DNA of 39,858 nucleotides, taken from a virus. The notes under the pieces are model-generated. The model made no database searches. It was not told the origin of the DNA and saw only the letters and a program-made list of their open reading frames with translations. This document shows, piece after piece, positions 1 through 39,858 of this stretch; the first letter of the stretch is position 1; each line of letters opens with the position of its first letter. The stretch lies in IMG/VR virus record IMGVR_UViG_3300028008_000036, positions 1 through 39,858 of that record; one strand, written 5' to 3'. A program made the translations under genes and the position numbers.

Positions 1-431
1 ATATGGTATGGATCTTCTGAGTCTGGTGTTTGTGGTGTTGCTATTTGCAGCACACCACCCTCGTAATCATCATTTAAAACCAATGAAAACGAGAGTTTTC
101 TGACAGAAAATCTGTTAGCAACCTTCTTGTTATCAACATGCCATTTATAGTAATCATTTACATTATAGTGTGCATATTGAAACTGACCATTATCATATTG
201 ACGAAGGTCGTAATTATACATCTGTAAATTAACATCCATTACATTGTCAAGACAAAGTTTTCCAATATAATGAGATGAATCAATAAACTTAACTTTAGTA
301 GATCTCCAATTAGAAGACTTATTAAAGGTAGATGCTTTCTTCCACTCTCCTATACTATCCAACTCAGCAATCATTTCATTTAATGTTAGATCATCAATTC
401 TAAGTTGACGTACAGAAAAAGTGTCTATCAT
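1..431 (-). CDS. 2OG-Fe(II) dioxygenase, C-terminus cut by window edge
   Basis: Partial gene: the ATG is at 431 and the frame stays open through base 1, giving 143 residues. It resembles the prolyl-4-hydroxylase-like 2-oxoglutarate/Fe(II) oxygenases. The first two metal ligands are visible as W-H98-V-D100, followed about 20 residues later by the typical strand LSFSLVLNDDYEGG. The distal His and the 2OG-binding Arg/Lys should lie beyond the window. Such enzymes couple 2OG decarboxylation to hydroxylation of a protein side chain or small molecule; the substrate cannot be told here. It starts 6 nt after the stop of the next oxygenase gene, so the two are probably co-transcribed. Confidence 0.85.
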   Translation of the reverse strand, partial: MIDTFSVRQLRIDDLTLNEMIAELDSIGEWKKASTFNKSSNWRSTKVKFIDSSHYIGKLCLDNVMDVNLQMYNYDLRQYDNGQFQYAHYNVNDYYKWHVDNKKVANRFSVRKLSFSLVLNDDYEGGVLQIATPQTPDSEDPYH

Positions 432-437
432 TGTTAC

Positions 438-938
438 TTACGCATAATTAGATGACCAAGTGATCCTAGGATCTACATTAGTTCCTCGAAGAACACCATG
501 CTCCAATCCACCTACAAAGAAAATAGCGGTCCTCTCTTTATGAAATGAGCATTCGTCTGGATCTAATGTAAATTGTAGTTTTGATGATCCTTTTGGTAGT
601 TTATTAAAGTAAACTAGACTGAATATCGCACCACCGTGAGTATGTGGTTCTTGATATTGTGTGTTATCATACACATTATACCATATTTCAGTTGCTTTAC
701 ACGTATGTTTGATATGCTCAAGCAGTTTGTTTACAGTAGACTCACACCTATCAGAAAATGTACGAACAATTTGCGGATACTCAATATTATTCAAATAGTA
801 TGAATTTAATGGACTATCTCCAGCAGATTGCCACTCAAATTTACCCCGACCTTCATATTTCTTAGAATAAGTAAGAGCAACCTCTGCTAATTGATCATTC
901 TCTTCTTCAGACAAGAATTCTTCTACTATACTAATCAT
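438..938 (-). CDS. 2OG-Fe(II) oxygenase-like protein (HxH variant)
   Basis: 166 residues from the ATG at 938, whose A is shared with the TGA of the upstream gene (TGATG junction). An in-frame TTG just upstream is less likely to be used. The core reads W-Y-N-V-Y...EPH99-T-H101-G-G...FSLVYF, then F-F-V-G-G-L-E-H147-G-V and R158-I-T-W, which fits the double-stranded beta-helix of the phage/bacterial putative 2OG-Fe(II) oxygenase family with a PHxH motif. His99, His101 and His147 are candidate metal ligands and Arg158 the likely 2OG anchor. The usual HxD acidic ligand is not seen. Substrate unknown. Neighbouring genes include another oxygenase immediately downstream. Confidence 0.75.
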   Translation of the reverse strand: MISIVEEFLSEEENDQLAEVALTYSKKYEGRGKFEWQSAGDSPLNSYYLNNIEYPQIVRTFSDRCESTVNKLLEHIKHTCKATEIWYNVYDNTQYQEPHTHGGAIFSLVYFNKLPKGSSKLQFTLDPDECSFHKERTAIFFVGGLEHGVLRGTNVDPRITWSSNYA

Positions 939-1093
939 CAATCTCCAAAGATAGGAATAATGTTAGTCTTAGCGTGTTCTGTTTTGTTGATGTGTTGCTC
1001 CCACATACTAGCATCATCCAAACTATAGAAGATCGCTTCCTGCTTCGCTTGCCCCTTCTTCTTGTTCTTCATCCATACAACTGCATACTTCAT
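938..1093 (-). CDS. small conserved cyanophage-type protein
   Basis: 51 residues from the ATG at 1093 (MKYAVVWMKNKKKG...), ending in IIPIFGD. The longer open frame to 1192 is rejected because its added N-terminus is hydrophobic noise read from the opposite frame of the upstream gene. The protein is short, with Lys-rich residues 9-16 and the phrase EAIFYSLDDASMWEQH, the style of short conserved proteins in T4-like cyanophages. Function unknown. It overlaps the 3' end of the upstream gene by 71 nt in another frame, and its stop overlaps the start of the downstream oxygenase (TGATG). Confidence 0.6.
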   Translation of the reverse strand: MKYAVVWMKNKKKGQAKQEAIFYSLDDASMWEQHINKTEHAKTNIIPIFGD

Positions 1094-1256
1094 TCCAATA
1101 CTCGCGAAAAACACATAAAGTTGACTGATAACGACCATGACGGCATGATGGGTCAGGTCGATCGATGTAACAAATAGTGATATACCTATCACAAATAAAA
1201 TCTACCCACCCTTTTGTGGCATGATACCGAACTTTCATACCACGAGTGAACTTCAT
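1023..1256 (-). CDS. small conserved cyanophage-type protein, out-of-frame overlap with next gene
   Basis: 77 residues from the ATG at 1256. The first 55 residues (MKFTRGMKVRYH, GWVDFICDRYITICYIDRP, VFREYWNEV) look like a conserved, beta-rich small phage protein seen in cyanophages. The last 20 residues are acidic and low-complexity (MDEEQEEGASEAG) and coincide with the overlap with the next gene, so the tail may be unconstrained. The start codon shares its A with the stop of the upstream gene (TAATG). Function unknown. Confidence 0.65.
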   Translation of the reverse strand: MKFTRGMKVRYHATKGWVDFICDRYITICYIDRPDPSCRHGRYQSTLCVFREYWNEVCSCMDEEQEEGASEAGSDLL

Positions 1257-1453
1257 TAATTAACCTCTTCAAATGGTTGGCGATCTTTGTTCTCTGGTTT
1301 AGGAAGACGGAACATCTCTTTCAAGTCATTCAACTGATTCAACTGACGTTGAAGACCATCAATTTGTGCTTGTAAAATTTGAAAGTTGTGATCGTTGTTA
1401 TTCTGCAACATCAAAAAGTTGTTGATTGCCGATTTGAATTCTTCTTCGTTCAT
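1256..1453 (-). CDS. small coiled-coil protein
   Basis: 65 residues from the ATG at 1453. Residues 1-50 are strongly helical with heptad-like spacing of Ile/Leu (FKSAINNFLMLQNNN, LQAQIDGLQRQLNQLNDL), suggesting a short coiled coil, followed by a Pro/charged tail. It follows the upstream stop by 1 nt and overlaps the next start by 1 nt, so it is translationally coupled in a small-gene run. No family recognised. Confidence 0.65.
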   Translation of the reverse strand: MNEEEFKSAINNFLMLQNNNDHNFQILQAQIDGLQRQLNQLNDLKEMFRLPKPENKDRQPFEEVN

Positions 1454-1454
1454 T

Positions 1455-1703
1455 TTAGTAGCGGTCAGGAATTTGGTGTTCTAGATTGAGAGCAGTGTTA
1501 CCAGTCATGTAGTCTCTAAGAGACATAGCACGACAGTATGCTTTCTTGTGATATTCTATCACATCATCGATGCCAGATAGCATCTCTTCATACGTTTGTC
1601 GTGCTGATACTTTATCATCGTTGAGATAATCATCGATCGCATTTTGCATACGATCTTTGCGCTGTTTTGTATACTCATGTGCCCAGTTGATTTCAGTTGT
1701 CAT
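1455..1703 (-). CDS. small helical protein of unknown function
   Basis: 82 residues from the ATG at 1703 (MTTEINWAHEYTKQRKDR). A longer frame starting with GTG at 1748 is possible but would read far back into the upstream gene; the ATG at 1703 overlaps that gene by only 11 nt. The predicted character is helical and charged (DRMQNAIDDYLNDDKVSARQTYEEMLSGIDDVIEYHKKAY). No known domain is recognised. Confidence 0.65.
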   Translation of the reverse strand: MTTEINWAHEYTKQRKDRMQNAIDDYLNDDKVSARQTYEEMLSGIDDVIEYHKKAYCRAMSLRDYMTGNTALNLEHQIPDRY

Positions 1704-1890
1704 TAAAGTCTTCGTTGCGACGTTTGTCAAGATACTCAATAATTTCACTGCGCCATTCTAACAATTCATGATAGCATTGCTGATCATGTGCGTCTTGACG
1801 TAGTTGATGATCTGGTTTGAGAACGCTCTCGTAGAAGATATAGAATGCATCTTTACGTTTCTCGTGTTTCGTGGTGCTAGTCCAATCCAT
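1693..1890 (-). CDS. small charged protein of unknown function
   Basis: 65 residues from the ATG at 1890 (MDWTSTTKHEKRKDAF). An in-frame TTG three codons upstream is not preferred. The protein is rich in charged and aromatic residues and probably helical (DHQLRQDAHDQQCYHELLEWRSEIIEYLDKRRNEDF). No family recognised. The first gene after the DUF6445-like oxygenase (35-nt gap), it heads a run of tightly spaced or overlapping small genes. Confidence 0.6.
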   Translation of the reverse strand: MDWTSTTKHEKRKDAFYIFYESVLKPDHQLRQDAHDQQCYHELLEWRSEIIEYLDKRRNEDFNDN

Positions 1891-1925
1891 GTGATACAAG
1901 CGTTATAGGGGACAGTGTAGCATGA

Positions 1926-2675
1926 TTACTCCTCATGGTCAACCAGGTCAAAGAAAAATACCTGGAACAACCTACCTTTTTCATAATTAGATGGATCTCC
2001 AAAATACCTTGAAGCACAATGATAGCGTGACGCATCGAAGATAACACATCGATTGTACCAGTTCGCAATCCGGTCGGTCTCTTCCCACATAGAGGGGTCG
2101 TAATGATCTTCCCTGTCTATCGTATCAGTATTTGATCCTAATTCAGTAACACCAGTTTCGCGGTGTCGGTAAAACGAAGTTCCTGTATCGACAGGAGCAT
2201 CAGGAGTCAAGTATACTATGGCAGCATAACTATTGGGACTATCTGTATGTGCTCTCCAAATACTATCTTCAAAAGTACAAGCAAATGTGCCGTTAGAAAT
2301 TACATCGTGAGAAAATACAATATCAGTATCTCTCACAATCATAGTATTTTCCTTATAATCATATTGAAGATAACTTTGCATATCTCCAGTAATAATTTCA
2401 GTCGATGGAATAAACAACCAACGTTTTGGATCAATTTTACGTCCTACAACACGACTAATCATGTCATAATTCCAAACCATATTGCCAACTGCTGCCTTAC
2501 ATCTCCATCCAGGATATGGTTCCCACTTATTGCCATGTTGGCGCATGGTGTCTAAATCAACTTTCGACTTTCCTTCAGTACCACCATTCTCTAAACACTT
2601 AATGGCATGTTTGCGGATTTGATCAGGATTATCGTACCAATCATCAACCACAAAGGTAGAAATGTATGCTGACAT
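1926..2675 (-). CDS. 2OG-Fe(II) dioxygenase-like, DUF6445-type
   Basis: 249 residues from the ATG at 2675. The C-terminal half carries a complete candidate facial triad: H143-T-D145 in RAHTDSPNSYAAIVYL, then H219 in RYHCASRYFG, and R235 (GRLFQVFFFD) as the probable 2OG-binding residue. GTSFYRHRETG follows the first ligands, as in DUF6445-like phage and marine bacterial oxygenases. The N-terminal half (VVDDWYDNPDQIRKHA, EPYPGWRCK) fits the same family. Likely a hydroxylase of unknown substrate. It is flanked by a 30-nt spacer with stop codons in all frames. Confidence 0.8.
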   Translation of the reverse strand: MSAYISTFVVDDWYDNPDQIRKHAIKCLENGGTEGKSKVDLDTMRQHGNKWEPYPGWRCKAAVGNMVWNYDMISRVVGRKIDPKRWLFIPSTEIITGDMQSYLQYDYKENTMIVRDTDIVFSHDVISNGTFACTFEDSIWRAHTDSPNSYAAIVYLTPDAPVDTGTSFYRHRETGVTELGSNTDTIDREDHYDPSMWEETDRIANWYNRCVIFDASRYHCASRYFGDPSNYEKGRLFQVFFFDLVDHEE

Positions 2676-2705
2676 AATTAAAATTTTATTAGTTAGTTAG
2701 GTTAG

Positions 2706-2957
2706 TTATTCGATTTGATCGACTGATTCGATATCACAAACAGGAACTTCATGTTCGCCGCCAATAATGTACCAATGCATCATCTGTCCATGATACTCTG
2801 GATGAGCAGCATGATCTATAGTATACTCTCGTTCACCACAATACAACAGTTCACTTTCATGAATATTGTTCTCCCTCAACATCGCTTGAAGTTGCATATG
2901 CTGCAATTCTATTTTATCAGGAACTTTCATGTGGTTCGATGGACGCTCCGCTACCAT
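2706..2957 (-). CDS. small protein of unknown function
   Basis: 83 residues from the ATG at 2957; an alternative ATG at 2930 gives 74 residues. Neither has an obvious ribosome-binding site, so the start is uncertain. The protein is hydrophilic with several His residues (ELQHMQLQAMLRENN, HAAHPEYHGQMMHWYIIGGEHEVPVCDIE). No family recognised. It begins 9 nt after the upstream stop and is co-directional with the oxygenases. Confidence 0.55.
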   Translation of the reverse strand: MVAERPSNHMKVPDKIELQHMQLQAMLRENNIHESELLYCGEREYTIDHAAHPEYHGQMMHWYIIGGEHEVPVCDIESVDQIE

Positions 2958-2966
2958 AGCACAGTG

Positions 2967-3830
2967 TCAACCCACTGTCAAGTCTTCAAATTCGTTCAAA
3001 CGACGTTGATGGACATAAAAATCTTTGATGTTTCCATCCACACCAATAACATACTCCAATTCATATGTGGATTGACCGACACAGATTGATCTGATATAGT
3101 CTTTCTGCTCACTGGTGATAAGTTCTAGTCCACCCTCGCGAGAGAGCATGTCAAGAGAAGCATCAACCATATTTGTATTCTTAACAGTTTTATTCAAAAA
3201 CAATTCATTATCATTATCAAATATCTCTGGATAACGAAATACTAATTGATATTTGATATCTGTACTATCTGGTAATATAGAAACTACACCCTTAACCATA
3301 TCATATCGAGTCTTAGTCAAGATATTGAGTTTATTCAAAATCTCACTATTACCTACATTAAGTTCATATGTTTTATCATATACAGAAAGTTGTGTAGCAA
3401 CTCCATTAGGATCATATGAAATTCCCACAATCGATGCTTCATAATGATCTAGATCATTAGTAACACTGTCGATTTCTGTTCTACATTCTCTAATGGTTTC
3501 ATTATCAGTTTCTTTAATAAAAGTATCCCAGATGCTAGGATGACTAATAGTATTGAAACGAATACCATTCTTACAATAAAACGATATGATCTCACTATCT
3601 TTATGCTCTACATACAGATATTTGTCAAAGTAATAGTTTGGATCAGTTGTATGTTTTTGATTGTAATTGAATAGTTTGTTGAGTTTATCAATTACAGCAG
3701 AACTTAGTGCTGGCAAATACTTAGAATCAACCAGTGATGTAAATCTTCTAGGCATCATCTCAATTGTTGAGACATGTTCCTGTGTATTCACATTATATTT
3801 TTCTACAATATCGAAATCTTCGGAAAACAT
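2967..3830 (-). CDS. unknown protein within the oxygenase cluster
   Basis: 287 residues from the ATG at 3830, overlapping the upstream stop by 1 nt (TAATG). No signal peptide, membrane segment or known motif is visible. The first 110 residues look helical and polar; residues 130-200 have alternating hydrophobics suggestive of beta strands (ASIVGISYDPNGVATQLSVYDKTYELNVG). The C-terminus reads STYELEYVIGVDGNIKDFYVHQRRL. It could be a virion or fibre-accessory protein given its place between oxygenase genes downstream of the fibres, but this is only positional inference. Confidence 0.65.
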   Translation of the reverse strand: MFSEDFDIVEKYNVNTQEHVSTIEMMPRRFTSLVDSKYLPALSSAVIDKLNKLFNYNQKHTTDPNYYFDKYLYVEHKDSEIISFYCKNGIRFNTISHPSIWDTFIKETDNETIRECRTEIDSVTNDLDHYEASIVGISYDPNGVATQLSVYDKTYELNVGNSEILNKLNILTKTRYDMVKGVVSILPDSTDIKYQLVFRYPEIFDNDNELFLNKTVKNTNMVDASLDMLSREGGLELITSEQKDYIRSICVGQSTYELEYVIGVDGNIKDFYVHQRRLNEFEDLTVG

Positions 3831-4177
3831 TATTCGTTAGTTGCTATGATTTGACCGCTAGTATTAGCAAGAGAATAAAAAATATAATTCTCTGGCGTAG
3901 ATGTTGATGCTTGACTTTCTGGTAGATTTGACTCCAGAAAGTTTAACATATCAGTAATATCATCAACTTCAGCAAAAACATGTTCTGATTGAGTCAGACA
4001 AGTCCACATATCAAGTGGAAGAATATCTTTATAAAGTTGCATTGATGCATTGATAGCATCAACATCAGAACTATTATTCCATCCTGTTGATCTGAGATAC
4101 AAGACAGCTTTACCTTTCAAGGTAGCATATCGCTCAATAAAATTATCAAGATAAAATGCGTCGTAGGATGTGTTCAT
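3830..4177 (-). CDS. unknown small protein within the oxygenase cluster
   Basis: 115 residues from the ATG at 4177, which overlaps the stop of the upstream oxygenase by 4 nt (ATGA). The longer frame would begin with TTG at 4195 inside that gene and is not preferred. Mostly helical and acidic (FIERYATLKGKAVLYL, NASMQLYKDILPLDMWTCL, VFAEVDDITDMLNFLESNL), without recognised domains. Coupling on both sides suggests that it and the 287-residue protein are translated with the neighbouring oxygenases. Confidence 0.65.
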   Translation of the reverse strand: MNTSYDAFYLDNFIERYATLKGKAVLYLRSTGWNNSSDVDAINASMQLYKDILPLDMWTCLTQSEHVFAEVDDITDMLNFLESNLPESQASTSTPENYIFYSLANTSGQIIATNE

Positions 4178-4689
4178 TTTAGTATTAGTTTCCAAGCAAT
4201 AGTTACTCTCAATCCAGAAAATAATCTAGATGTTCCCTCTGCCATGTGGGGTGTGTTACCGGGGAAAAGAACAGCAGAGTTTGGTATAGGATTTTGATAA
4301 AATAATTCTTCTTTGTCAAGAAGAAATATAGTCTTCCCGCCCCACTCTGGTCTCCAGTTAGAATTTGCATAATATAATAGGGTTCTCCCGTTTGGTTCAT
4401 ACCAATCAACATGGAATTCTCCTTGAGTACCAAATGTATGCCCATTAGCATACACATCATACAAATCATAATCTTGTTGGGTTTTTTCCCTAATGATATT
4501 TAGAAGATAATCAGAAAAGTATGTGTCATCTAAAAGATCCATACGCCAAAATGGTATGCCAAGAGAATTGTTATTCTCATCTACATGTGATCCATGCCCA
4601 TGTCTCCATCGTGGTTCATTTATTTTAGATGTAATTCTTTCTACTACATTAAAAGAAAAAAACCTGTCATATTGTATAATATCATTCAT
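4174..4689 (-). CDS. 2OG-Fe(II) dioxygenase (PKHD/P4H-like)
   Basis: 171 residues from the ATG at 4689. It shows a full ligand set: EF-H93-V-D95-WYEPNGRTLLYY, then W-GGKTIF, FPGNTP-H148-MAEGTS and R161 in LRVTIAWKL as the 2OG anchor. GGKTIF and the FPGN-x-x-H motif are typical of prolyl-4-hydroxylase-like enzymes. Residues 70-90 (YDLYDVYANGHTFGTQG) give the strand before the HxD. Substrate unknown. ATGA overlaps on both ends couple it to another oxygenase upstream and to an unknown gene downstream. Confidence 0.9.
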   Translation of the reverse strand: MNDIIQYDRFFSFNVVERITSKINEPRWRHGHGSHVDENNNSLGIPFWRMDLLDDTYFSDYLLNIIREKTQQDYDLYDVYANGHTFGTQGEFHVDWYEPNGRTLLYYANSNWRPEWGGKTIFLLDKEELFYQNPIPNSAVLFPGNTPHMAEGTSRLFSGLRVTIAWKLILK

Positions 4690-5162
4690 ACTTCAATCCA
4701 ACATACGAATACATCTCTCCTACCACATTTTACCTCATTTACTCTATGAAGTAAATTGCCTGGATATATTACTGCTTTGCCTTTAGATAATTTAATACTA
4801 CGTTCATTCTCTATCACTAACTCACCGCCATCATAATCATCATTAAGAAAACAAGTCATACTATAATCTGATCTCACACCACCACAAGGATTAGCATCAT
4901 AATGATTATCATACATGCCCCCAACATCATACTTGACAAAATATATCTGTGATATTATTGACGCAGTGAATGGCAATTTGTTTGCTATTATATCACGACA
5001 ATACATATTCAAATCTAAATTACCAGGTCCATCAAACACAGTCTGACAGACCTTATTAGCATCTAGATTACTTTTCGTACCATCTTCAAATGTTAAGTAT
5101 TTGAAGTATTGTGTGATATGTGATATCTGCTCATCATTTAGTAAATCAATCTCACATATCAT
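4686..5162 (-). CDS. 2OG-Fe(II) dioxygenase, PKHD type
   Basis: 158 residues from the ATG at 5162. It has a textbook PKHD-type oxygenase core: YFVKYDVGGMYDN-H87-Y-D89, MTCFLNDDYDGGELVIE, KGKAVIYPGNLL-H139-RVNEV, and R149 before VFVCWIEV. The GGEL strand and the YPGNLLHRV distal motif match the PiuC/YbiX-like hydroxylases, although this protein ends at the catalytic domain. Substrate unknown. Its start overlaps the stop of the tail-fibre-chaperone-like gene (ATGA), giving a direct translational link between fibre assembly and the oxygenase genes. Confidence 0.92.
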   Translation of the reverse strand: MICEIDLLNDEQISHITQYFKYLTFEDGTKSNLDANKVCQTVFDGPGNLDLNMYCRDIIANKLPFTASIISQIYFVKYDVGGMYDNHYDANPCGGVRSDYSMTCFLNDDYDGGELVIENERSIKLSKGKAVIYPGNLLHRVNEVKCGRRDVFVCWIEV

Positions 5163-6106
5163 AGTTCATTTTCATCGACAAAGAATCTATCCCAATCTAC
5201 TTCAACATCCTCATTAATCTTCAATTCTTTCATCATATCCAAGATTTTCTGTGTAACTTTCTTAGTAGGAGCAATTCCTCTTTGTGCCAGGTTGAACATG
5301 TTGACCTCTCTATTCTTAAAGAAATCGGTTGATGCTTGAGAGTCATGCTTAACCCATTGATTGGTATCATCAGCATCCATAAACGCAGGAGCATCTGTTA
5401 CACCATCATCCAACTTTCCATCTACATACAGTTTCCTATATTTTGCTGGGTCGATTGGAAATTTAAGATTGTATGTATACTTAAAATATTCCAATCCAGA
5501 GTTATTAAATTCTGCATTTGTTGGAGCAGGTGTAGAGTTGTCTCTAATCCACTTTCTCCACTTAATCCATTCTGCTTTTTCGCCTTCGTAAGTATCTTCA
5601 ATATCAGGAAGAATTCTCCAATCAGACAGAGTTAGCATCTCACGCTTCTGCCTTTTTAGTTTATACATACGCTGCTCATAGAAAGCAACTTCTTTATCAA
5701 CACCAGCAACTAAGGTATCAACTTTAAGGTTTTTAACCTCAACTACAACCGCAAAGAATGTTTTAACTAATTCATATAATTCCTTTGCCTGTTCATTTGT
5801 AGCACCGGTAAAGGAATATGTTTTCAAGTAATTGCTTTCAGTAGCAAAATCATACTTTACTCTTTTCCTTTGGCAGAAATATGTTCCATCATTAAAGTAT
5901 TGAAAGAACTCAAGTAAATCTTTGTCGGTATGCCAAAATTCGTCAACTGATGTGCTTAAGAATTTTTCTTTAATTTCAGCATCCATCTTATATCGCTTAC
6001 CATTATATTCGGTAGGCAGCAAAGTAAATCCTGAGTCAGGACTTCCACCTTCTAGTATGGTATCGTTTGCGAAATCAACTTGAATAAGAGCTATTTTTTG
6101 TTCCAT
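5159..6106 (-). CDS. tail-fibre assembly/chaperone-like protein
   Basis: 315 residues from the ATG at 6106. Residues 152-188 carry the signature of phage tail-assembly chaperones, R-x-x-(M/L)L-x-x-(S/T)DW-x-x-L-P-D...W-x-x-W/YR-x-x-(I/L)RD (here REMLTLSDWRILPD and WRKWIRD). A predicted helical stretch (residues 104-160) precedes it. The family typically helps fold or trimerise tail fibres and sits just after the fibre gene, as here, with one oxygenase gene between. The C-terminal 130 residues (FPIDPAKYRKLYVDGK, FMDADDTNQWVKHD) are not recognised and may determine fibre specificity. Confidence 0.6.
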   Translation of the reverse strand: MEQKIALIQVDFANDTILEGGSPDSGFTLLPTEYNGKRYKMDAEIKEKFLSTSVDEFWHTDKDLLEFFQYFNDGTYFCQRKRVKYDFATESNYLKTYSFTGATNEQAKELYELVKTFFAVVVEVKNLKVDTLVAGVDKEVAFYEQRMYKLKRQKREMLTLSDWRILPDIEDTYEGEKAEWIKWRKWIRDNSTPAPTNAEFNNSGLEYFKYTYNLKFPIDPAKYRKLYVDGKLDDGVTDAPAFMDADDTNQWVKHDSQASTDFFKNREVNMFNLAQRGIAPTKKVTQKILDMMKELKINEDVEVDWDRFFVDENEL

Positions 6107-6112
6107 GGGTCG

Positions 6113-6778
6113 TTAATTACGTTTAATGTACCATCCTGTCAAAATATATTTATCTTCAGTCAAAACAGTATTGCCTTTATGTGTATGTGTATATCCTGCT
6201 GGCCAGATAACTACCGTGCCTGCCGTTGGTTTAATTCTTCTTCTTTGATACAAAAATTCTGTCTCTGCTTCACCATCTGGCATATCATTTAGATATATCA
6301 TCCACACTATTTCTCGCATAGAGTGTGCTTCATCAGAATCTTCATAATGCCAAAGATGATACCCACCACCAGGAGGTGTTTTTTGTATTTTGATGTCAGA
6401 AGAAATTAAACTAGTTTTAGTTAATGATTGATATTGTGAGATGTAGTGTAATACACATGATCTTAGTATTGAATTGATCTTAAGTACCAAATCTCTGTTG
6501 GCATAATTTAATATAAATGCCATATCTTTTCTGTTCATCTCACCGCCATATAAATCTTGCGATTTAATAACACGATCAGCACTATCTACTTGAGATAAAT
6601 CTAAACTTGGATTAATAACACATGCTTGTTCAATGGTATTGTCAATGAACTCACGTAGTTCATCACACACTGGACGGGGCATAAAGTTTGGCCAAACACC
6701 AATAAAATCATCAAATTCAACTTTGGTTATATTAGGGTCAAGCATTAATTCATGCGGTCTATAATCAGGTAATTTCAT
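6113..6778 (-). CDS. 2OG-Fe(II) oxygenase with HxE-type ligand motif
   Basis: 221 residues from the ATG at 6778 (MKLPDYRPHELML); the longer open frame reads into the upstream fibre gene and is rejected. The core has PPGGGYHLW-H144-Y-E146-D, IVWMIYLNDM, ETEFLYQRRRIKPTAGTVVIWPAGYTHTH200, and K210-YILTGWYI as the likely 2OG anchor. The layout matches phage P4H-like oxygenases in which the acidic ligand is Glu (H-x-E) rather than Asp, although Asp147 is next to it. It lies 1 nt after the stop of the 980-residue collar fibre, so it is coupled to fibre translation. Confidence 0.88.
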   Translation of the reverse strand: MKLPDYRPHELMLDPNITKVEFDDFIGVWPNFMPRPVCDELREFIDNTIEQACVINPSLDLSQVDSADRVIKSQDLYGGEMNRKDMAFILNYANRDLVLKINSILRSCVLHYISQYQSLTKTSLISSDIKIQKTPPGGGYHLWHYEDSDEAHSMREIVWMIYLNDMPDGEAETEFLYQRRRIKPTAGTVVIWPAGYTHTHKGNTVLTEDKYILTGWYIKRN

Positions 6779-6779
6779 T

Positions 6780-9722
6780 CTAATATGCTTTGATGATATA
6801 TTTAGTCTTATGGAATGGATTGATAATTGGTACTTGAATCTGTGGTGACATTGCAACACTAGGAACCGGTTTAGCAAAACTACTATTCCAGTTGAACGTA
6901 GCATCTGTCATATCCATAAAAATATCTGCTTGGGTAAATACCAGGTTAAGTTGAGTCACACCATTTCCTAGTCCACTTGTAATGGTGCCAGCACCACCAC
7001 TATTACCGGAACTAAAATCAAGTTGAGCATTCTGAACAATATCTTCTGTGAGGAAGTGAGCATGTGCATTTGTAAATCCACTAGTGGGAATATATTGCTC
7101 AATTGTAAATCTAGATGTTTCAGTATCAACAACAGCAGCTGCTGCGTTTTGGGTAGCGCCACCAGTAGATTGTAACGATGCCCCTGCTAAACCACTAACA
7201 GGAGATATCCACCAGGTCATAAAATCAACTGTTGCTTGATCATCATCATTCTCTGGTCCAAAATCAGATTGACCAGTGGCTCCACTTGGAACACTCACAT
7301 TAACTTCCCAATTAGTTGGCAAATTAGCAGCTGCCCAATCTTTCAAATTAAAACCATTGCCATAATACAATTTCATCTCATTTTCAAAAATTCCAAGACC
7401 ACCAATAAAATCTGCCCATTTACCAGCAATATCATCAGAACTACCAACTTGATTTCTATAAGTACTTCTTCCAGTGCTACCACCAAACATAGCCCTACCA
7501 GCAGGAGGACCCCATTTAATTAATGGATCTCCACCATCACCATCAGGAAGAGCGGCAACATATGCATGATCATGTAAAGGAACATTCACCACAACATCTT
7601 CCAATGGACCAATTATACCACTAACTTGACCAGCAACAGAAAATGTAATATCATCTGTAACTGTTTCAAGACCAGATAATCTCACTGTGCCTAAAGTAAA
7701 AAATTCACTATTTACTCCAGTAGTTCCGGTTCCCTGGATTTGTTCTAGTGGTGGAGAACCCAAAACATCTATTTTATCGAAATACCAATATCCACCTTCA
7801 GCACCAACGCTAAGAATAGATCCACCACTATCAATTGGTAGTGAAGTAGAATTACCTCTACTAGCATCAACTTGACCAGTTCCACACAGTCTTCTATTTC
7901 TATAGTCAGGAATATTAAAACTGGATCCAGACCCACCATACGTATATTGAATTACATCAAATAACATAAAATATTGAGTAGTGTCTAAACTCTGACCTTC
8001 GCATTTAATAAATCCTGGATATCTAGAGCTCAAATCTCCGTCCAAATCACCGTATCCAACTACTGTATTTTCTTTAAGGATAGGTATCACAGTGCCAATA
8101 GGATAACCATCAAATTTTGCTATTTTCTTACTATACCAAACACCTAAATTATCTGGTGGTAGAGGTGCTGAGGCATAAGTTGTCGCTGTCCAAGTAAAAG
8201 GATTGTTCAAAGATCCTGTGCCCACTGTAACTACCGTAGACGCCCCCGTATTAAGATTTACTGATGTTAATAGTGTCAATGAGAATGACGTATTCACATT
8301 AGGATCAAAAGTTCTAGGACCAACAACAGGAGTATCAGAATCAATAGAGATTAAACATCCGTTTGTAGCACTAATAGTAATCGGTATATTGATGTCACTT
8401 ATTGTAACTTGAGAACTACTCACATATGTGCTTGGAACTTGATTAGTTATATCAAGTGGAGGAGTAAATATTGCATCACCATCTGGTCCACTACCAGTTA
8501 TAACAGTCCATGTAGATATAGTACGTTCTCCTACTTTAATCTGTAAAGTTTTAGGAGTATTAAATGCAGTACTAGATTGTAAATAAATTGTTAACTTATC
8601 ACCATTTTGCACAGATGTTGGAAATACACCAATAGATCCTGCATTAACTTTCACACGAACTAAACTAGAATTCGTAGAAACTACCTCAACAGGAACAGAT
8701 AAACCAGCTGTCAATCCAGTAATACCAGCAGGTGGTTGCGTATCCGATCCAACTAACACATTGGTTAACTGACCAGTTTTATCTTGGAATGAAAAATTAC
8801 CAGGTGTATCATCATCAGCAACACCAGTAGTAACTGTCCAGGTTGATCCGTTTGCAGTATCAGCAATAGACAAATCTGTAAATACAGGTGTTAGGTTAGC
8901 ATTAGAACTTGGAATTCTTAATTGTAGGTAATCTCCATTAGATACAGTTCCACTAGTGGACCAAGCAGCACCAAGTAATACATCAAACCCATTAACATTA
9001 GTGCTAGTATTACCAGATACAGATAAAGCATATTCACCTGTGCCACTAACACTAATAGGACCGTCTTCACTCATTCCTTGTACTGTTAGAACTTCACTAT
9101 AGATCATAGTATCTGGTTCTACCGGATTTAAATCAGTAAAATTTGGAAATGGTGTGGCAAAATTACCTGGGACAGCTTCATTTTGCACATCCCATGATTC
9201 AGTTGCTGTTCCAATCTCCAGAACAACTTTCATAATTTGAGTGTAAAAAGTAGAAGTTCTTCCTCTTACCTGTATCCTTGCGCCGTTCTCAACTGTTACA
9301 GCAGTAGTATTATCAATCCAACCAGTATCCCAACTTCCATTACCATCGTAATCAATACGCATCGCAACATAATCAGTAACAGGAGCTCCTCCAGGTATAG
9401 GAACATTAGATGAAATACCTACAGCTGCCTGTGTAGTTGGTGTTAATCCACTAACAACAACAATTGATTCTCCTGGTCTACTACCATCAGCAAATGTATA
9501 CAAAGTATCAACTTCAGCACCCTCAAATCCCTCCATGGGATATGGATCTGGAGTGAAATCCTCCTTGATCGTAATAATCAACCAATATTGAAGTAAGTCA
9601 CCAATTTGAAGAGTGACTGTTTGGGTTGTATCCCAAGAAGAAGGTGCCTTAAATTTAAACTGAACGTAATCGCCTTCGGACACGTAAAGTGGTTCATCAT
9701 TTGGTGCAAATGAAAATGTCAT
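6780..9722 (-). CDS. tail fibre with Ig-like repeats and phage tail-collar domain
   Basis: 980 residues; an AGAGGA ribosome-binding site precedes the ATG at 9722. Residues 1-530 are Thr/Ser/Gly-rich beta repeats with motifs such as VSNGDYLQLRI, VQNGDKLTIYL and LQIKVGERTISTWTV, resembling bacterial Ig-like modules. Residues 540-615 form a phage tail-collar domain (YPIGTVIPIL, GFIKCEGQSLD, TYGGSGSSFNIPDYRNRRLCG). Two HxH motifs (HDHA near 717, HAHF near 886) may bind metal in the trimeric tip, as in T4 gp12/gp37. The C-terminus KYIIKAY is shared with the other two collar proteins. Probably a host-binding fibre. A GATAAATA late motif lies 18 nt upstream. Confidence 0.85.
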   Translation of the reverse strand: MTFSFAPNDEPLYVSEGDYVQFKFKAPSSWDTTQTVTLQIGDLLQYWLIITIKEDFTPDPYPMEGFEGAEVDTLYTFADGSRPGESIVVVSGLTPTTQAAVGISSNVPIPGGAPVTDYVAMRIDYDGNGSWDTGWIDNTTAVTVENGARIQVRGRTSTFYTQIMKVVLEIGTATESWDVQNEAVPGNFATPFPNFTDLNPVEPDTMIYSEVLTVQGMSEDGPISVSGTGEYALSVSGNTSTNVNGFDVLLGAAWSTSGTVSNGDYLQLRIPSSNANLTPVFTDLSIADTANGSTWTVTTGVADDDTPGNFSFQDKTGQLTNVLVGSDTQPPAGITGLTAGLSVPVEVVSTNSSLVRVKVNAGSIGVFPTSVQNGDKLTIYLQSSTAFNTPKTLQIKVGERTISTWTVITGSGPDGDAIFTPPLDITNQVPSTYVSSSQVTISDINIPITISATNGCLISIDSDTPVVGPRTFDPNVNTSFSLTLLTSVNLNTGASTVVTVGTGSLNNPFTWTATTYASAPLPPDNLGVWYSKKIAKFDGYPIGTVIPILKENTVVGYGDLDGDLSSRYPGFIKCEGQSLDTTQYFMLFDVIQYTYGGSGSSFNIPDYRNRRLCGTGQVDASRGNSTSLPIDSGGSILSVGAEGGYWYFDKIDVLGSPPLEQIQGTGTTGVNSEFFTLGTVRLSGLETVTDDITFSVAGQVSGIIGPLEDVVVNVPLHDHAYVAALPDGDGGDPLIKWGPPAGRAMFGGSTGRSTYRNQVGSSDDIAGKWADFIGGLGIFENEMKLYYGNGFNLKDWAAANLPTNWEVNVSVPSGATGQSDFGPENDDDQATVDFMTWWISPVSGLAGASLQSTGGATQNAAAAVVDTETSRFTIEQYIPTSGFTNAHAHFLTEDIVQNAQLDFSSGNSGGAGTITSGLGNGVTQLNLVFTQADIFMDMTDATFNWNSSFAKPVPSVAMSPQIQVPIINPFHKTKYIIKAY
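6799..6805 (-). promoter_or_regulatory. late-promoter-like CTAAATA
   Basis: Minus-strand CTAAATA, 21 nt upstream of the HxE oxygenase gene, within the last codons of the collar fibre gene. It could start a late transcript for the oxygenase cluster. Weak by itself, because similar heptamers occur in coding sequence. Confidence 0.3.
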
Positions 9723-9739
9723 TCCTCTTACATTGTATC

Positions 9740-9747
9740 CCAGTATT
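9740..9747 (-). promoter_or_regulatory. T4-type late promoter motif GATAAATA
   Basis: The minus strand reads GATAAATA in the 42-nt gap between the 1859-residue and 980-residue fibre genes. It fits the cyanophage late consensus NATAAATA, recognised in T4 by the gp55 sigma factor with the sliding clamp. It gives the last fibre gene its own late transcript. Confidence 0.55.
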
Positions 9748-9764
9748 AGTATTTATCTATGATG

Positions 9765-12700
9765 TTATAGTTGACGAACATCTTTATAATCATTCTCTTG
9801 ATTTGTGTCAACTTTAATAGGATAATTTGCTTTAATTTCAATATCAACATCAATATCATCAATCAAAATCAACTCAGACAAAATATCTCCTTCTGGACTG
9901 AAAACTGGTTCTTGAGCCTTAAGTAATTCGTCCGAATCTGGAATATTTAAATTGTCTGGTGTCTGATCAATATTTACTGTGGTAAGTTTGACATCATTAG
10001 CAGTGCCGCCTTCACCAACAACATCAATAGAAAAACTAATTTGAGAAGGACCAAAATTACTCCAAGGAACAGTTATGGGAACAGTTCCATTTGCCTTAGT
10101 TTGTGAATCAGGATCTCCCAATTCAGCACCAGTAGCAGGTGTTCTATTAATAGAAGTTCCTGTTGTTGTTGTACCATTCAAATAAGTATATGTTGGAGTA
10201 ATACTTATACTAGTGTTAGCATATTGAGTATTGTATTGAATGTTAAAATTATTTCCATAATCTACTTCGTTTGGAACTGTCAAAGATGCGGTTGGAATTT
10301 GTTTTACATTAATGGTGATACATGTTACAGGCGATTGTCCAGCAACTCCATCTAAAAAAGCACAATATGTTGTAGTATCTGTCGGACAAACTTGTGATGA
10401 ACTAGTCAAATTTCCATTAGTTATAGTTCCAGTAGTCCACGTAATAGTGGAAGCATCTCCAGTATAACCCCAACTGATATTGGCACATGTTCCAACAATA
10501 ATAGTAGTTTTATTAGCACTTATCTGAAGTGTTGGTGGAATTAAAACATTAACTGTAACTTGTCGTGTTGTACTTCCTGCAGGACCAGTTGCTGTTAGAA
10601 GATATGTAGTATTTGATTGTGGAAATACAACAGCACTACTGACAAAATTACTGAACGTAGTAGCGTTTGATAAAACTCCTGGAGCAATATTAAGAGTATT
10701 AAGATCACCAAACGCAACCCAGTCTAACGTGACGGACTGCCCCTGAATAATTGTAACGATATTTGTTGTATTATTTACAGTAAAATTAGCACTAGGAGGA
10801 AGATATACAATATGACCCTCAATATATCTCTCACCAGCAGCACTAAGACTCAATACAATTTCAATACCAGCATTAGCACAACGTGTCAAGAAATAATTAT
10901 ATGATGCCTGAACTGTAGAGAGTCTCATCGAACCGGAAATATCAATCCAGATAGAAACAATTGTTCCATATGGCAAAGAACCAAAATTACAAATCGCAAA
11001 CCAATCAGATCTATTACCAGCATTTCCTTCATCGCGATTAACACGAATTGGTCCAATTGCGTTAGGATCTGCTGGATATGCTGTAGGCACATCAATACCA
11101 CCTTGCCCTGATGCTTGTGGATCTAGGATATAGAAAGTTCTGTATGGGAATGCTGTTCTAAATCCTCTACGATTATTTACAGCGCCACCAATAATAGCAC
11201 TACCTGCCCACACATTATTTAAATTTGATTGATTATTATAATAACTATTATTTGTTTCATCAATGACAGATACACAAGTAACTAACTTCGCAAAATCTAC
11301 TGCTGTAATATTACTTGATTTAACATTAAATTCTTCATCAATACTTACAGGATCACTATTTGGTTTTATGAGATATACACCAGATTCAGTAGGCAAAGAG
11401 TTTCCACCAACCGAACTTCCCTGAACATAAGGAGGAGTGCCAATTTGTCTGATATCATACCATTCATTTTGTTGATTGAGATCAATTTGAATAGGGTAAT
11501 CACTTTTAACTTCTACTTTAATGTCAACATCATCAATTAAAAGCAAATCAGTTAAAACTTCTACATCAGGGGGAGTATAAATGGGTTGTTGATCTTTTAT
11601 TAAATCTACACTCTCGGGAATGTTTAAATTATCAGGAGTATCATCAATAATGATCGGTATAGTAATTACTTCTTCTTGGAACGTTCCCAGTTTACCAGTT
11701 GCTCTAACTACGTATGTAACACTCAATGGTCCTCGATCATCGTACGGTATTGTCGTAGTGTAAATATCCGTATTTTCTATGCCAGTAGATTCGGCACTAT
11801 CATTAACAGATAAATTAGCAGCAGATGCTGTAGTAGATCCAACAAAATCATACGTGTAAGTTGGTGTTATTGTGACAGACTCAGTAGCATATCTTGTAGT
11901 AACTTCGATATTGCCTTGTTGACCATATAAAATATTTGTTGGATAATCAACTTCTACTGTTGGAAAATAATAAACAACAACAGAAACTGAAGATACATCT
12001 GAAGTTCCGCCAAGTCCCGATACATATGCGGCATATGATGTAGTGGTTGTAGGACTGACATTACTATTACTACTAAGATTTGAATTAGTTATTCCACCAG
12101 AAACCCATACAATATTATCAGCATCTCCAGTTGTAACCCAAGAAAGATTAGCCACACTACCAAGCATCATTTCGATCTTATTGGTAGAAATAATAATAAC
12201 AGGAGGAATGTAAACTACGATGGATACAGTAGCAGTATCAGTCAATCCACCATAACCAGTAACAGTTAATGTATATGTTCTATCGTCTGGGGGATAAACA
12301 TCAATAGAACCATTGGGAACATTAACTGCATTAACGCCATTATTAATGCTACCAAAAAGAGAATTTGTAGATGTCCACGTTAATGTAGCTTTTTCTCCAG
12401 CAATGATAGGCGAAGGGTTAATAGTAAAACTATCAATTGTTGGAGCACCTATGTTCCATTTTACTATAACAAATCCATTTCCAAAATTAGATGTTCCTGT
12501 ATTATTAGTAAAAGAACAATAACTACTATCATAAGCAGACCGTCCACCATTACCACCACGTCCGCCATAATTGTTGTCAAGTCCAAAGGCTCCACCAGAA
12601 CCACCAGATGCGCCTCCGCCTCCTCCACCTCCCCCACCACCGTCAGTGGGACATGATGAACCAGTAGAACCACCACTAATACTGTTTATATTTCCAGTAA

Positions 12701-15344
12701 ACATTCCGGTGCCAGCACCACCATTAGTAGCATTTCTATTCCAAGAAGCACCACCACCGCCGCCACCTCCTCCGGCTATAGCAACATATCCATTTTTAAC
12801 GGAATCATATACAGCAGTAGCGCCGCCACCGCCTCCTCCTCCACCAGAGCATCCTTGGGGACCACTTCTGCCACCAAATCCACCGGTAGCTACATTAGAA
12901 CTTCCTCTTGATCCTGCTCCACTATTTGCTACACAACCAAAACCAGATCCACCTATAAAACCTATCCTTAATGTAAATGTCCTTGCCGTATAATCATTAA
13001 ATGTCAAAAGTGCTCTTCTACCAGAACCTCCAGATCCAGCACTACCATTAGCATCTGTACCACCCTTGCCACCACTAGCAGCTGCTATATCTGCGGTAAC
13101 ATTAATAGCATAAGATGGAATAATAACAGTAGCATCTGATGTATATGTTGTATTTGAATCAGTTGCTGGACCAGGAGGAGGGGTAACATTTATCGCAACA
13201 CATTGAGTATCACTAATTCCTCCAGGTCCACTAGCAATAGCACAATATTGTGTAGAATTTGTAGGAGAAACTGTTGCTGTTCCATTTATTGAATTGTTAG
13301 TAATTCCCGGAGTTCCTGAAGTCCAATTAACAACATTTGCATCTCCAGTTGTATTCCAATTTATGTTAACACTTTGACCCGATACTATAGACGATGCATT
13401 AGCAGTTACTACAATTTGTGGTTTGACAGGAACAGTAATTGTTCTACTAGCAGTCGAAGTTCCTGTAGAATTTGTTGCTGTAAAAGTATAAGTTGTCGTA
13501 GTTGTAGGACTTACTGCTACACTACCAAGATTACCAGGGTTAGTAACACCGGTCATCGTGGTGTTTGTTATATCAAAACCAGACGCAGCCCAAGTTAAAA
13601 TTACAGAATCACCAACAATAATTGTATCATCGGGATCATCTGAAGAAAGACTTACTGTCGGGGCAAGAATATTAACAACAATTGTTATAGTTGTTGTAGT
13701 TGTTCCAGAAGGATTAGTTGCTCTAAAAGTATAAGTTGTCGTAGTTGTAGGACTTACTGTTACACTACCGTTAAGTCCAGGATTAGCAACACCAGTCATT
13801 GTAGTGCTGCTAATAGCAACATTTGCAGTAGCAGACCAAGTAAGTATTACAGATTCTCCTCTCAAAATAGTATTATTAGCATCATTTGAGGTAAGAGATA
13901 CTACTGGAAGATCATTTAGAACAGTAACTGTTACAGAAGTAGTAGAAGTTCCATATGGGTTAGTTGCCGTATACGTATAAGTTGTTGTTACTGTAGGAGC
14001 AGGAAAATATACACCACTATTTCCAACACTAGGAATAGGATTAGTTACAACTCCATTAGCAGTTGCAGTAAAAGTATTGGAAGTTATACCCTCGCCAGTG
14101 GCAGAGTATGTAAGCCTCAGACTTTGACCTTTGTAAATGCTAGTAATATTATTTGGTGGGGTGCTATAATCAGTTGCAGTTAGACTTACTGTTGGTGGTA
14201 CTGGAGGAATATATCCAGTCCAATCCATTGCTACACCATATGGACCACCATTATTAACATGTTCAATCCGTATAGTATGTTCACCAGCACTAATAATGTC
14301 TGCTGTGGTTAAAGAAGTATTGGCGTTATAAGTGTTAAGTGAAAATTGCAATACATTGTCAATGTATACGTCAGCATCATCATCTACAGCTGTATTAAAT
14401 ATTTGTCTTCCAGTATTGTTAAAATCAACTTTCCATTCAATTGATCTAGTAACGGTAGTGCCTTCAGGTTCATAACCACCTACGTTAGTATTAGTTAAAA
14501 AAGTAGTCCACTGGTTATTTGGATCAGATCCCTGAGATCCTATAATATTATCAATTTGGGGAGATCTAGTGGTCCAATCAAAATCTTCTGTGACAATTTG
14601 ATCCTCATATGAAATTGTAACAAAAGAACTATTAGAACTAGAAGTTTCAAGAGTAGAAGCACTGTTATGATATGAAGGATTGTACAACCCAGCACCACCA
14701 GCACCACCAAATCCACTACCATCATTACCACTGACGTAGGCATATCCAGGAGCAAACAATCCTGTAGTGCCACCAGGAAATCCCCCACCAGCGCCTCCAC
14801 CGCCGCCATTCCAAGCGCCACCAGAATTCTGTCCAGCAGCACCATTAGATCCGCCACTAGTGTTAATATCAGAAGATGTCTGACCATTGTCAGCAGCGCC
14901 ATTGGTACTAAAACAAATACACGCTCCTCCACCGCCTCCACCAGCACCAGCTAATACAGTACCACCAATACGAATAGCAGTAGCGCCACCTCCACCGCCG
15001 CCGCCACCAGCATTCCATCCATTACTACTATCCGAGGAATTATTATTACCACCACGTCCACCATTCCAATATCCACCAGCACCATTTCCACCAGTATCTC
15101 TATTTCCACCAACTCCCGATCCATTGCCACCCATCGTTAATGTGAGTGTTGAACCAGCAACGCCAGTTAAAGTTCCAGATATTTTTTGTCCTCTAGCACC
15201 AGCACCACCAGAAGATCGGTTAACACGAGTATTACATGGACCACCAACAGCACCTTTACCACCATGAATAATATATGTAACATTAGCAGCATCCGAAGGA
15301 ATAGCATATGTAGTGCTAGATGTAAACGTTTGAGTGGTTGCCAT
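9765..15344 (-). CDS. giant modular adhesin/tail fibre: glycine-rich, PA14-like, Ig-like and vWA-like modules
   Basis: 1859 residues from the ATG at 15344. Order: glycine-rich domain 1 (about 1-245, with GGGGGGGG tracts); PA14-like lectin-type beta domain (about 250-385, ending YGVAMDWTGYIPP); four Ig-like repeats of about 80 residues (385-735); glycine-rich domain 2 (735-965); two Ig-like repeats; shared module A (1130-1300); a vWA-like segment with WIDISGSM (about 1450-1515); two more Ig-like repeats; and a second module A at the C-terminus (1690-1859). Poly-glycine runs resemble the polyglycine-II packing of T-even gp38-type adhesins. No signal peptide. It is a probable receptor-binding structure; the exact virion location is inferred. 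Confidence 0.8.
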   Translation of the reverse strand: MATTQTFTSSTTYAIPSDAANVTYIIHGGKGAVGGPCNTRVNRSSGGAGARGQKISGTLTGVAGSTLTLTMGGNGSGVGGNRDTGGNGAGGYWNGGRGGNNNSSDSSNGWNAGGGGGGGGATAIRIGGTVLAGAGGGGGGACICFSTNGAADNGQTSSDINTSGGSNGAAGQNSGGAWNGGGGGAGGGFPGGTTGLFAPGYAYVSGNDGSGFGGAGGAGLYNPSYHNSASTLETSSSNSSFVTISYEDQIVTEDFDWTTRSPQIDNIIGSQGSDPNNQWTTFLTNTNVGGYEPEGTTVTRSIEWKVDFNNTGRQIFNTAVDDDADVYIDNVLQFSLNTYNANTSLTTADIISAGEHTIRIEHVNNGGPYGVAMDWTGYIPPVPPTVSLTATDYSTPPNNITSIYKGQSLRLTYSATGEGITSNTFTATANGVVTNPIPSVGNSGVYFPAPTVTTTYTYTATNPYGTSTTSVTVTVLNDLPVVSLTSNDANNTILRGESVILTWSATANVAISSTTMTGVANPGLNGSVTVSPTTTTTYTFRATNPSGTTTTTITIVVNILAPTVSLSSDDPDDTIIVGDSVILTWAASGFDITNTTMTGVTNPGNLGSVAVSPTTTTTYTFTATNSTGTSTASRTITVPVKPQIVVTANASSIVSGQSVNINWNTTGDANVVNWTSGTPGITNNSINGTATVSPTNSTQYCAIASGPGGISDTQCVAINVTPPPGPATDSNTTYTSDATVIIPSYAINVTADIAAASGGKGGTDANGSAGSGGSGRRALLTFNDYTARTFTLRIGFIGGSGFGCVANSGAGSRGSSNVATGGFGGRSGPQGCSGGGGGGGGATAVYDSVKNGYVAIAGGGGGGGGASWNRNATNGGAGTGMFTGNINSISGGSTGSSCPTDGGGGGGGGGGASGGSGGAFGLDNNYGGRGGNGGRSAYDSSYCSFTNNTGTSNFGNGFVIVKWNIGAPTIDSFTINPSPIIAGEKATLTWTSTNSLFGSINNGVNAVNVPNGSIDVYPPDDRTYTLTVTGYGGLTDTATVSIVVYIPPVIIISTNKIEMMLGSVANLSWVTTGDADNIVWVSGGITNSNLSSNSNVSPTTTTSYAAYVSGLGGTSDVSSVSVVVYYFPTVEVDYPTNILYGQQGNIEVTTRYATESVTITPTYTYDFVGSTTASAANLSVNDSAESTGIENTDIYTTTIPYDDRGPLSVTYVVRATGKLGTFQEEVITIPIIIDDTPDNLNIPESVDLIKDQQPIYTPPDVEVLTDLLLIDDVDIKVEVKSDYPIQIDLNQQNEWYDIRQIGTPPYVQGSSVGGNSLPTESGVYLIKPNSDPVSIDEEFNVKSSNITAVDFAKLVTCVSVIDETNNSYYNNQSNLNNVWAGSAIIGGAVNNRRGFRTAFPYRTFYILDPQASGQGGIDVPTAYPADPNAIGPIRVNRDEGNAGNRSDWFAICNFGSLPYGTIVSIWIDISGSMRLSTVQASYNYFLTRCANAGIEIVLSLSAAGERYIEGHIVYLPPSANFTVNNTTNIVTIIQGQSVTLDWVAFGDLNTLNIAPGVLSNATTFSNFVSSAVVFPQSNTTYLLTATGPAGSTTRQVTVNVLIPPTLQISANKTTIIVGTCANISWGYTGDASTITWTTGTITNGNLTSSSQVCPTDTTTYCAFLDGVAGQSPVTCITINVKQIPTASLTVPNEVDYGNNFNIQYNTQYANTSISITPTYTYLNGTTTTGTSINRTPATGAELGDPDSQTKANGTVPITVPWSNFGPSQISFSIDVVGEGGTANDVKLTTVNIDQTPDNLNIPDSDELLKAQEPVFSPEGDILSELILIDDIDVDIEIKANYPIKVDTNQENDYKDVRQL
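13481..13759. repeat. two identical 36-bp direct repeats inside Ig-like repeats
   Basis: Bases 13481-13516 and 13724-13759 are identical (both begin TAAAAGTATAAG and end GGACTTACTG). They are spaced 243 bp apart, which is exactly one 81-residue Ig-like unit. They encode the S-P-T-T-T-T-T-Y-T-F strand. DNA identity between adjacent protein repeats allows unequal recombination to add or remove one domain in frame. Confidence 0.85.
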
Positions 15345-15345
15345 T

Positions 15346-16833
15346 TTAGATCTGCCTTACTTTTGTCCAATCATTATCTTGATTGAGATCAACTTGAATA
15401 GGATAATTTGATTTAATCTCTACTTTAATATCAATATCATCAATTAAAATCAAATCAGATAAAACTTCCACCGCTGGTGAGACAACTGGTGTTTGATCTT
15501 TTAACAAATCCTCGCTATCAGGAATATTTAGATTATCTGGAGTATCATCAATAATAATTGGAATAGTAACTACTTCTTCTTGGAAGTTGCCTAATTTACC
15601 TGTTGCTCTAATTACGTATGTAACACTTAGTGGTCCCCTATCATTATAAGGTATTGTTGTAGTATATGCTGTAGTAGATTGAGTTCCACCAATTTCAGCA
15701 CTGTCATTAACAGGCAAATTAACTACAGAACCCGTAGATGATCCAACAAAATCATAATTATATGTTGGTGTTATTTTTATAGAATCTGTAGCATATTTTG
15801 TGGTAACATCAATAGTTCCCTGGTTATTATATACTAAATTGGTTGGAGAATCTACAGATAATTGTACTGGTTGATAAACAACAACAGTTACACTACCGGT
15901 ATCTGTTCCACCAACACCAGAAACTCGACCCGTATATATTGTAGTATCTGATGGAGTTACATTTGAATTGCTATTCAAATTTCCATTAGTAAGACCACCA
16001 GATAACCAAGTTAAAGTAGGAGTCCAATTTAATCCACCACCATCGCCACTAACAGTCCAAGAAATATTGGCAGTGCTGCCAAGCATCATTTCCGTTTTAT
16101 TAGTAGAAATACTAAAAATAGGAGGAATGTAAACCGTTAAAGTTTTTGTGACTGACTTATTTGTAATATTATAATAAGTTGCAGACAAAGTACGACTAAT
16201 AGTATTATTAGGACTATAGTTCAAACTACCAGATGCTCCAACATTACCTTGACCAGTTAAAGTTCTGGATGTAGAATTACTAACTGACCAAGATAATGTA
16301 GATGTTTGTCCTCTCTTAATAGCAGTAGGATTGAAATTTAAAGTAACACTTGGCGTTGGATATACACAAGTTCCATTATCAACATCTGCGTTTGGATTAT
16401 AGTTTGTAGCACGAGAGTCTGTACATCCAGGAACAGGCGGGGGTGGAATATATCCAACCCAATCTATAGCAATACCCCAAGGTCCACCACCACTGTTAAT
16501 AGATGTAGCACTAAGAGTATATGTACCCGGACCATAGTAATTTGCGGTAGTGACTAAACTTTGTCCCCCAAATCCACCCATTCCCATTTCATAGTTGCCA
16601 TTAATATAAATCGCCCCACTATCATCCACATTAGCATAGAATCGTTGTCTGCCATAATTTGCAAAAGTAATAGTCCAAGAATATGTTCTATTGATGCCCC
16701 CACCAGAACCACCAGGATCCCTGCCCCCAATATTATAAGTGTTCATGAAATTAGACCAATTAGGCTCATAAAATGTGCCGTTAAATCCTTGGTTATTAGG
16801 AGATCTACTTGTAAAACTAGAATCTTGGGTCAT
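15346..16833 (-). CDS. adhesin/tail fibre with PA14-like, TSP3-like and Ig-like domains
   Basis: 495 residues from the ATG at 16833. Residues 1-130 form a PA14-like beta domain ending PWGIAIDWVGYIPP, paralogous to residues 250-385 of the 1859-residue protein. Residues 134-157 hold a calcium-loop motif of thrombospondin type-3 style (GCTDSRATNYNPNADVDNGT). Two Ig-like repeats follow (160-325). The C-terminal 168 residues are module A, ending DLILIDDIDIKVEIKS and VRQI, nearly the same as two segments of the downstream gene. Probably assembles with that protein. The spacing to the next gene is 1 nt. Function inferred as host attachment. Confidence 0.78.
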   Translation of the reverse strand: MTQDSSFTSRSPNNQGFNGTFYEPNWSNFMNTYNIGGRDPGGSGGGINRTYSWTITFANYGRQRFYANVDDSGAIYINGNYEMGMGGFGGQSLVTTANYYGPGTYTLSATSINSGGGPWGIAIDWVGYIPPPPVPGCTDSRATNYNPNADVDNGTCVYPTPSVTLNFNPTAIKRGQTSTLSWSVSNSTSRTLTGQGNVGASGSLNYSPNNTISRTLSATYYNITNKSVTKTLTVYIPPIFSISTNKTEMMLGSTANISWTVSGDGGGLNWTPTLTWLSGGLTNGNLNSNSNVTPSDTTIYTGRVSGVGGTDTGSVTVVVYQPVQLSVDSPTNLVYNNQGTIDVTTKYATDSIKITPTYNYDFVGSSTGSVVNLPVNDSAEIGGTQSTTAYTTTIPYNDRGPLSVTYVIRATGKLGNFQEEVVTIPIIIDDTPDNLNIPDSEDLLKDQTPVVSPAVEVLSDLILIDDIDIKVEIKSNYPIQVDLNQDNDWTKVRQI

Positions 16834-16835
16834 TT

Positions 16836-17723
16836 TTAGAACTTAATAATATATTCTACAAGAATAAATGGTGTAACCAACTGATCTAATTTTTCGTCAT
16901 TACTAACATCAATGTCAACCCTAGCAAGTACTCCAGACATATCAATATCTTTTTGTGGATATGAATAAGTAAAATTACTAGTATATGCTATTGGTTTTTC
17001 AACTCTGTGGTCATGAATAGATTCTCTACCAGATTCAAAAGTAAAATCAGTTTGATTACCAGCACCACTATTTGCTAATCTTAGCGCATTATCTTTACCA
17101 CCTTCTCCACCTACTTGATGACTAGTACTATAGTTTAAATATGTTTGATTTGCCCGATGAAGATGTCCCTGAAAATTTTCAATATTTAATTCAGTTTCAG
17201 AAGTATTTCGGTCTAATTTATATCTAGGATTGCCCAACATATTGAGTGTCCCACTGGCAGTAACACGAGCAGATCCTATATAATTCGCGCTAATTTGACT
17301 GCCAAAATTACTGATAACTTCAATTTGTGGTCCAACTCTATTTGTTGTAGCAGCATTTAAATCTTCCCTGTCTACAAAATCATTATTATATGCTCCAGTT
17401 CCTCTACCACCAATAATTACCTTAGATCCCAAATCAGGCAATTGAAACTGCCCCAAATCATTAATAGAAGGATCAGCGTTTCTAACCTGTGAAATTTCTC
17501 TTTTAAATCTACACTGATCTCCAACACCAACGACTCTAGATAATGCCAAAAAATCTTTTGCCAATAAAACAGATCCATCACACTTCAAATACCCCGCTGG
17601 AATATTTTCTTTAAATTGGGCAGTAGTGGGGTCGTTAGATGAAGAAATTGCTGGAGTAGTATGCACTAATATACTACCAACACATCCTCCATATTTTGAT
17701 CTTTCGTATGTGTAATTTGCCAT
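16836..17723 (-). CDS. tail-collar-domain fibre protein
   Basis: 295 residues from the ATG at 17723. The collar domain lies at about 17-110 (CVGSILVHTTPA, IPAGYLKCDGSVLLAKDF, FQLPDLGSKVIIGG). Two His motifs follow, GHLH near 186 and IHDH near 236, suited to metal binding in a trimeric fibre tip. The C-terminus LVEYIIKF matches the ends of the two other collar proteins. Tightly packed between fibre genes (1-2 nt gaps). Likely a short tail fibre or fibre tip component. Confidence 0.82.
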   Translation of the reverse strand: MANYTYERSKYGGCVGSILVHTTPAISSSNDPTTAQFKENIPAGYLKCDGSVLLAKDFLALSRVVGVGDQCRFKREISQVRNADPSINDLGQFQLPDLGSKVIIGGRGTGAYNNDFVDREDLNAATTNRVGPQIEVISNFGSQISANYIGSARVTASGTLNMLGNPRYKLDRNTSETELNIENFQGHLHRANQTYLNYSTSHQVGGEGGKDNALRLANSGAGNQTDFTFESGRESIHDHRVEKPIAYTSNFTYSYPQKDIDMSGVLARVDIDVSNDEKLDQLVTPFILVEYIIKF

Positions 17724-17724
17724 T

Positions 17725-19023
17725 TTAGTATGCTCGGATGATGTATATACATGTCATAGACGGTTGACTAGTGTTCATACTAATCTGTAGTGCTGCAACA
17801 TTTGAAGCATTATCTAGATTGGTGGTAGCGGGAATATTGACATCAGCAACCAATGTAGATTGTGGTTTTAAACTATTTTGATCGTATAGAACTGTAATTG
17901 GTTCATGATCATGAGCATCAACATTTGCTTGTGCGCCACCACCAGTATCAGTAATAAAACTAGATCCAGGATTACTTAGTAATGTGCCATAGTTTCCAGC
18001 AGCTGGCGTATCTTCGTAATAATTAGTAAATCCTGCAGGAATATTAGTATTACCACCACCAGACGCAAAAGGAACCGAATTAGCTCCATTGCCGCCCAAA
18101 ACAGGATAATCATAATTAATAGCTTGAGCAAGAGAAGTTTGAGTAACTCTTTGTGGTGATAAGTTAATAGGTGGATTTTCACCACTAACTCTCATAACAG
18201 TTCTTCCTGGGTCTCCACTACCAAATCCACTAAAATTACCAAAAGATCCCCAGTTGCCCCCTCCAGCTAACTCAACATTACCTTTTTTAAATCCTTCGTG
18301 TCCAAGTCGAACAGAGTCAACAACACCATCATCAAATCTACTACCAAAAAATGATGGCGCTTCATCAATAGCAGCATAATTAAATGTTGCCGTTATATTA
18401 TCATAAGGTACAACACCTAATCCAGGTCTTTGATTTGTTTGTGTTCCAGCACTACCAAGACCACCAGTTACAGTTTCATAAATTCCACTATGACCATGTG
18501 CTCTGACGTGAGTATGTCCTAATTTTCTACCACCAATAAATATAGATTTTTCCCCTTCACCATCTATAATATTGTTACCTCTAACATTTCCAGAATATCC
18601 AGTTCTCTCATTTAATGTGAAAATTACATCAGTATATACATTATTCCAAGCAGCATTCACTCCATTATCAGTATTTTGTCCAATATATGGAGAAATTAAA
18701 TTACCAGCATCAGGATCATTATCTCTGTCAGCAGTTAATGATCCAAAATAAGATTGTTCAATGTCCATCAACATTTTACCACCAACTAAATTAGGTAGTG
18801 TAAAATTACCAGTATATCCTGGAAATCCTCCTCCTAAATTAGTCGTTCCAGAATTATAAGTATCCCCAATTGCTTGCACAAGTAAAGGATACTCATTTGC
18901 TGGTGGTTGAGTTCCATCACAAATAATCCAACCTTTTGGTATATTACTGACAGGTCCAGACCATGGCATGATGGTGCCAATAACGGCACCTTTCATGGTT
19001 CTTGTTTCTTGATAGAAAGGCAT
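17725..19023 (-). CDS. tail-collar-domain fibre protein
   Basis: 432 residues from the ATG at 19023. Residues 14-90 are a canonical phage tail-collar domain (IGTIMPWSG, IPKGWIICDGTQPPANEYPLL, NFTLPNLVGGKML). A His-rich stretch near residues 169-178 (GHTHVRAHGH) resembles the metal-binding HxH motifs of T4 gp12 and gp37. Gly/Asn-rich loops fill the C-terminal half, which ends TCIYIIRAY. It lies 4 nt after the giant structural gene. Probably a short tail fibre or distal fibre subunit. Confidence 0.85.
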   Translation of the reverse strand: MPFYQETRTMKGAVIGTIMPWSGPVSNIPKGWIICDGTQPPANEYPLLVQAIGDTYNSGTTNLGGGFPGYTGNFTLPNLVGGKMLMDIEQSYFGSLTADRDNDPDAGNLISPYIGQNTDNGVNAAWNNVYTDVIFTLNERTGYSGNVRGNNIIDGEGEKSIFIGGRKLGHTHVRAHGHSGIYETVTGGLGSAGTQTNQRPGLGVVPYDNITATFNYAAIDEAPSFFGSRFDDGVVDSVRLGHEGFKKGNVELAGGGNWGSFGNFSGFGSGDPGRTVMRVSGENPPINLSPQRVTQTSLAQAINYDYPVLGGNGANSVPFASGGGNTNIPAGFTNYYEDTPAAGNYGTLLSNPGSSFITDTGGGAQANVDAHDHEPITVLYDQNSLKPQSTLVADVNIPATTNLDNASNVAALQISMNTSQPSMTCIYIIRAY

Positions 19024-19027
19024 TTTC

Positions 19028-22000
19028 TTATACGTCCATTAAGTACCAACCCGCAAGGGATGAAGGCACACCAGGTTGACCACCAGGCGCAGATATTCCA
19101 GCATAAACTAATCCAAACGAAGCATTAGGTGTTTGAACAACTAATTCACCACCGCCCCATCCAGCAAACTCAATCGATTGAACACCTGACGTTAGTGACT
19201 GTCCAGTATTCGATATTTCACCTTGAACTTTGGTATTGTCATATGCTCTAACAATCATCGTCTGATTATATGTGAGACTACCACTTATATCTATAATACG
19301 AACCATATCACCCATTTGAGGATCGGGAGGTAATCTCAAAAGAGTATTACCAGTGCAATTAACAAAGTAATTAACATTAGCGTCTAAAGTCTCTGCAGTA
19401 TCACCAATATACACCCACTTACGACCACCAGTATCAGTGATATAATTTTCAATTTTGGCAATTTTTAATGATCCGTTATCAGAAACTTGGAAGATGCTAT
19501 CACCATCCGTATTTGTAATTTCAAACTTAGAATCAAGTGCCGTTCTACCAATCCCTTCCTGGAACTCAAGGTTGATTCCACCATCGATGTCAAGTGATCC
19601 ACCAAATGTAGATACTCCCGTTCCTAAAGCAGAGAAAGAACCATATACAGCGAAGTCTCCAGAAGAGTTATCAAATGTCAAGCGTGGAGTAGTGCCATCA
19701 GTTCCAAAGAAGTTCATGTCACCACCGTTGATCGTTAGATCTCCAGTTGCGGTATCAACTTCTAAAGTTGTTCTAGCAGGAACACCACCAGCACCACCAT
19801 CAGTAATGGTAAAGAACTGCTGATTTACAATCGTAGAACCATTAATCGTTAGTGTATTTTCTGTAGTTAGAGTTCCGGCAACAGTAGTGTCCCCAGTAAC
19901 ACTATCAATAGTAAACTTACTAAATCCAACACCAACTCCAACATCACCTAGAATGATAGTATCTCCAGTTGTAGATTCTACTCTGAATACATCAACCGCA
20001 GGATCTCCACCATCATTAACAATTAGAGATTGTGGTGAAGTTGAAACCAAACTTTCAATAGCAACAAATTCAGACTTCGACAATCGGATAAGATCAGCAG
20101 TAGTTAAAGTACCACCAAATTCAGCAATACCAATTCTTACATTGCCAGTTCCATTTCCAATACCGGATAATGGTTCGTCTAGTTGACCATCATTGTTAAG
20201 GTCAGAACCAGTAATGTAAGAAGCATTTGATTGCTTATCAAGTTTAGCAAGTAAACAACCATCAGGATGATTGGTGCCGAGATTTGTTCCTTCTTGTCCT
20301 CTGCTAACAATTAATCTGTAACCGTTTATATCAGATGGGTTAGCAACGTTAGCGATACCAACAATACGAACAATTTCACTTTGAGATTCATCTCTCAATC
20401 CAGTTACGATATTTGCTCCACTACCAACACTATCAGGAGAGAAAGAACTTCCTCTATCAACTAAGATTAAATCTCCAACCTTGAAATCAGTAATAGAAGG
20501 AGTGGTAATTGGTAGATAGTAGTTATTACCAACAGAGTTAACTCCATTTACTTGGAACGTAAGGTCTCCACCGCCACCGCCACCTAACTGAGAATCAGTA
20601 ATGGTGATTGTTTCATCGTTAGCATATCCTTCACCAGGACTTTCAATTGTAATATCAATAGTGAAATCAAATCGAACAAGAACTGTAAAGTTTGCTCCGA
20701 TACCAGCACCATCAGAAGTGCCCTCAAGGAAGTTATAAGTTCCAGGTGTTCTACTTGTCGATCCGTTATTAACAATGTTGTCAATAGCAGCAATTTGACC
20801 CCCAGAAACTAAGAACGTGTTTGATCCCCAAGAAGAAACACCCGCAGTATCAATGTATCGTCCGGTAGTCTGATATTTGTAGAAGTCAATGTTTGGATTA
20901 TCAACTCCACCAACTTGGTGTCCAACAATATTAGTTCCAAATCTACCTCTTACAACTTCAATAATACCAGCGTTTAAACCACCGTCCAATCTGATATTAC
21001 CTTCAACGATTGCAGAAGCAAGAACATTCAATGTGTTTCTAATAGTGGTTGTTCCACCAGTAGAACCTAAAGTAAATGTAGTTGCGTTGGTAGCAAGATT
21101 AACTGTATTGGTTTGATCTCCATCAAAAAGGTTAGCAACTCTTGTTTGCGTAAACAATCTAGAACTGCTAGTTCCAGCACCATATCCAGTACCAATCTCA
21201 AGATTACCAGCAAGTCCAGTGTAGAATGTTTCAATCTTAACGAAAGAAGATGTATCTGCCTGTGTTGCCCATGCTCCACCCAAAGTGATGTTACATGTAG
21301 ATGCTACATCATTAGCAACAGTAGCAATATCTAATACTGCTGACTGAGTATTTCTAAGAACCTTAAGAGTTCCATTTGTAGCAGACTCACCAATAAGTGT
21401 ATTAATATTACCAGAGGAATTAGCAATATTAATTGTCTGATTAGAACTAGTGTTATTCAACAGATTAAGAATCTGACCCTCACCAGCCCAATTTAGAATA
21501 TTAGCATTTTGATTGACGAAGTTGAATGCATTGTTTGTAGTTGTAATATCACCATCATTAACTTCAAGATCACCAGTAATCTCTAGATTCTCGTGAATCC
21601 TAGCATCACCAACGACAACAAATGTCTTATCAAGACTCTTGTAAGGATTGATTGTATCGTTAACAGCAGTGTTAATACCGACTCTACCATTATTGGTAGT
21701 CATCACTCTGAATGTAGCATTATCACTAGGATTGTCACTATCACCACCAACTAAGAATGCATCGTCAACATTAGTTTCAGTCTTGATAATAGAAGACTCA
21801 GTTAAGTAAGAATTAATTTTCTTACCGCTGACGAATGTTGTTCCAACAATGTCTAAGTTAGCTCTTGGTAGGACTTGATCAGAACTAAATGCGTCTAAAC
21901 AATCATCATGAGCAGATCTAGCAATAGTATTAATACCTAGTTTATAGTCACCAATTACTTCTGTATTCGCACGTAATACTTCACCGCCAACTACTCCATA

Positions 22001-25000
22001 TTCCTTCCAGTTAGAATTAGAGAAGTCAACTGATGGTACTGGCACACCAGGGGCAACATCAGTAACACCACCAGTTCCTCTCCAGGAAAGAGTTGAGATA
22101 TTAACGTTAGTATAAATCTGGAAGTGTACGTAATTATTTGTAGGACTAAATGCATCACCATTAGGACTAAAGATTGTCCAGGTAGAGTTAAGATTAGAAT
22201 CAGAATAATTTCTAACTCTAATTTGAGATCCACTTGTAATTCCGATACCAGCATTAGTAACATCTACACCAAACTCATCTTTGAAAGTAAGTTTAACTAG
22301 ATTTGTGCCATCAAATTCAATACTAAAGATATTGTTAGTGGGAATTTGTGCGAAGTAGTTTGCATAAACCCAACCTAAAGACCCAGTTCTTCCAACTTGC
22401 TTTCCTTTTAGAAGAATATCACCAGGTTTAGCAGCAACGCCGCTATAATCCACAAATTGAGAGGAAAGTAATCTACTACCACCAGACGCGATTGTAGCAG
22501 AGTTGTTTGGTGTGATATTAGAAGGAACACCAGAAGTGATATGAGTCTGAATTTGATACTTCTGACCCATTCCTCTTGCATTAAATCCAAATACAGCAGC
22601 ATCAACTCTGTTCTTACTAATTCTAACATCACCAGAATTTGGTGGTTGGAAATTGGTTCTATCTAAAGTCTCATCTTGCTCGTCTAAAGTAACAGGATCT
22701 ACACTAGATACGTTAGAACGAACAGTGAAAGAATCTCTTACTTCAGTTAGATCGTTATCCTGAACAGAAACGATTAGAGGAGACTGGAATACATTCTGCT
22801 GTGAACCATCACCACCAACAACTGTAATGTTCTGGTTGAAAGTTACAGGAGTATCGAATGATGTAACCAGATTACCGATATCCTCGTTATCATCCTCACT
22901 ATCAGCAAGAACTGCTCTTTCTAAGAATGTCTCTTCACCGGTAATAGCATTAATCTTACGGTTACCAATGTAAAGATCACCGTTAGAGTTTAGACCTGTG
23001 TAGAAGACAATACCAGCGTCCTCTTTCTTACTTTGGGCGTAGAAGTCCTCAGTAGGTGATAAGACGATCTCCTGACGCGCAGGGAGACCAGTAGAGTAGT
23101 TTCCTGGACCGAATCCAAGATACTCAAACGTATGGTTACCAGCACGAGCAATAGAAGGTCTTCTAAGTTCAACATAGTAACGTTGATCAGAGACTACCGT
23201 GCTATCACCAGAAATCGCAATTCTACGATCTTCAGAACCAGAAGTTGCATTACCAGTTTGTGCTTGGAGTTGATTATTTCCAGTAGAATATGTGTTATTT
23301 ACAAATGCTGGTTGTAATACAAGATCCTGAACTAGTTCTTTTGTTACAGAGTTTTTGTAGTCATTAGTCGTAACAAGACCATGAACATAGTTGTCAGCAG
23401 CAGAAATTGTAGCAGGAGGATCAAGCAACTGAGAAGCAAGATTAAGTTCTTGTGTTGATGTGCCTGCTTTCTGGAACCAAAGAGGATCGTTCTTATAGTT
23501 AAGAGGATACAAACCACTGACTGGTTGCGAGAAGTTAAACTTCTTGAAGTTTTCAGCAACACCAGCACCAGTTGGGAATGGTGAAATATTACCACGTAAG
23601 CAACTTAAGTAATAGATACCGTCTTGCTGACCAGCAATTCTACGCTGTAGAGTTTCGTAACTAAAGACATAGAATGTATCTTCGATAATTCCAGCATCTT
23701 CAACACTCTCAACATAGTATTCAATACCAGCGTCATCTTGAATGCGATCACCAGGAGTAATAGTATAAACGTTAGCGCCGTTTTGCTTGTAATAATACTG
23801 GGGATATTTTTTCGCGATTAGTGTTTTTAGAGGTAGCGATTTTCCAAAATCCTGATCATTAAGCATGTCAGCAAAAACACTACCCTGAGTGAATCTGGTA
23901 TTAGTGTACTCTGAGTACTCTAATTTTCCGCCGCGAATATTTTTCAGAATTAGGTAATGTAGTCCACCAATTGTGTAATAGGCATGGATATTAGCAAGAC
24001 CAGAAGAGTTTCCAGTCCATTCAATTTGATTGGCGGTAATGCTAGCAGTTTTATTAACTACAAATGATCCACCCTGAGGTGCATTAATCTGAACCGTAGT
24101 AAATGATTCGTTTCGTAGACCAGAGAAGTTGAGTGTATCGATACCATGATCAAATACAGTTAACTCAAGATAGTTAATTGTTGGATCTAACTGATCTTCT
24201 ACATAACGACCAGACTGGATAGTTGCTTGGATACCAGAAGAGAACTTAGCAAAAGCACGATATTCAATACCTTGTCCTGTTTGATCTTTCGCATATGGAT
24301 CATATGCGAAATCCGTATTTAATCCAGCAGTACTAAAATCAGAATCAGTAAATCCAATAAATTCAGCAGGTTGAACTGGATTCCTGAAACGAGCACCATA
24401 TACAGTACCAGCAACAGGTTTTAGAAGAAGTTTTTGTGGTACTAACTTACGTGTGTCATCAGTTCTTGTCTTGATAACAAATCCGTTGATAGGATCTCTT
24501 GCGTTCTCAAGATACTTAGGAATAACATAACGTAGTTTATATGTTCTGTCATTTGCTTCACGCTCATCTTCTAGACGAGTGAACCACATATCTGTAGATC
24601 TTGGACGATCTGATAGATCTTGCTGCTTAATTCTCCAGAAAATATTTTCGTCTCTAATTGCCTGATCAATAGTAGATGATCCTTCATCCTTACAGTTAAC
24701 GAACCACTTACCGGTAGTGACAAGACCATTACCAAATCCAGGATCATATTTTACAGGACTTCTGCGCTTGTTCGAGAAGATTCTAAATCCAGCACTCTGA
24801 CCTGATGTAAATGTAATTGGGAATACATTATTAATAGCATCAGCATGAGTCTTGTGAATCGTAAAGACTCGATCATTCTGATAGCGAGCAAAGAATGACT
24901 TGTTGGGATTAATCTTACCAAAGTTAGCATCTGATACATCAGTTACTGCTACGTCGCTATCATTAGCATACGTTGTAGAAACATCTGGAAGAACTTCTCC

Positions 25001-28000
25001 ATCAAATGCTCTAATGAATACCTCATGTGGTGTTACAGAAGAGAATGGAACGTCAAAGATATGCGATACTTCAGTTTCAATACCAGCGTTAACAGTATTA
25101 GTTAACTTAGCCTTGTATGTGTGTAGGTCATACTTCTCGTCAAGGACGAACTGATAGATATCAATTTCAACATTAGCATCGATAGACTCAGATTCAGAAG
25201 CATAGATGTAAATACCTGTTGCAGCATTCTCTCTAGAAGTTGCTAGCATCAGTTTAGTCTGATCACTACCGTTAAAGAATGTAGTGGTAGAATAATCTTC
25301 TGGTGATGTTCTTCTGCCAGGAGCAATTACATAGTAAGTTTTGTTAGTCTCAAAACCATTAGGTAGTCTGACGAGACGCTTATCTACTTCAACATATTTA
25401 CCAGAAGCAACGTCAAAACGTGGACGTGGGACTAATCTAACTGGTGTTCCAGTTTCAAAGTTATGTGGATTAGAAGCACCAACACCAGAAGTATTGATTG
25501 TAAATACCGTTGCTCTAGACGCAAAGAGTGAAACACTAGCAGTTTGCTCTTCTCTGTCAACTGATCCCACACCACTGTTAATAACAGTAGTAATGTTACC
25601 AATCAAAGTGGTGATAGCATCAGCAGTTCCAGAACACTCAATACCAGGTGTGGTGTCTACCAGCACATCAGGAGTAGGAACAGAACCAGCTGGTCCAACA
25701 ATTACTGTCTTAGGTAAAGTATCTGCCCACTGACCTTTTTCAAAAGTAAAGTATAAACCAAGTCCGTTAGTATTGGTTTGTTGTGCGTTGATAGTATTAC
25801 CAAAATCAAGTCTAGAATTTTGAACTCCAATTTCAATTTCAGTGCTACTTACAATTCTCTTAACGAATGCGTTCTCTTGAATTGTAGAAGAAACTTGAGG
25901 AGATCCAGGAGTAAGAAGACCATCAACAATATTATTGCTATTATACTCAGCTACTCGCATACCAATTATAATACCGCGAGTATCATTAACTTCAACAATC
26001 GCGCTGCCAGCAGTTGTACTACAACCCTCAACCCAAACATCAAAGTTTCTCATGGCAGCAGTTGCTACCTGACCAACATAGTTCCATGCGTCAAGAGTTT
26101 CAGTCTTCTCACCATCGATGTAAGTTAGGTTGTTGCCAACATAGTATGCTTCACCTGCCTGTACCGAGTTAATGTTACCACCTAGTCTTAGGTCATTAAC
26201 AACAGCGTCAACAATATATGAAACGTCACGATAACACTTAGATTGTTCAGCATCTGTAGTAAATCCACCTCTCGTCACAACGGGTAGAGTTGTTAGTGAA
26301 GTTACAGAGAAAGCATCATCAGCAATATCAAATAGAGTTTCAATAGATCCACGAACGTTAGCACAATCCCACTCACCTTGATCTAGTGGAGGAAGACTGT
26401 CTAGATTACCAGCAGCAGTTGTATCACAAATAATTTCAACTAAAGTATTAACAGTAGATACAACATCAGAACAATTACCTGCTACATATCCACCTGGTTG
26501 TGGGAAAACACTACTTGTATTTGGTTGGTTTGGCGCAGTTCTACTAATACCAATTAGATTTCCAACACCAACATCTGTTCCAATTGCTTGAATGATAGTG
26601 TCTAGATTACTGGTTGTTGCGTTAATAGCATCAGCACAAGCAGGAGTGTCCCAATCAGTAACAATGTTGTTGTCAATTACCTGAGTTTCTAAGTTAGCAG
26701 GTTTGGGAGTAATGGATATGTTTCTGAGAACATCAGCAATAAGGTTTTTAGCAGCAGTAAATACAGCAGCTGCCTCATCACGCTCAGGATCTAGGAATGT
26801 TGCCGCAGCAACACCATAACTAACACAGTTATTAGCCGCAGAAACAAATGTATGAGCAGATTGTGGGTTATGTTGTACAGCACCAGCAGCAGCACTTACG
26901 AATGTATGTGGAACACCAGCAGCAGATCCAGCATTACCAACATTAACAGTAATAGTAGTTGCTGTTGTTGCTGTAATTGGAATGGACTTACCTGCCAAAG
27001 GATCTTGACCAAGACGTGGATAGGTGTGTTGAGTCTGGTTGCTATCTTGATCACAAGTAAAGGTGAATGAATTGTTAGCAAGAATAACACCTTCACTAAC
27101 ACTCAATGAATGATTACCAATGGTGATTTCCATATCACCAGTCGTGGAGTTATATACTGCGTTGGTTGGATTAAAACTCTGGTTAGCACTAGAAGCACCA
27201 ACATTAACAGTCACTGTAGAAGAATCTACTGTAGTGATTTCCATCCACTGACCAGCATAAGGATCATCAGAACTTGGTGATGCGTGTTGTGTCTGGTTGT
27301 TATCCATGGCACATGTAAAGATGACACTTCCAGTATCAACTCTAATGTATCCACCTGTTGTCATATCATGACCAGGAATAGTAAATACCGAAAGACCAGT
27401 TGCTGGATCATAAGATACAGAGGTAGGAGTGAAATTCTTCCTCTGCTTACTTAATCCAAAGTAAGGCATTACGTTAGTAACGTAAATCTCAGCAGAATCA
27501 TAAGTTTTAGCGTTTCCGCCAAACTTAACGTCATACATGACTTCTTCTAAGACATTATAGACATCATCTAAACAGTCTTGCTCAGTATTATCTGCCTGAG
27601 GAGTGTAAGAAGGATAGGATTCCTTCATTGTTTCATATGCTTGCTTCGCAATGAACTTCTTATTTGCTAGAACAAGATTATAAGCATCCGCATTCATATC
27701 GGATACAATAGGAGGATCTCCTACTTGATCAAGCGTAACCGTAGAATCTTTGTAGTATAGTTGGTTGTTGATTGCTAAGTTGATAGCATCAGCAGCTCTC
27801 TTAAATGCTGTGATAGATGGTGATTCTTCTCCAGCAAGACCAGTACTAATTGGTCCACCAAAGCGATTGTAATATGTCTTTGCCATCGCGATGGAATAGG
27901 CATTACCACCAAACCAAAGATCTTGTCTTATAGCGTCAACAATATGTCCAATATCTCTTCTACACTTACTCGCACCTGTCAGTAAATCTCTTTCTGTAGG

Positions 28001-31000
28001 AGTAACATAGTTTGCGTTATTTGAATTAGTAATACTATCATTATTACCGTCACTAATACATTGAGTTACAATTGATGTTAGAGATGCAATGGCATTTTGT
28101 ACATCAGCACAAGCAGTAGCAACAACATTAGAAACATCACCGTTTCCATCTCCATATATCGACTCACCAGTAGAAACGGTAAGGTCTTGATATCCAGAAC
28201 TCAATTGGTTAGATACAGCATCTTGTAGATAGTCTCTAGCAGCATTGTATGCGGCAATACTTTGTAGTTCTTCACCCTGTAGTCCACCAGTGATCCATTG
28301 ACCTGTACCATCAAAGTATTTGTCAATAAACGTTCTGCTCCATAAGTTACCACCAAGGAAAACATCCATCGCTACAGCATCGATGAAATATCCAATATCT
28401 CTCTTACACTTATCAGGTCCACCAGGGAAGACGAACGATGGATATAAAGTAGAGACCTGACCAATAGCATAGTTTTGGGCATCCTCTTTGTTTCTTCTAA
28501 CTAAACGATATGCTGTCTTAAATCTGGATTTAGCAGTTTCAACAGGATCTCCAGGGAAAGAGAAGAATGGAGCTTCATCGTAAACAGCAATTTCAGCAAG
28601 AGCATTATCAATGATATACTCTTTGTTTTGTGTAATTAAATTGTATGTGGTCTTATATCTCTTAGCATCTTTAATTGCGAGGTCAATGGTTACACCATTC
28701 GTGGTGTCTCCATCATTCTCTGCTTGAGATCCTGTCTTACCAGAAGTAATACTACCACATGGAAGATTACTATAGAAATTATAAGGACTGTCTGCGAAAG
28801 GAACAGGATCATATAGATTTGCTTTTACACTTAGCAAGTTAGCTACTGCTTGCTTACATAGATCACGAGCTCTTCTAAATGCCCAAAGTAGATTTTCTTC
28901 TTCACCAGCTAATACTCCAGTAAGTGTTGTGTCATTAGCAAAGAATCCTTGTACAGCAGCAACTGTATTATAGTTACCACCATCTCTTAAATCTTCTGCT
29001 ACAGCATCAACAATAGTGCCAACATCGTTAAAACTAACAGCAGAACCACTAGGACTAAAGACTCCCAAAGAAGCAATAGTCTCATTAATAATATTCTGTC
29101 TGTTAGCAATAATTAGATTGCGAGCATCAAAATAACGGTTCGCATTAGGATCTCTTCCAGGATTAACATAAGAAATATCCTGAAGTCTTGGATACTTTTC
29201 AATGATATATCCAAAGACTTCCTCTTGGATCATCTTACGGTTGCTTTCAATTAAGTTAGCAGCATCTGCATAGATGTTATTGATAGCAAATCCAGATGGA
29301 TTTAGAATTTGAGGAGCAGCAATATACTTAACAAAACCAGTTGGTTCTAATGTTGCGTTAAACTCTTCAGTTCCACCAGCAACTGCTGGATCTAGTTTAA
29401 CATATAGTTTTTCTCCAGACTTAGAACCAAGTCTATACCCACCAATAGATACAGCAGGGCGATTTAGTGGACTGGTAATGTCTTCACTACCAAGGAATAA
29501 TTTAGTATAGTTGTTAGTATCTTGAGTTGTTCCAGAAATATCAATAGTATAGTATTGAGTTCTCTTGATATTAGCAGCACCACTATCAACTGCTTCAGGT
29601 GGAATGATGTCAGTAATGAAACCACCCTTATCTTGGTTAAAGGCGAAACCTTTGAAACCAATAGCATGAAGTGATGTATTACCAAAGTTGGAGTTTGAGT
29701 TCGTGATGGACATATCACCACCACTTTCCATTAGGAAGTGATCAGCAAAACCAACAGCGAAGATAGAAACGTTCTGGATGAATGCATCTTCTGATGCTTT
29801 AACGTGGAAGGTTCTCCAGTCATCCTTCCAATAAGAATCGCCCTTAGCGTGATAAGGAACAGTCGCAAACGCATCAGTTAGTGATGCTTGGTTCCAGGTG
29901 TTAGAATACTCATCATAACGGATGAATGCTCTGTCATCTTTCTGAAGCGAAACGCCCGTATATTGAGCTATGACCATGGATTTGAATCCAGTCGCCTTCA
30001 GACCGTTCGCCCAGATGCCACAAATACCCCACGTAGAGCGGATGGATACGTTAAAGACATATGGAGAGGCAGACTCTACACTATCAACTTCAGCGAGTGT
30101 CTGAGCGTTCTGACCGAGTGCTGGTGTAGTATCAACACTAACAGTTTGACCAGCAGCAATACCTGTACCAATTGCGCTAACAACTTCAGCAACTTCGTAA
30201 GTAAACTTACGTGGGTCATTTTGATCGATATCAATGATTGGGAAGATACCTTCCAAAACACTATCAATATCAGTTCCAGAGATAGCAACAAACTGACCAG
30301 CAAAGTATCCGTGGTCTACCTTAGTTGTTACTTCAATCTCAGATGTTGATGCAGGAATGCTAGGAATAGTTGTAGCATCATTAAGTGTCAGTGACTCAAT
30401 AACTCTAGAGTCAGACAGAGGACCAACAATACGGTTCTCCTGAATTCTAAAGTCAAATTCACCAGGATCATCAATTGTTGGTTGATAATCAGAGAAACCT
30501 TTAGCAATCTTTCTATAGAATAGAGACAACTCTTCTGTGTCTGCGTATTCAAATACAGTTAGTTTGTGGTGTGAATAGTTAGGAGCAGTCTTCCTAGTGA
30601 AATCATTAGGATCGTAGTATACCTCACCAGTTCCGTCTACAGTATTATAAAGAGGAGACTCAGCAGTAGTCTGACCATCTTTTAAAGTAAACTGCCAGAA
30701 GTAACAACCACCTGTTACGTTAAAGATAGCAGAACGAGGAACAGTTACAGAAGCAGGATCGGGAACGTATAGAGGACGAACAACAGTACGGCGAAGGTCA
30801 TAACCTACGAGAGAAGAACCTCTGGGGATGATAGCACCACCCTCAGTGTTGTTATACTTGTATAAGACGTTATCAGGATTAGAGATATCAAGAATGGAAT
30901 TATCAGTCCACTCATTATTTGCTTGATCAAAACCAAATGCAGAGATACCACTAGTGTCTACAAGACCAGGACGGTTATCAATGTAGTGAATACCAGGCAT

Positions 31001-31219
31001 CAGCATAATGCTGAACTGGTCAAACCTGTCATTACCAAATCCAGGAAGATACGAATATCTCGCAATCTCTAGAAAAGCACGTTGGATGCTCTTGAATGGT
31101 GTTACAGGTGAGTTACCTCTATTAGATAACGCATCTGTAGCGTTGAAATCATCAGGAGAAACATAAAGATACTTACCAGTTTTGCTGCTGATAAGGTTAT
31201 CCAGACGTGTTAATGGCAT
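19028..31219 (-). CDS. giant virion structural protein (4063 residues)
   Basis: 12.2 kb, 4063 residues, from the ATG at 31219. Start motif: MPLTRLDNLISSKTGKYLYVSPDDFNATDALSNRG. Residues 440-560 look like a right-handed beta-helix entry (FIQNVSIFAVGFADHFLMESGGDM). Between about 730 and 1680 a motif recurs five times, (C)-x-(R)D-x-x-x-x-(V/I)-DA-(V/I)-x-x-D-(L/V)-x-x-GGN, in helical repeats. The C-terminal 900 residues are fibre-like beta repeats (STTGDTIILGDV, TATGDLTINGGD, SSGDFAVYGS), ending QTPNASFGLVYAGIS. Giant proteins of this type occur in T4-like cyanophages next to tail genes. Likely a tail-fibre or baseplate-associated fibre; no enzyme motif is seen. Confidence 0.75.
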   Translation of the reverse strand: MPLTRLDNLISSKTGKYLYVSPDDFNATDALSNRGNSPVTPFKSIQRAFLEIARYSYLPGFGNDRFDQFSIMLMPGIHYIDNRPGLVDTSGISAFGFDQANNEWTDNSILDISNPDNVLYKYNNTEGGAIIPRGSSLVGYDLRRTVVRPLYVPDPASVTVPRSAIFNVTGGCYFWQFTLKDGQTTAESPLYNTVDGTGEVYYDPNDFTRKTAPNYSHHKLTVFEYADTEELSLFYRKIAKGFSDYQPTIDDPGEFDFRIQENRIVGPLSDSRVIESLTLNDATTIPSIPASTSEIEVTTKVDHGYFAGQFVAISGTDIDSVLEGIFPIIDIDQNDPRKFTYEVAEVVSAIGTGIAAGQTVSVDTTPALGQNAQTLAEVDSVESASPYVFNVSIRSTWGICGIWANGLKATGFKSMVIAQYTGVSLQKDDRAFIRYDEYSNTWNQASLTDAFATVPYHAKGDSYWKDDWRTFHVKASEDAFIQNVSIFAVGFADHFLMESGGDMSITNSNSNFGNTSLHAIGFKGFAFNQDKGGFITDIIPPEAVDSGAANIKRTQYYTIDISGTTQDTNNYTKLFLGSEDITSPLNRPAVSIGGYRLGSKSGEKLYVKLDPAVAGGTEEFNATLEPTGFVKYIAAPQILNPSGFAINNIYADAANLIESNRKMIQEEVFGYIIEKYPRLQDISYVNPGRDPNANRYFDARNLIIANRQNIINETIASLGVFSPSGSAVSFNDVGTIVDAVAEDLRDGGNYNTVAAVQGFFANDTTLTGVLAGEEENLLWAFRRARDLCKQAVANLLSVKANLYDPVPFADSPYNFYSNLPCGSITSGKTGSQAENDGDTTNGVTIDLAIKDAKRYKTTYNLITQNKEYIIDNALAEIAVYDEAPFFSFPGDPVETAKSRFKTAYRLVRRNKEDAQNYAIGQVSTLYPSFVFPGGPDKCKRDIGYFIDAVAMDVFLGGNLWSRTFIDKYFDGTGQWITGGLQGEELQSIAAYNAARDYLQDAVSNQLSSGYQDLTVSTGESIYGDGNGDVSNVVATACADVQNAIASLTSIVTQCISDGNNDSITNSNNANYVTPTERDLLTGASKCRRDIGHIVDAIRQDLWFGGNAYSIAMAKTYYNRFGGPISTGLAGEESPSITAFKRAADAINLAINNQLYYKDSTVTLDQVGDPPIVSDMNADAYNLVLANKKFIAKQAYETMKESYPSYTPQADNTEQDCLDDVYNVLEEVMYDVKFGGNAKTYDSAEIYVTNVMPYFGLSKQRKNFTPTSVSYDPATGLSVFTIPGHDMTTGGYIRVDTGSVIFTCAMDNNQTQHASPSSDDPYAGQWMEITTVDSSTVTVNVGASSANQSFNPTNAVYNSTTGDMEITIGNHSLSVSEGVILANNSFTFTCDQDSNQTQHTYPRLGQDPLAGKSIPITATTATTITVNVGNAGSAAGVPHTFVSAAAGAVQHNPQSAHTFVSAANNCVSYGVAAATFLDPERDEAAAVFTAAKNLIADVLRNISITPKPANLETQVIDNNIVTDWDTPACADAINATTSNLDTIIQAIGTDVGVGNLIGISRTAPNQPNTSSVFPQPGGYVAGNCSDVVSTVNTLVEIICDTTAAGNLDSLPPLDQGEWDCANVRGSIETLFDIADDAFSVTSLTTLPVVTRGGFTTDAEQSKCYRDVSYIVDAVVNDLRLGGNINSVQAGEAYYVGNNLTYIDGEKTETLDAWNYVGQVATAAMRNFDVWVEGCSTTAGSAIVEVNDTRGIIIGMRVAEYNSNNIVDGLLTPGSPQVSSTIQENAFVKRIVSSTEIEIGVQNSRLDFGNTINAQQTNTNGLGLYFTFEKGQWADTLPKTVIVGPAGSVPTPDVLVDTTPGIECSGTADAITTLIGNITTVINSGVGSVDREEQTASVSLFASRATVFTINTSGVGASNPHNFETGTPVRLVPRPRFDVASGKYVEVDKRLVRLPNGFETNKTYYVIAPGRRTSPEDYSTTTFFNGSDQTKLMLATSRENAATGIYIYASESESIDANVEIDIYQFVLDEKYDLHTYKAKLTNTVNAGIETEVSHIFDVPFSSVTPHEVFIRAFDGEVLPDVSTTYANDSDVAVTDVSDANFGKINPNKSFFARYQNDRVFTIHKTHADAINNVFPITFTSGQSAGFRIFSNKRRSPVKYDPGFGNGLVTTGKWFVNCKDEGSSTIDQAIRDENIFWRIKQQDLSDRPRSTDMWFTRLEDEREANDRTYKLRYVIPKYLENARDPINGFVIKTRTDDTRKLVPQKLLLKPVAGTVYGARFRNPVQPAEFIGFTDSDFSTAGLNTDFAYDPYAKDQTGQGIEYRAFAKFSSGIQATIQSGRYVEDQLDPTINYLELTVFDHGIDTLNFSGLRNESFTTVQINAPQGGSFVVNKTASITANQIEWTGNSSGLANIHAYYTIGGLHYLILKNIRGGKLEYSEYTNTRFTQGSVFADMLNDQDFGKSLPLKTLIAKKYPQYYYKQNGANVYTITPGDRIQDDAGIEYYVESVEDAGIIEDTFYVFSYETLQRRIAGQQDGIYYLSCLRGNISPFPTGAGVAENFKKFNFSQPVSGLYPLNYKNDPLWFQKAGTSTQELNLASQLLDPPATISAADNYVHGLVTTNDYKNSVTKELVQDLVLQPAFVNNTYSTGNNQLQAQTGNATSGSEDRRIAISGDSTVVSDQRYYVELRRPSIARAGNHTFEYLGFGPGNYSTGLPARQEIVLSPTEDFYAQSKKEDAGIVFYTGLNSNGDLYIGNRKINAITGEETFLERAVLADSEDDNEDIGNLVTSFDTPVTFNQNITVVGGDGSQQNVFQSPLIVSVQDNDLTEVRDSFTVRSNVSSVDPVTLDEQDETLDRTNFQPPNSGDVRISKNRVDAAVFGFNARGMGQKYQIQTHITSGVPSNITPNNSATIASGGSRLLSSQFVDYSGVAAKPGDILLKGKQVGRTGSLGWVYANYFAQIPTNNIFSIEFDGTNLVKLTFKDEFGVDVTNAGIGITSGSQIRVRNYSDSNLNSTWTIFSPNGDAFSPTNNYVHFQIYTNVNISTLSWRGTGGVTDVAPGVPVPSVDFSNSNWKEYGVVGGEVLRANTEVIGDYKLGINTIARSAHDDCLDAFSSDQVLPRANLDIVGTTFVSGKKINSYLTESSIIKTETNVDDAFLVGGDSDNPSDNATFRVMTTNNGRVGINTAVNDTINPYKSLDKTFVVVGDARIHENLEITGDLEVNDGDITTTNNAFNFVNQNANILNWAGEGQILNLLNNTSSNQTINIANSSGNINTLIGESATNGTLKVLRNTQSAVLDIATVANDVASTCNITLGGAWATQADTSSFVKIETFYTGLAGNLEIGTGYGAGTSSSRLFTQTRVANLFDGDQTNTVNLATNATTFTLGSTGGTTTIRNTLNVLASAIVEGNIRLDGGLNAGIIEVVRGRFGTNIVGHQVGGVDNPNIDFYKYQTTGRYIDTAGVSSWGSNTFLVSGGQIAAIDNIVNNGSTSRTPGTYNFLEGTSDGAGIGANFTVLVRFDFTIDITIESPGEGYANDETITITDSQLGGGGGGDLTFQVNGVNSVGNNYYLPITTPSITDFKVGDLILVDRGSSFSPDSVGSGANIVTGLRDESQSEIVRIVGIANVANPSDINGYRLIVSRGQEGTNLGTNHPDGCLLAKLDKQSNASYITGSDLNNDGQLDEPLSGIGNGTGNVRIGIAEFGGTLTTADLIRLSKSEFVAIESLVSTSPQSLIVNDGGDPAVDVFRVESTTGDTIILGDVGVGVGFSKFTIDSVTGDTTVAGTLTTENTLTINGSTIVNQQFFTITDGGAGGVPARTTLEVDTATGDLTINGGDMNFFGTDGTTPRLTFDNSSGDFAVYGSFSALGTGVSTFGGSLDIDGGINLEFQEGIGRTALDSKFEITNTDGDSIFQVSDNGSLKIAKIENYITDTGGRKWVYIGDTAETLDANVNYFVNCTGNTLLRLPPDPQMGDMVRIIDISGSLTYNQTMIVRAYDNTKVQGEISNTGQSLTSGVQSIEFAGWGGGELVVQTPNASFGLVYAGISAPGGQPGVPSSLAGWYLMDV

Positions 31220-31259
31220 GATTAATCTGACCCTGCGGTATATCTTTTATCCTAAGATT

Positions 31260-31267
31260 TATTTATA
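31260..31267 (-). promoter_or_regulatory. T4-type late promoter TATAAATA
   Basis: The minus strand has the exact T4 late consensus TATAAATA, 41 nt upstream of the giant structural gene. It is the only perfect match noticed in the window. It likely drives the giant gene and the four co-directional fibre genes after it. Confidence 0.75.
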
Positions 31268-31287
31268 CACGGGGTCTATACCTATCC

Positions 31288-31318
31288 TTAAGAATAAGCA
31301 TTAATGCTATTTCCTTAA
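31288..31318. repeat. imperfect inverted repeat around an AGCATTAATGCT core
   Basis: A perfect 12-bp palindrome at 31297-31308 is extended on both sides by partly complementary arms (AAGGAA opposite TTCTT). It sits between the 3' end of the tRNA-Asn gene and the late promoter. There is no T-run after it, so it is not a standard terminator. Possible roles are RNA 3'-end stability or a protein-binding site. Confidence 0.4.
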
Positions 31319-31370
31319 TACACATGTAAATGTATCCAAATTGTTCTCTATAAGTTGTTCTATACATAAC

Positions 31371-31441
31371 TCCCCTTCCTGGGATCGAACCAGGGACAAA
31401 TTGATTAACAGTCAACCGCTCTACCGCTGAGCTAAAGAGGA
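31371..31441 (-). tRNA. tRNA-Asn (GTT)
   Basis: 71-nt cloverleaf on the minus strand. Acceptor TCCTCTT pairs with AAGGGGA (one G-U), D stem GCTC/GAGC, anticodon loop CTGTTAA with GTT, T arm CCTGG-TTCGATC-CCAGG. The 3' CCA is not encoded. Last gene of the tRNA/cpeT cluster. Confidence 0.95.
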
Positions 31442-31447
31442 ATGAGA

Positions 31448-31519
31448 GCCAAACACAGGACTTGAACCTGCGACCTGAGCTTTACAAAAGCCCTGCTCTA
31501 CCAGCTGAGCTAGTTTGGC
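31448..31519 (-). tRNA. tRNA-Thr (TGT)
   Basis: 72-nt cloverleaf on the minus strand. Acceptor GCCAAAC/GTTTGGC, D stem GCTC/GAGC, anticodon loop TTTGTAA with TGT, T arm GCAGG-TTCAAGT-CCTGT. No encoded CCA. It reads ACA, a codon favoured in A/T-rich phage genes. Its first 10 nt overlap the end of the cpeT-like gene. Confidence 0.95.
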
Positions 31520-32034
31520 ATTCTAGTAAAATTGAATGGACCGTAATCAGATCCCCATACTTTTTGATGAGTTTCTGAATGAAGACCACGGTCCATTACT
31601 TGGTAATTTGTTTCAGTAAGAAGAACTTCGTTATTAACATAAGTTCTGACTCCTCCACGCATTACATAACATTCACAAGTATCATTCTTACCGGTGAATG
31701 TCTTTGTTGCTGTCTCTTTGATAATATTATCACATCCCTCTCGGTATGTCAAGAGGTCATCAGTAAGTTTATCAAGGTTATTGCATCCAACAAAGTCTGC
31801 TGGTGTTCTGATCTCGTAGTTCTTAAGTCTAAGGTAATCACCTTCATCAACTACATCAATCACAAATTGTCTATAAGGACGATCTAATTGATAGTTGTAT
31901 GCTTGCTCACCATAGAATCTAGTTTCCCCAATCTTACGATGACTAACACGAATGTGAGCATAACGAGTAGGATGACTTTGTGCTTGACGTTTGTTAGCAA
32001 AAGTTCCCTCAAATAATTCAAGAAATGTGTTCAT
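31510..32034 (-). CDS. cpeT: CpeT-like phycobilin lyase-family protein
   Basis: 174 residues from the ATG at 32034. The family pattern is clear: FLELFEGTFANKRQA near the start, HxRVSHRKI, EQAYNYQLDRPYRQFVIDV, LRLKNYEI, NLDKL, CECYVMRGGVRTYVNNEVLL, DRGL and VWGSDYGPFNF at the end. CpeT/CpcT proteins attach or handle bilin chromophores on phycobiliproteins, and phage versions are a recognised cyanophage auxiliary gene that suggests a phycobiliprotein-containing host. The phage form may act as a bilin-binding chaperone rather than a full lyase. Its stop TAG lies inside the tRNA-Thr gene; its start overlaps the upstream gene by 17 nt. Confidence 0.88.
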   Translation of the reverse strand: MNTFLELFEGTFANKRQAQSHPTRYAHIRVSHRKIGETRFYGEQAYNYQLDRPYRQFVIDVVDEGDYLRLKNYEIRTPADFVGCNNLDKLTDDLLTYREGCDNIIKETATKTFTGKNDTCECYVMRGGVRTYVNNEVLLTETNYQVMDRGLHSETHQKVWGSDYGPFNFTRMPN

Positions 32035-32299
32035 CAGGTAAAACTTCAGGATTAACGATATCTAGATCAAATAATACAGGGTGGCATTCTTCAGCAATTA
32101 AGTAATCAGAATACTTGAAGATGTCCTCCATAGTATACTCTTCATTAAGTGCTGCTTCTGCCAATATCCATTTGTCATTTTTATCCTCGTCTTCAAGGAC
32201 ATCGAAAGCAAATGGCATACTTTCAACATAATACATCAAAACAGGTACATTATCTACAAATACATGTTTACGTGAGATTGTATACCTGAACTGTGCCAT
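32018..32299 (-). CDS. small acidic protein upstream of cpeT-like gene
   Basis: 93 residues from the ATG at 32299 (MAQFRYTISRKHVFV), with AGGA about 13 nt upstream. The longer frame to 32416 is an artefact because it translates the tRNA-Leu gene. The protein is acidic, with VLEDEDKNDKWILAEAALNEEYTMEDIF and CHPVLFDLDIVNPEVLP. No known domain is recognised. It lies between tRNA-Leu and cpeT, so it may be co-transcribed with the tRNAs. Confidence 0.75.
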   Translation of the reverse strand: MAQFRYTISRKHVFVDNVPVLMYYVESMPFAFDVLEDEDKNDKWILAEAALNEEYTMEDIFKYSDYLIAEECHPVLFDLDIVNPEVLPDEHIS

Positions 32300-32313
32300 A
32301 ATGTTATGATTTC

Positions 32314-32335
32314 CTGTTAATGTTATATTTAACAG
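32314..32335. repeat. 7-bp inverted repeat just 3' of tRNA-Leu
   Basis: CTGTTAA and TTAACAG flank an 8-nt loop, beginning 2 nt after the tRNA-Leu 3' end on the minus strand. It could act as a processing or stability hairpin. There is no T-run, so it is not a standard terminator. Confidence 0.45.
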
Positions 32336-32337
32336 AA

Positions 32338-32423
32338 TGCGAGTAGGGAGACTTGAACTCCCACGAGCATAATGCTCAACAGATTTTAAGTCTGGTGCGT
32401 CTACCGATTCCGCCATACTCGCA
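32338..32423 (-). tRNA. tRNA-Leu (TAA)
   Basis: 86-nt class II tRNA on the minus strand. Acceptor TGCGAGT/ACTCGCA, anticodon stem CCAGA/TCTGT with loop CTTAAAA (anticodon TAA), a long variable arm, and T arm GGGAG-TTCAAGT-CTCCC. No encoded CCA. It reads TTA, common in A/T-rich genes. It lies 2 nt after tRNA-Met. Confidence 0.95.
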
Positions 32424-32425
32424 AA

Positions 32426-32499
32426 TGCTGGTTGTGGGAATTGAACCCACTTTAGGCGCTTTATGAGAACGCTGCATTTACCAAATTGCTAAACCAGCA
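32426..32499 (-). tRNA. tRNA-Met (CAT)
   Basis: 74-nt tRNA on the minus strand. Acceptor TGCTGGT/ACCAGCA, anticodon stem GCGTT/AGCGC with loop CTCATAA (anticodon CAT), T arm GTGGG-TTCAATT-CCCAC. The D arm is weak (three pairs). Probably elongator Met. A CAT tRNA with lysidine-modified Ile identity cannot be excluded from sequence alone. Confidence 0.88.
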
Positions 32500-32507
32500 C
32501 TCCGTAT

Positions 32508-32516
32508 ATTATAACA
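32508..32516 (-). promoter_or_regulatory. extended -10 promoter for the tRNA cluster
   Basis: The minus strand reads TGTTATAAT, a perfect extended -10 element, placing the start site about 1-2 nt before tRNA-Met. No good -35 box is present 17 nt upstream, which is normal for extended -10 promoters. It lies just downstream of the 45-residue gene stop. Confidence 0.55.
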
Positions 32517-32520
32517 CAGA

Positions 32521-32658
32521 TTAGGCAGGACGGGTAGGGGGTGCTGACAGATTAGTAATTGACTGTCGCTTGATGAATGCCTTGAGTTCAGGAGTTTCAT
32601 CCCATTCCCAGATCTCTTCGTGTCCTTTCTTGTCGATTTTCTTAAACGTCTTTTTCAT
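32521..32658 (-). CDS. 45-residue basic protein of unknown function
   Basis: ATG at 32658 with GGAG 7 nt upstream; stop TAA at 32521. Sequence begins MKKTFKKIDKKGHEEIWEW and ends APPTRPA. Basic N-terminus, Trp pair at 17 and 19, helical middle (TPELKAFIKRQSI). It overlaps the upstream gene by 17 nt. No family recognised. Confidence 0.65.
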   Translation of the reverse strand: MKKTFKKIDKKGHEEIWEWDETPELKAFIKRQSITNLSAPPTRPA

Positions 32659-32842
32659 TGGAAAACTCCTCTAATTTATCTAGAATACCATCAAATGAAC
32701 CGATACTGTCAATCTCTGAAATAAGATTGGCAATCTGTTTACATACAATCGGTCGTTCTGCCCTAGCAGCATACGATAATGCGTTGCGAAGACTACCTGT
32801 AGCCTCTGAAAGACTCTCTTCTACTTGTTTACCTAAAGCCAT
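32642..32842 (-). CDS. small helical protein of unknown function
   Basis: 66 residues from the ATG at 32842, with an excellent GAGGAG ribosome-binding site 3-4 nt upstream. Helical throughout (MALGKQVEESLSEATGSLRNALSYAARAERPIVCKQIANLISEIDSI). Small proteins of this type accompany tRNA regions in cyanophages. It is the first gene after a consensus sigma70 promoter (32869-32897), so it is likely expressed early. Confidence 0.72.
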   Translation of the reverse strand: MALGKQVEESLSEATGSLRNALSYAARAERPIVCKQIANLISEIDSIGSFDGILDKLEEFSNEKDV

Positions 32843-32868
32843 TGCTCCTCTTTATCCTCAACATAGTC

Positions 32869-32897
32869 ATTATACTGGGTTTCTTGAATGCTGTCAA
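32869..32897 (-). promoter_or_regulatory. perfect consensus sigma70 promoter (TTGACA-17-TATAAT)
   Basis: On the minus strand TTGACA (32897-32892) and TATAAT (32874-32869) are separated by exactly 17 bp. The -35 box overlaps the stop of the glutaredoxin-like gene. Predicted start near 32862, 20 nt before the 66-residue gene. Likely read by host RNA polymerase early in infection; downstream are two small genes, tRNAs and cpeT. Confidence 0.85.
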
Positions 32898-33133
32898 GCC
32901 ACAAGCATCCCAGCATCCTTCATATAGTGTAGTGTGTCATGCATGTTACCAAGATGTTTGGCACCAATGGCAACCTGGGGATAGGTTGCTTCAGGTCCGA
33001 ACTCTGCTTCAAATGCCCTTTGAGAAAAGTGTTCGTTGAGATTGTACTCATGAAACTCTCCACCCATTGACTTAAGTAGTGCTGCGATACGCTCACACTC
33101 TTGACTACCGTTTGAATAGATTACTGCTTGCAT
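32894..33133 (-). CDS. glutaredoxin-like protein lacking the nucleophilic Cys
   Basis: 79 residues from the ATG at 33133. The fold is glutaredoxin: strand MQAVIYS, helix, EFHEYNL strand, cis-Pro motif TYPQVAIGAKHLGN, and C-terminal helix. The active site, normally CxxC, reads N-G-S-Q-E-C: only the second Cys position is filled, and the N-terminal nucleophile is replaced. Homologues in cyanophages are labelled glutaredoxin. Disulfide exchange would need another thiol, so it may be a binding protein. Its start overlaps the upstream gene by 13 nt. Confidence 0.82.
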   Translation of the reverse strand: MQAVIYSNGSQECERIAALLKSMGGEFHEYNLNEHFSQRAFEAEFGPEATYPQVAIGAKHLGNMHDTLHYMKDAGMLVA

Positions 33134-33324
33134 GTGTCTTCTTTGTAGGTAATAGTGATTTGATTATATATTTCATCTCGGTTGTCACTGTTGTATACAC
33201 GACAACGTTCTACCTTAGCATCCAATAGTTTCTCAATATTATTGAGTTGCCATTCAGCAGCATACTTCTTGAATCCATCATCCATCCAACTCGTGTTAGA
33301 TCCTGGTGTGTTAAAGTCATCCAT
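33121..33324 (-). CDS. small protein of unknown function between purS and glutaredoxin-like gene
   Basis: 67 residues from the ATG at 33324, sharing a base with the purS stop (TAATG). Begins MDDFNTPGSNTSWMDDGFKKYAAEWQLNNIEKLLDA and ends TYKEDTCKQ. N-terminal half polar and probably flexible, C-terminal half with strand VERCRVYNSDNRDEIYNQITITY. No domain recognised. Overlaps the downstream glutaredoxin-like gene by 13 nt. Confidence 0.65.
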   Translation of the reverse strand: MDDFNTPGSNTSWMDDGFKKYAAEWQLNNIEKLLDAKVERCRVYNSDNRDEIYNQITITYKEDTCKQ

Positions 33325-33599
33325 TATTCAATACCTGGCGGAAAAGTTTCAATCTCAGTTAGTTCGTAGTCCCAATCTTCCATGACTGTATTGGCAAGGA
33401 ATCTATCAGATAGCATTTCAAGTTCCTTCTCAGCATACTCTCTGCTCTCTGATTCCAACCAAACGTCGATGACCTTACCCAATCTCAATTTCTTGATGTC
33501 TAACTCTGACAATCGCTTACAGGCGTCTCTCACAGCATTACCAGGAGAGTCATCAACCTGTGATCGTAGTCGGACAAATACTAATGCTTTAAACTTCAT
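33324..33599 (-). CDS. purS: phosphoribosylformylglycinamidine synthase subunit PurS
   Basis: 91 residues, close to the usual 80-90 of PurS. It shows the family pattern: MKFKALVFVRLRSQVDDSPGNAVRDACKRL (ALVxVxLK...DPxGxAV), LRLGKVIDVWLES (VRxGKxIElxle), and LSDRFLANTVMEDWDYELTEIE (LLANPVIEDYxIE). In cells PurS forms a dimer that bridges PurL and PurQ to make FGAM in purine synthesis. A phage copy would boost nucleotide supply in the host. No purL or purQ lies in the window. Its ATG overlaps the upstream stop (ATGA). Confidence 0.9.
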   Translation of the reverse strand: MKFKALVFVRLRSQVDDSPGNAVRDACKRLSELDIKKLRLGKVIDVWLESESREYAEKELEMLSDRFLANTVMEDWDYELTEIETFPPGIE

Positions 33600-33760
33600 G
33601 CTTGTTCCCTCTCATCAAGTGCTTCATGAATAATTTGTTTCAATTCAATACGTTCTTCTTCAGTGAAGATTGTACGAATTTTCACTGGCATAGGAGCATA
33701 ACTACTTGGTTTTTTTGATCTACCAGGAAGACTCATGCCCTGTGTGTCAATTTTGTCCAT
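33596..33760 (-). CDS. 54-residue protein of unknown function
   Basis: ATG at 33760, stop TGA at 33596 overlapping the purS start. Begins MDKIDTQGMSLPGRSKKPSSYAP and ends with a charged helix (EEERIELKQIIHEALDEREQA). It overlaps the upstream zinc-ribbon gene by 14 nt. Short, basic first half and acidic helical second half. No family recognised. The overlaps at both ends support it being a real translated gene. Confidence 0.62.
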   Translation of the reverse strand: MDKIDTQGMSLPGRSKKPSSYAPMPVKIRTIFTEEERIELKQIIHEALDEREQA

Positions 33761-33896
33761 TGTTCTTCTTTACCCAACAAGGTTTACATAAGGAATTGGT
33801 CCAACTACCATCAGGTGCTTGGTGTCCTACCTGAGGTGTTTCATTTGCCGGGGTCATTTTACCACACCCCACACATTTTGTCTCCCACATCTTCAT
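33747..33896 (-). CDS. 49-residue zinc-ribbon microprotein
   Basis: ATG at 33896 overlaps the upstream stop (ATGA). Two CxxC knuckles, C8-VG-C11 and C37-KP-C40, are spaced 25 residues apart as in zinc ribbons (KCVGCGKMTPAN..., SLCKPCWVKKN). A basic end follows. Could bind nucleic acid or protein; the partner is unknown. It sits just upstream of the 54-residue gene and purS. Confidence 0.68.
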   Translation of the reverse strand: MKMWETKCVGCGKMTPANETPQVGHQAPDGSWTNSLCKPCWVKKNNGQN

Positions 33897-34192
33897 AATG
33901 TTCTCTCCAATCTATTTGTTGCTTGATCAGGAAAATCTCTTGGTCTACTATCAGTAGCATTATCAGTCTTAGGTGAACCTTCATTCGCCTTCATAGTATG
34001 CTGATAATTAGGTCTTGGATATCTGATACAGAATGGATCAGGCATCCAGTATGTTACCTGCCATTCTTGTTCAGGATTTAACTCTAGATGCTTCTCTACA
34101 CTATGAGAGAAAATACCAATTTGAATGTATCCATCATGACTAAGACATCTACCATTACCAATGTCAACTAGGAATAGCATCTTACTACTCAT
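33893..34192 (-). CDS. conserved cyanophage-type protein of unknown function
   Basis: 99 residues from the ATG at 34192, which overlaps the upstream stop (ATGA). N-terminal half with strand MLFLVDIGNGRCLS and QIGIFSHSVEKHL, then EQEWQVTYWMPDPFCIRYPRPNYQHTM; C-terminal third polar and disordered. No family recognised. Its stop overlaps the zinc-ribbon gene start (ATGA). Confidence 0.65.
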   Translation of the reverse strand: MSSKMLFLVDIGNGRCLSHDGYIQIGIFSHSVEKHLELNPEQEWQVTYWMPDPFCIRYPRPNYQHTMKANEGSPKTDNATDSRPRDFPDQATNRLERTL

Positions 34193-34320
34193 AGCAGTTC
34201 TTGCTCTGGATTAAGATTTTTCACGAATTGCTCAGGATCCTTTTCTGACTTGTGAACCCAATAATAGCGCATCATCTCGTAAATAGGATCCCACATGGGG
34301 ATACAGACATAATCCTTCAT
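34189..34320 (-). CDS. 43-residue protein of unknown function
   Basis: ATG at 34320 (MKDYVCIPMWDPIYEMMRYYWVH) overlaps the upstream stop (ATGA), and its stop overlaps the next start (ATGA). Aromatic-rich, with the C-terminal phrase QFVKNLNPEQELL. No family recognised. The gene is supported mainly by the two translational junctions. Confidence 0.55.
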   Translation of the reverse strand: MKDYVCIPMWDPIYEMMRYYWVHKSEKDPEQFVKNLNPEQELL

Positions 34321-34421
34321 GTGTGTCTCGCAGCAAGTTCTTTAAGTTCCTTCGCTGTGAGTTTATCTAATTGCTCTGTGAAGTGATCAAGTAGCAATTG
34401 TTTGTATTGTTTCTTAGTCAT
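34317..34421 (-). CDS. 34-residue helical microprotein
   Basis: ATG at 34421, overlapping the upstream gene by 8 nt. Sequence starts MTKKQYKQLLLDHFTEQLDK and ends LAARHT. Wholly helical and amphipathic (KELKELAARH). Stop overlaps the next ATG (ATGA). Very short, so support rests on its position in the overlapping gene train. Confidence 0.5.
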   Translation of the reverse strand: MTKKQYKQLLLDHFTEQLDKLTAKELKELAARHT

Positions 34422-34590
34422 TGTATTGTTTAATTAATCGTTCAACTTGTTTCTTGTCAGATCCACAAGGAGCATTGCGTAGACACCTAAGAATTAGTTC
34501 AGTATCACTGATAGTAGGTTTGATTGTAAACCCCCATTTGTCAACTTCACCCTCTGTAGGTGCTTCAACGTAATCAAATTCACTTGGCAT
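34414..34590 (-). CDS. small protein of unknown function
   Basis: 58 residues from the ATG at 34590 (MPSEFDYVEAPTEGEVDKWG), which shares its A with the upstream TAA (TAATG); a longer version from 34608 would overlap more. Middle contains GFTIKPTISDTELILRCLRNAPCGSDKKQVERLIKQ. No domain recognised. Overlaps the next gene by 8 nt. Confidence 0.62.
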   Translation of the reverse strand: MPSEFDYVEAPTEGEVDKWGFTIKPTISDTELILRCLRNAPCGSDKKQVERLIKQYND

Positions 34591-34904
34591 TAGTCTCTTT
34601 GTCTCCAATCCGAAGGTTTATCTTGCTGAAACCAATCCTTAATATCATCAGCATCAGTGAATCCCTTTTTATGGTTGGATGGATCGGGATCTCCTAAACC
34701 CATCCTATTCAGAAAATCGTCTGTGCTACCCTCTTCAATTTTATAAGTAATTTGACGACGTGCCATCTTCAACATTTCATTAGCAGAAGTATTTGCTTTT
34801 GCTAATTTATTTGCCCAGATCATATCAGACAATTTTACTTCTTCTCCATTCGCAATACATTTACAAATAAATTCCAGTCGTAGTCTGTATTGTGTAGATA
34901 ACAT
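34590..34904 (-). CDS. conserved cyanophage-type protein of unknown function
   Basis: 104 residues from the ATG at 34904 (MLSTQYRLRLEFICKCIANG). The longer open frame from 35009 is rejected because it would translate the terminator hairpin at 34941-34963. Strong helical character (IWANKLAKANTSANEMLKMARRQITYKIEE) then DDFLNRMGLGDPDPSNHKKGF and DIKDWFQQDKPSDWRQRD. It looks like a protein conserved across T4-like cyanophages near this position; function unknown. First gene after the terminator, with a CTAAATA motif 23 nt upstream. Confidence 0.75.
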   Translation of the reverse strand: MLSTQYRLRLEFICKCIANGEEVKLSDMIWANKLAKANTSANEMLKMARRQITYKIEEGSTDDFLNRMGLGDPDPSNHKKGFTDADDIKDWFQQDKPSDWRQRD

Positions 34905-34926
34905 ATGCCACTCATTTCCACTTAAG

Positions 34927-34933
34927 TATTTAG
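34927..34933 (-). promoter_or_regulatory. late-promoter-like CTAAATA
   Basis: On the minus strand CTAAATA lies 23 nt before the 104-residue gene and directly after the terminator hairpin, where a new promoter is needed. It is two mismatches from TATAAATA. Confidence 0.35.
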
Positions 34934-34940
34934 AACCATG

Positions 34941-34963
34941 AAAAAAGGGACCCGAAGGTCCCC
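34941..34963 (-). terminator. rho-independent terminator with TTCG loop
   Basis: On the minus strand a stem GGGACC/GGTCCC (extended by one G) encloses a TTCG tetraloop and is followed by six T. It lies 55 nt after the stop of the exported beta-barrel-like gene, so it ends that gene's transcript before the 104-residue gene. Confidence 0.92.
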
Positions 34964-35017
34964 TTGGGTGTTCCGACTTTTGTAGAGACCGCACGAAAGG
35001 AGTCTCCACACTATTTA

Positions 35018-35389
35018 TCAGAAGCTGTACTTCAGACCCAACTTGGTGCCATAACCACGGTCAACGTTGCTGTCGCCACTACCAACGAAGGAGACTTCGC
35101 CGTATGCGCCAAGAGCATCGGTCAAACCGATACCAAGACCTGCCTTACCAGAAGGAACGGTGTCGCTCTCGCCACCATCAGGGGAGACTACAGTAGCGCC
35201 GCCTTGGACGTAGTATGAAGCAGACTCACCGAGTTCGCCTTCATAACCTACGTGAAGGTCAGTAGCAGTTCCGTTGTAGCTGGATCCAGTGAAACCGGAG
35301 TTAGCTTCGACGTTAACGTAGGGACCAGCGAAAGCGGCACCAGCAGATACGGACAGGGCAGCGGTTGCTGCGAATACAGATTTGATCAT
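35018..35389 (-). CDS. small exported outer-membrane beta-barrel-like protein
   Basis: 123 residues from the ATG at 35389. Residues 1-21 form a classic signal peptide (MIKSVFAATAALSVSAGAAFA) with cleavage after AFA. The mature ~100 residues alternate polar/hydrophobic strands (YVNVEANSG, TATDLHVGYEG, YYVQGGATVV, GKAGLGIGLTD, GAYGEVSFVGSG) and end in Phe (LGLKYSF), the usual BAM recognition signal. Short for a pore; perhaps a half-barrel that assembles or modifies the host outer membrane. The coding region is visibly richer in G+C than its neighbours. It has its own promoter and terminator. Confidence 0.8.
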   Translation of the reverse strand: MIKSVFAATAALSVSAGAAFAGPYVNVEANSGFTGSSYNGTATDLHVGYEGELGESASYYVQGGATVVSPDGGESDTVPSGKAGLGIGLTDALGAYGEVSFVGSGDSNVDRGYGTKLGLKYSF

Positions 35390-35410
35390 TGTTGTTTAGT
35401 TACCTTTGTT

Positions 35411-35460
35411 TACTTGCGGAATTTATACCCGCAGATGATGGATCGGTTCGACTCCCGATC
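35411..35460 (-). other. structured 5' leader with two hairpins, tRNA-like signature
   Basis: Two perfect hairpins lie between the sigma70 promoter and the exported-protein gene: GATCGG/CCGATC with an 8-nt loop (35441-35460) and TGCGG/CCGCA with a 9-nt loop (35415-35433). On the plus strand the first contains GGTTCGACTCC, which resembles a tRNA T arm, and the second sits where an anticodon arm would be, but loop sizes are wrong. Could be a tRNA remnant or a leader structure controlling translation. Confidence 0.4.
35420..35427 (-). promoter_or_regulatory. late-promoter-like TATAAATT
   Basis: Minus-strand TATAAATT, one mismatch from the T4 late consensus, 31 nt upstream of the exported-protein gene and within its leader hairpin. 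Together with the sigma70 promoter upstream it would permit both early and late expression. Confidence 0.45.
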
Positions 35461-35470
35461 GCATGAATAT

Positions 35471-35499
35471 ATTATAGCAGAAGACGCTCGATGCGTCAA
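35471..35499 (-). promoter_or_regulatory. sigma70 promoter (TTGACG-17-TATAAT)
   Basis: On the minus strand TTGACG (35499-35494) and TATAAT (35476-35471) are separated by 17 bp, one mismatch from perfect consensus. Predicted start near 35464, about 75 nt before the exported-protein gene. Likely host-polymerase driven. Confidence 0.8.
35483..35497. promoter_or_regulatory. 15-bp palindrome in promoter spacer, operator candidate
   Basis: GACGCTCGATGCGTC: perfect 5-bp arms GACGC/GCGTC around a TCGAT centre. It overlaps the -35 box and spacer of the promoter, a usual place for a repressor site. The binding protein is unknown. Confidence 0.5.
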
Positions 35500-35633
35500 C
35501 CAGGTTATGCAAGTAATTGCGGCACTCGCCTGATTTGCTACAAGAGTAATTTATCAGGGTTAGGTCCAGAAATCAACCCCCCTTGTGCCAGTTTATGATA
35601 CGGATATTAGATGACTGTGATAATGTAAACTTA
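35500..35633. other. intergenic stretch with no recognised gene
   Basis: Between the promoter and the needle-gene stop I see no supported gene. An A/T-rich inverted repeat (TAAACT/AGTTTA around TATT, 35626-35641) overlaps the needle-gene stop and may mark its transcript end, but there is no T-run. Confidence 0.4.
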
Positions 35634-36698
35634 TTAGTTTAGAAGTATTAGAGCACCAGTAACAACAACATTTCCAGTAGCAGCAATAGATATGGTAGTG
35701 CCTGCTGTTTGAGTTATAGCAGAACCTGCTGTTTGAGATATATTAGTGCTTGCTGTTTGAGTTATAGCAGCACCAGCATTTTGAGTTATAGAAGCACCTG
35801 CTATTTGATCTATAGCACCGCCTGCAGTAATACTTGCGAGACTACCCGCAGAGAATAAAATAGCATCTGTTGCTTTTACAGAAGCACCGCCAATAAGAGT
35901 GTTGACACTATAAGAATTATCTCTCGCTTTGATTAGTGGAGGTGTCCCTGGTTTTCCAGCAATGACAGTTTGCGATACACCACCAACCCATTGCTTATAA
36001 TCACCAAGGATAGACCAATTAACATGTCCAGGAGAAACAATGTTTTGTGATGCTCTAGGATCAAATTGTACAGATGTTTCTTCACCAGCACCAAATGTCA
36101 TCTTCTGACCAAAGACAATATCTTTTTTATTGTCCACAACTTGCTCAATAGTGCCAGCACTCATTTGGATAGTGCCACCACCATTAGATCCTGCCTGAAT
36201 GAATACTTGTGATTTTCCAATCAAAAACAATTCTTCTTCAGCAGTAATAACAATTTTCTGTGCCTTGATATGCCTTTCGCTACCAGTAGCTTCTTCTACA
36301 ATATCTCCATACGCAATAATGTTTAATGCCTCTTCGCCATCATCACCACAATTGTATTCAATGTGAGTTACTTGCTCGTGTTTTTGTTGCTGTCCATGAG
36401 TGTGTATACACAACTTTCCACTAGAAGCACCTTTTTCTACATTTTTTTCTCCAGTAACAATAACAATAGATCCATTGTTTTGAAGTGAAACAAACCCAGC
36501 AGTGCCGTCAGGACCATCTATTCTTAGTGTTGATGTCTGACCATCAGGATACATGCGTTCATAGATCTGTGAACGAGTCAGCACACCTTTCCAACATGTT
36601 GTAAAAACAGGACCATCTTTTAGATTCTGTGTTTTATCTGCCGTGGTTTGTGGAAAGATACCTGTGGGGTATTCGTTAGCGGGTACAGCGTGTGACAT
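35634..36698 (-). CDS. baseplate spike/needle-like protein with beta-helical repeats
   Basis: 354 residues from the ATG at 36698 (MSHAVPANEYPTGIFPQ), sharing its A with the hub-gene stop TAA; an in-frame TTG at 36707 is less likely. Residues 45-300 are beta-rich with HTHGQQQKHEQ, KIVITAEEELFLIGKSQVFIQAGS. The C-terminal 60 residues are an eight-residue repeat (SITQNAGA, AITQTAST, NISQTAGS, AITQTAGT) as in the gp5/VgrG triple-stranded beta-helix. It probably forms the membrane-piercing needle as a partner of the hub gene. Gene order (hub then needle) supports this. Confidence 0.72.
   Translation of the reverse strand: MSHAVPANEYPTGIFPQTTADKTQNLKDGPVFTTCWKGVLTRSQIYERMYPDGQTSTLRIDGPDGTAGFVSLQNNGSIVIVTGEKNVEKGASSGKLCIHTHGQQQKHEQVTHIEYNCGDDGEEALNIIAYGDIVEEATGSERHIKAQKIVITAEEELFLIGKSQVFIQAGSNGGGTIQMSAGTIEQVVDNKKDIVFGQKMTFGAGEETSVQFDPRASQNIVSPGHVNWSILGDYKQWVGGVSQTVIAGKPGTPPLIKARDNSYSVNTLIGGASVKATDAILFSAGSLASITAGGAIDQIAGASITQNAGAAITQTASTNISQTAGSAITQTAGTTISIAATGNVVVTGALILLN
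35701..35820 (-). repeat. five tandem 24-bp units encoding the beta-helix octads
   Basis: Five 24-bp units (35701, 35725, 35749, 35773, 35797) begin CCTGCTGTTTGAG or close variants. Each encodes one octad of the form A-x-I-T/S-Q-x-A-G. Copy number could vary by slippage and change needle length in steps of eight residues. Confidence 0.85.
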
Positions 36699-39529
36699 TA
36701 TGGACAATCAATATAACGACCAGTTCCGATCTTAGTAGATCCAACTGTAGTGAGTGCTTCAGTATCTAGGCATCTAAAAGATGGTAATAGTTTAGCACCA
36801 TATCCACCTCCACCAACGATAACAATCTCAGGGAATTTTTCAAATGTTAATTGCCTATCTAAAATTCTAGCGCCAACGACAAATCCATCTTCATTGATAA
36901 CTGCTTCCGCAACACCAAGTTCACCATTTATATACATATCAGGTTCTGATGTGTATCCAATTCCGGGGCGGATTATAGTAAATGCATCAATGATACAACG
37001 AACACCAGATTCATTAGCAAGATTTAATTTATATCCGTATCCAGGTGCTTTAATACGAATTTCTGTAATAAATCCATCTTGATCTAGTAAAGGAGTTGCT
37101 ACAGCACCAATTCCTTCACCACCAATGAAGACATATGGTGGTTCTGCCCAAGGATCTCCTGGTTGAGTGATGGGTATTTCAATAATTCCGCCATTATCAT
37201 CTGTAATAATAGTTTCAGGAATAACTTCAGGAACAATAAATTCGTCTGTAGTTGTTCCTGGAGTATCACCCTCACCATCATCTTCTGGTGGTTCAGTACT
37301 AATCTCTTCTGTAAGTGGCACCACCAGCACATCTGTAGTAGCACCAGTTCCATTCACAGTGAATATAAGCAACTCTTCTTCTTCATCTAAAGAATCTTCA
37401 GAAATTCCAACTATTACTTCAGCAGTATTATTATTGACAACAAAAGAACCTGTTGTTTTTCCACCAATAATATCACCAGAGTCAATATCCCCTGTTAATG
37501 TATAATATGCATATGTACCATTCTCTACGTTTTCTGTAGTGATTGTATATTGCACAAAATCACCTTCATTAACAGATACTTTGTCAGCAACTACTTCATA
37601 TGAAGGTGTAGTATCAGAAGATGGAGTATCATCAGAAGGTGGAGTAGGAATATCTTCTACTACTTCAGGTGGGAAAACATCTGGTATTTCTGGAGTTGGA
37701 TTTATTGGTATAGGATAATATGGAGTTCCTGGTTCTCTTATATTACGTTCTGTGATTACACACCTACCAACATTTTTTATAAACGTAGATCTAATTCGAC
37801 TACCTTCACCAGGAGAATTTTTCTTCAGAATAACAAAAAAGTCTTCATCACCTTCGTTTTCTGATGAATGGAAAGTTTTAATAGTAATACTTTTTACAGT
37901 TTCTCCTGGAGCAAATCCAAGAATACCACTATCAGACAAGTAATCTTCATCTGGAGTAGCAGTTCCTTTTCTAGATGTTCTATAAGACACAGATGAAGCA
38001 GATTCAGTAACTCCAGTTCTAGTTACCTGGAATACAGCATCAAATCCCTCCTCTACAATAATATCAGATATCGTATAAACAATTTTTGGTGTTTTTGTTG
38101 GTTTATCACTGTAACGAGGAACTCCACCAGTAAACCCAACTGTTGTAATAGATAATGGTTTTCCAGTATAAGCATCTTCACAGGTATACTGATTAAAGTC
38201 AGCTCCTGTAGCAGGGAATAAATTATCAATGTTGGAAAGAAGATCATCTAGGAAATCATTTCCTTTTTTGTCCTCTTTATCTTTTTTCTCACCATCTGTA
38301 CAAATTTGTTTGTATCCGGCACATTCATTATTAGGTCCAGAGCAAGAAATACCAAGTAATTTTAAGACGAAATTAATTGCTCCACCTAAAATATTAAGTG
38401 GTCCGGCAATAGCACCAAGAATATCCTGAATAGGTCCAAGGATACTGCTGAGTATAGTCTCCATCAATGAATTAATCTTTGATAGAATACCATTTACTAG
38501 TGTGTCTACTTGACATGCTGCAGCACGATAAACCTGATTAACTAGACCCATTAAAACGTTCGTCAACCATTCTGCCAAACGATCTCCAAGATCTGCCATT
38601 TTACACCCAAGATCTTTGAGCAGATTATTGAACCATTCTGTAACTGGAGTAAGGGCATTTCCAGTTTCATTTGGATACAATACTGCTTTAATTAGATCCT
38701 TAACAGCATTAGTAAGTTTCTCAAGCACAAAACCTTTTACCTTTGCGATAAAATGCCTGATTACAGCCATAAACTTATTGACATACTTTCTTGCTATGCC
38801 AATACCACTATTAATTGTTCCACTGATAGGACTGATTAAATACGTGCCAATGTTTCCATCATTTTTCTGAACTTCATTTAAAAATTCACCAAGTAAAATT
38901 TTGGTTTTGTCAGTTAAATTTTGTTTGTCGCATTTTTCTGCTACAGATTGACACCATTTTTCATCATCCCGACCCCTCAGCATTCTTGGAGGTATTGGGA
39001 CTGTATCATCACCAGTTGGCAAAGCACCAGTAGTTTTGTTTGCTTCTCCTTGTCCACCTTCAGGATTTTCTGGTGCTGGTTGTCCGTCTGTAACAGGATT
39101 TACCGGATTATCAACTGTATTATTGACTGTTCCAAAAGCTGTGCTGCCATCAGGTCTCTCACTCTTAGAGATAGTTGTAGCACCAGGAGTTTGTCCAATA
39201 GAACCCATGATAATGGGTTTCTGCTTTAAGTTATCTAAGTAAAAACCAACAACCCAACACCCCTTAATAAGTTGTGGATGTGCTCCACCAACATTACCAG
39301 GCATGAAGGGCACATTGACTGGCATCATCACATTTGCCCATGGCAAGTCTTTCGTATCAAGGATCTCCTTACTTGCGGGGTGATCTCCTACGATACGAAC
39401 CTTAAAACGATAACCACCTTTGTTAGTTTTTTCTTCTGAGGCAGTTTGTTCGACTTGGCCCACCCACCAATTGAAACCATCGGATCCAATGCGCTGAGTA
39501 GGAATCAACTGTGATAATAGTTGGTCCAT
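36698..39529 (-). CDS. gp5: gp5-like baseplate hub protein with Calx-beta domains
   Basis: 943 residues from the ATG at 39529. Residues 18-115 fit the gp5 OB fold (FNWWVGQVEQ, YRFKVRIVGDHP, LPWANVMMPVN, LIKGCWVVGFYLDNLKQKPIIMGSIG). Instead of a lysozyme domain, residues 190-420 are long hydrophobic helices with paired Cys (KWCQSVAEKC, GILSKINSLMETILSSILGPIQ). Calx-beta domains follow at about 485-590 (VEEGFDAVFQVTRTG, SYRTSRKGTATPDEDYL) and 640-745. The C-terminus (800-920) has Gly-rich beta repeats (APGYGY, RPGIGY, GGGGYGA). Likely central hub of the tail; the needle is a separate downstream gene. Confidence 0.82.
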   Translation of the reverse strand: MDQLLSQLIPTQRIGSDGFNWWVGQVEQTASEEKTNKGGYRFKVRIVGDHPASKEILDTKDLPWANVMMPVNVPFMPGNVGGAHPQLIKGCWVVGFYLDNLKQKPIIMGSIGQTPGATTISKSERPDGSTAFGTVNNTVDNPVNPVTDGQPAPENPEGGQGEANKTTGALPTGDDTVPIPPRMLRGRDDEKWCQSVAEKCDKQNLTDKTKILLGEFLNEVQKNDGNIGTYLISPISGTINSGIGIARKYVNKFMAVIRHFIAKVKGFVLEKLTNAVKDLIKAVLYPNETGNALTPVTEWFNNLLKDLGCKMADLGDRLAEWLTNVLMGLVNQVYRAAACQVDTLVNGILSKINSLMETILSSILGPIQDILGAIAGPLNILGGAINFVLKLLGISCSGPNNECAGYKQICTDGEKKDKEDKKGNDFLDDLLSNIDNLFPATGADFNQYTCEDAYTGKPLSITTVGFTGGVPRYSDKPTKTPKIVYTISDIIVEEGFDAVFQVTRTGVTESASSVSYRTSRKGTATPDEDYLSDSGILGFAPGETVKSITIKTFHSSENEGDEDFFVILKKNSPGEGSRIRSTFIKNVGRCVITERNIREPGTPYYPIPINPTPEIPDVFPPEVVEDIPTPPSDDTPSSDTTPSYEVVADKVSVNEGDFVQYTITTENVENGTYAYYTLTGDIDSGDIIGGKTTGSFVVNNNTAEVIVGISEDSLDEEEELLIFTVNGTGATTDVLVVPLTEEISTEPPEDDGEGDTPGTTTDEFIVPEVIPETIITDDNGGIIEIPITQPGDPWAEPPYVFIGGEGIGAVATPLLDQDGFITEIRIKAPGYGYKLNLANESGVRCIIDAFTIIRPGIGYTSEPDMYINGELGVAEAVINEDGFVVGARILDRQLTFEKFPEIVIVGGGGYGAKLLPSFRCLDTEALTTVGSTKIGTGRYIDCP

Positions 39530-39534
39530 GTTAA

Positions 39535-39762
39535 TTAATCATCAAAGACTTTACACTCTAGTGCGCTTGGTTCCATTTCACAAAACAGTTCTAAAGGTGA
39601 GGGATCATGATGATCTCCTGCCTCAATTTCTTGTTTGTGATTTTCTGCATAAACTTCAAGTTCCTGAAGTTCACCTTCGATATGACGACGTTGGTTGGGA
39701 GAAGTCATAGGATTGTCAAGGATCTCTTTGTCCTTAGCAATGTGGGCTTCGATATTTTCCAT
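39535..39762 (-). CDS. small acidic protein conserved in cyanophages
   Basis: 75 residues from the ATG at 39762. Two helices (MENIEAHIAKDKEILDN, RRHIEGELQELEVYAENHKQEIEAG) precede a His/Asp/Pro turn (DHHDPSPLELFCEMEP) with Cys pair C61/C70. It looks like a protein found beside the gp5 gene in T4-like cyanophages; function unknown. 5-nt gap to the hub gene suggests one transcript. Confidence 0.72.
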   Translation of the reverse strand: MENIEAHIAKDKEILDNPMTSPNQRRHIEGELQELEVYAENHKQEIEAGDHHDPSPLELFCEMEPSALECKVFDD

Positions 39763-39783
39763 AAGTAATTGCTTCTACGTTTT

Positions 39784-39790
39784 TATTTAG
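39784..39790 (-). promoter_or_regulatory. late-promoter-like CTAAATA
   Basis: Minus-strand CTAAATA, 22 nt upstream of the 75-residue gene that heads the hub operon. Two mismatches from TATAAATA, same position relative to a start codon as two other copies in the window. Confidence 0.4.
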
Positions 39791-39802
39791 TGCCGTGGTT
39801 TG

Positions 39803-39847
39803 ATGGTCTATCTTTAAGACCATATGAATCTCTCATAAGTCTGAGAG
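39803..39847. repeat. two tandem hairpins upstream of the hub operon
   Basis: Stem ATGGTCT/AGACCAT with a 7-nt loop (39803-39823) and stem CTCTCA/TGAGAG with a 6-nt loop (39830-39847). Both are perfect. Neither has a T-run in either direction, so standard terminator function is unlikely. Possible transcript-end or processing structures between the gene beyond the window and the 75-residue gene. Confidence 0.5.
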
Positions 39848-39858
39848 TTGTTGTGAAT

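Follow-up and report, generated by a model that had tools for sequence, protein, structure and literature searches.

Why should a phage carry six 2OG-Fe(II) oxygenase genes near a tail-fibre gene? The question is raised by a 39,858-nucleotide stretch of viral DNA (IMG/VR record IMGVR_UViG_3300028008_000036; hereafter the window), for which the initial annotation proposed that six such genes form one system hydroxylating the phage's own fibre proteins or a shared host target. Six oxygenase genes are indeed present, all on the minus strand. Pfam identifies five of them, with PF13640 for 3-431, 4686-5162 and 6113-6778, PF13759 for 438-938 and DUF6445 for 1926-2675. PF13640 is located at 30-182, 4234-4425, 4695-4940 and 6128-6370, and in the gene at 4174-4689 the match is sub-threshold (8e-5); this sixth gene is assigned to the 2OG oxygenases on the basis of its predicted fold and HxD...H...R residues. 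The clustering that had been pointed out also exceeds chance, as a 6.7-kb portion of the 192-kb genome contains six of its ten 2OG genes (P ~4e-5 under random placement). These phages are 2OG-rich throughout, and 22 of 61 2OG genes lie within 3 kb of the fibre chaperone gene, versus 1.9 expected. ACG-2014j gp008, annotated as 2OG-like and identified by Pfam as a cell-wall hydrolase, was left out of the counts. Just three of the six clustered genes are kept at this site. The six genes are thus two different things, a conserved module (A, B and C) and a set of variable-region genes (D, E and F), arranged as follows:

9750-9757, minus strand: late-promoter motif GATAAATA, lying 28 nt upstream of the start codon (ATG) of the fibre gene, a sequence motif only
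6780-9722, minus strand: gp12-like short tail fibre, 980 aa, with a Collar domain (PF07484, Pfam) at residues 569-610; phrog_4924; proposed substrate
6113-6778, minus strand: oxygenase A, 221 aa, HxE...H...K, prolyl-hydroxylase-like; phrog_61
5159-6106, minus strand: tail-fibre assembly chaperone (phrog_4697) of 315 aa; 9 of 17 homologues contain PF16778 (Phage_tail_APC)
4686-5162, minus strand: oxygenase B, 158 aa, PKHD/PiuC type, HxD...H...R
4174-4689, minus strand: oxygenase C, 171 aa, HxD...H...R, PHD2/P4H-like fold; phrog_274
3830-4177, minus strand: T4-GC742; phrog_4883; conserved beside the module
2967-3830, minus strand: T4-GC743; phrog_4851; conserved beside the module
1926-2675, minus strand: D, oxygenase-like DUF6445 protein; "minor coat protein" in PHROG (phrog_1644); in the variable region, outside the conserved module
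438-938, minus strand: E, 2OG oxygenase (PF13759/phrog_81); variable region
3-431, minus strand: F, 2OG oxygenase with PF13640, truncated at the edge of the window; in the variable region

All six genes were rejected as a single system, as conservation at this place is limited to A, B and C. The synteny of oxygenase and fibre genes that had been suggested as a check was strongly conserved for these three and failed for the DUF6445 gene (D) and the gene at 1-431 (F), so that one system should be read as three enzymes, not six. The D, E and F region is reshuffled between close relatives. DUF6445 homologues of D are located elsewhere in other phages, while F, which has a full-length counterpart of 186 aa in ACG-2014j, groups in its full-length form with enzymes adjoining gp3/uvsY/uvsW in other phages. 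The "minor coat protein" label of D is doubtful because the protein has an HxD...H...R pattern and weakly matches the same PHROG as C.

The genes of the conserved module are closely joined. The fibre gene (9722-6780) is followed after a 1-nt gap by A (6778-6113), as originally noted, and after a further 6-nt gap by the chaperone gene (6106-5159). Two oxygenases had been described as joined to the chaperone gene by ATGA overlaps; this is correct for B (5162-4686), whereas C (4689-4174) overlaps B instead, again by ATGA. A late-promoter motif (consensus NATAAATA, taken from PMC2984593) was found upstream of the fibre gene, none was found upstream of A or B, and A, B and C all lie downstream of the motif at the fibre gene. 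The chaperone matches phrog_4697 at 5e-133. PF16778 was not found in the window protein itself, in contrast to the homologues, and the assignment as a tail-fibre assembly chaperone is based on the domain in those homologues and on the position after the fibre gene. Where B and C are missing, T4-GC742 still adjoins the chaperone gene.

Together with the fibre and chaperone genes, A, B and C make up an old module. The order fibre-A-chaperone-B-C is kept across nine named Kyanoviridae genera and also in Sf-FP1, Sf-CH11 and Sf-CH1b. Among 75 chaperone clusters compared, 74 were decidable for A, and in 69 of these A is immediately upstream of the long chaperone gene; in the other five, fibre and chaperone are present and A is absent, two of them carrying a nearly full-length homologous fibre. 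B and C occur in the chaperone clusters only as a pair and never without A. The three genes are under purifying selection (dN/dS 0.09-0.24) and belong to separate clades, each on one branch, with internal orders that broadly match. Because each occupies a single branch, one origin suffices, and the linkage could in principle be passive, with fibre, chaperone and oxygenases joined once and then carried along without functional coupling. We regard this as very improbable: it does not account for the reshuffling of the adjacent downstream region between genera, for the exchange of the fibre body while the module stays or for the presence or absence of B and C as a pair.

In A, the catalytic residues HxE...H and the basic 2OG-binding residue (K) are invariant in 14/14 orthologues. 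The HxD motif typical of P4Hs is not found, HxE being invariant in its place. The predicted structure (AlphaFold, Foldseek) is a double-stranded beta-helix of the 2OG superfamily, and its first-ranked match is vCPH, the collagen prolyl 4-hydroxylase that the chlorella virus PBCV-1 encodes (5c5t, 5c5u; TM 0.56-0.68, with moderate confidence in the A model). A is therefore prolyl-hydroxylase-like in its closest predicted fold, which is that of a P4H. This viral 2OG prolyl hydroxylase is also the only relevant PDB sequence match of A (E 0.005). The two differ in that vCPH is an algal virus enzyme with HxD, whereas A has HxE, shares about 16-19% identity with it and sits in a phage fibre operon without a collagen-like tract. 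Fold ranking within the superfamily gives weak evidence about the substrate.

B and C each have HxD...H and R invariant in 14/14 orthologues. B is placed in the 2OG fold by Pfam (50.8 bits) and by PDB sequence matches to PiuC (9ghl, 1e-10) and Sbal_3634 (3dkq, 2e-12), of which it is a clear relative sharing HxD...H...R. PiuC is a bacterial iron-uptake-associated protein. B differs from PiuC in being joined by overlap to a fibre chaperone gene, and the region of approximately 70 aa C-terminal of the catalytic core, present in most genera, is absent from B in the window and in ACG-2014e. C is predicted (AlphaFold, Foldseek) to be a double-stranded beta-helix closest to PHD2 and Pseudomonas putida P4H (4j25, 4iw3), with TM up to 0.77 but just 12-17% identity. 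The PHROG name of phrog_274, "DNA endonuclease V", is misleading and was rejected for C because Pfam returns only 2OG and one weak DUF match and because the fold is PHD2/P4H-like.

These folds and positions bear on what the enzymes may act upon. Cyanophage 2OG genes are known and annotated, and their abundance has been noted (available text of PMC3037559, PMC9602691, PMC9964418), with nitrogen, DNA-repair or generic roles proposed in these auxiliary-metabolic-gene accounts. Published accounts place these enzymes in nitrogen or secondary metabolism or in DNA repair. A metabolic or signalling role, such as 2-oxoglutarate lowering, nucleic-acid repair or small-molecule synthesis, has been proposed for cyanophage 2OGs (PMC3037559, PMC7824862), but we consider it improbable for A, B and C, as it leaves unexplained the fixed place in the fibre operon, the nested three-family set and the protein hydroxylases as closest folds. 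A host protein is a somewhat likelier candidate. The enzymes might hydroxylate host targets such as EF-Tu or proteins of the ribosome, with the fibre operon providing only late, strong expression. The structure of P. putida P4H, whose fold closely matches A and C, was determined in complex with EF-Tu, and other 2OG genes of these phages adjoin head, replication or metabolic genes. Against action on the fibre, other members of the A, B and C families sit away from fibre genes in other phages. However, A lies between fibre and chaperone even where chaperone identity is 21-37% and other neighbours change, a placement that action on a host protein would not explain. Nor would it explain why oxygenases are absent at these phages' other chaperones. 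The short chaperones of other fibres lack A/B/C-type oxygenases, and it is false that each fibre chaperone has a 2OG partner, since no 2OG gene immediately precedes the genes for short chaperones of the PF16778 type. A host target is thus unlikely, and we somewhat favour A, B and C being a fibre-maturation module that acts on the fibre of the same operon.

A substrate mark was sought in the fibre itself. A collagen-like substrate was rejected, as Gly-X-Y runs do not exceed 7 repeats in any of the window's structural proteins, and the fibre reaches just 3. The C-terminal motif [FY]H[KR]xK occurs in 34/39 A-linked C-termini but does not mark A-modified fibres, because YHRxKY is present in three fibres without A. 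The collar region and C-terminus are common to the A-linked fibre types examined; they are also shared by the A-less fibres of Sf-FR1 and L164, and a fibre segment tracking with A was therefore rejected. As comparison of A-linked with A-less fibres found no motif that tracks with A, and as five fibre/chaperone clusters lack A, we infer the fibre to be the substrate rather than read it from the sequence. In the S-RSM4 and L170 types the greater part of the fibre body has been exchanged, yet A still accompanies the chaperone. This would also fit a client other than the gp12-like fibre, namely the chaperone itself or a different virion protein encoded in the operon (the giant fibre or the Gly-rich protein). 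This alternative appears rather unlikely, given that five clusters have the chaperone without A and that the A-linked fibre types examined retain the collar region and C-terminus.

In the favoured reading, fibre, A, chaperone, B and C would be made together late in infection from a single operon. A would hydroxylate residues of the new fibre, probably prolines, before the fibre has folded or while the chaperone holds it, and B and C, where present, would further hydroxylate the same fibre. Hydroxylation may make the fibre trimer more stable or adjust how it binds its receptor. To a more far-reaching scheme we give somewhat less than even weight: up to three phage 2OG oxygenases would form a dedicated pathway that hydroxylates the receptor-binding fibre stepwise during chaperone-assisted assembly, A before B and C.

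To our knowledge, no oxygenase lies between fibre and chaperone in the T4 gp37-gp38, Mu Tfa and Pam3 gp24-gp25 systems. These phage pairs (PMC9608196) resemble the present locus in that a dedicated intermolecular chaperone comes after the fibre, and in the PF16778-type domain. A constant tie of oxygenases to fibre and chaperone is not raised in the available text of PMC3037559, PMC9602691 or PMC9964418.

In ocean viruses, cyanophage 2OG oxygenases are abundant and unexplained, and they are commonly classed with host metabolism. Many ocean viruses of cyanobacteria encode one to three oxygenases, similar to collagen-modifying prolyl hydroxylases, beside the fibre and its chaperone, and our results suggest that such a virus may itself carry out the chemical finishing of the fibre with which it recognizes its host. 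The gp12-like fibre is a precise place to seek the hydroxylated residues. If the tie is true, at least three families would shift to virion assembly and host recognition, and fibre maturation would be linked to the oxygen, iron and 2-oxoglutarate of the host cell. If the stepwise scheme holds as well, tailed phages would have a virion-protein hydroxylation system, comparable in principle to collagen hydroxylation.

The 39.9-kb viral contig shares 99.5% identity with Synechococcus phage ACG-2014j (Kyanoviridae, Potamoivirus) at window positions 4248-25000 (82% of a 25-kb query). All genes discussed here are on the minus strand and encode, in order of transcription, a 4063-aa giant fibre, two smaller collar-type proteins, structural proteins of 495 aa and 1859 aa (the latter with a PA14 domain and poly-Gly tracts), a 980-aa gp12-like short tail fibre and the oxygenase region. 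The six 2-oxoglutarate (2OG) oxygenase-type genes reported in the initial annotation were confirmed in the first ~7 kb of the window:

A: 6113-6778, minus strand, 2OG oxygenase
B: 4686-5162, minus strand, 2OG oxygenase
C: 4174-4689, minus strand, 2OG oxygenase
D: 1926-2675, minus strand, DUF6445
E: 438-938, minus strand, phrog_81
F: 1-431, minus strand, cut by the window edge

This density exceeds chance: for ACG-2014j (~10 2OG genes in 192 kb), the probability that 6 of 10 random points fall within 6.7 kb is ~4e-5. As claimed, A starts 1 nt from the end of the 980-aa fibre gene. Two genes had also been described as joined by ATGA overlaps to that of the 315-aa tail-fibre assembly chaperone; B overlaps the chaperone in this way, but C overlaps B, likewise by ATGA.

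Loci around the chaperone were collected from annotated phages and IMG/VR, and profiles of A, B, C and the chaperone were run against their reading frames; 163 long-chaperone loci formed 75 clusters at 90% identity. With the caveat that neither clusters nor genomes are phylogenetically independent, A was directly upstream of the long chaperone (-71 to +13 nt) in 69 of the 75 clusters (absent from five, undecidable in one), and 22 of 61 2OG genes in seven complete genomes were within 3 kb of the chaperone, compared with 1.9 expected were the chaperone placed randomly. Among the clusters that have A, it is followed by both B and C in 52 and stands alone in six; among the 75 clusters, none whose flanks permit a decision had B without C, or B or C without A. 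As a control, 27 loci (14 clusters) with short PF16778-type chaperones, including the type behind the long tail fibre of ACG-2014j, had no A directly upstream.

The order fibre-A-chaperone-B-C, usually followed by the conserved neighbours T4-GC742 and T4-GC743, is also annotated in S-CAM4, ACG-2014e, ACG-2014i, Syn1, S-RIM44, S-PM2, S-RSM4 (where one additional small gene separates the chaperone from B), S-CAM3, S-CAM1, S-RIM32, S-H9-2, Sf-FP1, Sf-CH11 and Sf-CH1b; phages with this order cover nine named genera. The proposal that all six enzymes form one system therefore holds in part: A, B and C are strongly tied to the fibre and chaperone, whereas the region containing D, E and F varies even among close relatives. 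Relatives of D occupy unrelated positions in other phages, and F clusters with enzymes near gp3/uvsY/uvsW in S-RIM2 and Syn19.

Several other features of these loci were observed. T4-GC742 and T4-GC743 (window 2967-4177) also adjoin the chaperone in modules without B and C. A tryptophan-halogenase homologue (PF04820, 5e-31) is found shortly downstream of modules with A but without B and C (locus L081:8407-9519), and similar frames occur in loci L092-L095. Restriction endonuclease and DNA methyltransferase genes follow the variable-region 2OG genes in ACG-2014j (L005:13768-16179) and ACG-2014e (L007:13300-16827). In ACG-2014j isolate Syn7803US23, the C gene (gp036, L005:9922-10497) seems to carry a frameshift near residue 150 when compared with the window.

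In the maximum-likelihood phylogeny (60 proteins), each of the three enzymes A, B and C forms one branch (support 100/98, 98/94 and 98/95, respectively) separate from most other cyanophage 2OG proteins, the C branch additionally containing a few relatives from other genome positions. The order of genera is broadly identical in the three branches, showing that the block was inherited as a unit. The catalytic residues are invariant among 14 orthologues (HxE...H...K in A; HxD...H...R in B and C). Pairwise comparisons gave dN/dS values of 0.09-0.24 for A, B and C, with 0.08-0.29 for the chaperone.

Sequence comparison identifies B as a PKHD/PiuC-type hydroxylase (PDB 3dkq, 2e-12; PiuC 9ghl, 1e-10). 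The sole relevant PDB sequence match for A is the PBCV-1 prolyl hydroxylase (E-value: 0.005), which is also the first fold match of its AlphaFold model (pLDDT 72.5), followed by PHD2 and P. putida P4H; A has HxE, however, where P4Hs usually have HxD. For the model of C (pLDDT 84.5), the matches are PHD2 and P. putida P4H, the TM score reaching 0.77. That these matches are protein hydroxylases is compatible with a protein substrate, although the nearest predicted fold within the 2OG superfamily is only a hint as to substrate. The chaperone was named from phrog_4697 and from PF16778, which matched 9 of 17 homologues. The names "DNA endonuclease V" (phrog_274) and "minor coat protein" (phrog_1644) were set aside as labels carried over onto proteins resembling 2OG oxygenases.

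For cyanomyoviruses, the published late-promoter sequence is NATAAATA (PMC2984593). In the window, the ATG of the 980-aa fibre is preceded at 28 nt by GATAAATA, and TATAAATA lies 41 nt before the giant fibre. Of 21 orthologous fibre genes, 11 have ATAAATA in the 80 nt preceding them, and most of the others show a CTAAATA variant. Seven genera were searched for a late-promoter motif upstream of A and B, and none was found. As gaps from the fibre to T4-GC743 are at most 6 nt, A, B and C are probably transcribed together with the fibre, late in infection. In five of the seven genera tested, ATAAATA also occurs 43-47 nt ahead of the chaperone, within conserved DKY codons of A (window 6147-6153); it may be an internal late promoter or a by-product of the conserved residues.

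Similar neighbourhoods recur beside different fibres. P-SSM2 has a PF16778 chaperone, a PiuC-like 2OG gene and a fibre in succession. A phrog_274 oxygenase adjoins tail-fibre-region genes in S-RIM2 and Syn19, in S-RIM2 immediately preceding a Gly-rich "tail fiber assembly" protein. S-RSM4 carries a second row of ~8 2OG genes, with Gly-rich proteins on its flanks, between giant tail-fibre gene SRSM4_146 and neck gene g13 (L117, record 88.7-95.0 kb), and in Syn9 two Gly-rich "tail fiber assembly" proteins are followed by two tryptophan halogenases and ~8 2OG/DUF6445-type genes (L012, record 30.3-43.1 kb). Many 2OG genes of these phages are located away from fibres.

Cyanophage 2OG genes and their abundance are already known (PMC3037559, PMC9602691, PMC9964418). 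Proposed roles include nitrogen/2OG signalling and DNA repair (PMC3037559), generic hydroxylation (PMC9602691) and secondary metabolism (PMC7824862). One survey (PMC9301287) mentions a viral prolyl 4-hydroxylase beside a remark on collagen as a possible viral tail-fibre component and calls its use "cryptic". The constant fibre-A-chaperone order was raised in no paper found by a full-text search covering little of the subscription literature. What is new in the block is how known parts are arranged.

We propose that A would hydroxylate newly made fibre held by the chaperone and that B and C would place additional marks on it; their nested presence, with B and C only where A occurs, is compatible with a stepwise modification of a single client. 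A, B and C are retained where a Gly-rich body replaces most of the fibre body (S-RSM4 and L170 locus types). The collar region and last ~47 residues, still shared after this swap, are the first candidate sites for modification. Several observations count against fibre hydroxylation. Fibre and chaperone occur in five clusters that lack A, and in two of these the fibre is a nearly full-length homologue; no collagen-like tract was found in the structural proteins of the window; and a C-terminal motif, at first promising as a mark of A-linked fibres, was also present without A and was rejected. On balance, we lean towards the fibre as the substrate of A, B and C. These genes are strongly tied to the fibre and chaperone. 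The suggestion that the phage hydroxylates its own fibre is retained for three enzymes rather than six, and we somewhat favour it as the best explanation of the block.
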